Shown: positions 1-64,000 of the stretch, piece by piece | Layout: each line of letters begins with the position of its first letter | How positions within the stretch are numbered: position 1 is the stretch's first letter | NCBI GenBank assembly: GCA_031292355.1 | Contig: JARLHI010000076.1 | Location: 1 to 64,000, forward strand | Source of the DNA: Candidatus Obscuribacterales bacterium | Lineage (GTDB): Bacteria; Cyanobacteriota; Vampirovibrionia; Obscuribacterales; Obscuribacteraceae | Direction of reading: 5' to 3' | Length of the DNA: 64,000 bases | The notes under the pieces: generated by a model | What the model saw: the letters and a program-made list of their open reading frames with translations, nothing else | Databases searched by the model: none | Told to the model about the DNA's origin: nothing | Position numbers and translations under genes: made by a program

Positions 1-2
1 GA

Positions 3-3000
3 ACTGCTGGTTCGATCACCAATACGGCTGCAATCACTGGCGCAACGGGTGTCACCATCACCACGCCAAATCTATCCAACAACGCAACCATCTCGGCTAG
101 CGGAAATGGCGCTATTTTGGAAGTGCAAAGTAATGGAGCTGACAATGCCCTGACCGTTACCAACGTCTCGAATAACTCGGTTTTCAGTGCTGGTAATAAT
201 GTCGCTCCTGGCGATGTTGAATTCAACTCGCAAGCAAACGCTGGCGCAATCACCATGACCAATGGTAACTTCGGTGTGATCACCGACAACGGCACGGCGA
301 CGAACTTCGGTACGGTCAACTTCTGGGGTGGCAATAGCCCCGTCAACGTTTCTGTAAATCAAATTACAGGCTGCGTCGGCGGATCTGGCCAACCATTCAA
401 CATTGCAGTTCAGACAGGAACTCTTGCCTTCGGTGGAGTTACCAACGGCACTGATGTTTCTGTGACAAATGATGCCACGCCAACCGGTTCGATCATCCTT
501 TGCCACAGCATCAACGCAACTACGAGCTTCACGGCTACGAGCGGTAATGCGGGTTCTGTCACTGAACTAGCTAACGTTTCAGTTACCGCTCCAATTGCCA
601 CCATCAACACACCTACACTCATTCAAAATGCTGGTAGCTCGATTGCAACAACTGGCGATTTAAATGTAATCAGCAATGCAACAAGTCAGACACTAACTGT
701 AGATCAAGGAGCAAGCGCTTCTCTTTCTTCATCGGCCGGCAACGTCAACTTCAACGGAACAGGCACTAGCACTGAGGGTTCCGTCACCATCGCTGGTTAC
801 AACGGCGGCACGGGCACGATCTCCGCTCCTAGCCTCGCAACTGGCGAAGGATATGTCAATCTGAACATCGGCACTGGTACTGCTAATGTCACTGCGACTT
901 CTATTGCAGGATGCACAGAGGATCCAAATTTCGTCACACAGTCTGGTGCTGTGGCTATCACCACATCGGCTGGTACTCTCACGGTAGGCAATTTCAATAG
1001 CAACGCAACAGTGCTGGCACAAAATAATGGCGGTGACGTAGCGACCTGCGGAAACATTACAGCCGCCGGAACTCTGACCTTGACTGCAAGCGGTTCAGTC
1101 ACCAACGCTAACGTATTAACTTCAAGCGGTGATACGGTCACATTATCTTCAGGTACGACCGGCGTGTCTGGGACAATCACCAATTCTGGAGCCATTACCG
1201 GTGCAACTGGAGTTGTTTTCAACACGCCAACGTTGATTAATAGCGCAAACGTCACTGCTACGACTGGTAACGTCAACATTCAATCCGGCGCTGCTGGAAA
1301 CGTTCTGAACGTGACAGATAACAGTCCTGGCTCCTTGAATGCTACAACTGGTACCGTTGCCTTCAACACAACAGGTGCAGGTAATGCCGGACAGGTGACT
1401 GTAACCGGAACAGGCAACGTGAGCGGTAACACCGTCACCATCAATAATGGTGCATTTGCCGGTAGCCTCACTCAGAATCAAATCACTGGCACAGTTGAAG
1501 AAGCTTCGGCAACTCCATCGGGTAGCGTGACCATCGCCAGCACGACTGGACCATTGACACTAGGCGCTTTCAATACAACAAATACAACCAATACAACAGG
1601 TATATTCTCAGCCTCTGATATGAACGGCTTGACCACGGTTACCGCACCGATCACATCAGCTGGCAATCTGTCTGTGAGCGGCGGTGGCGGAGTAACCGAC
1701 AATGCTTCAGCTCTCACATCGAACGCAGGTAGTGTCACCCTCGCTTCAACTGCCGGCAACATCACAAGCGGCGGTGTCATTAGCGCGGCTACAACAGCCA
1801 ACCTCACATCCGGTCCAGCTGGAACCGAAAGTATCACTGCAAACGTGACTGGTGGCACAGGAGTCAATCTGACTTCATCGACCATCACCAACAGTGCGAC
1901 CGTAACTGCCACCAATGGCAACATCGTGGTACAGGGAAACAACGCAGCGAGTTCGGTCAATCTCACCAATTCGGGCTCTCTCGTTACAAATACTGGTGAC
2001 ATCGATTTCAACACGGTAACACCGGGTTCCGTCACAGTTACGGGAGTTGGTTCCTTGCTTGCGGCGAACTCCACTCCTGGCGTGCCCATGGCATACGTAA
2101 ACCTGAACATCGGTGCTGGAACAGCCAACGTTAATCAAAATGCAATCACCGGTTGTGTGACTGACCCAGGCGGCACAAGTTCTGGTACAGTCAGCGTCAC
2201 TGCTGCCACGGGCAATCTCTCCGCCGGCGGATTCACAGCTACGCAAGCAGGCGCCACGGTAACTATTAACGCTACAGCGGGAGAAGTCACGACTTGCGGA
2301 GATATCACCGCCGATGGTGCAGTTGCGATCAATGCAGTTGGGCTTATCAATAATTTCTATAACGTGACCTCCAACTCCTCGTCGGTTAATCTGACCGATA
2401 CGGGTAGCGGCGCCACAATAAATAACCTTGGCGCTATCACCGCTCACACGACTGCGACTTTATCGACTGGTCCGTCGTTTGATACCGGCGAAGTGGTTAA
2501 CCAGGCCCAGGTTACTGGAGGCACCGGAGTTTCCATCGTTGCTGCAACGTTAATCAACGACCTCGCCGGAATTACAGCGACTACTGGCAACATCACAGTT
2601 CAAAGTAACGGACCCGCAAATGCTCTGAATATTAGCAATGGGGGAGCATTGACAGCCTTGGCTGGCAACGTCGTTCTCAACGGCACTGGCACCGGCAATG
2701 CTGGCAGCATCACAATCAACAACAATGGCTCATCAGGAACCATCACCGCTTTACCTGCAGCTGGTCAATCAATGGGACTGATCACTACTAATATCGGTGC
2801 TGGCACTTTGACCGCCAACCAAGGAAACATCGCTGGTTGTATTCAAAATCCTGGCACTGCAGTCTCTGGAGCGGTCTCAATAACGACCGCCGCAGGCACC
2901 TTGTCAGCCGGCAACTACAATACTAATGCTTCTTTTATCGCGACCAATACTGGTGGCAATGTCACAACCTGCGGCAATATCACCGGTGGTGATTCAGTGA

Positions 3001-4886
3001 TCCTGACCAGTCAACCTGGTGGTACCGTGACAATCGCTGTCGGCAATACTGTCACTGGCAGCGCATTAGCGGGCAAACCAGGCGTCACTATCAATGCGGG
3101 AACAGTCAACGACAATGGTCAGGTGATTGCTCCGACAGGCAACATCAATGTACAAAGCAACGCAGCTAGCGGTCTGTTGACCGTCAACATGGGACCAACA
3201 GTCACAGGTGTTGAAACACTGCTTCAAGCAAATAGTGCAAACGCAGCCGTCAACTTCAATACGACCACTCCAGGCGCCGTAACCATAACCGGTGGACCGA
3301 ACAATGGTCTGATCTCGGCTGGCGGCAGTATGGGCAAGGTGAATATCGATGGTGGCACGGGCGATGTCAACACAAACAACAAGCAAATCATCGGTTGCAT
3401 AAACGTTAGTGGCGACAATATCAGCATGACGACCTCCACCGGTGGCTTAATGTTCTGTGCTCCAATCACCACCACGGGTAACGTATCTCTGGTCGCTAAT
3501 GGAGGTCTACTTGACACAACCAGCGCGCCAATCACGACCAGCGCGACAGGCACAGGAAACACATCGGGTTCTATAACGCTCGTCGGTGCTGGTGGTATCA
3601 CAACTGGCAATCTCATCGCAAGCGGCATCAACGGTGCTAATGGCGGTGCAATTACTCTCAGCAGTCCTGGCGCGATCAGCGGCACGTTAATCGAATCGAC
3701 TGCAACCAACGGTGGCAATGGTGGTGCGGTGATAAGTCACAGCAGCACATTCACCTTGAGTCAACAGAATGGCAATGGCAACTCAATTGAAACTCTGGCC
3801 TACGGCGGTGGAACACTGGGACACGTATCAATCAACACCTCAGCACCGCAAAACTTTGTAATCGGTAAAGGCGGCAATGCCACCGGCAACGGAACGCTAG
3901 GCTACATCAACGGCACGACCAACAGCGGTGGAATCAACGGCACCACGCCAGTCATTCCGGTCACCCCTGTTACCCCCAGCATTCCTATTAACAACAGTGG
4001 CAACGGCGGCTCCGGGTTTGGTCTCGGCATAGGCAATGGCAATGGTCTCGCCACTGCTCTAACAACTAGCACTAATAACTTCGGCAACATCGCCTTGAAT
4101 AATGCGTTGCTTGCTTCCCTTGCCAACTTCGGCAATCAAGACTTCGTCATTGACTCCAAGACCGCAACCGACATCACTGAAATCTTCCAGTACGCAAGCG
4201 AAGACGAAAGCAATGTCCACACCGGCTACGTCAACCAAGATGAATATCGCAAACGTATTCGTCAGTTTATTGCTGGTACCAAGACATTTGCGCACGAATT
4301 CACAGCTGATGAAAATGCCACTCTCGTCAAAAACGGGGTGACAATCGCCAGCGCAAATGCATCGAACGCTAACGCCAACTACTTCAATATCGATAAAGGT
4401 AACATCGTCTTCAATCCAACTCGCGACATTGTCGTCGGTACACACGAAGGAGAAGTCCATATCGCTGGTGGCTCACATGTTTTCGTTATGGAAACCGGAC
4501 ACGATGTCGCCGTCTACAATTTGCACCAGGACGGCAAAAACAAAGTCTATGTCGTCAGCGGCAATCAAAAGTTGACCATCGGCACATCGCAGATGATCGT
4601 TCTTTCGAGACAAACAGCCAAAGACTTCGATGGTCTCAATGGCGAAATGAAAATCATCGGCTATCGTTCAGTGCGTCCGGTCGAACTGCAAAATGGTGTC
4701 CACGCCTTCATCGGTGAGTTTTCCATTCCTTCAGCGTTCGCGTCTGTCATCCCATTGAACAAAATGCTCAAATCTAACGAAACCAAAGACAAAGTGGCTG
4801 TCGACCGCATCCTCGCATCGCAAGTGATTCTCACCAGCATGATGGGAGCAGGCAGCCCGTTCGAGAACGGACAGCCAGCAAGGTAA
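3..4886 (+). CDS. Giant repetitive secreted/adhesin-like protein, 5' truncated by the window edge
   Basis: The frame is open from base 3, so the start lies outside; about 1,627 residues are visible. The chain is dominated by Gly, Asn, Thr, Ser and Ala in short beta-strand-like pieces (NITAxGT, TxTGNV), as in filamentous, beta-helical surface proteins. A long-period repeat is marked by N-x-I-x-G-C at about nt 357, 905, 2140, 2825 and 3385, with a Cys-less copy near 1480, usually followed by a T-C-G motif, giving a period of roughly 550-690 bp. Around nt 3940-4060 a Pro/Val-rich linker and a Gly/Asn-rich segment lead into a non-repetitive C-terminal domain (nt 4140-4880) whose beta-rich pattern recalls FecR-type domains. 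The likely role is cell-surface attachment or matrix; this is inferred from composition. The stop overlaps the next start (TAATG). The N-terminal secretion signal is not visible. Confidence 0.85.
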   Translation, partial: TAGSITNTAAITGATGVTITTPNLSNNATISASGNGAILEVQSNGADNALTVTNVSNNSVFSAGNNVAPGDVEFNSQANAGAITMTNGNFGVITDNGTATNFGTVNFWGGNSPVNVSVNQITGCVGGSGQPFNIAVQTGTLAFGGVTNGTDVSVTNDATPTGSIILCHSINATTSFTATSGNAGSVTELANVSVTAPIATINTPTLIQNAGSSIATTGDLNVISNATSQTLTVDQGASASLSSSAGNVNFNGTGTSTEGSVTIAGYNGGTGTISAPSLATGEGYVNLNIGTGTANVTATSIAGCTEDPNFVTQSGAVAITTSAGTLTVGNFNSNATVLAQNNGGDVATCGNITAAGTLTLTASGSVTNANVLTSSGDTVTLSSGTTGVSGTITNSGAITGATGVVFNTPTLINSANVTATTGNVNIQSGAAGNVLNVTDNSPGSLNATTGTVAFNTTGAGNAGQVTVTGTGNVSGNTVTINNGAFAGSLTQNQITGTVEEASATPSGSVTIASTTGPLTLGAFNTTNTTNTTGIFSASDMNGLTTVTAPITSAGNLSVSGGGGVTDNASALTSNAGSVTLASTAGNITSGGVISAATTANLTSGPAGTESITANVTGGTGVNLTSSTITNSATVTATNGNIVVQGNNAASSVNLTNSGSLVTNTGDIDFNTVTPGSVTVTGVGSLLAANSTPGVPMAYVNLNIGAGTANVNQNAITGCVTDPGGTSSGTVSVTAATGNLSAGGFTATQAGATVTINATAGEVTTCGDITADGAVAINAVGLINNFYNVTSNSSSVNLTDTGSGATINNLGAITAHTTATLSTGPSFDTGEVVNQAQVTGGTGVSIVAATLINDLAGITATTGNITVQSNGPANALNISNGGALTALAGNVVLNGTGTGNAGSITINNNGSSGTITALPAAGQSMGLITTNIGAGTLTANQGNIAGCIQNPGTAVSGAVSITTAAGTLSAGNYNTNASFIATNTGGNVTTCGNITGGDSVILTSQPGGTVTIAVGNTVTGSALAGKPGVTINAGTVNDNGQVIAPTGNINVQSNAASGLLTVNMGPTVTGVETLLQANSANAAVNFNTTTPGAVTITGGPNNGLISAGGSMGKVNIDGGTGDVNTNNKQIIGCINVSGDNISMTTSTGGLMFCAPITTTGNVSLVANGGLLDTTSAPITTSATGTGNTSGSITLVGAGGITTGNLIASGINGANGGAITLSSPGAISGTLIESTATNGGNGGAVISHSSTFTLSQQNGNGNSIETLAYGGGTLGHVSINTSAPQNFVIGKGGNATGNGTLGYINGTTNSGGINGTTPVIPVTPVTPSIPINNSGNGGSGFGLGIGNGNGLATALTTSTNNFGNIALNNALLASLANFGNQDFVIDSKTATDITEIFQYASEDESNVHTGYVNQDEYRKRIRQFIAGTKTFAHEFTADENATLVKNGVTIASANASNANANYFNIDKGNIVFNPTRDIVVGTHEGEVHIAGGSHVFVMETGHDVAVYNLHQDGKNKVYVVSGNQKLTIGTSQMIVLSRQTAKDFDGLNGEMKIIGYRSVRPVELQNGVHAFIGEFSIPSAFASVIPLNKMLKSNETKDKVAVDRILASQVILTSMMGAGSPFENGQPAR

Positions 4887-5107
4887 TGCTGCATGCAAAC
4901 GGCACAGCGAATTTATTGATCGCAGTTTCGCTGTCCATCTTCGCGCACCCTGCCTTTGCTAAGGTAGCTCCTGTATATGAGCGCATAGATGAAATCGCCG
5001 ACTTCAAACAAAATAATCCTCTGGCGGGTTTTGCTGACGGGGGTGAAGAATTTTGCGCTCCCACAAGTCTTTCTGACCATTTAATGTGGCTAGGCAACCA
5101 TGGTTAA
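4886..5107 (+). pseudogene. Truncated C39-like cysteine peptidase remnant, translationally coupled
   Basis: The ATG shares its A with the TAA of the giant repeat protein, a layout typical of translational coupling. The 73-residue product begins with a good signal peptide (hydrophobic LLIAVSLSIFAHPAFA, cleavage near residue 25). It ends with EEFCAPTSLSDHLMWL, which matches the active-site Cys segment of C39-like peptidases (C-x-P-T-x3-x-LMWL). The family needs a further 100 or more residues with His and Asp/Asn; here the frame stops directly after the Cys helix, and no continuation is apparent in the other frames before the convergent gene at 5178. It is probably a deletion remnant, though a short secreted protein cannot be excluded. 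Confidence 0.6.
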
Positions 5108-5177
5108 TGGTGCAATCACATTAGAGTTAGAGCCCCTAGAAGAAGCGTTGAGAGTCGATTCGTCAGAAAAATAGAAT

Positions 5178-6881
5178 TCATCTCAGTCGATAGTTCTGTT
5201 CGAAAGCCTGCCAGTTAGTAGCTAGAGACGAAGCATCAAGCAATATTCGAGTTGAAAACCAATCTGTTGTTTTAGCTTGAACTGGCAAGCATCCACCTCT
5301 TTGAGCCAACAGCACAACAGCAATTCTTGCACCATCAGGTAAGTGCCTCTGTTCTAAATCGATTGTGTCGACCCAGGCGTCGCCTGCTTTGACAGGACGA
5401 CTGAGAAAGTCCTCGCGATAATGTTTTTTACCGACTTCATGACCATCTTTATCCAAGATAAAAATTTCAACAGCTTTATCCAATTTCAAATCGCGATCGG
5501 CTCGCCAGAGCAATTTCGTTCTGTAGCCATCTTCGGTCCTGTCAATGGCTGCATCAACAAGCTCGATTCGATCGTCATAACTGGCAATTGCAGGATGCCC
5601 TGCGCTGTCGCCGATGGTGGCATCAACAAAAGTCGATTTGCGCGTTACCGTGACCAAATCAGGGACGTTTGGCGGATCTGTGTCAAAAAGGTGGCGCTCG
5701 GCCATTTCTTCAATAAACAAATCTGGTTTTTGCTCAAGGATTCTTTCAGTATCAAAATCCTGAGTCCAGTGAAATTGCACAGACCGGCACAACTGGGCGA
5801 TCATCGGCATCATGTAATAACGAACGTAAGAGTCATGAATCATGAATGCTTTTGGCAGCGCACTATTTTCTTGAGAGAAACCATACGACCCTTCATGGTA
5901 CAGACCGTAATAAGGAACCTGCGTTTTAGCCATTGGCTTAGCTCCTGTTTTGCCCAGATCAACAACAGGCACGAATTCCGGCAACTGGAGGCATAAAGCC
6001 AAGGCAGATGCCAGATCGCCTTGTTCTGATTTTTCAAGCGTGACTGGAAAATCATTTCGATCAAAGAAACGGGCCATCGGATAGCTATCTTGCATGTGCA
6101 GCCCGATTAGCCGTGCACACACGAGCGCGCCATAAAAATTCCAGTGAGCATCATATTTTTTATAGAGCAGATACTTGTCGCCTTTCTGCTCAATCAAAGC
6201 TCTCTTGAGGTCAATAAAATCGACAGGGCGGTCAGAATTTTCATTGGCCAGAGCATCTTGAAACTCGTCCAGTCGAGACTTACCCGAATGAATGGCCAGA
6301 CCAGGCGGAAAGTATTCCGGGTAAACGGTCGCCTTCTCGGGCACCACCATTAATAAGTATTTGATGCCATTGTCTGCTAGAAATTTGTTTCTCGCTTTGA
6401 TCGCTTTCTTCCATAAAGCGAGATTCAGTCTAGAAAAGGGCGGATAGTTTATTTGCGCGTGAAAAACGTGAACTGGAAAATAATAAAGCCACCCGCTTGT
6501 ACCGACGCCAACATCTGCATGCCCGGAGGTGGAAAGAACAGTAAGCAAAAACTGATTACGAATTGAAGCCAGAGTGTAACGCTCGGGAAAATGATCGATG
6601 AAATACGATTCAAACGCTGGCGCAAACAAAGGCAAATCTTTGCGCAAATTTCGCAGTCTGGGCATTGTCTTGGTTTCGCGCGCTTCCTGCTCTGTGACTG
6701 AACTTTTATTATTTATGCACGCCTCTGCAACTCGAATAGCACCGTAAAAAATCACTGTGCAAAACAGAGAGAGCGTCAAAAAATTCTCGAACGAAAATGG
6801 TTGGCGCGCCAAAGACAAATCAACAACAGCTTTTTGGCCGTTTGCCGGAGCTTGAGGAGGATTTTTAGTCCTGGTATACAT
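5178..6881 (-). CDS. AlgX/AlgJ-like polysaccharide O-acetyltransferase
   Basis: This 567-residue protein has one N-terminal membrane segment (about 35-52) and an extracytoplasmic SGNH-like domain of the AlgX/AlgJ family, which moves acetyl groups onto exopolysaccharide. The family triad is visible: Asp244 and His246 in YDAHWNFYG, and Ser351 in the IHDSY motif. A GWLYY motif (130-134) and the NGIKYLLMVVPEK block (171-183) are also characteristic. The last 130 residues look like a beta-sandwich carbohydrate-binding module. It is clearly paralogous to the protein at 34112-35809, including that module. Unlike that copy, it stands alone here without an MBOAT partner, so it may use acetyl groups supplied by the AlgI-like protein at 35839-37275. 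A promoter-like element lies 63 bp upstream. Confidence 0.85.
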   Translation of the reverse strand: MYTRTKNPPQAPANGQKAVVDLSLARQPFSFENFLTLSLFCTVIFYGAIRVAEACINNKSSVTEQEARETKTMPRLRNLRKDLPLFAPAFESYFIDHFPERYTLASIRNQFLLTVLSTSGHADVGVGTSGWLYYFPVHVFHAQINYPPFSRLNLALWKKAIKARNKFLADNGIKYLLMVVPEKATVYPEYFPPGLAIHSGKSRLDEFQDALANENSDRPVDFIDLKRALIEQKGDKYLLYKKYDAHWNFYGALVCARLIGLHMQDSYPMARFFDRNDFPVTLEKSEQGDLASALALCLQLPEFVPVVDLGKTGAKPMAKTQVPYYGLYHEGSYGFSQENSALPKAFMIHDSYVRYYMMPMIAQLCRSVQFHWTQDFDTERILEQKPDLFIEEMAERHLFDTDPPNVPDLVTVTRKSTFVDATIGDSAGHPAIASYDDRIELVDAAIDRTEDGYRTKLLWRADRDLKLDKAVEIFILDKDGHEVGKKHYREDFLSRPVKAGDAWVDTIDLEQRHLPDGARIAVVLLAQRGGCLPVQAKTTDWFSTRILLDASSLATNWQAFEQNYRLR

Positions 6882-6944
6882 TAATCGCCACTATCAAAGG
6901 CAGCTTTGTGGAAGCCTGCCCGGCACTAACCTACTTTGGCGATA

Positions 6945-6960
6945 AGTATACTTGGCTACC
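6945..6960 (-). promoter_or_regulatory. Candidate -10 element with shared GGTAGCCAAG motif
   Basis: On the minus strand this reads GGTAGCCAAG followed directly by TATACT, a good -10 hexamer, 63 bp before the ATG of the AlgX-like gene at 6881. The same 14 bases (GGTAGCCAAGTATA) occur ahead of the ABC-export operon at 39129-39142, there followed by TATAAT at the same place. I see no convincing -35 hexamer, so GGTAGCCAAG may be an activator site or extended promoter element. Confidence 0.4.
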
Positions 6961-7062
6961 CGTCCTACCAGCTTGGAGAACGCTAATCTTCGGCTTTCCG
7001 CGCGATATTTTTTAAGCCTCGCCTGTCTCACCCGCTCTGTGCCATTGCTGTAAAGCTCACCT

Positions 7063-7087
7063 GTAACTTAGCTTTTATCTAAGTTAC
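7063..7087. repeat. Perfect 9-bp inverted repeat
   Basis: GTAACTTAG (7063-7071) and CTAAGTTAC (7079-7087) flank a 7-base loop. It lies 80 bases beyond the stop of the minus-strand gene at 7166-8512, in the 284-bp gap before the AlgX-like gene. There is no T-run on the minus strand, so an intrinsic terminator is doubtful; a protein-binding site is equally possible. Confidence 0.35.
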
Positions 7088-7165
7088 CAGATAAAAAACT
7101 CCCAATTTGTTCCTGTATGTTGATTGCGGAATGTATTAACAACAAAGATCGGCTGCAGTATATGC

Positions 7166-8512
7166 TCAACGCGTCGACTTCCTGCTTGGGTGCGAATGCT
7201 GAGCACCTACTGCTGGCGCCACAACGGTGAATTTAATTTCGGACATCAGTTGCTTAAACTGTGTCACCGCTGCCTGTGCATTAGACTCTGGGCAGTAAAG
7301 GCCAATCAGTATTGTGCAACCAGCTGACGCAAAGGCGATGGCTTGGCAATATGAACGAATTCCGACCATAGGCTCTTCAATCCAATGACCGGACTGCGAA
7401 GCCTTAACGGATTGGTTTGGACCTAGTTTAATTGTGGCGGGAAGCGCAACAGGTAAGACTTTACTCCATTGATTGCGACGCTCAGTTTTCCATTCGTTGT
7501 ACGCGGAAACTTCCCCTTTATTGAGGTAATAGTCTCTCACTTTTGCAACTTCTTGATGCCAGACTTGCTGCCGGCTCAATACAGCCGGATGAAGCATCTC
7601 CGGTGTAACCAAGAGCCATAACTTCTCGCGATCGCTCTCAAATGTATCGCGCGGGTCGAGTGTGACTAAATTTTCCGGTGACATATCTTTGAACGCATAA
7701 GCCTGCATTTCGAACATTGAAGGAACGTTTGCAACCCCGGGCGCATAGAAACGAATTACCGTATTACCACTGCGTGGTTTTTCAACTTTCCAGTTATTCG
7801 GATAATTCAAAGTAACACCATAGAAGGTGCAAGCACTTCTACCTGCGCCCACTACTGTTTGCGTGATCGCACTGTCCTTGTTCGTGCTTGTTTTGTCGAT
7901 GGTTTTCACAGCGGAAGCACTAATTGATGTCACACCCTTTGTATCAGCACTTGAATCTGGCGCTTTTCCAGCGTTTGTGTTTTCTAAAGAGTTTGCCTCT
8001 GCAGGCTGTGTGTTTGTAGGTTTCGATGATGGAGAATTTGTTTGCGCACCGGGCACTACAGCTATGGTGCCGGATGTAGCGGCAGTTCCAGAAGGTTCTA
8101 AAGTACGTGGGACAAGATGCAATGATGACAATAGCTTTTCCTGAGAAACAGCTCCGCCACCAAAAGCTGCGACATCACCAACAGTCACTGAAACTTCATA
8201 ATAGGTATTTGGATTTCTTATGTCGAAAAGTTGCAACGTCGCTCTAGTTAGTTCAGAGTCGCACTGAAACGCAGTCTTTGCTAAAAGCATCGCGTAGATT
8301 TTGCAATCCTTCTCTGCTGCGGTATCCGATTTGTAAGCGGTCGCCGTAAGTTCGAAGCCGGAAATTCTACAAGCGACTTTTACATCAGAGGGAAAAATTT
8401 GGGCTTTAAGAATTTCTGCTTGCACTTTTTCTACAGGCACTTTTGCCGCGCAAAATTGTATGCTCAATGTAGATAGTAAAATAGCACCAAACAGTCCTTT
8501 GATCGTCTTCAT
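7166..8512 (-). CDS. Secreted protein of unknown function with PsbP-like C-terminal part
   Basis: The 448-residue product starts with a signal peptide (MKTIKGLFGAILLSTLS, cleavage near FCAA). Residues about 30-130 form a domain with several Cys and a CK-type mature start. Residues about 135-220 are Ser/Thr/Pro/Asn-rich and probably disordered. The C-terminal 220 residues begin with CTFYGVTLNYPNNWKVE, whose aromatic-Tyr-Pro-x2-Trp pattern resembles the opening of PsbP/Mog1-like folds. That resemblance is weak evidence for a function, and no catalytic motif was recognised. It is monocistronic between rlmD upstream and the AlgX-like gene downstream. A GTAGCCAAG motif (8586-8594, minus strand) lies about 75 bp ahead of its start. 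Confidence 0.75.
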   Translation of the reverse strand: MKTIKGLFGAILLSTLSIQFCAAKVPVEKVQAEILKAQIFPSDVKVACRISGFELTATAYKSDTAAEKDCKIYAMLLAKTAFQCDSELTRATLQLFDIRNPNTYYEVSVTVGDVAAFGGGAVSQEKLLSSLHLVPRTLEPSGTAATSGTIAVVPGAQTNSPSSKPTNTQPAEANSLENTNAGKAPDSSADTKGVTSISASAVKTIDKTSTNKDSAITQTVVGAGRSACTFYGVTLNYPNNWKVEKPRSGNTVIRFYAPGVANVPSMFEMQAYAFKDMSPENLVTLDPRDTFESDREKLWLLVTPEMLHPAVLSRQQVWHQEVAKVRDYYLNKGEVSAYNEWKTERRNQWSKVLPVALPATIKLGPNQSVKASQSGHWIEEPMVGIRSYCQAIAFASAGCTILIGLYCPESNAQAAVTQFKQLMSEIKFTVVAPAVGAQHSHPSRKSTR

Positions 8513-8585
8513 TGTTTTCGCTTTCGAGTTATTGCCGGTGACGCCTGCAATTATGCCATGACTTCCCCAGCATTTGAATTACCGT

Positions 8586-8594
8586 CTTGGCTAC
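8586..8594 (-). promoter_or_regulatory. GTAGCCAAG motif upstream of secreted-protein gene
   Basis: Minus-strand GTAGCCAAG, the same nine bases as in the elements at 6945-6960 and 39127-39142. Here it is followed by ACGGTAATTC rather than a good -10 box, so this copy is weaker support for a shared regulatory site. Confidence 0.2.
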
Positions 8595-8617
8595 TGAGTC
8601 TAACAGCCGAGGACCTG

Positions 8618-10108
8618 CTAGTCTTCAACTTTTTGAAGCACGGTGACGCTCTCAATATGATGCGTGTGCGGAAATAAATCGACAGGCTGCACTCTCACGA
8701 CTGTGTAAGCAGCACCGGACTCACCACTTTCAAAGATTTTCAAGTCTCTTGCTAAAGTCGCCGGATTACAACTGACATACACAATTTTCGCCGGAGCAAG
8801 CTCAATCAAAGCCGCTCTTGCTTCGTCAGTCAATCCCTTGCGTGGCGGGTCGACAACGACTACATCCGGTCTTATCCCTTCTTTCAAACAATCACGCAAT
8901 GCATCTTCAACTGATGCCTGTTTGAATTCCACATTTTCAATATTATTCAATTCAGCGTTTTTGATACCGTCCACGACAGCAGCTGGATGTTCTTCGATGG
9001 CAATGACTTTTTTTGCAATGGGAGCAAGCCACAAAGCTATAGCACCAACTCCGGCATACGCGTCAATAATGAGATCAACCGGTTCGTCACTTGTGCTGCC
9101 TGATTTGACGCCGTCATAAACCTGTTCAAACAGGGCAACAGCTTGAGCAGTATTAACCTGGAAAAAACTTGTCGCCGAAAGTTGATACTTAATACCTTCA
9201 CGCAGACGTTCTGGCAAATCTTCTCTTTTCGTTGCGAGTACTTCCTCGAGTCTATCGACTCCGCGCAGTGTGACTGTGTTTTCGCTCATGATGCGATTGC
9301 CGACAGCACTGTTCAAGTTGATACCAACGCCTATTACTTCAGGCAATTCAGACATCATTTCATCAGCGATTAAGAGCATCTTCTCTTTGAGCGTTTTGCC
9401 AAAAGACGTGGTCAGATCGTCGCCTTTGACATTGCAAACAAAGGTGACCAGTACTTGATCGTGAGCAAGGCTGTGACGAGCAGCAATATGACGCAAAACG
9501 CCTGTATGAGAAACTTCGTCATAAGCTGGTATGCGTCTGAATTCGCACAATTCCTTGGCGACATCGAGCACGTCATCTAAAAGTTCCGGTTGCACCGGGC
9601 AAAACTTGATATTGACCAGCTCATGTGAATCTTGCTTGTAATAGCCAGCAAGAATTCGATCTGAGTTTTTGGGTTGTTTGACCGGAAACTGTACTTTATT
9701 GCGATAGTGCAAATCACTGCTTGCGGCAATTGCAGGCAAAATCTTTTCTGTCGAAAGGCCCCCAATGTGCTTAAAAGCTTGCTCTACAAAATTATGCTTG
9801 GCTATAAGTTGTTGCTCATATGAAATATGCTGCAACTGGCAGCCGCCACAAACTTTAAACAAGGGGCAAGGCGGCTCGACTCGCAAAGGGGAGGGAGTAA
9901 TGATGCGCAAAACATGAGCGCGAGCAAAACTTTTGCGCACGTCAAAAATCTCTACTTCGACACGATCGCCGGGAGCGACGCGATTGATGAAAATTGGGAT
10001 TGGGAAATCTTTGCTGACACCTTCGCCGCCAAGAGCCAGCGATTCGATGTTGACTTCTTTGATTTCGCCTTTGCGTAACGGGGCTATGCCGCCTTTAACG
10101 TAATTCAC
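8618..10108 (-). CDS. rlmD: 23S rRNA (uracil-5-)-methyltransferase RlmD/RumA family
   Basis: This 496-residue TrmA/RumA-family enzyme uses S-adenosylmethionine to methylate C5 of a uridine, in RlmD U1939 of 23S rRNA. An N-terminal TRAM RNA-binding domain covers about residues 10-70. A [4Fe-4S] ligand set is visible as Cys81, Cys87, Cys90 (CPLFKVCGGC) and Cys170. The Rossmann motif DAYAGVGAIALW binds SAM, DPPRKGL is the family motif, and the catalytic nucleophile is Cys447 in VYVSCNPATLARDL. Length and domain order are normal. In lineages with one such enzyme it may be of the RlmCD or RlmC type, so the exact target uridine is uncertain. A near-perfect palindrome lies 20 bp upstream. Confidence 0.9.
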   Translation of the reverse strand: MNYVKGGIAPLRKGEIKEVNIESLALGGEGVSKDFPIPIFINRVAPGDRVEVEIFDVRKSFARAHVLRIITPSPLRVEPPCPLFKVCGGCQLQHISYEQQLIAKHNFVEQAFKHIGGLSTEKILPAIAASSDLHYRNKVQFPVKQPKNSDRILAGYYKQDSHELVNIKFCPVQPELLDDVLDVAKELCEFRRIPAYDEVSHTGVLRHIAARHSLAHDQVLVTFVCNVKGDDLTTSFGKTLKEKMLLIADEMMSELPEVIGVGINLNSAVGNRIMSENTVTLRGVDRLEEVLATKREDLPERLREGIKYQLSATSFFQVNTAQAVALFEQVYDGVKSGSTSDEPVDLIIDAYAGVGAIALWLAPIAKKVIAIEEHPAAVVDGIKNAELNNIENVEFKQASVEDALRDCLKEGIRPDVVVVDPPRKGLTDEARAALIELAPAKIVYVSCNPATLARDLKIFESGESGAAYTVVRVQPVDLFPHTHHIESVTVLQKVED

Positions 10109-10127
10109 AATGCTCCCCGCTTGGTTT

Positions 10128-10149
10128 TAGATAAATCTGGATTTATCTA
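10128..10149. promoter_or_regulatory. 22-bp palindrome between rlmD and sbcD
   Basis: TAGATAAATC and GATTTATCTA are perfect inverted arms around a central TG. The site sits 20 bp upstream of the rlmD start and 70 bp upstream of sbcD in a 111-bp divergent promoter region, as expected for an operator of a dimeric repressor. It could instead form a hairpin in the rlmD leader. Confidence 0.45.
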
Positions 10150-10219
10150 TTAGTACAGACTAATTATATTGGGCAATTATTAGCCTTTATCCTGAGCTAT
10201 CCCTTAGAATCTAAAGAAT

Positions 10220-11458
10220 ATGGCTGTCACTCTTATACACGTCTCCGACATACACTTTGGCTCAGGCGAAGTGCACGGAAAAATCAATCCAGCAACCGGT
10301 CTCAACATCCGGTTCGAAGACTTTGTCGCCGCCTTAACTAAGGTAGTCGATTATGCCATTGCGAACAAGGCGGATGTCTTCCTCTTTTCCGGTGACGCCT
10401 ACCGCAATGCCTCACCAGAGCCCATTTATCAGAAGTTTTTCGCTCGTGAACTTAAGCGACTTTCTGATGCGGCGATTCAAACCATCCTGGTGGTCGGCAA
10501 TCACGACCAAATCATGCGTTCAAACTCCAGTCATGCCATGTCTGTATTTCAAAGCCTGGCGGTTCCTGGAGTGATGACCATCGATAAACCGATGAAGCTA
10601 AAACTCGACACTGCAAATGGTGCAATTCAAATCATTGGTCTGCCGCATGTAACCAGGCATCAATTAATGACCATCGAAAAATATGCCAACCTTCCTGCTG
10701 CCGCCATCGACCGTATTTTAATCGAACACATTTCAGATCTACTCAAAGGCTATTACGCCGATCTAGACCCGTCCACTCCGACTGTGGTTACGGCTCACAT
10801 GGGAGTAGATAGCGCGCTTTCTGGAATCGAGCAAGAACTTTTAATTGGTTACACACTCACGTTTCCAGCCGAGATGTTTGTGGATCCACTGGTAGATTAT
10901 GTTGCTCTCGGTCATATTCATAAACATCAAATCATCAAGGCAAGCGAACCGGCCATCGTCTATGCAGGAAGTCTCGAGCGAGTGGATTTCGGCGAAGAAA
11001 AAGAAGATAAGGGCTTCTTGCACGTTGAAGTGGAAAGAGGACACTGTCGCTATGAATTTCATTCTATTCAACCGCGACCATTTGTCACAGTCACAGTGAA
11101 TTTAGCTGACTGCGAAGAGCCGATGCTTAAATTAGTGACTGCCATCAATAAAGCGATGATTCCTGGCTGTGTTATGCGCGTTCGCTATACATTGATAGAA
11201 CCACAACTGGCACTAATTGACGAAGAGAAATTGCGAGCCGCGGCTAGTCAGGCTTTAACAGTTCGCCTGCATCCAGAAGTGACACAAACAGTCAGTCGCG
11301 CCAGATTGCCTGGATTGACGGAGTCTTCAGTAACGTCACCAATGACGGCACTCGAAACTTATCTCAATGAAGTAGCACCAGATCGCAAGGATGCTCTCGT
11401 TGAGCGCGCTCGCGGTCTGATGGCTGAACTCTCGTCAGAACTTCTCAACAAAGAATAA
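10220..11458 (+). CDS. sbcD: SbcD/Mre11-type DNA repair nuclease subunit
   Basis: This 412-residue calcineurin-like phosphoesterase has the full set of metal ligands: HVSDIHFG (Asp10, His12), FSGDAYR (Asp59), VVGNHDQ (Asn94, His95), TAHMG (His193) and GHIHKH (His232, His234). SbcD/Mre11 proteins act with the SbcC/Rad50 ATPase to open hairpins and process DNA ends. A capping-domain-like region follows at about 280-400. No sbcC is present in the window; the next gene, 12 bp downstream, encodes a lipoprotein. It could therefore partner with a distant sbcC or be a YhaO-type paralogue. The ATG is preceded by a weak purine stretch (aaagaat). Confidence 0.85.
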   Translation: MAVTLIHVSDIHFGSGEVHGKINPATGLNIRFEDFVAALTKVVDYAIANKADVFLFSGDAYRNASPEPIYQKFFARELKRLSDAAIQTILVVGNHDQIMRSNSSHAMSVFQSLAVPGVMTIDKPMKLKLDTANGAIQIIGLPHVTRHQLMTIEKYANLPAAAIDRILIEHISDLLKGYYADLDPSTPTVVTAHMGVDSALSGIEQELLIGYTLTFPAEMFVDPLVDYVALGHIHKHQIIKASEPAIVYAGSLERVDFGEEKEDKGFLHVEVERGHCRYEFHSIQPRPFVTVTVNLADCEEPMLKLVTAINKAMIPGCVMRVRYTLIEPQLALIDEEKLRAAASQALTVRLHPEVTQTVSRARLPGLTESSVTSPMTALETYLNEVAPDRKDALVERARGLMAELSSELLNKE

Positions 11459-11470
11459 AAAAGAATAGAC

Positions 11471-12094
11471 ATGAAGAAAAATCCGATCTTAAATTTGACT
11501 GCCGTTGTTTTCTTACCACTGATACTTTCTGCCTGCGGCAAAGTTCACGGCGAGCGAGAAACACTACCGGTAGGAGCCTTGCCTGCTAGCCAAGTCAAAG
11601 CTGGTTTGCCAGAAAGAGTATTTCGCGACGCTATTCTTTCATACACACAAGACAAAACGCCTGCTGCCTCTGCCAACGGCAAAACTCAATATCTGAGTCG
11701 GGGCACCGACAATCGCGGCGCCCGCTTTGTCATCCAATGCGTCGACGACCGCTGCATCATGGTGCAAGCTTATTATTTAGACAGTCCTATTCCCAAAGAG
11801 CAGGCGCTGTCTGTTCTGAAAGAGATCATGCCGGATTACACGGAGCCGCTTTCGAAAGTCGATGAGGGCGTGTTTCAGACCGGCGCTCATGCTGTCAAAG
11901 CAGAAATCTACGAATACGGGGAACAGCAGGCCGGCTGTCTGATTTATGCGGAAGGCAGCACAAATTCAGTAGCGATGGTCAACGCTTCCACGCTGAAGCC
12001 AAAGGAATTAGCAGCCTGGTTTTCAATCAAGCTGAAAGATACAAGTACCAAAAATCTAGCTGCCAAAGCTCCAATTAAGTCGACGGCGCATTAA
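11471..12094 (+). CDS. Predicted lipoprotein, unknown function
   Basis: The 207-residue product has a lipoprotein signal peptide with lipobox L-S-A-C, placing the modified Cys at residue 22. After a short linker, the mature part (about 50-190) is mixed alpha/beta with two paired Cys (CVDDRC) and one more Cys in AGCLIYAE. I do not recognise the family. It starts 12 bp after sbcD and is probably transcribed with it, although a functional link is not evident. A short G+C stem (GCCC/GGGC) about 20 bp after the stop is too weak to call a terminator. Confidence 0.75.
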   Translation: MKKNPILNLTAVVFLPLILSACGKVHGERETLPVGALPASQVKAGLPERVFRDAILSYTQDKTPAASANGKTQYLSRGTDNRGARFVIQCVDDRCIMVQAYYLDSPIPKEQALSVLKEIMPDYTEPLSKVDEGVFQTGAHAVKAEIYEYGEQQAGCLIYAEGSTNSVAMVNASTLKPKELAAWFSIKLKDTSTKNLAAKAPIKSTAH

Positions 12095-12148
12095 GTGAAA
12101 ATTTCGCAGTCAGAAAGCCCCTATCGGGCGACATTCATGAAATTGCTA

Positions 12149-12177
12149 TTGCGCCGTACGGATTCTGACCGTACACT
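12149..12177 (+). promoter_or_regulatory. Promoter with embedded inverted-repeat operator for the RHH/GNAT module
   Basis: A candidate promoter, TTGCGC (12149-12154), 17-bp spacer, TACACT (12172-12177), contains the inverted repeat GTACGG (12156-12161), 7-base loop, CCGTAC (12169-12174). The right arm overlaps the -10 box. RHH antitoxins bind such repeats, alone or with the toxin, to repress their own operon. The hexamers are only moderate matches to consensus; the repeat and its position are the stronger evidence. Confidence 0.5.
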
Positions 12178-12203
12178 AGAAATAGATGTTAAAGAGGCTC
12201 GCT

Positions 12204-12485
12204 ATGTCTGCGGAACTAAAAAAAGAACGACTTGATCTTCGTATCCCGCCTGCGGTGAAAATACAAATTGAAAAAGCAGCGGAATTGCAAGGTCGAAGTG
12301 TGTCTGATTTTGTTGTCGCTGCTGCACTGGCACAAGCGACGCACATCATTCAGCAACAGATGGTGCTAAAGCTTTGTCTGGCGGATAGCATGGCTCTTGC
12401 CGAAGCCTTCGTAACTGAGCCAGAACCGAATCCAAAAGCCATAGAGGCCGCTGAGCGATATCGTGCAAAGTTGGGGCCGCTATAG
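12204..12485 (+). CDS. DUF1778-type ribbon-helix-helix antitoxin (TacA/AtaR-like)
   Basis: The N-terminal 50 residues form a ribbon-helix-helix DNA-binding fold: RLDLRIPPAVKIQIEKAA followed by GRSVSDFVVAAAL, the DUF1778 hallmark. The C-terminal half (AEAFVTEPEPNPKAIEAAER) is the usual toxin-neutralising segment. I chose the ATG at 12204 because AAAGAGG lies 6 bases upstream and the protein then begins at the conserved region. An in-frame ATG at 12186 has no ribosome-binding site and would lie at the predicted transcript start. It ends 2 bp before the GNAT toxin gene, so the pair is an operon, probably autorepressed through the operator at 12149-12177. Confidence 0.85.
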   Translation: MSAELKKERLDLRIPPAVKIQIEKAAELQGRSVSDFVVAAALAQATHIIQQQMVLKLCLADSMALAEAFVTEPEPNPKAIEAAERYRAKLGPL

Positions 12486-12487
12486 GC

Positions 12488-13105
12488 ATGGATTTTGAGA
12501 TCCACCCCTGGACGCCGGAACACAATTGCACAGAATTCAATTCAAGCCTTAAAAGCGTTGAAAAATACATACAGGAACAGGCAGCTCGGGCAATGTCGAG
12601 CAAAATGTCAACAATATTTGTGTTGACAGAAAAGGGAGACCAATTGGTGCGGGGTTATTACACCCTTTCATCGATGAGTCTGAATTTTGAAGAATTACCG
12701 ACGGCCTTGCAAAAAAAGTTGCCTCGCTACCCTCAAGTCGGAGCAACTTTGCTTGGTCGTCTGGGCGTCGATGAGCGTTACCGTGATCAATTGAGTAAAA
12801 AAGGCGACAATCCCAGGCTGGGCGAACTTTTGCTTGTTGACGCTCAAAAGAATTGTCTAAGAGGGTCAGCAACTGTTGCTTCGGCGATTATGCTTATCGA
12901 TGTCGAAGAGCCCAATTCGGAAGAACTGGCTTCCGGTGCACGCGATCCGATGAGGTTTTACACTCAGTACGGATTTATTCCTTTGCCTAGAACTCCGAGA
13001 ACACTCTTTAAGCGTCTAAGCACCATAGAAAAGGAGCTCACCGCGCTCCACAAAAGAAATACAGTGAGTGTTGAAGTGAAAGACCAGATGCCACCGTTAG
13101 CTTGA
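12488..13105 (+). CDS. GNAT-family toxin of a TacT/AtaT-like toxin-antitoxin pair
   Basis: Family members acetylate the amino group of aminoacyl-tRNA and stop translation. This 205-residue protein keeps the family blocks RGYYTLSSMSLNFEELP, KLPRYPQVGATLLGRLGVDE, LGELLLVDA and FYTQYGF, including the probable catalytic Tyr of FY. Two things are odd. The acetyl-CoA pyrophosphate loop, normally RxxQGxGxG directly before LL, reads YRDQLSKKGDNPRLGELLL, an insertion that breaks the Q/R-x2-G-x-G/A pattern. A second insertion (EEPNSEELASGARDP) lies between the last core strand and the FY helix. The N-terminal Cys-Gly usual in the family is absent. The protein may be inactive or have an altered substrate. 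Position, size and the adjacent DUF1778 antitoxin support the module. Confidence 0.85.
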   Translation: MDFEIHPWTPEHNCTEFNSSLKSVEKYIQEQAARAMSSKMSTIFVLTEKGDQLVRGYYTLSSMSLNFEELPTALQKKLPRYPQVGATLLGRLGVDERYRDQLSKKGDNPRLGELLLVDAQKNCLRGSATVASAIMLIDVEEPNSEELASGARDPMRFYTQYGFIPLPRTPRTLFKRLSTIEKELTALHKRNTVSVEVKDQMPPLA

Positions 13106-13127
13106 GATTTCCGAACATAGGTTAGCA

Positions 13128-13493
13128 ATGTCGAAAAGTTCTTCTCAACGGATTTTCAAACTTATCGTCCATGTGCCTTTAGAGCATGCGGCATCTGTGC
13201 GCCAGGCAATTGGCGAAGCCGGGGGCGGCTTAATCGGCAATTATTCCTTCTGCTCATTTAGTACTCGAGGCATAGGACGTTTCAAAGACAATGCTCAATC
13301 GAATCCTGCATATGGAAAAGCTGGAGACTATGAAGAAATTGAAGAAGAAGAAGAAGAAGAAGAAAGCATAGAGGTCTCTCCAATTTCAGAAGGCATTTTA
13401 CTTGCTGTAATTAGGGCGATGAAAGCTGCGCATCCGTATGAAGAGACGGCGTACCAGGTAATAGAGCTAGTAGATGCCGAAAAACTGTTTTGA
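13128..13493 (+). CDS. NIF3/YqfO insert-domain (CutA-like fold) protein
   Basis: This 121-residue protein matches the stand-alone form of the domain inserted in YqfO-type NIF3 proteins: FKLIVHVPLEHAASVRQAI, GNYSFCSFSTRGIGRF, NPAYGKAG and the signature HPYEETAYQV near the C terminus. The fold is CutA1/PII-like and probably trimeric. The biochemical role of stand-alone members is not established. An unusual run of eight Glu encoded by (GAA)8 is inserted in a loop after the AGDYEEIE segment. It begins 22 bp after the toxin gene and could be read through with it, but it belongs to an unrelated family. It is convergent with the LRV-repeat gene. Confidence 0.8.
   Translation: MSKSSSQRIFKLIVHVPLEHAASVRQAIGEAGGGLIGNYSFCSFSTRGIGRFKDNAQSNPAYGKAGDYEEIEEEEEEEESIEVSPISEGILLAVIRAMKAAHPYEETAYQVIELVDAEKLF
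13341..13364 (+). repeat. (GAA)8 microsatellite within the NIF3-domain gene
   Basis: Eight perfect GAA units encode eight Glu in a predicted surface loop. Slippage in steps of three would change loop length without shifting the frame. Confidence 0.8.
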
Positions 13494-13589
13494 GAGCAGA
13501 GTGTCCTTCAAATTGAAGAACTGGCCGAACGAATCAGCCAGTTCTTCGAGTCTGGATTTGAGATTAGAGGTGAACAACTGTCAACGGTC

Positions 13590-14048
13590 CTATGCACATC
13601 TCAAGCCGGGTCGCTCCGCATCTTTTGTCGCCCATCGCCAAATTCTGAGACAATCAATGTTGATTGGTGCAGACGGCGAAATGACCAAAGCCTTTGTCTG
13701 CTCAGCTCTGCAGCTTACGTATGGATTTGTGTCATGGCACAGCATGTTTAGCAATTCCAAAGGTGTCTGTAGGTCTTCTGCTAGTCCCAGCCTTACGTTC
13801 AAATCGTGGTCGAAAGCAAGATTACGCCTTACATTTGGTGGCGTAGATGAATTCGTACCCACGGCAATACGGACGTCAACATTCTTGTCTGCTGCAAGAA
13901 GCTCCAAAACTTCAATCGGTGTGCCTGGATTCTCAGCGACACGCAGGCGAATTCGATCGACTTTGTCTCTGGCTAAGTCTTCCAGCATCTCTGGTGAGCA
14001 GTTTGGATCACCCGCTTGTACGTATTTTAAAATATCAGAATAATTCAT
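13590..14048 (-). CDS. LRV (leucine-rich variant) repeat protein
   Basis: The 152-residue product carries three to four alpha-helical repeats of about 24 residues: DRIRLRVAENPGTPIEVLELLAADK, then VRIAVGTNSSTPPNVRRNLAFD and VRLGLAEDLQTPLELLNMLCHD (shown here in part). The pattern VRxxxAxNxxTPxxxLxxLxxD is that of the Pfam LRV family, a HEAT-like protein-binding solenoid. The Fe-S cluster domain found before LRV repeats in some nitrogen fixers is missing. After about residue 110 the repeat decays, and the last 35 residues are not recognisable. It is probably a cytoplasmic protein-interaction module, partner unknown. The opposite strand also carries an open frame over most of the gene, but only this strand shows family motifs. 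Confidence 0.75.
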   Translation of the reverse strand: MNYSDILKYVQAGDPNCSPEMLEDLARDKVDRIRLRVAENPGTPIEVLELLAADKNVDVRIAVGTNSSTPPNVRRNLAFDHDLNVRLGLAEDLQTPLELLNMLCHDTNPYVSCRAEQTKALVISPSAPINIDCLRIWRWATKDAERPGLRCA

Positions 14049-14514
14049 ATGAGTTTTGCCTCCGTCAGTCTATTTAGCTAAAGTCGGCTTTAATGCCGAA
14101 TGAAGGGAAATAGCGTCCAGAGATATCGGTATCATAAACCGACGATCTCTTACGGCATTTTGGTGCTCTGTATAAAAATGGCGACCTCGACACCGAGGTC
14201 GCCATTTTGTTTATTCCAGCTTGGCGAGCCGGTTCAGTTGATTTGGAGCTATTCGATTTTCAAACGTTTTAACTACAAACCCCTCCTGTGGATAAGAATT
14301 TGAGCTATCTAACGAAAGGAAAAAGAACTTTCCAAAAAAGAAATTACCAAAAAAACTTCACCCTGACAAGAAGTATTAATCAATTTTTTATAAATTGCGA
14401 ATACGACAGCCAGACTTAGTTTTAAGGCACCACAATCGAAGCTGTGTCATTGCCCAAGAGTGAAGATATAAACAGCAAAAATTGAATGCCAGAAATTGCC
14501 TCAACTCTACCAAA
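14049..14514. other. 466-bp intergenic region with one strong hairpin
   Basis: A+T-rich spacer between the LRV gene and the epimerase gene; both neighbours are on the minus strand. Apart from the hairpin at 14175-14208 and a weak CAATTT/AAATTG pair near 14381-14397, I see nothing. The part from 14300 to 14400 is very A-rich. No coding signal was found. Confidence 0.6.
14175..14208. terminator. Strong rho-independent, probably bidirectional terminator
   Basis: A perfect 15-bp inverted repeat, AAAATGGCGACCTCG and its complement, closes a 4-base loop (ACAC). The stem is G+C-rich with A-tract and T-tract ends, as in intrinsic terminators that work in both directions. On the minus strand it would end the long operon running down from 20463. 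Confidence 0.8.
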
Positions 14515-15618
14515 CTAAGATGACGGCGCATTAAGAGCAACATTTCTCTTGCGCAAATACCAGTCCACCAGTTGACTGAGTTCCTGACTAAAATCCTTTT
14601 GCGTAGTGAATCCCAGTTCGTCACGGATTTTTTCGCACGATACGTAACAATGTCTTACGTCGCCAGGCACAAACTGCTGGTCGACTTGCGCTTCCACGAA
14701 GGGCTGATTCAGACGCTCTGACACAAGAATTCCCAGCCGTTTGCTTATGTCTAAAAGACTGCTCTGCTTACCAGAGCCTACGTTATAGAAAGCCGAACCT
14801 GAACGGGCTTTAGTTAGTGCAAGCAAATTAGCTTGAATTACATCATCGAGAAAAATGAAGTCACGCATCTGCAAGCCATCTTCATGCAAAACTGGTGCTT
14901 GCGAGCCACTGAGCAAATCGAGGAAATGTGTAATTGGACTGTGCCAGGATTGTCCGGCACCAATTATGGTGCAATAGCGCAAGCTGACGAAGCTTATATC
15001 GAGTAAATTGCAGGCGCCAGCCAACAAATCCTCTTGAGTCTTTTTTGTGACAGCATAAACAGATTCGCCCAGGCGTTCAGCTTCTTCGGTTGCTGGAATG
15101 GGCTCGATTACGGCCCCACATTTGGGGCACGGGGGGTTCCAATCAATACCTGTCGACGTTGTCGCAACGGGCTTTCTATAACGCAAACGTGGACGAACTG
15201 GACCACACGTCTCACACTGATAAACACCCTCACCGTAAACACTAATAGAAGAACCGAGCACAACCAGGCGTGGACGTTTCTTTGCTCGCTTTAAAGCATC
15301 AACTAGGGTCGCTGCCGAACCCACGTTCGTCTGCACAAATTCTTGAGTGTTTTCCACGGCGGCGAAAACGCCTTGATTAGCTGCCTTATGAAAAATCACA
15401 TCGGCGGATCCGACCAGATCGATTACAACTTCAGCATCGCACATATCACCCTGGACAATTTCGACTGATTGCAATTCTTCTTTGGTAAGCAAATCAGGCA
15501 CAGAGAATCTACGAGTGCGAGCAAGAGTGGTGACATGATGCCCCGCACCTACCAAAGCCTTTGTCACATGCGAACCAATCAGACCGGTACCACCGGTGAT
15601 GATAATTCTCTCTGCCAT
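14515..15618 (-). CDS. NAD-dependent sugar-nucleotide epimerase/dehydratase (extended SDR) with zinc-ribbon insert
   Basis: This 367-residue extended SDR has the nucleotide-binding GGTGLIG (9-15) and the catalytic YAVTK (Tyr188, Lys192). Between the VYGEG strand and the active site lies an insert with CETC (135-138) and CPKC (164-167), a zinc-ribbon-like Cys4 set also known from a subfamily of related epimerases. Substrates of this class are nucleotide sugars; which one is used here cannot be told. It is the last gene of the minus-strand operon that starts with the split transketolase, 6 bp after the sulfotransferase gene. It may finish the sugar built by the operon. Confidence 0.85.
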   Translation of the reverse strand: MAERIIITGGTGLIGSHVTKALVGAGHHVTTLARTRRFSVPDLLTKEELQSVEIVQGDMCDAEVVIDLVGSADVIFHKAANQGVFAAVENTQEFVQTNVGSAATLVDALKRAKKRPRLVVLGSSISVYGEGVYQCETCGPVRPRLRYRKPVATTSTGIDWNPPCPKCGAVIEPIPATEEAERLGESVYAVTKKTQEDLLAGACNLLDISFVSLRYCTIIGAGQSWHSPITHFLDLLSGSQAPVLHEDGLQMRDFIFLDDVIQANLLALTKARSGSAFYNVGSGKQSSLLDISKRLGILVSERLNQPFVEAQVDQQFVPGDVRHCYVSCEKIRDELGFTTQKDFSQELSQLVDWYLRKRNVALNAPSS

Positions 15619-15624
15619 GTCAAC

Positions 15625-16605
15625 CTACTTAGAGGATTTGCCAGCCGTAAGAGCCATTTGCGGCTCGGCTGGAACTCCATCATCGAGCAAAGTACGATAA
15701 CCAAAAACATCAAGGTATTGCGCAGTCATCTGACGAATTTGTTCTTTTTCAGAAGCCGACAACTCGTGAGCCGTGGCAATATTAGCTTCAGGAGTAGCTT
15801 TGCGAATCGTGCCCCAGGGATAGACCTCGGTCAATTCCTTACCGTTCCAGGTTGGTGTTTTAAGACTATCAGCGACTTCCAAGCCAAGCTTCGTACAAAT
15901 TTCGCCCAGAGCTTTTTTCGAATCAGCCATGACATCTTCAGCGCGAACAATGTGCATGCGGTCAGGAAATTGCTCTTTGTACAAGAGGGCAAAATACTGA
16001 TTTAGGGTCCAACCAACCATGTAATTTTTCAATGACAGAGGCACTGGACGCTTTTTGGTATCAGCATAGGCAGACCAGGGATTGCGCACGACGTGCAAGA
16101 AATGAGCTTCCGACATGTCGTTTAAAATTTTGTCGGCATCAACTACAAGCACTGGACTGTAGCCAACATACACTTCTTCACGTCCAGATTTTTTGTAGTC
16201 TTTCCAGGCTTCAAAAGATGCTTTGAAAAAGGCTGCGACATTTTTTGCTCGTGAACGACCACTGACTTTAATGTGCGCAAGATACTTTTCGAGACGATCG
16301 TCATCGGAAAATTCCATCGGTTCATGACGAAATTTGCTCACATTCGGCGTGCGGGCCCGCACTTTTCCTTCTTCATCGATAATGGCTTTGTAATCTTCAT
16401 ATGGGGTAGCATCCAGAGCAAATTCGGGCCAGCGGTATTTGACAGGAAATGTGGATGAAAGCTGATCATTGACCAGTCTCGTGCCAAGCTGCGACTCGAA
16501 GGGATAAACGAAAAGCTGAGGATGACCATCTAAAAATCGATGCGTTGTATTGCCACCATTTTCATACATAGCGCCAAGCATCAATAAACGAAATTTGTCG
16601 GTCAT
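15625..16605 (-). CDS. Sulfotransferase-family protein
   Basis: The 326-residue product resembles PAPS-dependent sulfotransferases. The 3'-phosphate-binding motif is visible as FLHVVRNPWSAYAD, and the late VRAEDVMADSKKALGEICTKLGL stretch matches the family's conserved C-terminal helix region. The N-terminal phosphosulfate loop is atypical (GAMYENGGNTTHRFLDGHP, lacking the usual RSGTT), so a very divergent member or another P-loop transferase is possible. In a polysaccharide operon the natural role is O-sulfation of a sugar residue. It lies 63 bp after the TIGR03032-type gene and 6 bp before the epimerase. Confidence 0.75.
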   Translation of the reverse strand: MTDKFRLLMLGAMYENGGNTTHRFLDGHPQLFVYPFESQLGTRLVNDQLSSTFPVKYRWPEFALDATPYEDYKAIIDEEGKVRARTPNVSKFRHEPMEFSDDDRLEKYLAHIKVSGRSRAKNVAAFFKASFEAWKDYKKSGREEVYVGYSPVLVVDADKILNDMSEAHFLHVVRNPWSAYADTKKRPVPLSLKNYMVGWTLNQYFALLYKEQFPDRMHIVRAEDVMADSKKALGEICTKLGLEVADSLKTPTWNGKELTEVYPWGTIRKATPEANIATAHELSASEKEQIRQMTAQYLDVFGYRTLLDDGVPAEPQMALTAGKSSK

Positions 16606-16668
16606 AACACTTCCTCGATATCAGAACCAATCACATCTACAACCAGATCAAAAATAAGCGAAACCCAT

Positions 16669-17877
16669 TCAAGTTTTGAAAGCGTAAAAGAGCCCCCTGG
16701 TATTTTTGAGATCTTTATGGCCTTTGTACAAAAATGGAAAACCGGTTGACTGTTTTGCAGGCAACCAGTCAATGGCAAAAATTTGATTGCCATACTTCCA
16801 GGCAATGCTGCCGAGAACCTTGCCAGATTTTATAGCAATTGCGTGAACCGCACATATGCTGCTATTAACGTCGAGCCCTGGAGCGTACTGGGCAAAGCGC
16901 GGAATAACGCGCGAAGTGCCCACAAACGCCACATCCTGGCAAATTGACAGACCTCTGGTCCAGCCAGGAAGTGTCACAACAGGACAAAAAACTTCGTCAT
17001 CAATGTAACCAAATTCACCATAACCGCTATTGTCAACCCATATTTTTTCTCGCCCAGAAGACCCGTCCAGCCGAGCTGAATGCGGTCGAGTCAGCCCTCG
17101 AGCGATTACTTGCCTGCTCTTACCCGAAAATATGACCCCTCGTCCATCGACTGGATAATTCTGATGCCCCGGTCGTCTGGATGATATTTTGTCGGATGAA
17201 GCCGAGAAAAACGATTGCGATAAATTAGCACCGGCTGCAATCGAATTTAGTTGAATGTAATTCTGGCCAAAATCGGGCTGACCATCGCGCTCGATGCAAT
17301 CTGGCCACCAGACACGCTCAAAACTGCCATCATCTTCAATCTTGATGACGGCGTTTTGACCAACGGCATTGGCATGCAATTTGCCGCCAATCATCGCCAG
17401 ATCATGCATATAGAGACAGCCTGGAAAAAAAGTAGAACGCACAGAAACAAGTGGTTTCCTACCAGGGGACAAGACACTGATGTCATCTCTGTCATGCAGT
17501 CCTTGTACAGGCTTAAGTGTGAATATTTGATTGGGGTTTCTGGTGCTTGCAATATGCACTTGCGACTTCAGTCGATCGACTGCAATACCAGAGGGATGCG
17601 GCAAGGGCATATAGCTGATTTCAGGACGTTTTGCACTACCTAAAGCAAGAAGGAAGTGTTCGTATTCTCGCCCGACTAGAAGTGTTATTTTCAGGCGTTC
17701 CAAAACGCCCCACCAGTCGCCTTTTACTTTAAAATCAAGTAGCCTTTGATCGATATCTGAGGCTCCGCCAAAGTGACCATTGATTTGCGCTGGATCACGC
17801 AGAAGTCCACCATGCTCCGCCCATAACGACTCGGCTTCCGAGTCTAAATTCGACTTCTGTTTTGCATTTCTCGCCAC
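16669..17877 (-). CDS. TIGR03032/DUF4915-type protein
   Basis: This 402-residue protein is recognised by its central block PHPSGIAVDRLKSQVHIAST and RNPNQIF (about 92-118), plus GVGQ/HDLAMIGG-like strands that suggest a beta-propeller. I recall this as the TIGR03032 (DUF4915) family of unknown biochemical role, seen in polysaccharide and sulfotransferase neighbourhoods. It has no signal peptide or membrane segment, so a cytoplasmic location is likely. The predicted GTG start overlaps the upstream GT2 gene by 34 bp, suggesting translational coupling; no better start is seen downstream. An enzyme or sugar-binding role is inference only. Confidence 0.7.
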   Translation of the reverse strand: MARNAKQKSNLDSEAESLWAEHGGLLRDPAQINGHFGGASDIDQRLLDFKVKGDWWGVLERLKITLLVGREYEHFLLALGSAKRPEISYMPLPHPSGIAVDRLKSQVHIASTRNPNQIFTLKPVQGLHDRDDISVLSPGRKPLVSVRSTFFPGCLYMHDLAMIGGKLHANAVGQNAVIKIEDDGSFERVWWPDCIERDGQPDFGQNYIQLNSIAAGANLSQSFFSASSDKISSRRPGHQNYPVDGRGVIFSGKSRQVIARGLTRPHSARLDGSSGREKIWVDNSGYGEFGYIDDEVFCPVVTLPGWTRGLSICQDVAFVGTSRVIPRFAQYAPGLDVNSSICAVHAIAIKSGKVLGSIAWKYGNQIFAIDWLPAKQSTGFPFLYKGHKDLKNTRGLFYAFKT

Positions 17878-18566
17878 AGCTCGAATGCCCCCCAGTACAT
17901 TTTGAATGCCGAACCATAATTAGTGGTTGACTTGCCACCATGCCGTCTTGTGGAAAGCACAGGCACTTCAATGATTGGATAGTTTTCCATACGGCAAATT
18001 GCATTGAACTCAGCATCGATTAAATCATCAGCACGATTCAAATCCATCAATTTAGTGAAGCTGCGAGGAAATACCTTCGGCGTACCATTGATATCCCAGA
18101 CAGGCAGATCGAAAAAGGCTCGGCATTCAAGATTGTAGATAAGCGATCCCAGGCGTCGTCTCCAATTATCGCGTACTTTTCGATTAGCTTTTACAACCAC
18201 CGCAGGAAATGCCTTGGCATACAAAATAGTCAATGTCAAAATTTCAGCAGTCGTGCGCGCCGAATTGGTGTAGCACAACAAATCCCCTTTGGCATGGCTT
18301 AAGCCCAGCTTGACCGAAAGCCCCCAGCCACCAGCGTTGCTATCGACGCAAACTACGTTTTCATTTTCCGCTGCCAGTTGCCGACAAACTTCAACAGATT
18401 GATCTGAACAAGCATTTGTAACCAGAACAATTTCATAGGTGCCAGGCACCACTGACAGTGCCTTCGCATAATTGGCGACAATTTCGCCAACATGATCTGC
18501 TTGATTATGGACAGGCAAAATCACAGATACACAGTTTTCCACAACCTTATTCAAACCAACACTCAA
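17844..18566 (-). CDS. Family 2 glycosyltransferase (DPM-like)
   Basis: The 240-residue protein is a short GT-A glycosyltransferase: SVILPVHNQADHVGEIV at the N terminus, EIVLVTNACSDQS for the nucleotide-binding strand and an Asn-Ser-Ala (YTNSART) at the place of the usual DxD. The missing Asp is unusual and may point to altered metal or donor use. No membrane anchor is present. Its start overlaps the stop of the transketolase C-terminal subunit by 4 bp (ATGA), so it belongs to the same operon. Donor and acceptor are unknown. Confidence 0.8.
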   Translation of the reverse strand: MSVGLNKVVENCVSVILPVHNQADHVGEIVANYAKALSVVPGTYEIVLVTNACSDQSVEVCRQLAAENENVVCVDSNAGGWGLSVKLGLSHAKGDLLCYTNSARTTAEILTLTILYAKAFPAVVVKANRKVRDNWRRRLGSLIYNLECRAFFDLPVWDINGTPKVFPRSFTKLMDLNRADDLIDAEFNAICRMENYPIIEVPVLSTRRHGGKSTTNYGSAFKMYWGAFELWREMQNRSRI

Positions 18567-19492
18567 AACAACGCACCAAGCTTCAGCGTGCTAGCTAATC
18601 GCTGTACAGACTCGGCAGAAATTCCCAGCCGTTCGTGCATAAATTTTTGCGAACCGGTAATACCATCAGGAGTATTTTCAACGGCACATCTAGTTAGCTT
18701 GCACGAAATACCTTCCTGAGCGATAACCTCAGACACAAAAGAAGCGAGTCCGCCGCTAGCGTAATGAGCTTCGAGCGTGATGACATTGTCGAAACCTTGC
18801 AAATAGTTAGCAAGGTCTCGGGTAGGCGACGGATTGAACGACGAAACAAGCAACAATGAAGCTTTGATGCCCTGTGCCCAAAGCAAGTCACAAGCTCTAT
18901 TAGCTTCAGCAGCAATAGCTCCTAGAGAAACAACAACGAGGTCACTACCATCGCGAATTTTCTGAATTTTGCCGAGAGTGAATTCACCATTCAAGCCAGG
19001 CACAATCGTCTTATCATCTTTACCCAGGCGATAATAGACTGGCTGGGGCAGATCGTATGTTGCACGCAAAGCATTTTTAGTTTGCTCGGCATCCGCTGGC
19101 GCAACAACAGTCATTCCTGGCTGGGTGCGCATCACGGCAATATCTTCCAGACCATAATGCGAAGCACCATTGTGTGCGTATTCAACACCACCACCGACGC
19201 CTACAATGCGCACGGGCAGGTGCTGCAAGATAGGACCGTTGCGAATGAATTCATATGGTCTCAAGGTGGCGAACGTAACAATAGAATAGACAAATGGCAA
19301 AAAACCGGCTTCAGCCAGACCAGTAGCGATGCCCACCATATTTTGTTCGGCCACACCGACATTGATGAAGCGCTCAGGAAATTTATTAGCAAATGGCTCG
19401 AGAGCCATATAGCCAAGATCACCGGTTAGCAAAAAAATCCTTGAATCAGTCTCTGCCAGCGCGGTTAAAGTGGCAGCGAATGCACCTCTCAT
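18563..19492 (-). CDS. Transketolase, C-terminal subunit (split enzyme)
   Basis: The 309-residue product matches the pyrimidine-binding and C-terminal domains of thiamine-diphosphate transketolases. The catalytic Glu lies in INVGVAEQNMVGIATGLAEA, and further family strands (GPILQHLPVRIVGVGGG, VYYRLGK) follow. It starts inside the stop of the N-terminal subunit (4-bp overlap), so the two halves are made together and should form a heterotetramer. Transketolase moves two-carbon ketol units between sugar phosphates. Inside a polysaccharide operon such split copies probably serve a dedicated sugar rather than central metabolism; this is inference. Confidence 0.9.
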   Translation of the reverse strand: MRGAFAATLTALAETDSRIFLLTGDLGYMALEPFANKFPERFINVGVAEQNMVGIATGLAEAGFLPFVYSIVTFATLRPYEFIRNGPILQHLPVRIVGVGGGVEYAHNGASHYGLEDIAVMRTQPGMTVVAPADAEQTKNALRATYDLPQPVYYRLGKDDKTIVPGLNGEFTLGKIQKIRDGSDLVVVSLGAIAAEANRACDLLWAQGIKASLLLVSSFNPSPTRDLANYLQGFDNVITLEAHYASGGLASFVSEVIAQEGISCKLTRCAVENTPDGITGSQKFMHERLGISAESVQRLASTLKLGALF

Positions 19493-20463
19493 GCGTTTAT
19501 CTCCTCCAGCTCGCGATTAGCCTGGATAAACTCAGATTCAGACAGAGGACTGTAATGCCACTTAATCTGGTGCTCCATAAATGAAACACCTTTACCAAAA
19601 GTCGTTTTAGCAATAAGCACTTTCGGTTTTCCAGACAGACCTTTCGCCACAGCCAGTGTGATTTTTAAAGCCTCAAGATCGTGTCCATCCACTTCATCAA
19701 CGTGCCAACCGAAAGCTCGAAACTTATCGGCCAAACATTCGAGATTGATCACTTCGCTTGTATACCCAAAAGCTTGCTGTCCGTTGAGATCAACTATCGC
19801 AACCAGATTATCCAACCGATGGTGAGCGGCAAACATAATTGATTCCCACAATGCACCTTCATTGCACTCAGCGTCACTGACAAGAACATAGACTTGCCTA
19901 CTCGAATTTTGAACACGAGCAGCAAGAGCAGCGCCCACACCAAAAGAAAGACCCTGTCCAAGAGAACCCGTGGCGAAGTCGACACCCGGGCAGACCAGCT
20001 CTGGATGCACACCGAGTTTGGAGCCGTCGGCACAAAAAGAATCGAGCGTTTCTTGGTCGATGAAATCACACAAGTGTAAAGCTGCGTACAGAGCCAGAGC
20101 CGCATGACCTTTGGACAGGACAAAACGGTCGCGTTCTGGGTCTTTTACATCCTGCACATTGATAATGCCACCATACAAAGCGGCGATAATATCGGCGACA
20201 GATAACGCCGAGCCGATATGCCCGACGCCTGCGCGACGCGACTGCTCGATGATAATTTGTCGAATCTGGCAAGCGGAAAGCAATGGATTCTCGCGAAAAC
20301 TCCAGATTAGTGTAAATGATCGAAGCCCGTCAGTAGACTTTCTTGGACATGCTTTATCGATCGTGTCATTAGAACTTATCAAAGTAAGAGACGTCAGACT
20401 CGGCCCAAACCGCCTTAACGCCTGCCAAATGGCAGTTGAGCCGGATTGTAAACAGCTGCTCAC
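19489..20463 (-). CDS. Transketolase, N-terminal subunit (split enzyme)
   Basis: The thiamine-diphosphate-binding half: VGHIGSALSVADIIAALYGG, RFVLSKGHAALALYAAL, GSLGQGLSFGVGAALA and SDAECNEGALWES with a downstream VDLNGQQ, the usual GDGxxxEG...N motif in a variant form. Family similarity starts near residue 60 (ENPLLSACQIRQ). The 60 residues before it, from the GTG at 20463, look non-coding and have no ribosome-binding site; an in-frame TTG at 20283 is close to the expected start. The true start is therefore uncertain and the gene may be about 180 bp shorter. It heads the operon running to 14515. Confidence 0.85.
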   Translation of the reverse strand: MSSCLQSGSTAIWQALRRFGPSLTSLTLISSNDTIDKACPRKSTDGLRSFTLIWSFRENPLLSACQIRQIIIEQSRRAGVGHIGSALSVADIIAALYGGIINVQDVKDPERDRFVLSKGHAALALYAALHLCDFIDQETLDSFCADGSKLGVHPELVCPGVDFATGSLGQGLSFGVGAALAARVQNSSRQVYVLVSDAECNEGALWESIMFAAHHRLDNLVAIVDLNGQQAFGYTSEVINLECLADKFRAFGWHVDEVDGHDLEALKITLAVAKGLSGKPKVLIAKTTFGKGVSFMEHQIKWHYSPLSESEFIQANRELEEINA

Positions 20464-20557
20464 ACGAGCTTAATACGGCAAGGATACAATGTCTCTCAAC
20501 GTATAATCGACAGGCGCATATCTAGCCCGCTAAATTGCTCTCTACTGAGGAAGTCAA

Positions 20558-21979
20558 TTGTTGAATCGCAAACCAAAAGTCGTGGCGATTGTGCCTTCAT
20601 TCATTGCTTCGTGCCAGATCAACGTGATCAAGCCGTTACAGGGACTGGTTAATCGCGGTTTGATTCAGCTCGAAGTAAAGCAAGAAACGCGCGCGAATGT
20701 AAATTGCGTGCATCAAGCCGATCTAGTCGTGTTCTGTCGCAATACAGAGCCAAGCTACGCTTATTTGCTCAACGAAGCAGTTTCAACCAACAAGCCCATT
20801 ATTTACGACCTGGATGACAATTTCTGGGACGTTCCTTTTGAGACCGACCCAGAGCTTGCAAGATATCACCGCCTTCCACTACGGATCCAACAACTCGAAA
20901 AATACCTGACAAAAGCCACTCTGGTCCGGGTTTACAGTCCAGTTATGGGCGACATCATCAGTAAATTTAACCGTAACGTCAAATTTCTCAAAGCTGGATT
21001 TGACTTTGATTTGCTGCCTACTCAAAAGTCTAAAAGCAAAAACGAAAAACTGCGTGTCGTTTACGCCACCAGCCGCACCGTAGACAACCAATACAAACTC
21101 TTTTCAGGTGGGCTTTTCAAAGCGCTCGAGCAACTGGGCGATTCAATAGAATTTACAATCTGGGGCTGCCAACCCGGTGATTTGATTGGTCAGAAGGGCA
21201 TCCAGACTTTACCTCTGGTCGGCGACTACGAAGATTTTCTGCGCCAGTTTGCACGTCAGTCTTTCGACATTGGCCTTGCGCCAATGGAAGACACCGCCTT
21301 CTACCGCTCGAAGACAAACACCAAGTTCAGAGACTATGGTGCTTGCAAAGTCGCTGGAATCTACTCGAATGTGCAAGTTTATGCTGACTGTGTGGAGAAC
21401 AACCGCACTGGATTGCTCGTTGAAAACACTACAGAAGGCTGGTACGAAGGCATCTCTGCTCTGGTGCGAGATCAAAATTTACGCGAAAGCATCCAAAAGA
21501 ACGCCTACGAGCAAGTATACACATACTATCGTCAACAAATCGTTGAAGACCAGTGGCTCGAGCAAATTGAGCAAATCCTCTTAGCCGATCCCTGCTATTC
21601 GCTCACGCACAGTCCATCGCGTCAGGTCACGGAACTCTTGATTAGAGCAGACAGAGATAATTTTTCTGGCGTCACTCTACCGCTATTTTCTCCCGGCAAA
21701 GAATTGAGTCTGGGGAATTTGTTTTTGGAAATATTGACCGCTGATAACGGTGTCATCCGCGAAGCCTCGTCGACTCAGCCCATTCGCAATGAAGAAAAAG
21801 GCATTGCTGAATTCAATTTCAGCCCCATCCGCAACTCGCAGCAAAAAGAATTCATTTTGCGTTTCATCAGCGCGCCATCCAACTCTACAGATGCGAGCGC
21901 GAGCCAGTGGCACCCAGTTTCTGGTTTCGTGCACATGCAGTATGGCGGGGTCAGTGCTAAAGTAGGGGCACTAATTTGA
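20558..21979 (+). CDS. GT4-type glycosyltransferase with C-terminal beta-sandwich
   Basis: The 473-residue protein has a two-Rossmann glycosyltransferase domain: an N-terminal block with IYDLDDNFWDVP, a nucleotide-sugar region (VVYATSRTVDNQ ... FTIWGCQPGD) and an APMEDTAFYRSKTNTKFRDYGACK stretch (split here only by length) that corresponds to the donor-binding loop of GT4 enzymes. The last 130 residues form a beta-rich module resembling that of the next gene. The start is TTG at 20558 with GAGG 7 bases upstream; a second TTG follows at once. It is divergent from the transketolase operon and overlaps the next gene by one base. Confidence 0.8.
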   Translation: MLNRKPKVVAIVPSFIASCQINVIKPLQGLVNRGLIQLEVKQETRANVNCVHQADLVVFCRNTEPSYAYLLNEAVSTNKPIIYDLDDNFWDVPFETDPELARYHRLPLRIQQLEKYLTKATLVRVYSPVMGDIISKFNRNVKFLKAGFDFDLLPTQKSKSKNEKLRVVYATSRTVDNQYKLFSGGLFKALEQLGDSIEFTIWGCQPGDLIGQKGIQTLPLVGDYEDFLRQFARQSFDIGLAPMEDTAFYRSKTNTKFRDYGACKVAGIYSNVQVYADCVENNRTGLLVENTTEGWYEGISALVRDQNLRESIQKNAYEQVYTYYRQQIVEDQWLEQIEQILLADPCYSLTHSPSRQVTELLIRADRDNFSGVTLPLFSPGKELSLGNLFLEILTADNGVIREASSTQPIRNEEKGIAEFNFSPIRNSQQKEFILRFISAPSNSTDASASQWHPVSGFVHMQYGGVSAKVGALI

Positions 21980-22698
21980 TGTTTGAGACAAATGCGTTGT
22001 CCGAATTAAACAGACCGCCCAAAACTGATAGCGACCCTGAAAGTAATCACCTGGACGATTCCGACCAGGTGCGATTGCTTAAAGCGCGCATTGAAAAGCT
22101 CGAACAAGAAATCTTCAACGTTAGCAACAAAGGCAAACTGATTGCCCAGGAACTGGATCTTTTCAGACAAAGGCGGGTCGTCTTCTGGTCGGACCGCTTC
22201 CGCAATACTTTTGATGCCTGGAATTTGATGCATCACAGTTTTCAGCAACTCAAAGACGACAGCCTGCTTTTTCACAAGGGTATCCAAAAATTTCGCTTAC
22301 AACCAAGCTACAGCCTCTTGCGTGTGCCCTATTTAACTTATAGTTTACATCCCGATCGTCCCAATCTGTGCGGCATTTTGCTCGCTCCTATACTCGATGT
22401 GCCAGTGCAAGCGGGTGAAATTTGTATCCGCATTTTCTCAGAGCCTGACAATCTAGTTGCCGCCTGCAACCGTTCGGTCAGCGAAATTGTTGATGATGAG
22501 CCAGTTCTATTCGAATTCCCAGCTATTGCCTGTTCTCATTCTACAAAACTGCACATGCGTGTTTATGTTCAGGCAGTGGATGCACCAATTCGCATTTTCG
22601 AACTGCGACACTATGAATTGGGCGGCTTTGGACGGCTGAAAACAAAACCATTTGTCGGATTTCTATTTGCCGATAGTCAAACCGTTACTAAGCCCTGA
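21979..22698 (+). CDS. Coiled-coil plus beta-sandwich protein of unknown function
   Basis: The ATG at 21979 overlaps the upstream stop (TGATG). An in-frame TTG one codon earlier is less likely. The 239-residue product has a predicted coiled coil at about residues 25-65 (VRLLKARIEKLEQEIFNVSN), then a basic linker, and from about 100 onward a beta-rich domain (TYSLHPDRPNLCGILLAP, EICIRIFSEPDNLVA, LHMRVYVQ). The domain resembles the C-terminal module of the neighbouring GT4 protein. The combination suggests a carbohydrate-binding partner of that transferase; I recognise no catalytic motif. Confidence 0.7.
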   Translation: MFETNALSELNRPPKTDSDPESNHLDDSDQVRLLKARIEKLEQEIFNVSNKGKLIAQELDLFRQRRVVFWSDRFRNTFDAWNLMHHSFQQLKDDSLLFHKGIQKFRLQPSYSLLRVPYLTYSLHPDRPNLCGILLAPILDVPVQAGEICIRIFSEPDNLVAACNRSVSEIVDDEPVLFEFPAIACSHSTKLHMRVYVQAVDAPIRIFELRHYELGGFGRLKTKPFVGFLFADSQTVTKP

Positions 22699-23817
22699 TT
22701 AAAATTGACTGCGCACACTGCGCAGAGGTCTAGTCAATTTCCAAGAAATACTGTGTTCCATTTGATCGATGGCCGCTTTCAATTCCTTGCACTCGCCTTC
22801 ACGGTGTTCGAGCTGATTGCTGACATAAATCAACTCTTTCATCAAAGAAGTAATGCGTTGTTCGGCATGAAAAAGCGCCTCTCTAAAATCAGCGACCTCT
22901 TCTTGAGAGAATGCAGTCTGACCTCTTGGATTAGCCCGGCGCAATGCTTCTACAGTCAAGCCTTCTTCAACGACCAGATGGTCAACGTGCAACGCTATTT
23001 GCTCGGCCGCACGCTTGAAGTAATGCGCTTCATCTTCACCAATTCGCTCGAGATAATGCCCCCAGGACTTCCATATGCGCACTAAATCAGCAACGAAATA
23101 AAGTCCAGTCAAATTAGTGGATGTGGTGCTTTCACGATGACGACGAAATCCACAAAGCACATCACTTAGATAATAGAAATCGCCGTTTTGAAGAATGCGA
23201 AACCAGTAATCGATATCTCCCCAATGGTAAAGCCGTCCATCCAAGCCGGTGCCAGCGTCTTTGCGACGAAACATGCCGGTGCTTGGCTCGCCAATCCAGT
23301 TTTGCAAAACAATCAAATTGGCGACAATAACTTCGTCCGCTTTCAATTGCACGTCTTTTTTAAACCGCACCAATTTTTCGATTTCCAGTCCATTTTCATC
23401 AATCCAGCGCTTGCCGCAAGTAACGAGCGCCACGTCTGGTCTGGCTTCCAGAACTTCGACCATACGCTGTAGGCATTGGCCTTCGAGCAAGTCGTCTTGC
23501 GCATAGAGCTTGATGTAGGTACCGCTTGCAGCCTGAATGCAGGCGTTATAGTTTTCAAACAATCCAAGCCGAGTATTCGCGTCGTGCACCACTTTGATAC
23601 GATCGTCTTGAGCTGCTGCCTCGTTGATGATTTGTCGACTCTCATCAGTGGAACCGTCGTCCCTAACGATCAACTCCCAGTCCGTAAAACTCTGGCAAGA
23701 GATATTGGCGATTGCCGTTTTAAGGTATTTGCTGCCATTAAATACAGGCAGACAAACAGAGACCGCTGGCTGTCGTGGATGTTTTATCACTTGATTCGAT
23801 TGCGACACTTTAACCAC
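22699..23817 (-). CDS. Family 2 glycosyltransferase with coiled-coil tail
   Basis: This 372-residue protein has a typical GT-A domain: SVCLPVFNGSKYLKTAIANI, ELIVRDDGSTDES, and LYAQDDLL as the DxD-type metal site near residue 105. From about residue 295 a coiled coil follows, ending in the MEHSISWKLTRPLRSVRSQ motif. This S-x-SWKLT-x-PLR ending is a known tail of polysaccharide glycosyltransferases and recurs in the protein at 26866. Donor and acceptor are unknown. It is the last gene of the minus-strand cluster 28894-22699 and ends directly against the stop of the convergent coiled-coil gene. Confidence 0.85.
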   Translation of the reverse strand: MVKVSQSNQVIKHPRQPAVSVCLPVFNGSKYLKTAIANISCQSFTDWELIVRDDGSTDESRQIINEAAAQDDRIKVVHDANTRLGLFENYNACIQAASGTYIKLYAQDDLLEGQCLQRMVEVLEARPDVALVTCGKRWIDENGLEIEKLVRFKKDVQLKADEVIVANLIVLQNWIGEPSTGMFRRKDAGTGLDGRLYHWGDIDYWFRILQNGDFYYLSDVLCGFRRHRESTTSTNLTGLYFVADLVRIWKSWGHYLERIGEDEAHYFKRAAEQIALHVDHLVVEEGLTVEALRRANPRGQTAFSQEEVADFREALFHAEQRITSLMKELIYVSNQLEHREGECKELKAAIDQMEHSISWKLTRPLRSVRSQF

Positions 23818-23823
23818 TCACCG

Positions 23824-25371
23824 CTAGTTTTCAGTGCCGCTGCTTACAGTCGCCGCCAGTTGCCTCTGAGTGGGTGGCTGATGAATTTCTTTCAGTTTGA
23901 TCTCATCTTCCAGCCATTGCAGATGAGGGCCGCGCGAAAAGCGACCAGCAATCTTCAAAACAAATTTGGCGGCAAACAAACGCGGGCGCATCTTCATCAT
24001 ATGCATCCAGTATTTGACGCGATATCGATAAGACTGTTGATAAAGGAGATTGTGCACCATTTTGTCGAAAGCAGCTGTGATGCTTTCCATATCAGCAAGA
24101 ACGTCATCGGCGCTGCGTAAATATTGAGGATTTAACTTGCGAATTTTAAAGGAGTCAATGGCTTCGTTATAAACGGCCACTGTTTGTCTGGCAATTTCGG
24201 AGCGTTGAAACACTTTGAGAACGCGCTCTCTGGCATTGTCTCCGAGCCGTTTGCGTTCTTTTTCATCCAGAGCGAGCGCGATTATGGCTGCAGCTAATGG
24301 TTCAACTTCTTTGGCTGGCACCAGTTTGCCAGATGTACCATCGACTATATATTCACGCGTCCCACCAGAAGTGGTGCCGATGACAGCTCGCCCGCAAGAC
24401 ATAGCTTCCAGACATGAATAAGGTGAATTGTCGTAAACCGAAGGTACGACACTAATATCGCAAGAACGATAATAAGCCGGTAAATCATTGAGTGGAATGC
24501 GGTCGATGAAAGTAATACTGCTGGAACAATTAGACGCGACAATGAACTCCTTCAATTCATCGAGATGCGATTTTTGCCCTTTACCACTGTTTGTGTCATT
24601 ACCAATGATGTAGAAGTGCGCATTTGGCACAGCTTTAACGACAGCAGGGACCGACTGAATTAAATACCGAATGCCTTTTCTTTCTTCCAGGCGTCCGACA
24701 AATAGTATTTTCACTTGTCCAATTTGATCAGGCTCAGCCAGTTTGCGCTCCCCATCTGGGCAAAACTGATTTGCGTCAATCGGATTCATGACGATTTTGA
24801 TTTTCTCAAGCGGACAATTCAAATCGCCGGCCACAAAAGTGGCAAGATCAAGCGAAGGCGACGTAATAGCGTCAGCATTGAGCATGGCTACTCGCTCAAC
24901 CATCGCCACAAACTGATGGTCGAACGTGGCTGAGACATTGTGCAAATTTTCGGCGATAAACTTTGAATGGGGCGTGTATAACCGAATCGTTAAAGGTGCC
25001 ACTTTCGTCAATGCCGGGAAAAAGCCCTCGGCTAATAACTCGGGCGTATCGACAACATCAAACGGCAATTCTTTGTGCAACTGCAAGAATTTCTGCCACA
25101 AAGTTGCCGAGCTGTTAATGACATAACGTGAGTACGGAATACAAAGAGCGAGCATACCTAGCTCAGTCTCTGGAAAGTACGACTCGACCCTGTGAACCGT
25201 AACGCCTTGATCATCGACCACTTTGGCTTTGGTCTTTTCTTTAGCGAGAGATATCACTACTACTTCATGCCCAATTTCTCTCAAGCCCTGAGCAAGGTGT
25301 CTGGCAAATGTAGCAATGCCACCAAAGCCAGTATCAGGCGGATATTCACGTGAGAGAAGACAAATGCGCAT
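23824..25371 (-). CDS. GT4-family glycosyltransferase
   Basis: The 515-residue product is a retaining GT-B enzyme: the N terminus RICLLSREYPPDTGFGGIA with the Gly-rich acceptor loop, KILFVGRLEERKGIRYLI for the donor domain, and PSVYDNSPYSCLEAMSCGRAVI carrying the E-x7-E type motif. About 100 residues after the GT-B core form a basic helical tail rich in Arg and Lys, probably for membrane association. Together with its neighbours it should add a sugar to the lipid-linked chain; the donor cannot be told. It lies 6 bp before the GT2 gene. Confidence 0.85.
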   Translation of the reverse strand: MRICLLSREYPPDTGFGGIATFARHLAQGLREIGHEVVVISLAKEKTKAKVVDDQGVTVHRVESYFPETELGMLALCIPYSRYVINSSATLWQKFLQLHKELPFDVVDTPELLAEGFFPALTKVAPLTIRLYTPHSKFIAENLHNVSATFDHQFVAMVERVAMLNADAITSPSLDLATFVAGDLNCPLEKIKIVMNPIDANQFCPDGERKLAEPDQIGQVKILFVGRLEERKGIRYLIQSVPAVVKAVPNAHFYIIGNDTNSGKGQKSHLDELKEFIVASNCSSSITFIDRIPLNDLPAYYRSCDISVVPSVYDNSPYSCLEAMSCGRAVIGTTSGGTREYIVDGTSGKLVPAKEVEPLAAAIIALALDEKERKRLGDNARERVLKVFQRSEIARQTVAVYNEAIDSFKIRKLNPQYLRSADDVLADMESITAAFDKMVHNLLYQQSYRYRVKYWMHMMKMRPRLFAAKFVLKIAGRFSRGPHLQWLEDEIKLKEIHQPPTQRQLAATVSSGTEN

Positions 25372-25389
25372 AAATCCTCAATTAAGTAC

Positions 25390-26862
25390 TCAGCGAGCGG
25401 AGTTCAGTTTATCGTCGCGCTCCAGGCGCAGCAACACCTGCATTGGTTGCTTGGCAAAAAATTGGGCCGAAGACGGCATGCCGAATTCGTCGTATTTTAC
25501 AGACGGCGCAAGTGTGTCCTGGCGCTCAAACAAGTACGGATGATTAGCTACGTGCTCGCCGAATTGTTGGCCGATTTGGGCCCGCAAAAGCGCAAGCTCT
25601 AAAGTCTGAGGAATGACAAAATAATTGACCACATTTTCATAAGCCGTAAAAGCGCTAAATACAGCAACAGAACACAGCGCAACAGTTAAGACACGACTTC
25701 GGCAGCGCAGCATTTTCAAGAAACCAAATAGTGCCATCAAGGCGTACAACATAATCAAGACGATGAGCCCTGTTTGTGAACGATAAGTGCTAAAACTTTC
25801 TGCCACCAACAAATTGGGCAAATAGGCAAGAGGAACGAGACTCAAAGCCATAAGAAAGAGCAAGCTGCGTTGCCGCCCAACGCCAGTAAAAGCAAAGGGC
25901 AGCCCCAGACCGATAAAGGCGGCAGATTTAATGGCAAAAGCGACACTGTCAGAAATTCTAAAAACATTGAGAGAATCCAAAAGCGGACCTTTGACAAACC
26001 ACTTTAATTTACCGATTACATCGCTAGTTAGGTGAGAGCGGCCCTCCAGTACGCCTGCAGCACCAAAGTGTTGTTTCGCCCATAGAAAAACGCCAAAATC
26101 TAGAACCATAGCTGTTCCAACAACAAGCAGACCAGCAGCATAGATTTTCACTTTTTGCTCAAAAGTAGCCTCTTCGTCAAAAAGCGATATGGCCAGAAAT
26201 GACCAAAACAGCATACTTGCCGGCTGGTAAGTAGCTGCAGCACACAGCTGGAGCAAGAAGGGTACTGGTGCTAGCCACCAGGAAATATTGGCGGACTTCA
26301 GTTGCAACTGCAAAACATGAAAGGCCAAATAAGAAAAAATGCCAGCGACGACTGCGTGAGCGGCTATTGCCCAGACTGACCAAACCTGAAAACTGGGCAC
26401 GGTGCAAAGACACAAAGCAAGTGCAGCGGCTTGATAAGGCGCAAAACGAATGCTGCGAAAGGCAGCATAATAACAAAATGACAAGCAAACAATGTAATCA
26501 ACTGCCACTGCTCGCAATGGCAAAAGGTCGGCAATTTTATGAACGTTGCTCATGAGCGGAATGAAAAACAACGCATCGAGTGGGCGAGCCTGTAAACAAA
26601 ATTGCATCCAGAATCCATCAGCCCATAGTTGATTACGCAACTTCTCGTAAAGACAAAAATAGTCATCTGAAAAAGCAAATTCATGAGTGAAAGAAGAGCT
26701 GTAAACAAGAACTAACGAAACCGCCAGCAATAGCAGTGCAACAGCCATCTGCAAAGTCGGACGCGGCTTTAATTTGGCCGGCAGGACATCATCTAATTCT
26801 GATGTGAGTCGAGTCCTGGTCAAAACTTTTGCTCTCTGCGCCTGTAACATCAATTGCTCCAA
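25390..26862 (-). CDS. GtrII-like multi-pass membrane glycosyltransferase
   Basis: The 490-residue protein has about ten hydrophobic segments from residue 38 to about 415. The first outside loop contains FAFSDDYFCLYEKL, the Asp-Asp site of GT-C/GtrII-type enzymes that use polyprenyl-phosphate sugars in the periplasm. A C-terminal soluble part of about 70 residues follows. It may add a side-chain sugar to the polymer. The gene sits between the GT4 gene (19 bp) and the coiled-coil gene (3 bp) in a tight minus-strand cluster. Family assignment rests on topology and the DDY loop only. Confidence 0.65.
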   Translation of the reverse strand: MEQLMLQAQRAKVLTRTRLTSELDDVLPAKLKPRPTLQMAVALLLLAVSLVLVYSSSFTHEFAFSDDYFCLYEKLRNQLWADGFWMQFCLQARPLDALFFIPLMSNVHKIADLLPLRAVAVDYIVCLSFCYYAAFRSIRFAPYQAAALALCLCTVPSFQVWSVWAIAAHAVVAGIFSYLAFHVLQLQLKSANISWWLAPVPFLLQLCAAATYQPASMLFWSFLAISLFDEEATFEQKVKIYAAGLLVVGTAMVLDFGVFLWAKQHFGAAGVLEGRSHLTSDVIGKLKWFVKGPLLDSLNVFRISDSVAFAIKSAAFIGLGLPFAFTGVGRQRSLLFLMALSLVPLAYLPNLLVAESFSTYRSQTGLIVLIMLYALMALFGFLKMLRCRSRVLTVALCSVAVFSAFTAYENVVNYFVIPQTLELALLRAQIGQQFGEHVANHPYLFERQDTLAPSVKYDEFGMPSSAQFFAKQPMQVLLRLERDDKLNSAR

Positions 26863-26865
26863 CGT

Positions 26866-27885
26866 TTATTTCGTTTTCTTGGTCAGAACTTCGACTGGCT
26901 TTGTAAACACCCGGCCTAGTTTCCATGTTTTGGACTGCACCATACTGTGCATGTTTTTTTCTAAATCAAGTACGCGCGCCTGGTATTCTGCGATTTCATC
27001 ACGAGCCCAACCGAGCCGGTCAGTAATGATACCAAGCTCTTTGCTCGTCGCCTGCAAATCGCTACTGGCTGCGTAAAAGTTTGTTCGCAATTGGCGAATC
27101 TCCTGCTCCATCAGTTGCAGTTTCTCAGGCACCGAAATTCCTGCCTGAGCCAGTATGAGCGGTTGGTAGTCAGCCTGCGTTTGCGGTCTGGTACCAGCCA
27201 CAGATATGTCCGGCAACGCTTTAACCGGGTCCGTTTGCGCGCGTGCCGAAGAAGGCGAAGCGTCGGCAGGCGCAAGGGACATCAATTCAAGATTGAGTTG
27301 CTGTGCCAGTTCGCAGAGCCGTCCAAACTGCAAATCAAAACTTGGTTGACCATTTGCAAGCAAAGTCTCTTTCGCGAGATCGGCAAAAGTCTGACTGTAA
27401 GCGGTACCACCATCGATGCCGAGAGTAAAGACTTTTTTCGCCCCCATACGCCCAAGTATGCCCAGAGCCACTTCCGAGCTGAAATAGCGAGCGACAATAG
27501 TCCAGGGATCGTCACTATCAAGGTGAGCAAAATCGTAAGTGACTAAACGCTCCTGACGATCCATCTCAGCAAGCTCAGGAATACACTTGCACCAGTCGGC
27601 AAGAGTCAGATACTCTCCAGGAAAATGCCGCACATTAGGAATGCGCGGCATCAGCAAGAATTGACAATTTTTGAGCAAAGAAGCGGCACAGCTTTCGGCG
27701 ACATCAATGTCGATAATGTGAGCCATCTCCACTTTTACTTCACGCACAACGTGATTCAAAGAAAATTTGTTATAAGCATCGAGGTCAAAGTCATCGCGTC
27801 TGGAAAAGGTAGGTCCTTTGCCCAGAACTAGCCATGGCTTTTCGGCAAAGCGACTTTCTTTAGCCCAAACTTTGAGTTCCAACAC
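26866..27885 (-). CDS. Unknown protein with Rossmann-like domain and coiled-coil tail
   Basis: The N-terminal 210 residues contain KPWLVLGKGPTFSRRDDF at the start, a Gly-x-Gly loop typical of a nucleotide- or sugar-nucleotide-binding fold, and KKVFTLGIDGGTAYS further on. This recalls the MptE/DUF115-like motif group, but I do not recognise a function. A linker leads to a coiled coil (about 265-315) ending SKTWKLGRVFTKP, the same tail type as in the GT2 at 22699. I chose the GTG at 27885: AGAGGA stands 6 bases before it, and it clears the LRR stop by 10 bp. The ATG at 27912 would overlap the LRR gene by 17 bp. Confidence 0.65.
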   Translation of the reverse strand: MLELKVWAKESRFAEKPWLVLGKGPTFSRRDDFDLDAYNKFSLNHVVREVKVEMAHIIDIDVAESCAASLLKNCQFLLMPRIPNVRHFPGEYLTLADWCKCIPELAEMDRQERLVTYDFAHLDSDDPWTIVARYFSSEVALGILGRMGAKKVFTLGIDGGTAYSQTFADLAKETLLANGQPSFDLQFGRLCELAQQLNLELMSLAPADASPSSARAQTDPVKALPDISVAGTRPQTQADYQPLILAQAGISVPEKLQLMEQEIRQLRTNFYAASSDLQATSKELGIITDRLGWARDEIAEYQARVLDLEKNMHSMVQSKTWKLGRVFTKPVEVLTKKTK

Positions 27886-27895
27886 GGCATGTCCT

Positions 27896-28894
27896 CTAAA
27901 TGGCAAACACAACCGTCTGCAAACTGTTTGACTTGCGCAGCTTCTCTCGACCTTCAGAGCTCACAGCCGTTTTGCTGATATCGAGAGATTGCAGATTAGG
28001 CATGCGCAAAATAGCATCAACAGAGGCGTCCGAGATTTTGCTGTGAGATAGATTTAGCTCCTGCAGATGTTTAAGTTCGGTCAGTGACGGCATCGCGGCA
28101 TCAGTTACAGCAGTTTCACTGAGATTGAGTTTTTTCAAATCGCTGACACCGCTCAAATATTTGATACCAGTATCGCCGACCTCAGTTCTGGCCAGATTGA
28201 GTGAGCGCAAGCCCTGTTTGCCATTCAAGGCACTCAAGCCCTGGTCGCTAAGTTTCGTACTGGCAAGACCAAGTGCTGAAAGTTTCTTCAATTGCGCAAG
28301 CGCCTGGACAGACCGATCCGTTATTGGAGCAGCCCAGAGATCTATTTCTTCAAGCTCTGTCAAAGCCTGCAATTGTTCAACACCAGCATCTGAGACTTCA
28401 GTACAACTAAGAATCAGCACTTTCAAGTTTTTCAAGCGAGCGATGTGATTGAAGGCGGCATCACCAATTCGCGTCCACCACAAAGTCAATATTTCCAGAT
28501 TCTGCAGGGACAACAATTGCTCAAAGCCCCAGCCTTTAAGACTCGTGTGCTCGGCGTGCAAAGCTTTCAAACCGGTCAAATTAGCAAGATGTCTCAATTG
28601 CCAGTCATCAACTTGAGAATTGGCTAATGAGAGCGAATAAAGCGCATCCGCGCCAATTTTTTCCAGACAGCTCAAATCGACCTTAGAATCAGAACGAACT
28701 TTTAAAAATGTGCGTTTACCCGCTATTCGACTGTCTTGTAAGTCCACAACTCCCTGTGCGTCGCCAATAAACAATTGACCGGCATAAAGATCCTCAACAT
28801 ACAACCGTCCCAGCGACCAGTCAGCAGGGAAGTTCATTTTGGAAGCACCGGGTACATTTGTATAATCTGGCGAATTCATAACTGCACTTTGCAT
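27896..28894 (-). CDS. Leucine-rich repeat protein
   Basis: The 332-residue protein has no signal peptide or membrane segment. After an 80-residue N-terminal part it holds about ten 24-residue leucine-rich repeats with consensus LxxLxLxxTxVsDxGlxxLxxL, as in LKKLNLSETAVTDAAMPSL and LQELNLSHSKISDASVDAI. This is the bacterial cysteine-free/GALA-like LRR type. It is the first gene of the minus-strand glycosyltransferase cluster and is followed after 10 bp by the coiled-coil protein. A cytoplasmic scaffold or regulator for the transferases is a possible role, from context only. A second ATG at 28879 is an alternative start. Confidence 0.8.
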   Translation of the reverse strand: MQSAVMNSPDYTNVPGASKMNFPADWSLGRLYVEDLYAGQLFIGDAQGVVDLQDSRIAGKRTFLKVRSDSKVDLSCLEKIGADALYSLSLANSQVDDWQLRHLANLTGLKALHAEHTSLKGWGFEQLLSLQNLEILTLWWTRIGDAAFNHIARLKNLKVLILSCTEVSDAGVEQLQALTELEEIDLWAAPITDRSVQALAQLKKLSALGLASTKLSDQGLSALNGKQGLRSLNLARTEVGDTGIKYLSGVSDLKKLNLSETAVTDAAMPSLTELKHLQELNLSHSKISDASVDAILRMPNLQSLDISKTAVSSEGREKLRKSNSLQTVVFAI

Positions 28895-29037
28895 GCGCCA
28901 ATTTTACTGCTTGCGTGAGGCGTGACGAGACAATCTGGCTCATATTTCGATTTAATAATCTCGAGTTGGTCAGAAACAAAAATCAACAGTTTGAGTCTTG
29001 CTGTGCATAGTCCAGGAACAGATGGAGATTCGATTTG

Positions 29038-29907
29038 ATGGCAGACCATCCCGGTTACCACATTCTAGATGAATCGAGAGCGCGTTTTAATGTGCTCGAC
29101 ATGATTACAACGGTTGCCGGAAAAGCCGTGCCTGCTTATCTCTTTATGGATTTAGACATGAGTTACAGCAAAGAGCTGAGCAAGCGTTACGAAACTTCGG
29201 GGCGCAAAATCACTTACACAGCCATTTTACTTAAAGCAATATCAATAGCCCAACGAAGCCATCCAGCGTCGCGCACGGCTGTACTGCCCCTGGGCAGAAA
29301 AGTCGTATTCAACAAAGTTGTTGCCGGCTTTACAGTTGAACGCATTATCGGCACACATCCTGCAGTCTTCTTTGGCATCATCGAAAACGCAGACAGCAAA
29401 GCCCTGGATCAGATCTCTATTGAATTGCAGAATTACGGACATAGCGATATCGCCAAGATGCCCTATCTAGCCACACAAAACTGGTTCAACAATATGCCTA
29501 ATTTGTTCAGGCGGCTGGTGCTGTGGTTTGGCACGCGCTTGCCCTCGATGCGGCAAAAGCACCTGGGCGCGACATTTGGTCTGACGTCTCTGGGAAAACT
29601 GGGTGTTAAAAGCCTCATTGCCCCCTGCGCAACGTCTTCTACATTCGGCATTGGCGAGCTTGAAGAGCAGGCAGTCGTGCGCGACGGTCAAGTGGTGATT
29701 CGTCCAATTATGACTATTACCTGCACCTTCGATCACCGAGCCTTTGACGGCGGACCAGCGGCCCGCTTTTTGAAAGAGATTAAGGGGCTTGTCGAAGGTG
29801 GTTTGGAAGCCTACATTACAGATAAGGTTGAGCTGCCCGAAACTCTAAAAGAAGACTCGCAGCCGGCTCAAATTGTCGAAAAAGAAGGTAGTCGCTCCGT
29901 CGCCTGA
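29038..29907 (+). CDS. Stand-alone 2-oxoacid dehydrogenase acyltransferase (E2) catalytic-domain protein
   Basis: The 289-residue product matches the E2 catalytic domain: the N-terminal AYLFMDLDMS strand, the KITYTAILLKAISIAQRSHP helix region, the FGLTSLGKLG turn and the active-site HRAFDGG (His233, Asp237). No lipoyl or peripheral-subunit-binding domain precedes it, and no E1 or E3 gene is nearby, so it may transfer acyl groups outside a classical complex. The ATG at 29038 has GGAGA 9 bases upstream; the TTG one codon earlier is less likely. It is divergent from the LRR gene. The substrate is unknown. Confidence 0.8.
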   Translation: MADHPGYHILDESRARFNVLDMITTVAGKAVPAYLFMDLDMSYSKELSKRYETSGRKITYTAILLKAISIAQRSHPASRTAVLPLGRKVVFNKVVAGFTVERIIGTHPAVFFGIIENADSKALDQISIELQNYGHSDIAKMPYLATQNWFNNMPNLFRRLVLWFGTRLPSMRQKHLGATFGLTSLGKLGVKSLIAPCATSSTFGIGELEEQAVVRDGQVVIRPIMTITCTFDHRAFDGGPAARFLKEIKGLVEGGLEAYITDKVELPETLKEDSQPAQIVEKEGSRSVA

Positions 29908-30034
29908 GCCACTTATTGTGAAAAAATCGCACCGAAAGTAAATTTTTCCTCTCAACAAGGAACCAAATGATCGCCTATTGCGCTCTCTTCACTAGGGCAT
30001 ATTTCCAGGTTGTAGTCGGGGCACAATTCACTCA

Positions 30035-30493
30035 ATGGCATCACTGACGATTTTAGTCATAGAAGATAATCAGCACGATCAGTTCGTACTGAAACACTTG
30101 TTGGAAAAGTTTGGCTTTCAATCGCAAGTGAAATCGTCGGCTGAAGAAGCTCTTGCCGCATTAAGCCAGACGAAATATGCAGCGGTTCTACTAGATATAG
30201 GCCTACCCGGTATAGATGGTCTTGCTTGCATTAAACAAATCCGGCAGCGAGAGTTAATAGCCTCCTCCCGTACCCCTGTAATAGCGCTTACAGCAAGCGT
30301 CGACGACAATATCCGAACAAAAGCCTTGAAAGCAGGCATGGACGACTTTATCAGCAAACCGTTCGATCCCGAACAGTTGCGAAAAGTGCTGCTGAGGCAC
30401 GTTTATGAGCCAGCGCATCCAAATCTGAAGACTTTAAAACCTCTTTCGCCAGAAGAACTCGATCAAAATAATTGGAAAGAGCAGACAGCTTAA
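30035..30493 (+). CDS. Single-domain response regulator (CheY-like)
   Basis: The 152-residue protein is a receiver domain: acidic pocket Glu10-Asp11 (VIEDNQHD), phospho-acceptor Asp54 in LLDIGLPGIDG, Thr86 in ALTAS and Lys108 in SKPF. After the domain (about 1-122) there is only a short, polar tail without a DNA-binding or enzymatic output. It should act by protein-protein contact after phosphorylation by a sensor kinase, and no kinase is present in the window. It lies 214 bp ahead of a Crp/Fnr-type gene on the same strand. Confidence 0.9.
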   Translation: MASLTILVIEDNQHDQFVLKHLLEKFGFQSQVKSSAEEALAALSQTKYAAVLLDIGLPGIDGLACIKQIRQRELIASSRTPVIALTASVDDNIRTKALKAGMDDFISKPFDPEQLRKVLLRHVYEPAHPNLKTLKPLSPEELDQNNWKEQTA

Positions 30494-30707
30494 GCCTTTT
30501 GGGCATTTGTGTTCATTTGTGAACAGATGCGCGGAACATTTAGTAAACAACTCAAACAGAACACTAAATCGGGAACGAATGGTGACATAGTTGTTTGTCG
30601 CTATGAACTGAACAGGTCTAAGCTTTAAATCAAGCAACGCTGCCCGATCTCGTTGTTCGGTCGGGCGGCTTTGCCTCGCCCTTAAATCGACGTCAAATGG
30701 TAAAAAA

Positions 30708-31409
30708 GTGATTTCAACAAATCCCCGCAATAATCTTTTAAGACGTCTTCCTCTCAACATTGCCGAAACCATTCTAAAGTCGGCTGAGTTCACTCATCTG
30801 GATCTAAGAGACACTCTTAGTGAGCCAAACATTCCCATAAGATCAGTTGTATTTCCTGAAAGCGGCGTCATTTCTGTTCTTTTGAAAATGGAAAACGAAA
30901 GTCTTATTGAAATAGCTACAGTAGGCAACGAAGGAATGCTCGGACTGCCCATCGCCATGGGCATTGACACTTCTCAAGAGATGGTCTTCTGCCAGGTTAC
31001 AGGAACCGCCTGGGTAATACCGGCAGAGATATTTGCCCAACTCGTCAAAAAGCATCCAGATCTAAAACTGTGGTGCGATCGTTACTCTGTTATTTTCTTC
31101 GATCAGGTTGCTCGCAACGCCGCTTGCAGTCGTTCGCATGATGTCAGCAAAAGATGCGCTCGCTGGCTTCTGCAAACACAAGATCGCTGCCAACAAAATG
31201 AATTCGTTTTGACTCAAGAATTTCTGGCATTAATGCTCGGTGTCTCACGCACTAGCGTAAACATAGCCGCTGGTGCGCTTGCGAAAAACGGCCTCATTAC
31301 ATATGTAAGAGGTAGAGTCAAAGTACTGGACAGAGATGGTCTGGAGAAAGCATCCTGTTCTTGCTATGCAAGCATGCGAGATTTTGCTGCCAAAGTGATG
31401 AAATACTAG
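30708..31409 (+). CDS. Crp/Fnr-family transcriptional regulator
   Basis: The 233-residue protein has an N-terminal cNMP-binding-like beta-roll (about 15-130: FPESGVISVLLKMENES, EIATVGNEGMLGLPIAMG) and a C-terminal winged helix of the Crp type (LTQEFLALMLGVSRTSVNIAAGAL). The beta-roll lacks a clear RxA phosphate cassette, so cAMP binding is doubtful. The start is GTG at 30708; it lacks a strong ribosome-binding site. A short inverted repeat (GCCCGA/TCGGGC, 30642-30666) lies upstream and could be a leader hairpin or operator. Targets may include the neighbouring polysaccharide genes, which is inference. Confidence 0.85.
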   Translation: MISTNPRNNLLRRLPLNIAETILKSAEFTHLDLRDTLSEPNIPIRSVVFPESGVISVLLKMENESLIEIATVGNEGMLGLPIAMGIDTSQEMVFCQVTGTAWVIPAEIFAQLVKKHPDLKLWCDRYSVIFFDQVARNAACSRSHDVSKRCARWLLQTQDRCQQNEFVLTQEFLALMLGVSRTSVNIAAGALAKNGLITYVRGRVKVLDRDGLEKASCSCYASMRDFAAKVMKY

Positions 31410-31596
31410 TTTCAAACTTATTTGTCACCGGATTTAGTGCGACGCTTACGAGTGGCGGCTGCTCTTTTCGCCGAGTCACTGCGCGCCTTAGACTTGGACC
31501 GCACGATTCGTATACTTTTAGTCTTATCTGTCTTAAAAAAGCATCATCAGCGACGAGCCTCTAATTAGTTCGAGTTAACAGCTTTGCGCCCGGAAT

Positions 31597-32880
31597 GTGC
31601 GATGCTTTCCGGTAGTCAACAAGAAGGTCAAAACATTGCCCTCGGTCAATTCGACTGCCGCTCCACAAGAGCTTACTGGACAGTCACTTCACTTAGATGT
31701 CGCAAATACTCGCGAAGCTGCTAAACCAATTCATTTTCCCTGGTTGACTGAGGTTCGGTTTTTTGCCGCCTTTGCAGTGCTTATACATCACACAGCTCAA
31801 GCCAGATGGCTAGCCGGACTCGGTTCACAGCCGTTCGGCTGGATCGAACACCTGGGCAATCATGGTGTGCGAGTCTTTTTTGTGTTGAGCGGTTTTTTAA
31901 TTACCCATTTATTGCTAACCGAACGAGCAAAAACAGGGACAATTGCCATAAAGAAGTTTTATTTGCGCCGTGTTCTGAGAATCTGGCCTCTCTACTATGC
32001 ACTGCTGGCGGTGGCTATTGCCATGCCAGCGAGTTCACTCGTTGTAAAAGAGCCATCTATGATAGCCACTCTGGCTGCAGCCCAATTTCAGTCGTGGGAA
32101 ATTAAATTCGGTTTGCTTGCCTTTCTCTTACCTAACATCGCTTTGATGGTTTATCCAGCAATGCTTGGTTTTGCTCAAGCCTGGTCTGTCGGCGTAGAAG
32201 AACAATTCTATTTGCTGTGGCCAGTACTGATGAAAAAGTTGGGTAACAGACCTCTGCTCGCTCTTTCCGGCGTGCTCTCGGTCAAAGTGATTGTTGTCCT
32301 CGTTTTCAATTACATCTTTTTCTTTTCAGGCTGGCAAATGACACCACAATTGCAGCAGCACTTGGCGGTGGCTTTCAATTGCGTCAATATATTCCAGATT
32401 GAAGCTATGGTCATTGGCGGCACAGCGGCCTATTTGCTTCTGCAACATCGTGAGCTATTCGTCAATCTTACGCGCAACAATCTATTTAGGCTAACCGTCG
32501 CCGCATGCATGATTGTATGCCTATCTCAAGCATGGTCTCAGCTTCACGAACAAATTGGTTGCGACATTGTCTATGCATTATTGCTTTTGACCCTGACTTT
32601 GAGCGGACAAAGATTACCGCAAATACTGGAAAGACCACTTACCTATTTCGGTAAGATTTCATATGGCATTTACATGCTACATCCGCTGGTCATCTGCCTT
32701 GTCGTTAAAGCTTTGAGCATGACAAAGATTCCTGTGAGTAACACATTTTTCGGCGTGTTAATGTGTCTATCAATCATCATCTTAACCTTGCTTGCTTCGA
32801 GCGCTTCTTACGAATTGTTCGAGCGTCGCTTCTTAAACATCAAGCGAAAATACATGGTAATAGAAAGTTCTGCTACTTGA
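31597..32880 (+). CDS. Acyltransferase-3 family membrane protein (OafA/NodX-like)
   Basis: The 427-residue protein has about ten membrane segments and the family's key sites: EVRFFAAFAVLIHHTAQ with the conserved His, FFVLSGFLITHLLL, KKFYLRRVLRIWPLYY and WSVGVEEQFYLLWP. Such enzymes O-acylate (usually acetylate) surface sugars, taking acyl-CoA on the inner face. There is no C-terminal SGNH domain. The GTG at 31597 adds a 35-residue polar N-terminal tail. It is convergent with the SGNH gene, 3 bp away, and close to the MBOAT acetylation operon, so this locus has at least two independent O-acylation systems. Confidence 0.9.
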   Translation: MRCFPVVNKKVKTLPSVNSTAAPQELTGQSLHLDVANTREAAKPIHFPWLTEVRFFAAFAVLIHHTAQARWLAGLGSQPFGWIEHLGNHGVRVFFVLSGFLITHLLLTERAKTGTIAIKKFYLRRVLRIWPLYYALLAVAIAMPASSLVVKEPSMIATLAAAQFQSWEIKFGLLAFLLPNIALMVYPAMLGFAQAWSVGVEEQFYLLWPVLMKKLGNRPLLALSGVLSVKVIVVLVFNYIFFFSGWQMTPQLQQHLAVAFNCVNIFQIEAMVIGGTAAYLLLQHRELFVNLTRNNLFRLTVAACMIVCLSQAWSQLHEQIGCDIVYALLLLTLTLSGQRLPQILERPLTYFGKISYGIYMLHPLVICLVVKALSMTKIPVSNTFFGVLMCLSIIILTLLASSASYELFERRFLNIKRKYMVIESSAT

Positions 32881-32883
32881 ACC

Positions 32884-34122
32884 TTAGCGGCTTAGCAACT
32901 CAGTTTTATGAATAGAGATGTAGTCGGCAAGACGCCAAAAAAAGCGTTCACCGCCAACTCCATTCAAATGCAACAAATCGCTAAAATCACCATAGGAATA
33001 ATCGATTGGCTTGCCTGAATTGGTGACAAAAATTCCTTTTCTACAAGCAGCAGCAGCAATTGCATCGGTGTAGCGCCTTTCAACGACGGCGGGCGCGCAC
33101 ATGCCTGGGTAAAGAGGCACCTGGGTGATGACAAGCTTAATTCCGTGCCTTTCGCACAGGGCAATAGACTGTTTGAACGCCTCGAATTGACGGGCTTCAA
33201 ACTTTTTATTTCTCAATGCGAGAATCTCATTTTGGGTTTGAGGATTGAGCATGAGGCAATTGATCCTGCCTGCAATTTTCGCATCGTAGTGATTTTCTGA
33301 TTCAGACTCTGTCGCCATACGGTTTCGCAAAATATCCGACTGACCAAATAATGCTTTAAACAGGGGCATCTTGCACGTGCCACGATAAGTTTGATAAGCA
33401 AAATAAAAACGTTGCTCATCCATATAACGAGTCAAAACGCTCGGTCTGGCGTAGACGAGAAGTTGTCTGCTCAAGCGGCTAGCGGATGAGCAGACAGGCA
33501 CAGGCGAGATGTCACCCAAAGCGAATTGGATGGGCTCATCAAGCTTTTCAATGGCTGGCCAGTTTGCTGGCACCACAAAATCTCTAACGTTTACGGCAAA
33601 AATGACGACATCTGGTTTCTTGCCAAACGCCACCGCATTTTTTAAAAGCAAAAGATCGTCGGTAATGTTTGCAGTGGGAATACCCATGTGTGCGGCCGAG
33701 ACATTGTTAATGCCATGACCAGCCAAGGCTTCCAGGAAAAAAGCTGGACAGGCGTAATTCACACTAGCCGTTTGCAGCTGGATTACACTCTTTGGTTGAG
33801 CGATCGCACCATTTTTGATATCACTCATCAAAGAAGGTACTAAACCAACCGACGAACTCAAAAGTAAAATATTCGGTTTAGATGATGAACACAAAAAACG
33901 TTCGAACCTTGGGCACCAGCAATCTGCAGACAATTTACGAATGAGAAAATCAATGCGCTCTCTGTGACCAATAGTGCCGGCGACAGCAATAAAGAGGACA
34001 AGAAAAATAGCCGCAGAACTGACTGCACGTGAGCGCATAAAGAAATTAAAGGAAGCAGATTCAGGTTCCTTGTCAGAACGGATAGCTTCCACGACCTTAA
34101 CTGTTACGGTCTCAATGGACAT
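32884..34122 (-). CDS. Membrane-anchored SGNH-hydrolase-like protein of the O-acetylation operon
   Basis: The 412-residue product has one membrane segment (about 35-52) and an outward domain with SGNH-type motifs: an early ILLLSSSVG block (Ser89-91) and a late SDLLHLNGVGG block (Asp382, His385), the pair that forms the catalytic Ser-Asp-His in DltD/AlgJ-like acyl carriers. It is the last gene of the minus-strand export/O-acetylation operon, overlapping the AlgX-like gene by 11 bp. It probably passes acetyl groups from the MBOAT protein to the polymer or removes them. Similarity is limited to these motifs, so the exact role is inferred. Confidence 0.7.
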   Translation of the reverse strand: MSIETVTVKVVEAIRSDKEPESASFNFFMRSRAVSSAAIFLVLFIAVAGTIGHRERIDFLIRKLSADCWCPRFERFLCSSSKPNILLLSSSVGLVPSLMSDIKNGAIAQPKSVIQLQTASVNYACPAFFLEALAGHGINNVSAAHMGIPTANITDDLLLLKNAVAFGKKPDVVIFAVNVRDFVVPANWPAIEKLDEPIQFALGDISPVPVCSSASRLSRQLLVYARPSVLTRYMDEQRFYFAYQTYRGTCKMPLFKALFGQSDILRNRMATESESENHYDAKIAGRINCLMLNPQTQNEILALRNKKFEARQFEAFKQSIALCERHGIKLVITQVPLYPGMCAPAVVERRYTDAIAAAACRKGIFVTNSGKPIDYSYGDFSDLLHLNGVGGERFFWRLADYISIHKTELLSR

Positions 34123-35809
34123 TCCTTGCTTCTAAATCCTTGAGACCTAACAACACTCTGGCTGTTCCCCAATCGGTTTTTGCCGCTACAGCAGCCATAC
34201 AATTGCCATCGGTAGAATGCAAATTAATGCCTAACTGAGTGATTTTAAGTCCTCTGCTGCGGGGGATTTCAACTGTATCAGTCCATTCACTAAAGGCAGG
34301 AATTGTTCGAGCAAAGGCATCCTGGTCATATTCAGCCTGGGCAAGCACAACACCGGCATCAGACATGGCGTGCACACTCACTCGTCGCTTCAATACTTGC
34401 TCAGTCAAGCTGCGCCATTGTAGTTTCACCAGCAATCCAGACTTACTTGGACTAACCACTATATTTGTCAACTCAAACTGATGATCAAAATTGGCAAGAA
34501 CTGCTTTGTATGAAGATGCAGGAGGACGTTCAACACCGCCGGCGGCGATCGTTTTACTTAGCAAAAACTGAGGAATATTTTCCGGCTCGTGATCATAAAG
34601 ATGCCGTTCAGCCATTTCATCTACGACCAGGTCGGGCTTTTGAGCAAGCACCTGAGGCGCTATCAATCTATTACTCCAGTGGAATTCGGTGAAGCTGGCT
34701 CGCTCGGCAAATAGGGGGATCAAATAACCAAAAAATGAGTCACGCAGAACAAACACCCGGGGCAAAGTAGAGTCAGGGTGAACCCAGGCGAAAGAAGGCA
34801 CCCAGCAATCAGGCACTGGAGCAATTTTGGCATCAGCTTTTAAATGAGCCCTTTCATGCTCCATGACGACACACATACAGCGTTCGGCGAGGAAATCTCC
34901 AAACCCCAACATTTTGGCAAGATCGCCTTTGAAGGGATAATCGGTTGTGAGCCGATAGTCATAGGGCGAATAAGGCTTAACGGCGGGAAACTGCAAATGA
35001 ATATGCTTGAACATCTCTTGCACCACAAGAAACGCTCCGTATTGATTCCAGTGGGTATCGGGCTTATGGTAAAGCGGATACTGCCCGGGCTTGGATTTTA
35101 AAAGCAAAGCTTTGGCATCGATAAAATCAACATCTGTGTGGGCGCGCAAATAGTCCTGCAACTGATCCAAACGAGTCTGGCCAGGATGCACCTTTAAACG
35201 AGCTGGTAAATTTTCTGGACAAATAGTGCCTTTTTCAGGTGGTACAAAAAAAAGATATTTGATGCCATTCTCTGCCAAGAAATTCTTTCGAGCCTGTATC
35301 GCTCGTCCCCACAACTGCAAATTAGTATCAGTGAAAGGTTCCAGATTGCACTGAGGCGCAAGCGCAGAGGATTCGACATAATACAACCACTCGTTTTTAC
35401 CAATAGCCACCAGGCTGTGACCGGACGAATTTAATGCCCTTAGTAGCAGAAAATTGCGTGCTGCCACCATGGGTAAGCGAAATGCAAATCGATCGTTATA
35501 GAATTTCTCAAAGCCTTGCGCAAATTTCGGCAAATCTTTCTTGACTGTGTGCAAGTTGGGAAACGGCGCGAGCACACGCTTTTCAGTTGGAGAGACCGAC
35601 GATTGATTGGAAGCAGTCGTCCAGGCGGCAGCGGCTGTAAAAAATACTACAGTGGCAATAAAAATACCAACAGTGACTGCGTTTTCCCAGTTTGGCTGAA
35701 CATGTAGCTTTAAAGCCTGTTCGAGCTGATTCAACTGAGAAGTTGATTTCACATCTGTCGACAATGGCGAATTCGAGATCAATTTATACCGCCCATGGTG
35801 CGTCCTCAA
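34112..35809 (-). CDS. AlgX/AlgJ-like polysaccharide O-acetyltransferase
   Basis: The 565-residue protein has one membrane segment (about 45-65), an AlgX/AlgJ SGNH-like domain with Asp251 and His253 in PDTHWNQYG and Ser358 in LRDSFFGY, and a C-terminal beta-sandwich module. It is a clear paralogue of the protein at 5178-6881: both share the NGIKYLF/L...PEK block and the late TDW-x-ARVLL ending. It sits directly behind the MBOAT gene (29 bp), the canonical AlgI-AlgJ/X pairing in which AlgI brings acetyl groups across the membrane and AlgX places them on the chain. Confidence 0.9.
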   Translation of the reverse strand: MRTHHGRYKLISNSPLSTDVKSTSQLNQLEQALKLHVQPNWENAVTVGIFIATVVFFTAAAAWTTASNQSSVSPTEKRVLAPFPNLHTVKKDLPKFAQGFEKFYNDRFAFRLPMVAARNFLLLRALNSSGHSLVAIGKNEWLYYVESSALAPQCNLEPFTDTNLQLWGRAIQARKNFLAENGIKYLFFVPPEKGTICPENLPARLKVHPGQTRLDQLQDYLRAHTDVDFIDAKALLLKSKPGQYPLYHKPDTHWNQYGAFLVVQEMFKHIHLQFPAVKPYSPYDYRLTTDYPFKGDLAKMLGFGDFLAERCMCVVMEHERAHLKADAKIAPVPDCWVPSFAWVHPDSTLPRVFVLRDSFFGYLIPLFAERASFTEFHWSNRLIAPQVLAQKPDLVVDEMAERHLYDHEPENIPQFLLSKTIAAGGVERPPASSYKAVLANFDHQFELTNIVVSPSKSGLLVKLQWRSLTEQVLKRRVSVHAMSDAGVVLAQAEYDQDAFARTIPAFSEWTDTVEIPRSRGLKITQLGINLHSTDGNCMAAVAAKTDWGTARVLLGLKDLEARNVH

Positions 35810-35838
35810 TGGACGTCATAGATTGACAGACTGTGTTG

Positions 35839-37275
35839 TTAGAACCTGAAATAGATGAAGGGATTGTAGGTTCCCGAAGCCATCTCCATAATGGCGAAAG
35901 CAAGGATGCCGACGACGAGCAAAGTGCGCACAGTCGCTAGAACAAACGCCGGCTGTCTCGCTTCAACCGAAAGAGCTGGAGCAAAAACAAAATTGCGCAT
36001 GACTGGTGTTGAAATCAAAACACCCACTAGAAGAACGAAACACAGGCGGCCATCGAGCAGGAACGCGGCACTGGTATCACAAGAATCGACGGCCGCTTTG
36101 CCAAACATTGCCTGGCAAACAGCGATTGCTTGCGAGAACGAATTGGCACGGAAAAAGACCCAACCAATTAAAACAACAAATAAAGTATAGAGGTGCTGAA
36201 TCGGAGCAGGCACTGACTTCAGCACTTTGCCAAAGCCCAGCCTTTCTACGCCAAGAAAGAAACCATGATATAGCCCCCAGAAAACGAAGGTCCAGCTGGC
36301 ACCATGCCAGAGTCCACATAAGAAAAAGACTGTGACCAGATTCAAGCAAGTGCGCAACTCACCATGTCGGTTTCCGCCCAAAGGAATATAGAGATAATCT
36401 CTAAACCAATTTGAGAGAGAAATATGCCAACGCTGCCAGAATTCCCGAATCGACTGAGCGATATAGGGATAATTGAAATTTTCCAGGAAGCGGAAACCGA
36501 ACATCAGGCCAAGGCCTATCGCCATATCTGAATAACCAGAGAAATCAAAATAAATCTGCAACATGTAGCAGACAGCGCCCAGCCAGGCCAGCTCAGGGGT
36601 GAGCTGACTATTCGATAAACCAAAAATTTTGTCGACAGGTACTGCCACAGTATTAGCAATGAGCATTTTTTTGCCGAGCCCTGTGACGAAACGTCGTACA
36701 CCCTCAGCAAATTTATCGACACTGACAATGCGCTCTGTTAGCTGGTCGCACACATCGTGGTAGCGGATAATCGGACCTGCCACTAGCTGTGGAAACAGCG
36801 AAATATAGAGAGCGAGATTGACTGGATTGCGCTGGGCTTTTGCTTGCTTGCGATAAATATCGATTACATAAGAGAGAGCGTGGAATGTAAAGAACGAGAT
36901 GCCCAGCGGCAAATCAACCGGTGGCAAATTAATGGTTTGTTGACCGGCAGCTGTCAAAGCATTATTCAAATTGGCAACGATCCAGCCTGAGTATTTGAAA
37001 AACGCGAGCAAACCAAGATTAACGATTACAGTCAAAGTCAAAAATAGACGGCGCAAAGCAGGACTTTTAGTGTCGTCAATGACTATAGCCAAAGAATAAT
37101 TGACGACAATAGACAAAAGCATGATCCAGACGAATTTAATTTCGCCCCAGGCATAGAAAAAGAGACTAGCGAACAGCAAAAAGGCATTGCGAGCGGGAAT
37201 CGACCTCAGCAAAAAATACGCGGCTAGAACCACCGGCAGAAAAACAAACATGAAAATCAGCGAACAAAATACCAT
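35839..37275 (-). CDS. MBOAT-family O-acyltransferase, AlgI-like
   Basis: The 478-residue multi-pass membrane protein has the AlgI/MBOAT signature: LPLGISFFTFHALSYVIDIYR (in part), FPQLVAGPI, IYFDFSGYSDMAIGLGLM, REFWQRWHISLSNWFRDY with His284, and GLWHGASWTF with the catalytic His324. AlgI-type proteins move acetyl groups from the cytoplasm to a periplasmic transferase. Genes for the transferase (34112-35809) and an SGNH protein follow, and the ABC exporter genes precede it, all on one strand with gaps of 30 bp or less. The polymer exported is thus very likely O-acetylated outside the cytoplasm. Confidence 0.92.
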   Translation of the reverse strand: MVFCSLIFMFVFLPVVLAAYFLLRSIPARNAFLLFASLFFYAWGEIKFVWIMLLSIVVNYSLAIVIDDTKSPALRRLFLTLTVIVNLGLLAFFKYSGWIVANLNNALTAAGQQTINLPPVDLPLGISFFTFHALSYVIDIYRKQAKAQRNPVNLALYISLFPQLVAGPIIRYHDVCDQLTERIVSVDKFAEGVRRFVTGLGKKMLIANTVAVPVDKIFGLSNSQLTPELAWLGAVCYMLQIYFDFSGYSDMAIGLGLMFGFRFLENFNYPYIAQSIREFWQRWHISLSNWFRDYLYIPLGGNRHGELRTCLNLVTVFFLCGLWHGASWTFVFWGLYHGFFLGVERLGFGKVLKSVPAPIQHLYTLFVVLIGWVFFRANSFSQAIAVCQAMFGKAAVDSCDTSAAFLLDGRLCFVLLVGVLISTPVMRNFVFAPALSVEARQPAFVLATVRTLLVVGILAFAIMEMASGTYNPFIYFRF

Positions 37276-37296
37276 TTGTAGTTTCTCGGTAGGATT

Positions 37297-38166
37297 TTAA
37301 ACTGCAACTGTTGTAACCAGATCGGTGACGGGCGCAATGGGACCGTCCACTTCGGCGACTGCAGAGGCGTCGCCACCGACAAATTCTTCGTGGAAGGTAG
37401 GCTGAGCCGGGTGCGTAGCATCGATGACAATATTTTCCATGTAATAGTCAATTGACTCTTGTGGGCTACCCTCAAAAACAACCTGTCCCTTGTACATAAC
37501 AATGGCGCGATTGCAAAGTTCGAGAATGTGATTGTTGTCGTGTGATACCAGAACCAGAATTTGCGATTTATCCATCATTTGATGAAGACGGTTCATACAT
37601 TTAGAAACGAATTGAGCATCGCCAGCAGCAAAGATTTCATCCATCAAAAGAATTTCTGGATCGGCAATAGCGCCGATAGAAAAAGCGAGGCGACCATGCA
37701 TACCAGTGGAATAGTATTTGATCGGCAAATCAATCATTTCGCCGAGTTCAGAGAATTCGATGATGGCATTCTCTAGAGACTTCATCATCTTGTATGAACG
37801 ACCGAGCAAAGCTCCGTTGAGGAAGATGTTTTCGCGACCACTCAATTCATGATCAAAACCAGTTCCTAATTCGATCATGGGCGTAATTTTGCCCTTAACT
37901 TCAATTTCACCCACTTGCGGCGGATAAATGCCAACGATCGTCTTAAGCAGGGTCGATTTACCAGCACCGTTCAGACCGACGATGCCCAAACGGTCACCAC
38001 TTTTTACTTCCAAATTGATATTTTTGAGCGCATCAAATTCGGTGACAGCGTTAGTCTTCTTTCGACGAAATGTCTGCATCACTGTTTCTTTCAAACCAGG
38101 AGTAGGATTTCGATACAAACGAAAACGGAGAGAGGCGTCTCTTACTGATATGTGTACATCGCTCAT
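37297..38166 (-). CDS. Polysaccharide ABC exporter ATPase (Wzt/KpsT/TagH family)
   Basis: The 289-residue ATPase has Walker A GLNGAGKST (64-72), the family's signature YSTGMHGRLAFSI, Walker B EILLMDEIFAAGD and the H-loop VSHDNN. It belongs to the ABC-2 class that exports O-antigen, capsule or teichoic acid. The C-terminal extension after about residue 250 is short, so it lacks the large carbohydrate-recognition domain of O9a-type Wzt; export should not depend on a terminal modification read by that domain. Its ATG overlaps the end of the permease gene (4 bp), and it is followed after 21 bp by the AlgI-like gene. Confidence 0.92.
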   Translation of the reverse strand: MSDVHISVRDASLRFRLYRNPTPGLKETVMQTFRRKKTNAVTEFDALKNINLEVKSGDRLGIVGLNGAGKSTLLKTIVGIYPPQVGEIEVKGKITPMIELGTGFDHELSGRENIFLNGALLGRSYKMMKSLENAIIEFSELGEMIDLPIKYYSTGMHGRLAFSIGAIADPEILLMDEIFAAGDAQFVSKCMNRLHQMMDKSQILVLVSHDNNHILELCNRAIVMYKGQVVFEGSPQESIDYYMENIVIDATHPAQPTFHEEFVGGDASAVAEVDGPIAPVTDLVTTVAV

Positions 38167-39092
38167 AGTCTAAAAATGATGTCCTTTTCTTTTTTCTGCA
38201 AAACCCAGAAACCGGCGGTTAAGGTCAATGTTGCGTACATGATGCACCAGCCCCATTCTTGAGCAGGAGGCAGTTGACCGTCAAAGATCAAAGAGCGATA
38301 CAACAGAATGAAGTGAGTGAAAGGATTGGAAAGGAAAATGTGAGCATATTTCTCAGGCAAAGCATTCAAAGGCCAAATGATCGGAATAAAGTAGAAGAAA
38401 CTTTGCAGCACGACTTTGACAATGTGCGTCAAATCTCTGAAATAAACAGTGCCAACCGACAGGCACAATGTAATTCCAAAAGTGAACAAAAAGGTGACTG
38501 CAATTGCCGCTGGCAATACGAGCAATGCAAAGGTCGGTTTGAGACCCACGCACATTGCTAAAAGAATCATGCTGGTCAAGGCCAGAACGAAGTTGACACA
38601 TTCAGTGGAACAAGTAACCAGAGGAAAAAATAGCTTTGGTACATAGACCTTCTTCATAAAGGCTTCGGCATTTGTGATGGACATACAACCGATGGCGATT
38701 GATTCTGAAATAAATTGCCATGGCAACAGACCGGTGAACATATACATGCCATATGTCTTTGGGTCGCGATGAAAAAGCAGGGAGAAAATCGTCGTCAGTA
38801 CAACCATCATCAGCAATGGATTGAGCATGCTCCAGGCGAATCCGAGTACAGATCTTTGATAACGTCGTCTCAAATTATTAGTTACAAAGCTAACAAAAGC
38901 GAATTTGATGAAGCGCAGTTCATTAACCTTGCTGAATACGTAGCGAGGAAAACTGACGGGCGCCGCCTTTTTGCCGGCAATGATTGTGGCTGAAGGCAGC
39001 CCTAATTCATCAGGCTGAAAAGCGTCGAGCATGGCTACGTCAGGCATGACACCATCGGTTGAGAGAGCCTTATCTTGTTCCAGTGTTGCCAT
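38163..39092 (-). CDS. Polysaccharide ABC exporter permease (Wzm/TagG family)
   Basis: The 309-residue protein has about six membrane segments after a 70-residue cytoplasmic N terminus. The block RRYQRSVLGFAWSMLNPLL is the classic ABC-2 permease motif before the first segment, and FTGLLPWQFISESI and FYFIPIIWPLNALP are typical inner loops. With the overlapping ATPase gene it forms the exporter for a lipid-linked polysaccharide. It is the first gene of the operon that continues into AlgI-, AlgX- and SGNH-like genes, so export and O-acetylation are expected to be co-expressed. A promoter-like element lies 35 bp upstream. Confidence 0.92.
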   Translation of the reverse strand: MATLEQDKALSTDGVMPDVAMLDAFQPDELGLPSATIIAGKKAAPVSFPRYVFSKVNELRFIKFAFVSFVTNNLRRRYQRSVLGFAWSMLNPLLMMVVLTTIFSLLFHRDPKTYGMYMFTGLLPWQFISESIAIGCMSITNAEAFMKKVYVPKLFFPLVTCSTECVNFVLALTSMILLAMCVGLKPTFALLVLPAAIAVTFLFTFGITLCLSVGTVYFRDLTHIVKVVLQSFFYFIPIIWPLNALPEKYAHIFLSNPFTHFILLYRSLIFDGQLPPAQEWGWCIMYATLTLTAGFWVLQKKEKDIIFRL

Positions 39093-39126
39093 TTAAGTCT
39101 CGCTGCTGAAGCTAGAATACCGGCTC

Positions 39127-39142
39127 ATTATACTTGGCTACC
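39127..39142 (-). promoter_or_regulatory. Candidate promoter -10 with GGTAGCCAAG motif for the export/O-acetylation operon
   Basis: Minus-strand GGTAGCCAAG is followed at once by a perfect TATAAT, 35 bp before the permease ATG. The same 14 bases occur ahead of the AlgX-like gene at 6881. No good -35 box is seen at 16-18 bp, suggesting that an activator or the motif itself compensates. Confidence 0.5.
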
Positions 39143-39185
39143 TCGACTGAAATCGCTAAGTGAGAATTTGCGTGTCTTAGAATTT

Positions 39186-39197
39186 TCTAGATCTAGA
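39186..39197. promoter_or_regulatory. 12-bp palindrome in divergent promoter region
   Basis: TCTAGATCTAGA is a perfect palindrome lying between the exporter operon (start 39092, minus) and the membrane glycosyltransferase gene (start 39326, plus). It may be an operator; chance occurrence is possible for this length. Confidence 0.3.
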
Positions 39198-39325
39198 GCA
39201 GTGGGATTATGAGACGGCGAACATCTTACCGCACGTATTAGGACTGTGTAACGCAATACAAGCAGCCCCCAGCTATCATTCCTGGTTGTGAAGCGCATCT
39301 AGGCAGACTATGAAGGCATACAACT

Positions 39326-40834
39326 ATGATCGTATCCGAAACTGAGATGCCACAAGAAGCGAGTCAATCAGCTGGCTGTGAGTTTTCTCGCGAGACTTTA
39401 AAAAAGAAAACACTTATCTGGTGCGCGTACTTTGCCATACTCCTTTGTTGTGCGCTGCCTCAAGGGCTAAACACTCCTGTCACAGCCGTTGGATTTACAA
39501 CAACTGGGGCACAGGAAATTCCACGCATGGCGAAATTAGCCGATGTTGTGAACCTTTACGGAGATGGTGACGCGGGCATTTATGCGCGAATGGCGACGCA
39601 CTTGGGGCGAGGCCAATTTACTGAATATGAATATTGGCGTTTGCGGTTATTTGCTCCCGGTAATGCTTTTACGGAAGCCGCATGCTTGCGTATGTTTGGA
39701 CCCGATTTTCCAATCGTGTTGTTTTTCACGGTGCTCACGTGCGCTTTCTGGGCTTGCGTTCTTTTCAATGTCCGCGCCCTCGGAAATTACCCCCAGCGAC
39801 CAGTCTTGTGTTTTCTGATTCCTTTGTCTCTTTGCTGTTTGGGATTATTTGAACGGCATTTGCTCAATCGAGGAGTGGTTCTTTCTGAGACATTATCCAT
39901 AGCCCAGCTTTCATTGGGCTTCCTCTATACGTTAAGGGCGATCAGAGAAAATCACTGGGCATACGCGGTCTGGGGCGGAGTATTTCTCGCACTCGCTGCC
40001 TACATGCGAGCCCAAAACGAGGTTGTCTGCGATTTTTTGAGCAAAGGTGGACTTCTTTTTACAGCTGTGATTTTTGCATGGTATTTCTTGGAGCGCGCGG
40101 CAAAGAAACGTCATAATTCCGTCAAAAGCGTCTTAAAAGCATGGCCAGCACTAACTTTTATCCTTGTGGCACTATTGGTGTTCAATGCATTGACGGCACC
40201 ATATCGTTGTTGGAATTTGTATCAATACAAGAGCACCAACTGGCTGCAGTGGGACCACTACTGGGAAGCGAACTGGCGCGATGAAAATCTTATGCGCACG
40301 AGAGATCACGATGATGCGTTAATTGATGCCGGAGAAACGGTTGCAGCAAGAGTAAACCCGGAACTAGCCACTTATATTCAAAAAGAGGTGAATGCAAAAG
40401 GCCCCTTTGCTTTTCCGGACGAATATTATAAGCGCAGCTCGATTATGACGTTTCTGACCCATCCTTTTCATTGGACTGTTTTGAAATTTCCCGCTGCGAG
40501 AAAAGCTTGGAGAGATGGAACGACTGATTTTCAAATTCCTGGACCTTTGTCGCAACTACATCTGGAGTTTGTGCTCTATTTAGGCACGCTAGTCTTTTGC
40601 TTAGTGCGCTCCTTGGGTGTGAGCCTCGCCAGAAAACTCAAAGGGGAGGAACTCTGGAATTTCCTATTCTTCGGCGCGCTATTCAGCGCTAACGCAGCGA
40701 CGACGATTTTCATTCATCTTGAAGCCAGATATTTCTACACTCTGAAAATAGTTTCGTTCGTGCTCTTTCTATGTTTCGCGCTGATCAAAAGCACGTTTAC
40801 AATGAAATTAAGCGGCTTTGAAAAATCGCAATAA
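39326..40834 (+). CDS. GT-C-like multi-pass membrane protein
   Basis: The 502-residue protein has a short cytoplasmic N terminus, then about nine membrane segments. The first large outside loop contains NLYGDGDAGIYARMATHL, an acidic cluster where GT-C transferases (PMT/ArnT type) hold their catalytic Asp, and a late EARYFYTLKI segment resembles the R-Y motif of that fold. It probably transfers a sugar from a polyprenyl phosphate to the polymer or lipid. Specificity is unknown. It is divergent from the exporter operon and 157 bp ahead of a GT2-like gene. Confidence 0.65.
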   Translation: MIVSETEMPQEASQSAGCEFSRETLKKKTLIWCAYFAILLCCALPQGLNTPVTAVGFTTTGAQEIPRMAKLADVVNLYGDGDAGIYARMATHLGRGQFTEYEYWRLRLFAPGNAFTEAACLRMFGPDFPIVLFFTVLTCAFWACVLFNVRALGNYPQRPVLCFLIPLSLCCLGLFERHLLNRGVVLSETLSIAQLSLGFLYTLRAIRENHWAYAVWGGVFLALAAYMRAQNEVVCDFLSKGGLLFTAVIFAWYFLERAAKKRHNSVKSVLKAWPALTFILVALLVFNALTAPYRCWNLYQYKSTNWLQWDHYWEANWRDENLMRTRDHDDALIDAGETVAARVNPELATYIQKEVNAKGPFAFPDEYYKRSSIMTFLTHPFHWTVLKFPAARKAWRDGTTDFQIPGPLSQLHLEFVLYLGTLVFCLVRSLGVSLARKLKGEELWNFLFFGALFSANAATTIFIHLEARYFYTLKIVSFVLFLCFALIKSTFTMKLSGFEKSQ

Positions 40835-40991
40835 ACCTCAAGCAGTTGCACATGCTGGTAGCCCTGACTGATGTTGATTAAAGATTTCTGTCAAAGGATT
40901 TTAAAACACTGACTAACACCGCATTTCTTCGTATATTGGTAGCTTGGAGCATTGACCTGTCGGCATCCTACAATGGTTACGGGAAATAGAG

Positions 40992-42014
40992 ATGATGAAT
41001 AAAATTTCAGTACTCAGCTTGATTGGATTTGACCACGCTTTGCTATTGGAAAGCATCGCTACTTACATCGATGCCGTAGATGAAGTCATATTAGGTTTGG
41101 CTGCTGATAGAAAGACTTGGGCCGGTCACGAATTTGAAGTGCCGGGCAGTTTTTTCGATTCTCTGAAACGACTCGACAAACATAACAAGATAAAAATTGT
41201 CGAAGAGCAGTTCTTTCAAGATCGGGTTGATCTTAATTTTATTCCAAATCTCACATACGCACGCAACATGGTATCAAATTACGCGAGCGAGGACTCCTGG
41301 CTGATAACTCTCGATCCAGACGAAACAGTGGTTAATTTCAAAGAATTCGCAGATTATCTAAGATCATTTACTGGGCGAAACGTAGCCATTTTTGGAAAGC
41401 AAGTAACGCTGCTAAAGCGCGAAGGCTCAACAACTTTTATAGTAGAAAACGACGATTGGTCGAAGGATGACGTGTGCCTCGCGACCCAAAAGCGCGGAGG
41501 TTTCATTCTAAATCGCTACACGGGTGAACCAATCGCCTTCGCCCCAGTTTACCTAACCAACAACTCCTGGGCTCGCACTGAGGATGCCCTGACGACTAAG
41601 TTTGAGCACTCGTTTTATTTCGCAAGGCAAGGATTTCGCAAATTCTTAGATGAGCTTACTCCGACGAATTACCAACAGTTCAAAGATTTCAATCCTCTTA
41701 GTGGAGCGTCCTGGGAGCATATTGCTTTAGTCGAGGGTGATCTGATGTCGTATATAGACAACAGGCTGAGCTTATTGCGCGAACATCAGGCGTGGATTGC
41801 AGTTGATCTGTACGCTCGCGCTAAACTCTTTGAAGACAAAGTCGTTGGTAGAGACTCAAACATCACCGAACTAAAATCGCAGCACGAAAAAGAGATTGCC
41901 GCATTGAAAAGCGAATATGAAACTAAAGCGGCCAGCCAGTTGCGCAGCTACAAAGAATTGAAAATGCAACTAGACGCAGAACTCTTGGCTAATAAAGCCA
42001 GAAGTCAACGCTGA
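40992..42014 (+). CDS. GT2-like glycosyltransferase with C-terminal coiled coil
   Basis: The 340-residue product has a GT-A-like core: KISVLSLIGFDHALLLESI at the N terminus, a PNLTYARNMVSNYAS helix and SWLITLDPDETV, where DPDE is a likely metal-binding motif. A hydrophobic/aromatic acceptor region follows to about residue 280. Residues about 285-340 form a coiled coil (ELKSQHEKEIAALKSEYE). The tail lacks the SWKLT motif of the other coiled-coil transferases. Two adjacent ATGs (40992, 40995) are possible starts. It is convergent with the rfbC gene, 16 bp away. Donor unknown. Confidence 0.7.
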   Translation: MMNKISVLSLIGFDHALLLESIATYIDAVDEVILGLAADRKTWAGHEFEVPGSFFDSLKRLDKHNKIKIVEEQFFQDRVDLNFIPNLTYARNMVSNYASEDSWLITLDPDETVVNFKEFADYLRSFTGRNVAIFGKQVTLLKREGSTTFIVENDDWSKDDVCLATQKRGGFILNRYTGEPIAFAPVYLTNNSWARTEDALTTKFEHSFYFARQGFRKFLDELTPTNYQQFKDFNPLSGASWEHIALVEGDLMSYIDNRLSLLREHQAWIAVDLYARAKLFEDKVVGRDSNITELKSQHEKEIAALKSEYETKAASQLRSYKELKMQLDAELLANKARSQR

Positions 42015-42030
42015 GAGACATCTGGCAATG

Positions 42031-42567
42031 TCAATTCGACGTCTTTAAACTGCCCAATGCCAGGTCACGCTCAGAGATAACTTCTGGTGGATGCGGCCAA
42101 CTGATGCCAACGGCAGGGTCTGCATAGTGTATTCCCGCAGCGCTTTCCGGGATAAAGTAGTCGCTAATATAGTAGAGCACTTCACTGTTGTCTAAAAGCG
42201 TTTCAAAACCATGAGCAAATCCACGCGGAATATATAGTGCTTTACGATTAGAAGCGCTCAGTTCGACAGCCAGCCAGTGCTTATAGGTACTGGAACTTTC
42301 CCGCAAATCAACTACAACATCGTAGATAGCGCCAGCTGTACAACGCACCAATTTAATTTCTTCGTGCGGCGCATTTTGGAAATGCATACCTCTTAAAGTT
42401 CTAGCTTTAGAATTAAACGAGATACTGGACTGCACGAAATTGTGCTCTAAACCCGCTGCCTCGAATTCCTTTTGACAAAAACTACGGGCAAAAAAACCTC
42501 GCTCATCGCTTAATAGCTCAGGTTCTATGACGTAGACACCACTCAACGTTGTTTTCTCAAATCTCAC
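42031..42567 (-). CDS. rfbC: Sugar-nucleotide 3,5-epimerase, RfbC/RmlC family
   Basis: The 178-residue cupin-type enzyme shows the family blocks DERGFFARSFCQKEF, ARTLRGMHFQ with the catalytic His, GAIYDVVVDLR, RGFAHGFETL and GISWP. RmlC epimerises C3 and C5 of dTDP-4-keto-6-deoxyglucose; beside RfbF and RfbG the substrate here is more likely a CDP-4-keto-6-deoxy sugar. I chose the GTG at 42567, which starts at VRFEKTTLSG and lies 8 bp after the rfbF stop. A longer frame from 42618 would overlap rfbF by 44 bp and adds non-conserved residues. No rmlA, rmlB or rmlD is in the window. Confidence 0.88.
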   Translation of the reverse strand: MRFEKTTLSGVYVIEPELLSDERGFFARSFCQKEFEAAGLEHNFVQSSISFNSKARTLRGMHFQNAPHEEIKLVRCTAGAIYDVVVDLRESSSTYKHWLAVELSASNRKALYIPRGFAHGFETLLDNSEVLYYISDYFIPESAAGIHYADPAVGISWPHPPEVISERDLALGSLKTSN

Positions 42568-42574
42568 GACACAC

Positions 42575-43342
42575 TCACCAACACTTCCAGGGTGCTTTGC
42601 CTTTCGACCACATTGCATTTAGTTGGCTATTGTCTCTCAAAGTATCCATGGCTTGCCAGAATCCTGTATGTTTGAAGACACCGAGTTCTCCATTCCTTGC
42701 CAATTGTTCAGAAGGCTTTTGCTCCCATGCCGTATCGTCGCTGTCAATATAACTAAGCACCTTAGGATCTAAAACGAAAAAACCAGCGTTTATCCAGCCG
42801 CCATCACCCTCAGGCTTCTCTACAAATGCAGAAACTTTTCCATTCTCGATTTGCAGCGAACCAAATCTTCCTGGTGGTTGCACCGCAGTAATCGTCGCAA
42901 GTGAATTATTGCTTTTGTGAAACTCAATGAGTTTTAGAATATTCAAATCACTTACACCGTCACCATAAGTGAAGCAGAATGGTTCATTATCCAAATATCT
43001 TGCAACGCGCTTCAAACGACCGCCGGTCATCGTATTTTCACCGGTATCAACAAGGGTCACTTTCCACGGCTCATGAGCGTTGCTATGAAATTCTGTGCTC
43101 TGATTTTTCATATCGAAAGTAACGTCTGCTAAATGCAGAACGTAGTTAGCAAAGTATTCTTTGATCATGTAGCCCTTGTAACCACAACATATAATGAACT
43201 CATTGATGCCATAGTGAGAGTAGATCTTCATGATGTGCCACAAGATTGGCTTGCCACCAATTTCAACCATCGGCTTCGGGCGCACATGAGTTTCCTCACT
43301 TAAGCGTGTTCCTAATCCACCCGCCAAAATTACCGCTTTCAT
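42575..43342 (-). CDS. rfbF: Glucose-1-phosphate cytidylyltransferase
   Basis: The 255-residue enzyme makes CDP-glucose from glucose-1-phosphate and CTP. The nucleotidyltransferase signature [16 protein letters not shown] and [18 protein letters not shown] are intact, and the CDP-specific length (about 257) and blocks [12 protein letters not shown]-like, [12 protein letters not shown] and [14 protein letters not shown] match RfbF/DdhA rather than RmlA. It is followed closely by the rfbC-type gene and is divergent from rfbG, with a 370-bp region between them. AAGAGG stands before the ATG. Confidence 0.92.
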
Positions 43343-43712
43343 GATGCAAAGCCTCTTACTTCAGATAGTTGCTTGTCGTTATTCACTTTTTTGCCGTCTG
43401 TTTCAAATTCATGATTTGCTCCTAATAAAGCTCCTTCTTGAGTTTTGAAACGCCGAGAGCCATTCGAACAGCACGCAGGTAGAGACCTCGCAGAATTGAA
43501 ATAATTAAGCAATCTCGCAACCCGAAACCTGTTGCTCCGTTACCAAAAGTATCTTAAGCTTCAAATTCGACAACCTTTAAAATGCCTTAAATAGCCAACT
43601 GACGACATTCTACAGAAAACAATCAGGTTTTAGCACGCTAACTTAAGCGAGACTAATTCGTGCATTTGGTAGTCAAGCTACCATAACACTGCGACTAAAG
43701 CACGTAAATTGG
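43343..43712. other. 370-bp divergent region between rfbF and rfbG
   Basis: It must hold promoters for both directions. On the minus strand a possible 32-codon frame runs 43520-43422 from a TTG (MRDCLIISILRG start), and a 9-codon mini-ORF follows an AGGAG site just before rfbF (ATG at about 43410). Near the rfbG side lies the inverted repeat at 43668-43682. None of these is proven; A+T content is higher than in the genes around it. Confidence 0.5.
43668..43682 (+). promoter_or_regulatory. Inverted repeat GGTAG-TCAAG-CTACC upstream of rfbG
   Basis: A 5-bp inverted repeat, GGTAG and CTACC around TCAAG, 30 bp upstream of the rfbG start. Its first ten bases (GGTAGTCAAG) differ at one place from the GGTAGCCAAG motif found ahead of the exporter operon and the AlgX-like gene. 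Confidence 0.3.
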
Positions 43713-44747
43713 GTGGACAACGGTACTCAAATGCCAACATACGACTGGCACAGCAAAAGAGTTTTTGTGACCGGCGCAACCGGCTTGGTTGGAGCTTGGC
43801 TCGTAAAAGAGTTGGTGCGGCAAGGGGCTTATTGCGTCGTATTAATGCATGACTGTGACCCTCAGTCTGAATTGATTCGCTCTGGCACATTAGACGAAGT
43901 TACAGTTGTTAATGGCGCACTTGAAAATTTCAACTCTTTAGAACGTGCAATCAATGAACAGGAAATACAGACGGTATTTCACCTCGGCGCGCAACCAATA
44001 GTCTCTGTCGCCCATCGAAATCCGCTTCCAACCTTTGAGACAAACATTCGTGGAACCTACAACTTGCTGGAAGCATGCCGCATTCACAACAGCATGGTCA
44101 AAAGCGTCATCATCGCATCGAGCGATAAAGCATATGGTGAGTCTGCAATTCTGCCCTATACAGAAGACATGCCACTGGCCGGTAAGCATCCATATGAAGT
44201 GACAAAGAGCTGCACTGACCTCATTGCTCAGAGTTACGCGCACACATACAATTTGCCTATAGCTATCGCTCGGTGCGGTAACATTTTTGGTGGCGGCGAC
44301 TTAAATTGGTCACGAATAATTCCAGGAGTGATTCGCTCATTTCTGCGCGGCGAATCTCCAATAATTCGAAGCGATGGAACCTATATTCGTGACTATATCT
44401 ACGTTGAAGACGTTGCATTGGCATACCTGACGCTAGCAGAATGGATGACATCGAAAATTGCCGGACAGGGGTTTAACTTCAGCCCCGAGCGGCCGCTAAC
44501 GGTTTTAGAGTTGACAAATATGATCGCTAAGGTAATGAGAACTGAAAATATTAAGCCAACTATCCTCAATCAAGCTTGCGGTGAAATCAAGTCCCAATAC
44601 CTCGATTCAACCAAAGCCTTAGAGCAACTGGACTGGAAGCCAAAATTCACTATCGAAGCAGGTCTCGAAAAGACAGTAGAGTGGTATCGCGACTTTTTCA
44701 GCAAGCAGACAAATCAGTCGACAATGCAACTTTACGGGCGGAAATAA
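43713..44747 (+). CDS. rfbG: CDP-glucose 4,6-dehydratase
   Basis: The 344-residue extended SDR converts CDP-glucose into CDP-4-keto-6-deoxyglucose. NAD-binding [12 protein letters not shown], the catalytic block [12 protein letters not shown] and [17 protein letters not shown] (Tyr and Lys of the YxxxK motif) are the family signatures, and SSDKAYG is specific for RfbG-type enzymes. The start is GTG at 43713; an ATG at 43731 is also possible. It is followed after one base by the C-methyltransferase gene, so both are one transcript. Together with RfbF it supplies the keto sugar for branching. Confidence 0.93.
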
Positions 44748-44748
44748 A

Positions 44749-45999
44749 ATGCCAATTATCAAATCATGTCGCTCTTGCAATTCGAATAAATTGACTAGTG
44801 TTTTGTCTTTAGGTACCACTCCCCTGGCAAATGGTTTATTAACGAAAGAGCAGTTGAGTGAGGAAGAAGCTTCTTTTCCATTGGAGTTAGTTTTCTGCAC
44901 AGGATGCACTATGGTCCAACTCACAGAAACTGTACCACCAGAACAGTTGTTCCGTAATTACGCTTACTTCTCGTCCTTCTCTGACACCATGCTGCGTCAC
45001 TCGCAAGCGCTTACCGAGAGCCTATGCACCGAAAGGCAATTGTCGTCCAACTCGTTAGTTGTTGAGATCGCTAGCAACGATGGCTATCTGCTCCAAAATT
45101 ATGTTCAAGGCGGAATACCCGTGCTCGGAGTAGAACCAGCCAGAAATATTGCAGCGGTTGCTCAAGCTAAAGGAGTCAATACAATCTCCGAATTTTTCGG
45201 AATAGAGCTTGCGACGCAACTAAAATCAGAAGGTAAGGCTGCCGATGTGATTCACGCTAACAACGTTTTAGCTCACGTACCTGATATTAATGGTGTAGTA
45301 GAAGGCATAAGCGTATTGCTTAAAGACGACGGAATAGCAATCGTCGAAGCACCGTACTTGAAGGACATGATTGATAATACTGAATTTGATACCATCTATC
45401 ACGAGCATTTATTCTATTTTTCATTGACTGCTTTGAAGAATTTATTTGAACGTCATTCTCTCAATATTGTCGACGTCGAGCGATTGGCGATACATGGCGG
45501 GTCATTGAGAATAACCGCATCCAAAGGGACTGCGGTCTCGCCCGCAGTAACGGACCTTCTTGCCCTGGAGCACGAATGCAAACTTGACCAACCTGTTGCC
45601 CTGCTAAACATGCAGACCAAAGTGACAGATCTACAACACCAATTGTTGAGCATACTGAACAAGCTAAAGGCAGAGGGGAAAAGCATCGTTGCTTATGGAG
45701 CAGCGGCAAAAGGCAGTACACTACTCAACTTTTTTGGAATTGGCTTAGAAACCTTGGACTATGCCGTTGACCGAAGCACGGTAAAGCAGGGACATTTTAT
45801 GCCAGGGAAGCATCTCGAAATTTTTCCTGTCGAAAAACTGCTCCAAACAAAACCTGATTTCGTGCTTCTCCTGTCGTGGAATTTTGCCAAAGAGATTATC
45901 TCACAACAATCCGCCTATTTAGAGCAGGGTGGACGATTTATCATTCCAATTCCAAGTCCTTCAATTGTTTCTGCTCAAGATGCTTTTATACCTCATTGA
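44749..45999 (+). CDS. NDP-hexose C-methyltransferase (TylC3/Methyltransf_13-14 type)
   Basis: The 416-residue enzyme has the three-part build of sugar C-methyltransferases: an N-terminal zinc site (CRSCNSNK ... CTGC), a SAM-binding domain with [15 protein letters not shown] and a [10 protein letters not shown] block of active-site His/Tyr, and a C-terminal domain with [18 protein letters not shown] and a [11 protein letters not shown] strand. Such enzymes methylate carbon 3 next to the 4-keto group of a 6-deoxy sugar. Directly behind rfbG, the substrate should be the CDP-4-keto-6-deoxyhexose. The product would be a branched 3-C-methyl sugar after reduction. Confidence 0.9.
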
Positions 46000-46068
46000 C
46001 AGCCCAGAAGCAGTCGTAATCAACCTCAGGCAACTATACAGATTTACTCATAGAATAAATTACCAATC

Positions 46069-48690
46069 ATGCTGAAACGACTAGCAAAGAAACTTTCAAA
46101 ATCACCCCATGAAACACCCGAGAGAACGCAGACCGATGCAATAAAAATTGAACCTGCGAAGGTTTCAAGTAGCGACACTAATTCTGAGTCGAAAATGTCA
46201 GCCGCTAAAAACCGAATACTTCAATCAAAACTTTTTGATGCTCAGTTTTATGCTTCGCAAATCGCAACCGATGTCGAGCCAGACTTAGATTCGTTGATTT
46301 TGCATTATCTGAGCAATAGTTCAAGTCTTTCACTGGATCCTCATCCACTCTTCGATACTCAATTTTATGTGTCGCAAAACAGTGAAGTGGATTGGACCAT
46401 GAACAATCCGCTGCTTCATTTTTTAAATCAGTCAGGTGCTTCAAACTCAAGCCCACATCCGTTGTTCAGCAATCAGTTTTACAGAGAGAAATACAAAGAT
46501 GTGCCACGCTCAGGCAGCGCCACATTTTTGCACTATATTCAGTCTGGGTATAAAGAAGGGCGGCAGCCTTGTGAAGACTTTGACCCGCTGCTTTACGCTC
46601 AATTTGCAGGACTCAAGAGTAAATCAGAAGCCTCGCTGTACGAATTTATCAAGATTGGCGCGGGTCAGGGTTACATGCCACAGTTTTTTTTTGATGAGGT
46701 ATTTGCCATAGGAAAGGCCACCTCTCCAATAAATACGTCATATAGGCACCCAAAATTCACCCGCAGAAGAAGCGCCGAAAGTACCCCAGAAGTTCTTTCG
46801 CAGAAGCGAAGGAACGCTTGTATTTTATTCGAATCAGGGCTTATCGATACCATCTTTGTCTCTGAGCAGCTAGGTAAAAAGTTGTCCATCGAAAAATGTA
46901 TTTCCGCGTATTTGAATCAGCCGTTGCCCAGAAAATTACAGCCGCACCCACTCTTTGATGTTGAGTACTATGAACTCCAGAACAATGATGTAGATTTTTC
47001 TGCCATAGATCCCTTGGTGCACTTTCTTACTCAAGGCTGGCTGGAAGGACGCAACCCTCATATTCTTTTCGATACTAATTATTATTTGGCCAAAAATGAA
47101 GACGTCAAAAAAGCAAATATCAATCCTCTTTGCCATTTTTCGCAAAATGGCAAACCACATCGATTATTTTCACCTTTCTTTCACCCGCAAACGTACGGAA
47201 AAAAGTTTCGTCTACAGCGCCTAAAGACAATGTTCTCTTCGGCCAAAAGTCCCATTCGCTTCGTTCGATTTCAAGGGCGCTCAGACGGTATCAAGAGTTT
47301 CGTCCTCGAAACACGCTTACTACCGTCCAAAAATCTCTTGTCGCACTTCATTTTGACAGGCTTTGCCAACGGGGTACTGCCGCTGGAAAATTTCGATCTT
47401 CTTTTCGATGTGACTTCAAAAACAGTCGGACTTGACGAAACCCAAATATCTATAGCATCCGTCACAAAAAGCCCAGAGTCACTAGTCTTCAAGTTTAATC
47501 CTGATCCAGAAGTACTAGCAAAGTTTCTTCAATCTCTAACTCGAAAAAAAGGTGAAAGAGCTTTCGCCCGTTCCTCTCAAACTATAATCTTGACTGCCCA
47601 CGAAGCCTCGAGAACGGGAGCCCCCCTTTTGCTTCTAAGAATGGCACAGGAATTTTCCCAAAGAGGCTGGGAGTGCCTTATAGTGCTAGATCGAGGCGGT
47701 CCTATCGAAAGCGACTTCAGCAAGTTTGGACATGTATTGAATTTCAAAGCCAACAGTTCTCGATATAATGATTGGCAGAATATCCTCAGTCTTTTGTATG
47801 ACAATATAGGTTTACAGCTACCCAACTGGTGCATTCTAAATAGCCTAGAAACCGGTCTGTACGCGGAAGCAGCAAAAAAACATGGAATGAAGGTAGTCAA
47901 CCTTGTGCATGAAATCGCTGACTCGTACCCCCCGAATTTTGTCCCGAAGATTTTTAAGCAGCTTGACTTGGTTGTGTTTCCTGCGGAATTCGTACAAAAA
48001 TTTGCACACAAACGGACCGGTGATCTGCAGTTCAAAGAAACTGTTATCCACAGCGCGCTACTCGATGAAAATTTTGCCGATTTTGATAAATCAAACGCAC
48101 GTTTGAAGTGGCGAGAGGAATTGGGAATCTCCAGCGAAAGCTTGGTCGTGCTCGCTTGTGGGTCGCCCAACCAAAGGAAAGGCGTTGACATATTTTTCAG
48201 CATAGCGCAGTCTGTACTCGCGACAACTGAACATGATATTCATTTTGTATGGCTCGGTTCAGGAAACAAAATAGCTCCTCACACGCCTCAATATTATGTG
48301 GACTGGGACATCCGTCAGAGTGAATACGCATCACGCATTCACTGGGCTAAAGAAAGAGCAGATCTTCGAACAGCGTTTCACGGATCCGATTTATTCATTC
48401 TCACATCCCGGCAAGACCCTTTTCCATGCGTTGGTCACAACGCAATGCAGGCAAGTTTGCCGATATTGTGTTTTGCTGGTGCAGGGGGAACTCCCGAGAT
48501 GATAGCCGGAGCTGGTGGCAAAGCCATCCCCTACGGTGACGTTAGGCTTTTTTCAGAAGCAATAATTGAATATATCAAAGACGAGGCTCTACGCGATAAA
48601 CACGGAGCTCTGAACAAGAAAGTTGTCGTCGAAAAATTTAGTTTTATTGACTATGCCGATAAAATTCTTCTGGCGCTATCTGAAACGTGA
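46069..48690 (+). CDS. Large GT4 glycosyltransferase with N-terminal FDxxxY tandem repeats
   Basis: The first 450 residues of this 873-residue protein hold about seven units of 40-60 residues of the form FDxQFYxSQxxDVxxxxxNPLLHFLxxG, e.g. NPHPLFSNQFYREKYKDV-like and LFDVEYYELQNNDV. Such repeats occur on many bacterial polysaccharide transferases; their role is unknown, and sugar or protein binding is a guess. From about residue 500 comes a GT4 domain: LTAHEASRTGAPLLLLRMAQ, VLACGSPNQRKGVDIFF and SRQDPFPCVGHNAMQASLP with the late Glu-rich PEMIAGAGG. No membrane segment is seen. It follows the C-methyltransferase by 69 bp and may use the branched sugar. Confidence 0.85.
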   Translation: MLKRLAKKLSKSPHETPERTQTDAIKIEPAKVSSSDTNSESKMSAAKNRILQSKLFDAQFYASQIATDVEPDLDSLILHYLSNSSSLSLDPHPLFDTQFYVSQNSEVDWTMNNPLLHFLNQSGASNSSPHPLFSNQFYREKYKDVPRSGSATFLHYIQSGYKEGRQPCEDFDPLLYAQFAGLKSKSEASLYEFIKIGAGQGYMPQFFFDEVFAIGKATSPINTSYRHPKFTRRRSAESTPEVLSQKRRNACILFESGLIDTIFVSEQLGKKLSIEKCISAYLNQPLPRKLQPHPLFDVEYYELQNNDVDFSAIDPLVHFLTQGWLEGRNPHILFDTNYYLAKNEDVKKANINPLCHFSQNGKPHRLFSPFFHPQTYGKKFRLQRLKTMFSSAKSPIRFVRFQGRSDGIKSFVLETRLLPSKNLLSHFILTGFANGVLPLENFDLLFDVTSKTVGLDETQISIASVTKSPESLVFKFNPDPEVLAKFLQSLTRKKGERAFARSSQTIILTAHEASRTGAPLLLLRMAQEFSQRGWECLIVLDRGGPIESDFSKFGHVLNFKANSSRYNDWQNILSLLYDNIGLQLPNWCILNSLETGLYAEAAKKHGMKVVNLVHEIADSYPPNFVPKIFKQLDLVVFPAEFVQKFAHKRTGDLQFKETVIHSALLDENFADFDKSNARLKWREELGISSESLVVLACGSPNQRKGVDIFFSIAQSVLATTEHDIHFVWLGSGNKIAPHTPQYYVDWDIRQSEYASRIHWAKERADLRTAFHGSDLFILTSRQDPFPCVGHNAMQASLPILCFAGAGGTPEMIAGAGGKAIPYGDVRLFSEAIIEYIKDEALRDKHGALNKKVVVEKFSFIDYADKILLALSET

Positions 48691-48729
48691 GTCGCCCCAC
48701 TTTACTTGTATTGTTAATGGAGCAAAGGT

Positions 48730-50031
48730 GTGGTGAGATCGGAAATGAATGAAAATAAGGTTTCAATATTGCTACCGTTCTATAACAGGTCGCACTATTT
48801 GCGATCTGCAATTGACAGTGTGGTTGCGCAGACTTATCAAAATTGGGAGTTGCTTCTTTCTGACAATTGTTCCACCGACGGTTCTAGTGAACTAGCTCAG
48901 GAATATGCAGCCAAAGATTCTAGAATTCGTTATTGGCGCAACGAAACAAATATAGGCTGTGGCCCAAACTACAATTTGTGCATGGAGAAAGCTGAAGGCG
49001 ATTTCATAGAGCTCTTCGGTGCTGATGATATTTTGAAGCCGGAGTGCTTGCAAAAATTCGTTGATGTACTCGCGAATGATGACAGTTTATCCTTGGTAAC
49101 TAGCGCAAGGGACGTTATCGATAGCTCTGGCCAAGTTACTAGCGTTGAAAGAGCATTTGGAGAAAGCCAAAAAATTGACGGAAGTGAAGCCATCCGAAAA
49201 CTTATGGTGTCTCTAGAAAATTGGATTGTGGCTCCCGTGATGTTTAGAACTAAGGACAAAGCAGCCGGGTTTGACTGCAGTATGAATATTTATGCAGATA
49301 TAGATTACTGGACTGATGTTCTCGAAAAAGGTAATGCAATGTACCTCGAAGATAATCTCTTTCAGTATCGTATTCACGCGGGCTCGAGAACCACAGAAGT
49401 ATTCGATCGATTTGATTTCTTCAATGATATTGTGCGTTTAGTTGAGAAAAAGAAAGCCTATATTTTGAATGCAAACCGTGATTTGTCTCTGTCGACATTC
49501 ATCATTGATCTGCTGATTCGGCTCACGCGACACACAACTGGAGAAACTCCGTACAACCCTGATAGGCTGTTGAACCTTGAGCATATAGGCTTAGAAGAAG
49601 CAATTCGTGATTGTAATCCAGATAATTACCTTGTCAGAGTCAAGAACCTGGCTCAAGACGCGAATGACCTAAAAAAGGTAGCTGCCCTTGCATTGGTCAA
49701 CTTATCGACATCCGCGCAAGATTTAGAGCGAAGTCGAGCCGAGTTAGAGCGATCGCGAAAATTATTCGACGAAATGCAAGTTTCATGCGCTTGGGCAGAA
49801 AGCGAAGTAAACAAGCTTCGAGGGAAGCTGGGTAAAGAGCGCGAGTCAATAAAAGTCTTTAGCGAAGCCCACGAACATTTGCAACTGGTCAGCGAGCAAA
49901 ATGCTTTGGTGGAGCGGAAATTGCGTGCAGAAAATGAGGAATTGAAAAAAAAGGTTCAGACCTTAGGAGATGAACTTAACGAACTCAAACACAAGCCGCT
50001 GAATCGAATTGCAAAGCTGTTAAAAAAGTAG
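48730..50031 (+). CDS. Family 2 glycosyltransferase with coiled-coil tail
   Basis: The 433-residue product begins with a GT-A domain: SILLPFYNRSHYLRSAID, ELLLSDNCSTDGS and ELFGADDILKPECL with the DxD-like ADD near residue 96. After an acceptor-binding region, about 120 residues (305-425) form a long coiled coil (LERSRAELERSRKLFDEMQ). The end, KPLNRIAKLLKK, is basic. The GTG start at 48730 has GGAG 7 bases upstream; an ATG at 48745 is a weaker alternative. It lies 39 bp after the repeat-GT4 gene and is probably co-transcribed with the rfbG series. Confidence 0.85.
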   Translation: MVRSEMNENKVSILLPFYNRSHYLRSAIDSVVAQTYQNWELLLSDNCSTDGSSELAQEYAAKDSRIRYWRNETNIGCGPNYNLCMEKAEGDFIELFGADDILKPECLQKFVDVLANDDSLSLVTSARDVIDSSGQVTSVERAFGESQKIDGSEAIRKLMVSLENWIVAPVMFRTKDKAAGFDCSMNIYADIDYWTDVLEKGNAMYLEDNLFQYRIHAGSRTTEVFDRFDFFNDIVRLVEKKKAYILNANRDLSLSTFIIDLLIRLTRHTTGETPYNPDRLLNLEHIGLEEAIRDCNPDNYLVRVKNLAQDANDLKKVAALALVNLSTSAQDLERSRAELERSRKLFDEMQVSCAWAESEVNKLRGKLGKERESIKVFSEAHEHLQLVSEQNALVERKLRAENEELKKKVQTLGDELNELKHKPLNRIAKLLKK

Positions 50032-50076
50032 TTTCCATTTCGCCAAGAGAGTGACACGAATTGAGTGATCAAATAT

Positions 50077-50892
50077 CTATTCAGGGAGCGAATCTTGAAT
50101 CTCAGCAATGATATTTGAAAAACGAACTTCAAAAAGGCCTGATTTGAAACCAAATTCCTGACTTATTCGAGTTATATCGATTGGCGGGAAACTCCATGTC
50201 GGAGCATTTGGAGCGACGGAAATCACACTTCCAGTTTCGCGCACAAGAATGTCGACAATTTCCGCGTTAGTTGTATTCCGCCCCGAAGCAACGTTGTAGA
50301 TTCTGCTTTGGCCCGTTATTGCAATCTGAGATAAAACCGGCATGAGATCATCCATAAACAAAAAGTCTTTTTGCGACTGCAGGGATGTCTCCAGGCGTAC
50401 CCTCTTTTCTGTAACAGCTTGTTGAGTAATTTGACCCAAAAAATCGGTGCTAAGCCTTGAAACTCCGATGACGTTCGATAACCGAGCGACTCTCACAGAA
50501 GAGCCACCTACCGTCAAACACATCGATTCCCCCAAAAGCTTGGATAGATTATAGATATCGGAAAGTTGCTGCGGCTGCACAACCAGTGAGGATGCCTCGC
50601 CGGTCGATTGACTGTTGGCATAAACGCGGGTGGAAGATAAATAGAGAAGACTTTCAAAGTTGCCACGCTGCAAGAGCGAACGCAAGACGCAAACATGCGC
50701 CTCAACAGTGTCCAACGGGCGATTCCGAAAGTCCGCGGTCAACCCAATACAATAGATGACATGTCCAAGATTCTCATCGCCACTGAAATCAAATTCCCGA
50801 TTTGCCGACACCACATCAAAACGTTGTGATCTTAGATAATCGACTAAATGTGAGCCGATGAACCCACCGGCACCAAGAACCGTCCATTTCAT
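50077..50892 (-). CDS. NAD(P)-dependent epimerase/4-ketoreductase-like SDR
   Basis: This short extended SDR (271 residues) has the nucleotide-binding LGAGGFIGSHLVDYL and the catalytic YLSSTRVYANS with YNLSK. Its size and lack of a long C-terminal domain are like 4-ketoreductases of deoxysugar pathways (RmlD/TylD class). It may therefore reduce the CDP-4-keto-6-deoxy-3-C-methyl sugar built by the genes at 42.0-46.0 kb, though the link is only by proximity. It overlaps the LbH acetyltransferase gene by 4 bp (ATGA) and is translated after it. Confidence 0.8.
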   Translation of the reverse strand: MKWTVLGAGGFIGSHLVDYLRSQRFDVVSANREFDFSGDENLGHVIYCIGLTADFRNRPLDTVEAHVCVLRSLLQRGNFESLLYLSSTRVYANSQSTGEASSLVVQPQQLSDIYNLSKLLGESMCLTVGGSSVRVARLSNVIGVSRLSTDFLGQITQQAVTEKRVRLETSLQSQKDFLFMDDLMPVLSQIAITGQSRIYNVASGRNTTNAEIVDILVRETGSVISVAPNAPTWSFPPIDITRISQEFGFKSGLFEVRFSNIIAEIQDSLPE

Positions 50893-51377
50893 GTCCTAAA
50901 ACCCACTACCACCGTTGGATTGCCAACGTTTATAGAATAGGCTTCAACAACACCTCTGACCACCGAACCAGCTCCAATAACCGCACCTTTGTGGATATGC
51001 GTACCGTCGAGCAAAACCGTTCCGGCCCCTATCCAAACATCATCTTCAACAATGATCCCGCCTTTGCTTGGTGCAAACCTTTGGTTGATAATTTTCTCAC
51101 TACGTGACCGAAAGGCATGATTCACTGGCGCGAATGTACAATTTGCAGCGATCAGAACGTCTTCACCGATTTTGATACCATTTCCAGTATAAAGAACGCA
51201 TCCGGAATTAATGTGAGAGTTCCTGCCGATTGTGACATCCCCGCACCCACCGGCCGGTTTTATCTTTACGAAGGCGTCGATACAAACACCCTCTTCAATT
51301 ATAATATGCGTTCCCCTGAGAGAATCCTCTATGTCACACATAGATGAGATTTTCGCTTTGTCTGAAATGATGAGCAC
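50889..51377 (-). CDS. Left-handed beta-helix O-acetyltransferase (WbbJ/maltose acetyltransferase-like)
   Basis: The 162-residue protein is built of hexapeptide repeats ([LIV]-G-x4), e.g. VTIGRNSHINSGCVL, IKIGEDVLIAANC and IIVEDDVWIGAGTVLLDGTHI, with the acetyl-CoA-binding loop and a probable catalytic His in PVNHAFRS. Such enzymes form trimers and acetylate sugars in the cytoplasm, often at nucleotide-sugar stage. The GTG start has AAGGA about 6 bases upstream. Its start is only 22 bp from the start of the divergent CmcI-like gene. It forms an operon with the following SDR gene. Confidence 0.85.
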   Translation of the reverse strand: MLIISDKAKISSMCDIEDSLRGTHIIIEEGVCIDAFVKIKPAGGCGDVTIGRNSHINSGCVLYTGNGIKIGEDVLIAANCTFAPVNHAFRSRSEKIINQRFAPSKGGIIVEDDVWIGAGTVLLDGTHIHKGAVIGAGSVVRGVVEAYSINVGNPTVVVGFRT

Positions 51378-51399
51378 TTCAATCCTTCGTGAGGCTTTT

Positions 51400-52236
51400 A
51401 TGATTGATCAGTTTAAACACGACGCGGACAAAAGTCCAGAAACTGAGAAAGTCACGGAGCAAAGGCTTAAAAGCCTGCTAATTGATTGCGACAGCGGAAC
51501 GGTCAAAGTAACGACCGATGCTGACTCTGTCGTTCATCAACTGAGTAGTCCAGAAGGCTTTGCTGCAGTAGGTCAAGCTTGGCTGAGAGCTGGTTGGGAT
51601 GCGAAGTACGTCTACAGTTTTTCATGGATGGGGCGTCCCATTATTCAGCTGCCGGATGATGCTTTCCGAATGCAAGAGCTTATTTATTCGATCAAGCCAG
51701 ATGTAATTGTTGAAACGGGCGTTGCTCACGGCGGCTCGCTAATATTTTACGCTTCACTCTGCAAAGCAATGGGCAAAGGCAAAATTGTCGGGATCGATAT
51801 CGAAATTCGTGCCCACAATCGCCGGGCAATTGAAGAACACGAAATGTCTTCCCTAATTACACTGATCGAAGGCGATTCAGTCGATAGTAGGATTCTTTCA
51901 GATGTTCGTCGCACCATTAGCGACGCGAAAACCGTAATGGTAATTCTTGACTCTTGCCACACAAAAAAGCACGTTGCAAATGAGCTTCTTGCTTATTCTC
52001 AATTTGTGACACCGGGTTCTTACATTATTGCGATGGACGGAATTATGGAACAAGTCACTGGTGCTCCTCGTACATCTCCGGATTGGACATGGAACAATCC
52101 CAAAGAAGCAGCCATCGAATTTGCGAAAAAGCATCTAAATTTTCAAATCGAAACGGACAAATATATATTCAACGAAGGTACCACCAAACAATGGATAACC
52201 TACAGTCCTTGCGGCGTTTTAAAACGAATCGACTAA
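51400..52236 (+). CDS. CmcI/cephalosporin-hydroxylase-family SAM-dependent methyltransferase
   Basis: The 278-residue protein matches the CmcI family (PF04989): YSFSWMGRPIIQLPDD, the SAM motif IVETGVAHGGSLIFYASL, VGIDIEIRAHNR and MVILDSCHTKKHVANEL with likely metal ligands Asp and His. Members methylate sugar hydroxyls such as rhamnosyl 3-OH, which suits a polysaccharide locus. I chose the ATG at 51400 because GAGG lies 5 bases before it and conservation begins shortly after. The open frame reaches back to 51232 into the divergent gene. Promoter signals would have to lie within the neighbouring gene. Confidence 0.85.
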   Translation: MIDQFKHDADKSPETEKVTEQRLKSLLIDCDSGTVKVTTDADSVVHQLSSPEGFAAVGQAWLRAGWDAKYVYSFSWMGRPIIQLPDDAFRMQELIYSIKPDVIVETGVAHGGSLIFYASLCKAMGKGKIVGIDIEIRAHNRRAIEEHEMSSLITLIEGDSVDSRILSDVRRTISDAKTVMVILDSCHTKKHVANELLAYSQFVTPGSYIIAMDGIMEQVTGAPRTSPDWTWNNPKEAAIEFAKKHLNFQIETDKYIFNEGTTKQWITYSPCGVLKRID

Positions 52237-52391
52237 AATGGGCTCCGCTCTCGCCTTGACGGAATGAGATGTGGCGCTATTATCCTGTTTTCTAGACTGT
52301 GGAATGTTTCATCACAATCTGAGCAAAAAATTGAAGTAATCATATCTCTGCCCCTAAGGCGAAGTTAAGCCTCTGAACCACACACTTGCAG

Positions 52392-54008
52392 TCATTTTTT
52401 TTGATAAACAACTAACGTGCTGCCGTCTGGCAAAACTTTGGTCCCGGCAATCTTAAATTGAGCGCTACTTATTGGGAAAAGCAACCACTCATTGTAAGCG
52501 TTTTCGCTTGCCCGATCTGCAATATGAGTTCCTTGGTCACCAGTTTTCTCGATAATCCATTGAAAAGATTTCGCACGCTCCAAATCGAAACTGACTTTGT
52601 CTCCTAACATGCTCCACTCTCTGACATTGATAAAGCGGCAATTAAGTGAATCACGACAGTTTAGATAAATCAAAGTGGAGGCATTCACATCAGGTGAAGC
52701 CGGAACTACCAAAGCATCGCGACTAACTCCTCTATTGCTATAGCTTCTAATTATCCCAGTTATCATTTCGTACCCCCAATCGCCAGGTGGTTTGGGATAG
52801 CAAGGGATTGTCCATTCCGGCACTAGATCTCTGTACAATCCCATCGCTGCACCTAGGAGCGGCGGCACTCGTCGAGGCATTAACCTGACATAGTTTTGTT
52901 GTACAAAGAGCAGAGAAACGACAATCGTGAAAGGAAGAAACAACTTGAACTTCAAATTATCGACAAGAAATACTCCAGAGTACAGCGCCATCACTGTCAC
53001 TATTGGAATCTCGTAGCGAGGGTCCGGCGTCCATCTAAACACGCTGATCACTATGAGCCCGATGATAGAAGCAGTCGCCAGAGGAACGAGCCTTCGATGC
53101 GTGGACATCTTTGCGAAAATCACTGCCAACAAAAAGAAACACCATAAAAGAGGCGATGGCAACGTCGGCGAATAAATCAGGTAGCACAGCAAATTTTGAA
53201 CGAATCCGGCTTTGTAAGGAGATTGTTGAGCAGTGTTGATAACTTTTGACATTGCCGGATAGGCCGCAATAAGCCACGGAGTAACTAACGCAACTACAAC
53301 TAAACCGGCACAAACGAGTTGACGAATCCGTTCAAATCTTTTCGTGACTAGATCGACACAAAAGAAGTAGACGAACATCGGCAAAATAAAAGCGACTTCG
53401 TTGTTCTTCGCTAAGATTGCTAAGGCAGACAGCAAACCGGCGAGAATGCACGTTGCGTAAGTTGGGCGACACCGCCAGTAACTAAAAGCCGCTTGAGCTG
53501 AAGATACAAAAGCAAATCCAGGTAGATCTAATAGATCGAAATGTGTCAGCCAGAAAATCTGAGGGTAAATCAACATCAGAATAGAAGAAGCGCAGGCTAC
53601 TGACTTTTTCTCGAAAAGCACCATTGAGTGAATGTAAAGGCTTATCGCCAAAAGATTTGCAAAGGCAATTCTGACGAGCAAATCCACAGTTCCGCTAGTA
53701 CCAAAGAGAATCTTTGCAATTCCGTACACCAGATAAACTAAAGGCGGATAAAGAACGTTCACAGTGGCTACAGAACGCCACCAATCCAAAGAACGAAAAT
53801 GACAATGCAGAAGTAAATCTCTGCAACGAAAGGCACTTAGTAAATGAGAGGCGCCATCAAAGATCGGTAAAGTATGGTCGCGAAGTGCCCATACCAAAAT
53901 TAATCCATCAATCAGTATTAACGAAAGCACAAGGGGCATCAATTCATGTGCCGTTTGTTTGGTTATGCTGCGCATTTCGATCAATCTAGAAGTCATCGTA
54001 TCAGCCAT
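52392..54008 (-). CDS. GT-C/PMT-like membrane glycosyltransferase
   Basis: The 538-residue protein has about 11 membrane segments and a periplasmic C-terminal part of about 130 residues. The first outside loop contains TLPIFDGASHLLSAF with the Asp expected for GT-C catalysis, and a late WTPDPRYEIPIVTVM block has the D-P-R-Y motif typical of PMT/ArnT-like enzymes. It should transfer a sugar from a polyprenyl-phosphate donor, perhaps made by the DPM-like enzyme at 56102-56800. It stands alone, convergent with the CmcI-like gene (155-bp gap). Confidence 0.75.
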   Translation of the reverse strand: MADTMTSRLIEMRSITKQTAHELMPLVLSLILIDGLILVWALRDHTLPIFDGASHLLSAFRCRDLLLHCHFRSLDWWRSVATVNVLYPPLVYLVYGIAKILFGTSGTVDLLVRIAFANLLAISLYIHSMVLFEKKSVACASSILMLIYPQIFWLTHFDLLDLPGFAFVSSAQAAFSYWRCRPTYATCILAGLLSALAILAKNNEVAFILPMFVYFFCVDLVTKRFERIRQLVCAGLVVVALVTPWLIAAYPAMSKVINTAQQSPYKAGFVQNLLCYLIYSPTLPSPLLWCFFLLAVIFAKMSTHRRLVPLATASIIGLIVISVFRWTPDPRYEIPIVTVMALYSGVFLVDNLKFKLFLPFTIVVSLLFVQQNYVRLMPRRVPPLLGAAMGLYRDLVPEWTIPCYPKPPGDWGYEMITGIIRSYSNRGVSRDALVVPASPDVNASTLIYLNCRDSLNCRFINVREWSMLGDKVSFDLERAKSFQWIIEKTGDQGTHIADRASENAYNEWLLFPISSAQFKIAGTKVLPDGSTLVVYQKK

Positions 54009-54151
54009 TTTAACATGTGGATTTATTTACTCGCCCATTGTGCCACTGCCCGCAGTGTCAAAACATAATTTTTTCTGCTATATGAGGGCAACAAAATCCA
54101 ACTGTATAAATGCATTCAAATTTCTTCATGACAATGAGGATATTTAGCCTT

Positions 54152-55306
54152 TCAAAGGTATGTTCTTTTTTTCAAAAACGGCTGTTCGAAAAGAAAGAAG
54201 AAGAAATTTGAACAAAGAAATACCAAGAGAACTCCCAATGTCAGTGTAAAAAAGAGCTCGGCGACCAGGGACAGATGCATGGGCTTTGCTACATATTTAC
54301 TAAAAAGCTGCAAAAACGGAGCATGAATCAAATAAAGGCTATAAGAAACTGTGCCGACCCAACATAACCAAGGCGCTGATAGAATTCGACCAACAGGTCC
54401 GTTTGGTTGTCGACTAATCAATACAATCGATGAGGCGGCTATAACACCGACCAAAGTATCCAGATATGGATAGTAGGGAAACAGGGAAGTACCAAGACGT
54501 TGTGCCATCAAAAACAAAGTAATTGAAGAGACAATACCTGTTGCTATCAGAGAGGCGGAAGCTAAATACTTAGTTTTCGAAACTACTGCATCCGCAGCGA
54601 GCATGCCCAAGGTGAACAGACCGAGGAAGTGCGGTGTCAAACCAACCCAAGGGTTATTTGCCAACGCCAAAGATGCTAACAGCCCTAATACCAGAGTTGT
54701 GACAGCCACTTTTAATTTGCCAAATTTACTCCAGAAAAAAACTAGCAGGGGAAAAAGAAAATAAATCTTGAACTCAACACCTATCGACCACAAAGCGTGA
54801 TTAGCGGTCGCGGGAGTCGCGTAAAGCTCTGGAATCATTGCCATCTCGTAAACAATTCCTAGTCTACGCACAGGCAGGCAACAGTCATAATGTGTGCCAA
54901 TTTTGCTTCCGATCAGGGTAGTGGCAAGAAGAACAGAGATTAATATGGCCACGTAATAAGGTGGAACAATTCGCACCACTCGGTGTCTAAAGAAGCTCAA
55001 GGACGTCTGAGCCATGCGAGTTCCGTTTCGCATCACTGGTAATGCCAAACAAAAACCTGATAGAACAATGAAAATATCAACACCAAATCTGCCATACAGC
55101 AGCCACGCAGTTAGTTGATAGACAGGACCAATAACAACGCTATCAGTAAATACCGGGAAGACTTGAAGCCACGCGTGATGCGCAACAACATACAAACAAA
55201 CCAAACCACGCAACCCAGTTACAAAAGGAACTTGCAGATTTGCTTTTGAATTTGAGGATCCCGACACGACTTGATGTTCACAAATCACTGGCGAAAGTTC
55301 TGTCAT
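54152..55306 (-). CDS. Acyltransferase-3 family membrane protein
   Basis: The 384-residue protein has about ten membrane segments and the family motifs TGLRGLVCLYVVAHHAWLQ with His, FGVDIFIVLSGFCLALPV, SFFRHRVVRIVPPYYVAI and ALWSIGVEFKIYFLFPLL. It O-acylates a surface sugar, probably by acetyl transfer. It has no extra domains. A second and third acyltransferase-3 gene lie at 57345 and 31597; the three differ in their soluble loops, so different acceptors are likely. It lies 143 bp after the GT-C gene region on the same strand. Confidence 0.9.
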   Translation of the reverse strand: MTELSPVICEHQVVSGSSNSKANLQVPFVTGLRGLVCLYVVAHHAWLQVFPVFTDSVVIGPVYQLTAWLLYGRFGVDIFIVLSGFCLALPVMRNGTRMAQTSLSFFRHRVVRIVPPYYVAILISVLLATTLIGSKIGTHYDCCLPVRRLGIVYEMAMIPELYATPATANHALWSIGVEFKIYFLFPLLVFFWSKFGKLKVAVTTLVLGLLASLALANNPWVGLTPHFLGLFTLGMLAADAVVSKTKYLASASLIATGIVSSITLFLMAQRLGTSLFPYYPYLDTLVGVIAASSIVLISRQPNGPVGRILSAPWLCWVGTVSYSLYLIHAPFLQLFSKYVAKPMHLSLVAELFFTLTLGVLLVFLCSNFFFFLFEQPFLKKRTYL

Positions 55307-55506
55307 TCTGTATTCAAAGTCTCGCTGTACTTAATTGACAGTCGCTGTTTGCATCGCGACCGTCTCCCTTCGACGCGAAAGACGAATTCGTTGAAACCGC
55401 CTTTACGCTGTGGTCATGCTCCCTTCAAATTTGGCAAGGGGCGTAATGCAAACATGAGCGCATATAATATAATGTCCTTAAAGTGTTAAATGTTATACGG
55501 GCATAA
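55307..55506. other. Non-coding stretch upstream of broken repeat gene
   Basis: Two overlapping TATAAT hexamers (55463-55473) are present but lack a matched -35 box. No coding signal is seen up to the remnant at 55507. Confidence 0.4.
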
Positions 55507-55905
55507 TATTCGAGATCACGTCAATACCCTGACGCCAGTCCAAATGCACTTGCACATTTCATTGCTAAGAAAACGGCGGATAAGGCTAGCCCTAGTCCTC
55601 ATTTCGACTCAATATATTACGGCGCCAACGATCCTGATGTCGTGGCTTCCTGTGCGATTCTACTCGAACATTTTTTAGTGTCTGGTGCTGTAGACGGACC
55701 CGATCCAAATTTATTTTTTGACTCAATACTATCTGTGATCAGCGAACTCAAGCCATTTTTCCAGATGGAGCCTTCCTCCAGCTTTTTTGGGGGGCAAACG
55801 CTTCGCGTCCGCTTGTACTCGAGGTATGGAAAGCAAGAATTCCATCGCTACCCGTGTAACGTTGGCGCCCCTGACACGCACATTGTTGGTGAATTCAGAA
55901 CATAG
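55507..55905 (+). pseudogene. Remnant of an FDxxxY-repeat glycosyltransferase gene
   Basis: A frame open between a TAA at 55504 and a TAG at 55903 encodes about 132 residues without a good start. Its first half has two repeat units of the same type as in the proteins at 46069 and 61196: SPNALAHFIAKK...SPHFDSIYYGANDPDVV and LLEHFLVSGAVDGPDPNLFFDS (joined across the unit border). The remaining 60 residues do not match a transferase domain. The lack of a start, the missing GT domain and the mixed frames around it point to a decayed gene. Downstream to 56101 nothing clear is seen. Confidence 0.65.
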
Positions 55906-56101
55906 AGCTCATTGTGATTTGCGAACGGCTATTGAGCTAAGTCGCGAGCTGCAGATCTCTAAACACCGTGCCAGAAGAAGCGATCTGAGGCTGAGGTAGG
56001 TGTAAAATTCATGCAAAGGGGGAATTTAACTCTGATACTATGAGCAGTCCATGCTGTTGAAGCCTTTACTACGATATTATCTTTTGAGCGTTAAGTGAAT
56101 T

Positions 56102-56800
56102 ATGCTAAACAATCAACTCTACTCTTTATCCCTTGTAATTCCTGCTTACAATGATGAAGTAACTATAGAGCGCTTAGTTACCGATGCGAACGAAGTCTTG
56201 AAAGACTGCTGTGTCGACTACGAGATAATAGTTTGTAACGATGGTAGCAGAGATAATACGGCGGCTATTTTAGAAAAGTTGGCTTCCGAGAATTCGCGTC
56301 TGAAGATCATTCACCATGTAGTGAATCAAGGCTTTGGAAGAACAATTCGGGAACTATACTTTGCTGGCAAAAAAGAACTCATATTTTCACTGCCAGGTGA
56401 CTATCAATACTCGCCCCGCGAAGTTCATACTATGGCCACGGGCTTGTCAAAAGGCGATCTGATTATTGGCTTGAGAGTCAACCGACGAGACCCTGTTCGA
56501 CGAAAAATTCAATCCATCATCTACAATGCCATGTTGAGGATTTTCTACGGAAGCAACCTCCAAGACGTCAATTCGATCAAGCTCTTCAAGCGTGTTGTCC
56601 TGGAAAACATACAATTACTTGCGAAAACTGCTTTTGTTGATGCCGAATTATGCCTTCGTGCGCAACGCGCCGGATTTAAAGTATTGGAAATTCCTATTAA
56701 TCACCTTCCCCGGCAAGCACAAGGTGCTTCCGGAGGCAAAATCTCAGTAATCTCTGAAACCTTTCGGGAGCTTGTAACAATGCGCTTCTCTCTTAAATAG
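56102..56800 (+). CDS. DPM1-like polyprenyl-phosphate glycosyltransferase (GT2)
   Basis: The 232-residue protein is a short GT2 enzyme like dolichol- or undecaprenyl-phosphate mannose synthase: LVIPAYNDEVTIERLV, EIIVCNDGSRDNT, LPGDYQYSPREVHTM (the metal-binding GDYQ) and INHLPRQAQGASGGKIS. It lacks membrane segments, so it belongs to the soluble DPM1 type. It would charge polyprenyl phosphate for GT-C enzymes such as those at 25390, 39326 and 52392. A near-perfect hairpin lies 20 bp after the stop. Confidence 0.85.
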   Translation: MLNNQLYSLSLVIPAYNDEVTIERLVTDANEVLKDCCVDYEIIVCNDGSRDNTAAILEKLASENSRLKIIHHVVNQGFGRTIRELYFAGKKELIFSLPGDYQYSPREVHTMATGLSKGDLIIGLRVNRRDPVRRKIQSIIYNAMLRIFYGSNLQDVNSIKLFKRVVLENIQLLAKTAFVDAELCLRAQRAGFKVLEIPINHLPRQAQGASGGKISVISETFRELVTMRFSLK

Positions 56801-56820
56801 CAGACGGCTATGGTTGTGTT

Positions 56821-56850
56821 CTGGCGATAAACATAGTTACTTATCGCCAG
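56821..56850 (+). terminator. Hairpin after the DPM-like gene
   Basis: CTGGCGATAA (56821-56830) and TTATCGCCAG (56841-56850) form a perfect 10-bp stem with a 10-base loop, 20 bp downstream of the stop. The T-run of an intrinsic terminator is missing, so it may act as an mRNA end-stabiliser instead. Confidence 0.5.
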
Positions 56851-57129
56851 CTTGAGGCAAAACATTCAAATGGGCCTGCACAAATGTTAGATAGTTCCGG
56901 TTCCGCCAAATCACATAGCAATATGCTCACAATGGCATCGACTATCGCTGTCTCCATTTTGATTATTGCTGGAATTCTTCTTGAGCACTTCACACTTGCC
57001 CGAATCTTGATGACCGCAAGCAGCGCGTGCTGGCGACGGAATACGGTAATTTGCCCGATTGGTTTCCCGATGGAAAATGAATAGTTTTTACGCCTCGCGT
57101 CTACATCATGAACTTCGACATCTTTACCA

Positions 57130-57210
57130 TTAGACTGCTGCATGAATGAATTTTTCAGGCGTTTGATTGTTCAAAGAGCTGTGCGTTCTTTTCTTGTTGT
57201 AGTCCTCATG
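57130..57210 (-). mobile_element. Fragment of an IS3-family transposase (C-terminal end)
   Basis: Read on the minus strand, 26 codons before a TAA encode HEDYNKKRTHSSLNNQTPEK and FIHAAV. This is the conserved C-terminal end of IS3-family OrfB transposases (YN-x2-R-x-HSSL-x4-TP-x-x-F). The codon ahead of the His is TAG and no more of the integrase domain is seen upstream, so the rest is lost. Terminal repeats could not be identified. It shows past insertion activity next to the broken repeat gene. Confidence 0.75.
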
Positions 57211-57344
57211 CTATACGTAAAGTCGCCCCGATGCGAGTCCGGTCAAATCGGGGGCGCGATCGATATGAAAGTGGAGAAAGCTGCTTAACACCACCCCTCA
57301 AGAACAAATCAGATCATTCCTTCAAAGATGATTTTTTCGCCTTT

Positions 57345-58469
57345 TCACAATCGCAACGTTTTTTTGCAGAAGGTTAGTAGTGGTCTTTCTAGAAAATAAT
57401 AAAACGGTATACACAAAGTCGGAAAAAGAAGAGCACAGCCGAGGCTTTTGGCAATACAACTAATCGGCGTATTGTGAGCTTGAAACCAATCTTGGGCGAA
57501 CAAGATTAAAGCGAAGTGCAACAAATAAATGGAATATGAGGCATCACCCAACATTAAGAGTAACTTTGGGAAGCGCAGGATACGCTTAGTTCGCTCTAGG
57601 CTGATTAAGCCGTAAATCAAGAAGAAGCAGGGGATTCCAAACCAGACGCATCTCCAGCCATTCACAGTGAAATCATCGCTTGCAGTAACATGACGCACAA
57701 GACAAGCAACAAACAACCAAATTGACGCCATGACCATGGTCGGTACGGCTGGAATATCAACTGAGCACTTGATCAAAGCAGCCATTAAGACCCCGGCTAT
57801 AAATTCCAGCGACCATGGGTGCAACAAGGTTTCGATATAGGCGCAGTCATTCAAAGGAAATCCAATCGGGCAAGTATTATAAATGGCAATGAGCATTGCC
57901 CACGCAATCATCCCTGGCAGCAGGATAGAACGCCGGAACGGTAAAAAACATGCAAACGCTGCATAAAACACAACTTCAAAAGCCAGGGACCATGCAACTG
58001 GATTAATCGTTCCAGCATAGCGGGGCGCAAGAAGCAAAGCAGCTACTGTCTTGCTACTCAAACAATGTTGCGCCGAATATTTCAGCCACAAAAATGGAAC
58101 GCTACTTACTAACAAGAATGGGTAAATTCGAATCATTCTCTTTAACAGAAAGGGAATGACTTTACCTCGTCCAAAATCATTCCAGTGAGCTGTCGCCAAA
58201 ACGAAACCGCTGACTATAAAAAACGCATCTACACCAGCATGGCCACATCGCACAAAGGGAGTCATGATGTGAGGCAATGTGTTATCCCAGTTATCCATCA
58301 GTCCAACATGCAGCCAAACGACAGCAAGGGCTGCAAGACCACGCACAACCTGAACACTTTGGTAATTTTGCTTCACTCCAATTTTGTCGTCTGACAATAT
58401 GAAAGCGTCACCAGCTGTTGAATGAACCTGGTCAATTACATTCAGCCTGGAATCTTCAAGAGATTGCAC
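57345..58469 (-). CDS. Acyltransferase-3 family membrane protein
   Basis: The 374-residue protein has about ten membrane segments and family motifs VVRGLAALAVVWLHVGL with His, HAGVDAFFIVSGFVLATA, FLLKRMIRIYPFLLV and VAWSLAFEVVFYAAFACF. A polar N terminus of about 35 residues precedes the first segment. It should O-acylate a surface glycan. It lies just beyond the IS3 remnant, and the 251-bp gap upstream (58470-58720) shows no gene. Start ATG at 58469 fits the family length (about 350-390). Confidence 0.9.
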   Translation of the reverse strand: MQSLEDSRLNVIDQVHSTAGDAFILSDDKIGVKQNYQSVQVVRGLAALAVVWLHVGLMDNWDNTLPHIMTPFVRCGHAGVDAFFIVSGFVLATAHWNDFGRGKVIPFLLKRMIRIYPFLLVSSVPFLWLKYSAQHCLSSKTVAALLLAPRYAGTINPVAWSLAFEVVFYAAFACFLPFRRSILLPGMIAWAMLIAIYNTCPIGFPLNDCAYIETLLHPWSLEFIAGVLMAALIKCSVDIPAVPTMVMASIWLFVACLVRHVTASDDFTVNGWRCVWFGIPCFFLIYGLISLERTKRILRFPKLLLMLGDASYSIYLLHFALILFAQDWFQAHNTPISCIAKSLGCALLFPTLCIPFYYFLERPLLTFCKKTLRL

Positions 58470-58720
58470 AATTATTCCTACTTACAAGTAAGCTAAAGAC
58501 TACAGTACTCGATGATTGGAGTATATGGAGAATCGCCATTGATTTCGTGAGAGATTTATCAACGAGATTTGACCATGAGCAAATCAGCAACAGCTGATAG
58601 GGCGTTCCGAGCGGTCTCACCGTCGAATTGAACCACCGTCACTACCGCCCCTTCATGACCCGATTAATTCTATATCGCGAAGAAGCGAAGGCAATGTAGG
58701 AGGTGTCGATTTCTCCTCCA

Positions 58721-61042
58721 TCAACGTAGCTTGCACACCTGCTTTACGAAGAGAACAGTTTTTGATATCACATTATTGGTACTTTTTTGTTTTTGCACCG
58801 AATCAACTGTTGCCGCCTGAGACCGTTCTTGAACAGACATCGAGCTACTGCCAGCCGGTGGCTCCGGCTGTTCGACCTTTTCCACTAGAGTTGACGTTTC
58901 TGTTAACGTACCTGTAAGACTATCTTCCTCTGGCTTTGCGTATTCAGATTTCGGCAGTGGTGCTAACGGTTTAACGCTTAAATCTATATTTGTGATTGCC
59001 AGCATCAAAGCTGCTCTCAACTCAGTTGGAACAGCCTCAAGATATGGTCTCAAAGCCCTGTGTCGGCCGGGTCCCACGCTGGTTGAATGATGCATGCTCT
59101 GAGGGTGTTCTCGATACCAGAATAATGGTTCTGGCACCATTTCAAATTTGGCACCATTTAGCGCAGCGTGTGCAAAAAATTCCCAATCTTCTCCCCAGAT
59201 GCCGTAGTCCTCCGTAAATCCACCGAGGCGAACAAATGCTTCTTTTTTGACTAAGGCATTGGCATCTCCATAAAAATTCTTGTACAGCCCTGAGCTTATC
59301 GCTGCTCCTAGAGGTACGTAGGTGTGTAAGTATGTCAAACTTTCAAGGCTCTCACCGCTGAAGACGTCGTAGGCGCAGGTGAGCACGTCTGCGCCTGTGT
59401 TCAGTGCCGCTTTGACGAAGGTGGAGACTTCTGATTTCTTGGCGATATTGTCGTGGTCCATAAACAGCAAATATTCACCGCTTGCCAACCGAGCTGCTTC
59501 GTTTCGAGCTGCCCCCAAGTATTTATTTTCTTGACGCTTAATTACCCACTTCCGCTGTGCGAATGTTTCTTCCAGCTCGTTCAAATAGTCTTGTGCGATT
59601 TGCGATGGGCTGCCGTCGTCTACGAGCACCACTTCAATATTGGGATAATCTTGCTCTTCAATTGATGCAATTGCTTGTTTTAGAGTTTGCGGGCTATCGT
59701 AATGAGGAATACAAATACTAACCAGCGGTTGTCGCAGTTTATTTTCTGTTATGCTTGCATCTGCCAACAAACCATCGTGCCAGCGCACCCAGGCAACCTT
59801 GTTATCGCTCGGAACGAATGAGAGAACGGCCACTCTGACTCCTTTGCTCAGTGACTCTTCCAGCTTACTAACGAGCGCATCGACACGCGGTGCAAAGAGT
59901 ACTTCGTCTTGCAACTCTTCGACAATGACTTCGCGCACGCCACCAACGTCGCTTGCAATCACAGGAATACCACGCGCGATGCAGCTGACTAGCGTGTACG
60001 GAATATTGTCTTTAAGTGAAGGCACCACAGCCAATCGATTTCCAGCAGCAAGATATTCGAATGCTTCTTCGTGATTAAGTTTGGAAAGAATGAGTGGCTC
60101 AACAAGCCAATTTTTGCTGCGCCGTTTGATGAATTCAAATGCGCTGCAATTATCTATCCAGCGACTTTTGCCGAGAAAAGTAATTTTGGTATCGGCAGAT
60201 ATTGTCTGATGTTTAATTGATTTGTCTATTGCATCGCAAAACAATCGGAGCCCCTTTCGTTCTTCCAGGCGTCCGGTGAAAACAATCTCATCAATTTTTA
60301 CTCGTGTGCTCGAAGGGGAGCCCCTGCCACCCTTAATATCACCTTCTGTTAGCAAATTAGCTTGCACATATGCTTTCTTCGCTATCACAGCATCTCGTTT
60401 GATTTGCTCATTGAGCATGAAATGCGAATGACTGACGACGACATCTGCAAGAGCAAGACACTGCCGCTCCATAAAATCAAAAACCAGCGTGTCTAGGTCG
60501 TGTACCTGTTCACCATTGCCCTCACGGAGCCAGATTTCTGAACCAAATGCCCCGACAACAAACATCGTATCTTGCAGTGTCAGGCCCTGGCGTTTTGCCA
60601 GCAGAGAATAGTAACCAAAACCCAGCCAATCAGGTATTTGAACGACGTCAAACCTTCTGGACTTCAAATACTGATAGCAGGCGTAACTGTGACCGATCGC
60701 GCGGGAAGAGTTTACAGACTTGACGCAGTCCATATCGATCGTGTCAAAGCGGATATTTCGTTGACTAAGGTCTTCCGACCACTTTTCTTGCAGTTCAGTA
60801 ATTCTTTCAGGAATGGTATGCAAGAACGTAACATTGTGTCCAGTTTCTGCAAGAGCCTCACCCAAAGCTGTATAGAACGTGCCGATGCCGCCGTTGCGCT
60901 GGGGACCGTTAAACTCTGGGCTTACGATACAAATGCTTAGTGGTTTGCTTTTGCTCTGGTCGACGACAGGAAGTGCAGGCCATTTAAAAGACTCAGATGC
61001 TTGTGGTACCCGTTCTGGAGGCTGTTCAGAATGGCTCGCCAT
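58721..61042 (-). CDS. Bifunctional GT4-GT2 glycosyltransferase
   Basis: The 773-residue protein joins two transferases. Residues about 30-425 are GT4: SICIVSPEFNGPQRNGGIGT, EIVFTGRLEERKGLRLFCDA and AVVPSLKDNIPYTLVSC. Residues about 440-690 are GT2: VSICIPHYDSPQTLKQAI, EVVLVDDGSPSQIA, YLLFMDHDNIAKK with the DxD-type DHD and WGEDWEFFAHAAL with the ED-W catalytic base. The last 70 residues are Ser/Glu/Pro-rich and disordered, then basic-hydrophobic. Two activities in one chain suggest it adds two different sugars in turn or builds a repeating disaccharide. It is divergent from the giant gene at 61196. Confidence 0.88.
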   Translation of the reverse strand: MASHSEQPPERVPQASESFKWPALPVVDQSKSKPLSICIVSPEFNGPQRNGGIGTFYTALGEALAETGHNVTFLHTIPERITELQEKWSEDLSQRNIRFDTIDMDCVKSVNSSRAIGHSYACYQYLKSRRFDVVQIPDWLGFGYYSLLAKRQGLTLQDTMFVVGAFGSEIWLREGNGEQVHDLDTLVFDFMERQCLALADVVVSHSHFMLNEQIKRDAVIAKKAYVQANLLTEGDIKGGRGSPSSTRVKIDEIVFTGRLEERKGLRLFCDAIDKSIKHQTISADTKITFLGKSRWIDNCSAFEFIKRRSKNWLVEPLILSKLNHEEAFEYLAAGNRLAVVPSLKDNIPYTLVSCIARGIPVIASDVGGVREVIVEELQDEVLFAPRVDALVSKLEESLSKGVRVAVLSFVPSDNKVAWVRWHDGLLADASITENKLRQPLVSICIPHYDSPQTLKQAIASIEEQDYPNIEVVLVDDGSPSQIAQDYLNELEETFAQRKWVIKRQENKYLGAARNEAARLASGEYLLFMDHDNIAKKSEVSTFVKAALNTGADVLTCAYDVFSGESLESLTYLHTYVPLGAAISSGLYKNFYGDANALVKKEAFVRLGGFTEDYGIWGEDWEFFAHAALNGAKFEMVPEPLFWYREHPQSMHHSTSVGPGRHRALRPYLEAVPTELRAALMLAITNIDLSVKPLAPLPKSEYAKPEEDSLTGTLTETSTLVEKVEQPEPPAGSSSMSVQERSQAATVDSVQKQKSTNNVISKTVLFVKQVCKLR

Positions 61043-61195
61043 TTATCCCTTCGCGAAATTTAACGTGCTAGAGTTTGATTATTAGTGAATCTCTATCCTA
61101 TCAGATGGTCGTTCTATGAAAGCTGTCTAAATAATCGGACTAATTAGCGGGAGCGGCTGCTATTTTAGGACAGTGCTCTCTGCTGGCGGAAGATT

Positions 61196-64000
61196 TTGAA
61201 GAAACTGTTGAACGCAATCTCAGCCAAAGTGCGACTTGCCTTTAGGCGACAAGCGGACGCAAGACCATCGCAAGCGAGTATTAGCCAATTGCACCGTTTG
61301 TCAGCAGAGATCGCAGACATAAGCTTGGACACAAACACACGAGCAAAAATCCTTGAAACACCAGGACTTTTCGATGCTCAATGGTACCTGAATTCATATC
61401 CTGACGTTGCTAACAAGGGCATGGATCCCCTCGAGCACTTTTTTCAAGTCGGAGCATTTGAGGGAAGAAATCCGAGTCCTGTATTCGACACCAAATGGTA
61501 TGCGGAACAAGCGGGCTTTTCCTACGCGCAAGAGAATGGGTTATTGCACTACATGGAAAATAGCGCCACAAACAAGCTTAGTCCGTGTCCGCTATTTGAT
61601 TCCCAGTTTTATTTGAAAAATTACGCTGACGTAAGAGAAGCTGGAATCAATCCGTTTAGCCATTATATGAGCGGTGGCGCAAAAGAACGACGCCGACCTA
61701 ACGATGTTTTTTTACCAGATTGGTATGCAGAGAACAATCCAGATGCAGAAAATCCACTCGTTCACCATTTGAAAACAAAATCAGTCTTCAGTCCTCTTTT
61801 CAATCAAGACTGGTATAAAAAGCGTTACGCCAATGCCCTCGATGACAATTTCTCTCCCCTGGCTCACTACCTTGTTTTTGGACGCAAAGCAAATTTTTCG
61901 CCCAACCCTTATTTCGACGCGCTCTGGTATCAGCAGCAGCACCGCAAACAGATCGAGTCAGAAGACCCATTCGCTCATTTCATTCGTACAGGCGATTCCT
62001 CTGGATTGTCTCCTGGTCGAAGTTTCGATAGCAATTGGTACCGCTGGCGACATGCCGATGCAGCCAGTTCTGACATTCCACCATTTCGGCATTTCATTTC
62101 TTCCGGCGAGCGAGAAGGGCGAGAATTTTCCAGTGTGGGAGCCCATCGAAGAAAAGTTTCGGACATTGCCATCCCCAAAGGATGTACAGACCAGGAATAT
62201 TTTTTAAAAGAAGCACCTGAGCGTGAAGCTTGTGACTTAAATGAAGAATTTCCCCTTACAAAGCCGACAGTGATTGCCTTCTATGATTTAACTTTTTCGT
62301 CTGACGAGTGTTTTTCTAAACCCAGTCTCTTTGCTGGACACTATCAGCCCAAAAAAGGGGAGTTACCACCCATCCCGGATGCCCGAGAGAGATTTGGCGC
62401 AGATTGCAAACTCGCAAAGAGAGCCGGCATTGATGTATTTTGCCTGGAGATAACGGCAGACACAAATTGCGATTTGGTCCAATCTTTGAGAGAACAAAAA
62501 AACTCTGAGTGTCGAATCTGTTTGAGATTCGACACCCTAGCCAGCATTGAGGTAGAACTCTCTAAAACCAAGTCTTGCCTTAAGTCAGTTTTGAACGATC
62601 CAGCCTATTTCGCCATTGATTCGAAGCCGGTACTTTTCATAAGACAAACCATCAATCCCGGTCAGGAAGAAACTCTCGCTGATTTGAAAGAAAAAACTCT
62701 TAGGCACTGTGGTTGTGAGCCCTTTATGATCGCTTCTTACGATTCTTTAGAACAATCATCGAATGTTTGCGATGCTTTTCTGCATGATCCTTCGAATGTT
62801 GATTCCATGCAACGATTTGACCATCTTAACGAGCGTATAGGCTTGCACTCTGATCTATCGAGCGCTGTCGGCTATACAAGTATGCTAGTGGACAGCTTGC
62901 AAGCCACTAGACGGCGAAAGCCCGTAATCAAAACCGTGGTTCCATCCTTCGACAATGCAAAAACGGGAGGCTTCCTCACCATCGGTAGCAAGCCCAAGCG
63001 CTATGAGTTCTGGTTGAATGCAGCTATAAGCTATAGCCGCACTGATACTGTATGCGGTGTCCCTTTAATATGTCTGAATTCTTGGAACAATTGGCAAAAT
63101 GGATCTTACGTCGAGCCCGATGCACATTTCGGTTTTGCATATTTGAATGCCACAAACCGGGCAATAACAGGCAATTCTAACGTGCATTTCGATGCTCTGG
63201 CTGAATCATCTCAACGATTAAAGCTCCTTTTAGTGGGAAAGACAGCCGATAAATGCTCAGAAACTTTGCTGTTGTTAAAACTGGCACGCTTGATGAAGCG
63301 CTCATTCGGTCTGGAGCCAGTCGTTCTCTTATTGCATGGTGGGCAGCTTCAAAGTGAATTCGAGAGCGTCACAGCCACTTTTGTCGTCGATGAAATGTCA
63401 AAAGACTTTATTGGGCACGCTCAGCAGCTGCTTCGAGACGGATTCAGAAGGGTCCTTTGCAATTCTGTACAGACAGGCAATATAGCCCAAATACTGGCTC
63501 CGCTTGGATTTGATGTCATAACTCTGGTGCAACCTACAATTAGAGAAACGGATTCGAACGCACAGGAAGAAGTGCTGGATTTGGCTCTCCAATTCTCTCG
63601 ATTGCTCGTATTTTCGTCTCATACTGCACTAACATCAATGCAATCGAAAACAAGGACTCGCTTAGAGAACCATGTGGTCAGCGCATGTCCAGCTGACATT
63701 GGAGAACCAAAAGCAGACGCTGATCTACGGAACTATGCCTTTGATCTGCTCAAACTATTCGACCCGTCATTGATTAAAGTGTCAGTTGCTGTGCCAAACT
63801 ACAACTATTCACGTTATCTAAAGGCACGATTAGACTCAATCTTTGCGCAGACATATCCTATCTACGAATTAGTGGTGTTGGACGATGGCTCCAGCGATAA
63901 CAGCCTTGAGGTCTTAAATGAATTGCAGAAGCAAGGAGACAGAGACTTCCAAATTCTTCTTAACGAAACTAATTCTGGCTCTGTCTTTAAACAGTGGCAC
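61196..64000 (+). CDS. Giant multidomain protein: FDxxxY repeats, WbsX-like domain and GT2 domain; runs off the window
   Basis: The frame is open for 935 codons from a TTG at 61196 (GGAAG just upstream; product begins MKKLLNAISAKVRLAFRRQ) to the window edge. An in-frame stop at 61166 limits it upstream. Residues about 57-315 hold seven or eight FDxxWY...DV...NPLxHF...G...EGR repeats, as in LFDAQWYLNSYPDVANKG. Residues about 355-690 match WbsX/GH99-like proteins of O-antigen loci: VVPSFDNAKTGGF, PKRYEFWLNAA and LNSWNNWQNGSYVEPDAHFG. Their usual first third seems shortened. A less clear region (about 695-855) follows, then a GT2 domain from about 861: VSVAVPNYNYSRYLKARLDS, ELVVLDDGSSDNS. Its end, and any further transferase, lies outside. 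Confidence 0.85.
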   Translation, partial: MKKLLNAISAKVRLAFRRQADARPSQASISQLHRLSAEIADISLDTNTRAKILETPGLFDAQWYLNSYPDVANKGMDPLEHFFQVGAFEGRNPSPVFDTKWYAEQAGFSYAQENGLLHYMENSATNKLSPCPLFDSQFYLKNYADVREAGINPFSHYMSGGAKERRRPNDVFLPDWYAENNPDAENPLVHHLKTKSVFSPLFNQDWYKKRYANALDDNFSPLAHYLVFGRKANFSPNPYFDALWYQQQHRKQIESEDPFAHFIRTGDSSGLSPGRSFDSNWYRWRHADAASSDIPPFRHFISSGEREGREFSSVGAHRRKVSDIAIPKGCTDQEYFLKEAPEREACDLNEEFPLTKPTVIAFYDLTFSSDECFSKPSLFAGHYQPKKGELPPIPDARERFGADCKLAKRAGIDVFCLEITADTNCDLVQSLREQKNSECRICLRFDTLASIEVELSKTKSCLKSVLNDPAYFAIDSKPVLFIRQTINPGQEETLADLKEKTLRHCGCEPFMIASYDSLEQSSNVCDAFLHDPSNVDSMQRFDHLNERIGLHSDLSSAVGYTSMLVDSLQATRRRKPVIKTVVPSFDNAKTGGFLTIGSKPKRYEFWLNAAISYSRTDTVCGVPLICLNSWNNWQNGSYVEPDAHFGFAYLNATNRAITGNSNVHFDALAESSQRLKLLLVGKTADKCSETLLLLKLARLMKRSFGLEPVVLLLHGGQLQSEFESVTATFVVDEMSKDFIGHAQQLLRDGFRRVLCNSVQTGNIAQILAPLGFDVITLVQPTIRETDSNAQEEVLDLALQFSRLLVFSSHTALTSMQSKTRTRLENHVVSACPADIGEPKADADLRNYAFDLLKLFDPSLIKVSVAVPNYNYSRYLKARLDSIFAQTYPIYELVVLDDGSSDNSLEVLNELQKQGDRDFQILLNETNSGSVFKQWH

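Follow-up and report, generated by a model that had tools for sequence, protein, structure and literature searches.

A conserved operon in an Obscuribacterales genome encodes a split transketolase with an altered acceptor site, a candidate for making branched sugars of a surface glycan

The window, a stretch of 64,000 nucleotides on contig JARLHI010000076.1 of a Candidatus Obscuribacterales bacterium (assembly GCA_031292355.1), belongs to a 6.6 Mb draft genome of 83 contigs that is 95% complete. Six adjacent genes, each identified by profile, were found on its minus strand in the order TkN-TkC-GT2-DUF4915-ST-SDR:

19489..20283, minus strand: TkN, from its probable start, N-terminal ThDP/PP-domain subunit of a split transketolase (PF00456, 158 bits)
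18563..19492, minus strand: TkC, C-terminal Pyr and TKC domain subunit with a non-canonical acceptor site (PF02779, PF02780)
17844..18566, minus strand: GT2-fold protein of 240 aa, without DXD (PF00535, 36.9 bits)
16669..17877, minus strand: DUF4915 protein of 402 aa, predicted beta-propeller (PF16261, 167 bits)
15625..16605, minus strand: ST, sulfotransferase-fold protein of 326 aa (PF13469, Sulfotransfer_3, 35.9 bits)
14515..15618, minus strand: SDR, extended type (epimerase/reductase type) with a zinc-ribbon-like CxxC...CxxC insert (PF01370, 132 bits)

TkN overlaps TkC by 4 bp, TkC overlaps GT2 by 4 bp, and GT2 overlaps DUF4915 by 34 bp; gaps of 63 bp and 6 bp separate DUF4915 from ST and ST from SDR. 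These contacts bear out the single-strand operon described in an earlier note that was made from the DNA letters alone. The TkN open reading frame as called has 324 aa and extends up to a GTG at 20463, with homology to the split transketolase of Carboxydothermus starting at residue 62. Judging by this homology, the true start is probably the TTG at 20283, which would give a protein of 264 aa and shorten the called frame by about 60 codons.

A separate, full-length transketolase of 655 aa is encoded on another contig of the same genome (C62) and retains R358, S385, H461, D469, and R520 (E. coli TktA numbering, used throughout). The split pair is therefore not the housekeeping enzyme, in agreement with the earlier note, which regarded it as dedicated provided that a central transketolase was present elsewhere.

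The best solved matches of TkN and TkC were both the split transketolase of Carboxydothermus hydrogenoformans (6yak, E 5e-61, and 6yaj, E 4e-48, respectively). As in that enzyme (PMC7661550), the PP and the Pyr plus TKC domains are divided between two adjacent genes and the ThDP and Mg residues are intact, which places the pair among the split-gene transketolases. The window TkN retains H26, H66, H100, D155, E160, N185, and H261, and the TkC side retains R358, E411, F437, and H473. However, the H461/D469 motif of the Carboxydothermus TkC (THAGLTVGEDGASH) is not preserved in the window enzyme, which carries H461G, D469N, and R520K together with F434I, R91C, I189A, and G262Y, and position 385 is not Ser. 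At C91, non-Ser385, G461, N469, and K520 it thus departs from the canonical acceptor and phosphate residues of EC 2.2.1.1. Columns 358 and 385 of one small alignment were misaligned and were left out.

In a census of enzymes of this class, here called the clade, G461 was present in all 63 TkC proteins and D469 in none (0/63). Position 91 of the clade TkN proteins was C, G, Y, S, A, or N but never R, position 262 was Tyr in 59, R358 was retained in 62, and position 520 was mostly K or R. The canonical proteins compared had H461, D469, and R520 in 36/36 TkC and R91 in 21/21 TkN. In a FastTree phylogeny, all 63 clade TkC proteins fell into one branch without canonical members (support 0.97), which also held ten other non-canonical types. 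D469 and R91 form a salt bridge in E. coli transketolase, and in the engineered E. coli variant S385Y/D469T/R520Q, acceptor use shifts away from phosphorylated aldehydes and towards aldehydes that are aromatic or carry no phosphate (PMC5073344). The clade lacks both ends of this bridge between the chains, R91 of TkN having been lost together with D469 of TkC, and retains the catalytic residues. Nature has altered the same positions as those of the engineered enzyme, on both chains together. Phosphate may still bind, since R358 and K/R520 are retained.

We scanned one genome per species (84,980 species) with a TkC profile and also searched relatives of the window genome. Besides the window, six other genomes had the five-gene cassette TkN-TkC-GT2-DUF4915-ST, spanning four phyla in all. 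Three of the hosts are metagenome-assembled genomes of Chloroflexi (L068), Acidobacteria (L072), and Planctomycetota (L076), and three (L161, L162, L163) are members of the window's own family; in L076, ST and the SDR are placed before TkN. Identities of the six cassettes to the window were 50–66% for TkN, 41–68% for TkC, 39–68% for GT2, 47–64% for DUF4915, and 55–74% for ST. Among 30 relatives, the DUF4915 protein and ST occurred in exactly the same four genomes, and a TkC more than 50% identical to that of the window was found only in those four. The chance of two sets of 4/30 coinciding is 1 in 27,405 by a simple count that ignores kinship. The transketolase, DUF4915 protein, and ST thus co-occur far beyond chance.

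The SDR is the variable member of the operon. The window SDR carries its insert as CETC (135–138) and CPKC (164–167), and an ortholog (48% identical) was seen only in L163, from the relative G304, while the other cassettes use an unrelated SDR. The zinc-ribbon epimerase named by the earlier note is present in the window operon but was rejected as a core part of the cassette, in part by a pattern scan of narrow scope. A different SDR family, F1 (47–66% identical to the L068 member; 21–26% identity between F1 SDRs of other sub-clade loci and the zinc-ribbon SDR), follows ST in L068, L072, L161, and L162 and precedes TkN in L076. F1 SDRs also accompany close TkN-TkC pairs that lack GT2-DUF4915-ST (L067, L070, L071, L073, L074), and an SDR match follows TkC in L075. 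Across the clade, 30/50 loci contained an SDR gene compared with 0/19 canonical split-transketolase loci (Fisher p 2e-6, with loci counted as independent and selected by similarity to the window). In Paenibacillus plantiphilus (L078), SDR and TkN form one 584-aa open reading frame with both Pfam domains, and long fused frames were also found in Paenibacillus sp. MMS18-CY102 (L089) and in P. cellulosilyticus, where the frame is annotated as an SDR. An Asp-Glu pair marks 4,6-dehydratases such as RmlB. By eye, this pair was absent from both the zinc-ribbon and the F1 SDRs, and both types therefore look epimerase/reductase-like. The window genome also encodes an F1-type SDR on contig C59, where its neighbours are a guaA-like gene and further genes without an evident connection; it was therefore not retained as a clear partner in trans.

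The GT2-fold protein passed the PF00535 cut-off (36.9 against 23.3 bits) and matched ArnC in a profile search (9hwj, E 7e-12), relating it to ArnC-type polyprenyl-phosphate sugar transferases. The DXD metal motif was absent; the window protein reads Y-T-N-S-A-R-T, conserved as Y[TA]N[ST]ART across 7/7 cassettes. The DUF4915 protein exceeded the Pfam gathering score of 35 with 167 bits. Against TIGR03032, to which type the earlier note had assigned it, it scored 96.6 bits, below the curated cut-off of 251.5, and it is therefore a distant relative rather than a member of that equivalog. Structure prediction, which the note had suggested, gave a beta-propeller (AlphaFold2, pLDDT 83, pTM 0.88) whose Foldseek matches were generic six-bladed YWTD and other propellers, and a sequence search against the PDB found no match. 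Its conserved residues H158, N211, H266, R269, W280, and R308 could form a site, and the protein may act either as an enzyme or as a platform that binds sugars.

A general tie between the TIGR03032 family and transketolase was rejected after a survey of 292 genomes of the phylum: 48 had DUF4915, and among the matches listed only that of the window lay side by side with a split transketolase. The cyanobacterial TIGR03032/DUF4915 proteins share PF16261 and H158, N211, H266, R269, and R308 with the window protein; however, they are only 21–27% identical to it and are not beside a transketolase. Their domains are often fused to TPR plus GT41 (L147–L150, L155) or occur with GNAT (L150, L153, L154), which ties the DUF4915 family to glycan and protein-glycosylation enzymes.

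The cassette lies within a wider glycan locus, of which the following genes were identified:

20558..22698, plus strand: GT4 protein and 240-aa protein, divergent from the cassette, with homologues in L163
42578..43342, minus strand: rfbF, glucose-1-phosphate cytidylyltransferase (TIGR02623, 453 bits, cut-off 300)
43713..44744, plus strand: CDP-glucose 4,6-dehydratase-like SDR, rfbG-like (TIGR02622, 213 bits, cut-off 278)

The GT4 and 240-aa proteins adjoin the cassette in the window, and their homologues (55% and 60% identical) are close to the cassette in G304, beside wzt, wzm, and TkN. The rfbF and rfbG-like genes belong to this glycan locus at a distance of 22 kb from the cassette; rfbH was not seen with them in the window. 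They possibly supply CDP-glucose and a 4-keto sugar, respectively. A homologue 54% identical to the rfbG-like SDR lies within an rfbF-SDR-SDR-TkN-TkC operon (L095). Elsewhere in the clade, rfbF, rfbG, and rfbH accompany TkN-TkC in L088, L090, L100 (rfbH 714 bits against a 423-bit cut-off), and a plasmid of Methylovirgula sp. HY1 (L202). Among the seven cassettes, linkage to rfbF/rfbG was found only in the window, apart from a 148-aa rfbF-like fragment in L072. In other clade operons, of the L083 type, TkN-TkC is accompanied by genes for an isomerase (GmhA-like), a kinase (APH-like), and a nucleotidyltransferase.

The reading we prefer, with confidence close to even, is that the dedicated split transketolase adds a C2 ketol branch to a keto-sugar destined for a surface glycan. 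We infer the following chemistry, acceptor, order of steps, and protein roles. The enzyme, by analogy an alpha2beta2 assembly, would load its ThDP with a two-carbon ketol (dihydroxyethyl) group taken from a donor. The acceptor of this group would be a bulky sugar with a keto or aldehyde function, most likely in nucleotide-activated form, and the product a C-branched sugar. The SDR, of the zinc-ribbon type in the window and of the F1 type elsewhere, would make the acceptor carbonyl or reduce the new branch. The three remaining proteins (GT2-fold, DUF4915 propeller, and ST-fold) would come next, acting on the branched sugar or carrying it within the surface glycan, which the Wzm/Wzt system of the locus would export. 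C2 branching is favoured by the separate transketolase, the seven-genome cassette, the altered acceptor site, the SDR fusions, and the rfbFGH loci. Against it, the cassettes are mostly unlinked to rfbF/rfbG, R358 and K/R520 are retained, and some clade loci are of the GmhA-like/kinase kind.

The earlier note suggested a sugar made by two-carbon transfer and then sulfated. A dedicated transketolase working with an SDR in a sugar-modifying operon was supported; the ensuing sulfation fared poorly, and we consider the full pathway, with PAPS-dependent sulfation by ST, quite unlikely. ST does have the fold: it passed the PF13469 cut-off of 27 bits, and the top Foldseek matches of its model (pLDDT 74) were all sulfotransferases (best 4gox, E 9e-7). 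It resembles tyrosylprotein and CurM-type sulfotransferases (3ap1, 4gbm, 4gox) in fold and in the RNPxx region, and APS kinase is encoded in two of the host genomes, those of L072 and L076. However, the PAPS-binding motifs look altered. In a weak alignment read by eye, the 5'-phosphosulfate loop is YENGGNTT, with Asn or Glu for Lys/Arg, and Asp182 takes the Ser position of the 3'-phosphate motif in all seven cassette proteins. APS kinase was absent from 5/7 cassette genomes (the window genome, G293, G304, G306, and G318) but present in 11/14 control genomes, and no known PAPS source was therefore found in those five, where ST is the sole Sulfotransfer_3 protein; this absence is strong but not final, given that draft genomes have gaps and that four of these five are related. 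ST thus probably does not sulfate. In several cassette proteins, textbook motifs are thus missing although the fold is retained and conservation is good.

Among the readings that differ on the transfer itself, one has the split transketolase supply a special ketose phosphate (a heptulose or octulose phosphate, for instance) from which the locus builds an NDP-sugar. The near-invariant R358 and the mostly K/R position 520 suit it, as phosphate binding may persist, and the neighbours in L083-type operons would fit a ketose phosphate for NDP-heptose. However, H461, D469, and R91 are missing throughout the clade, genes for an isomerase, kinase, or nucleotidyltransferase are absent from the window cassette, and the SDR-TkN fusions and rfbFGH loci indicate an NDP-keto-sugar partner, and we regard a ketose phosphate product as unlikely. 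Still less probable, and slightly below the sulfation pathway, is transfer from hydroxypyruvate or another alpha-keto acid to a non-sugar aldehyde in a glycolipid or metabolite pathway. Transketolases accept hydroxypyruvate (PMC7661550) and the acceptor pocket is altered, but the surrounding genes encode SDRs of the sugar type, glycosyltransferases, and polysaccharide export functions. That a housekeeping or decaying split transketolase came to lie in a glycan locus by chance is highly improbable: no point in its support was found in this analysis, and against it stand the full-length enzyme elsewhere, the four-phylum cassette, the intact catalytic residues, and the same 4/30 relatives.

C2 branching by a split transketolase has partial precedents. 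The rfbFGH pathway leads to CDP-4-keto-3,6-dideoxyglucose, which the ThDP enzyme YerE uses as its acceptor when yersiniose is made (PMC12247030). The clade transketolases resemble YerE/YerF of yersiniose A in their place after RfbF, RfbG, and RfbH, in having an SDR partner, and in the proposed two-carbon branch on a CDP-keto-sugar. YerE, however, is a pyruvate-using, decarboxylase-type ThDP enzyme, whereas the clade is of the transketolase type and would be expected to transfer hydroxyacetyl rather than acetyl. For miharamycin and amipurimycin, a split transketolase with an oxidoreductase partner has been suggested, though not proven, to attach a hydroxyacetyl branch to a keto sugar (PMC12247030); that proposal concerns antibiotic clusters and 13 Streptomyces sequences, while the clade described here spans many phyla and often lies in surface-glycan loci. 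Tentatively, and with somewhat less than even confidence, we suggest that an unrecognised and widespread split-transketolase family, marked by G461 and the absence of D469 and R91, builds C2 branches onto NDP-keto-sugars for bacterial surface glycans, replacing YerE in CDP-dideoxyhexose pathways, and that the GT2-fold, DUF4915, and ST-fold proteins of the window sub-type carry out chemistry unlike their family names.

Relative to the earlier note, the case for the transketolase became stronger, that for sulfation weaker, and the TIGR03032 assignment different. A protein conserved under the name "sulfotransferase" may lack that activity, and the divergent DUF4915 protein is now placed in a defined gene setting. 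As candidates for natural transketolases that would accept ketone sugars, 13 Streptomyces sequences have been mentioned (PMC12247030). Our analysis adds a signature recognisable in sequence and greatly widens the range of candidates for such enzymes, including those of the cultured Methylovirgula sp. HY1 and Paenibacillus cellulosilyticus, and the neighbouring genes point to an acceptor.

In the window, two further groups of genes stood out beyond the cassette (split transketolase [TK] subunits TkN and TkC, GT2, DUF4915 and a sulfotransferase-fold protein).

12186-13105: DUF1778-like protein (99 aa), followed directly by a GNAT-like protein (205 aa)
32884-39092: AlgI/MBOAT-like, AlgX/SGNH-like and Wzt/Wzm genes

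As read from the sequence, the latter group may provide O-acetylation and ABC export within the cassette's glycan locus. Homologues of wzt and wzm adjoined the cassette at L163, from the window's own family. Judged by sequence alone, the 12186-13105 pair looks like a TacA/TacT-type toxin-antitoxin system. In the Acidobacteria cassette L072, a 148-aa fragment resembling rfbF (glucose-1-phosphate cytidylyltransferase) immediately preceded TkN (L072:2720-3163).

Split TKs with Gly at 461 (G461 class; E. coli TktA numbering) had a second recurring operon around TkN-TkC at L083, L086, L093, L101, L106, L126, and L127.

Genes: SDRs, GmhA-like SIS isomerase, APH-like kinase, nucleotidyltransferase
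Further genes: methyltransferase, Zn-alcohol dehydrogenase, 200-aa protein without Pfam matches

This operon appears to encode a hitherto undescribed route to an NDP-heptose or octose.

Another split-TK subgroup (L110, L117, L125, L129, L130, L139, L144), which retained H461, had Ala instead of Asp at 469 and mostly lacked R358, is separate from both the G461 and canonical classes. The split TK of Phaeobacter porticola plasmid pP97_b (L203), also outside the G461 class, had H461/Y469; its surroundings, with genes for aminotransferases and for ABC transporters next to it, look catabolic.

Cyanobacterial DUF4915 proteins at L147, L148, L149, L150, and L155 were large, with DUF4915 at the N-terminus, TPR repeats, and an O-GlcNAc-transferase-like GT41 domain; other cyanobacterial DUF4915 proteins carried GNAT domains.
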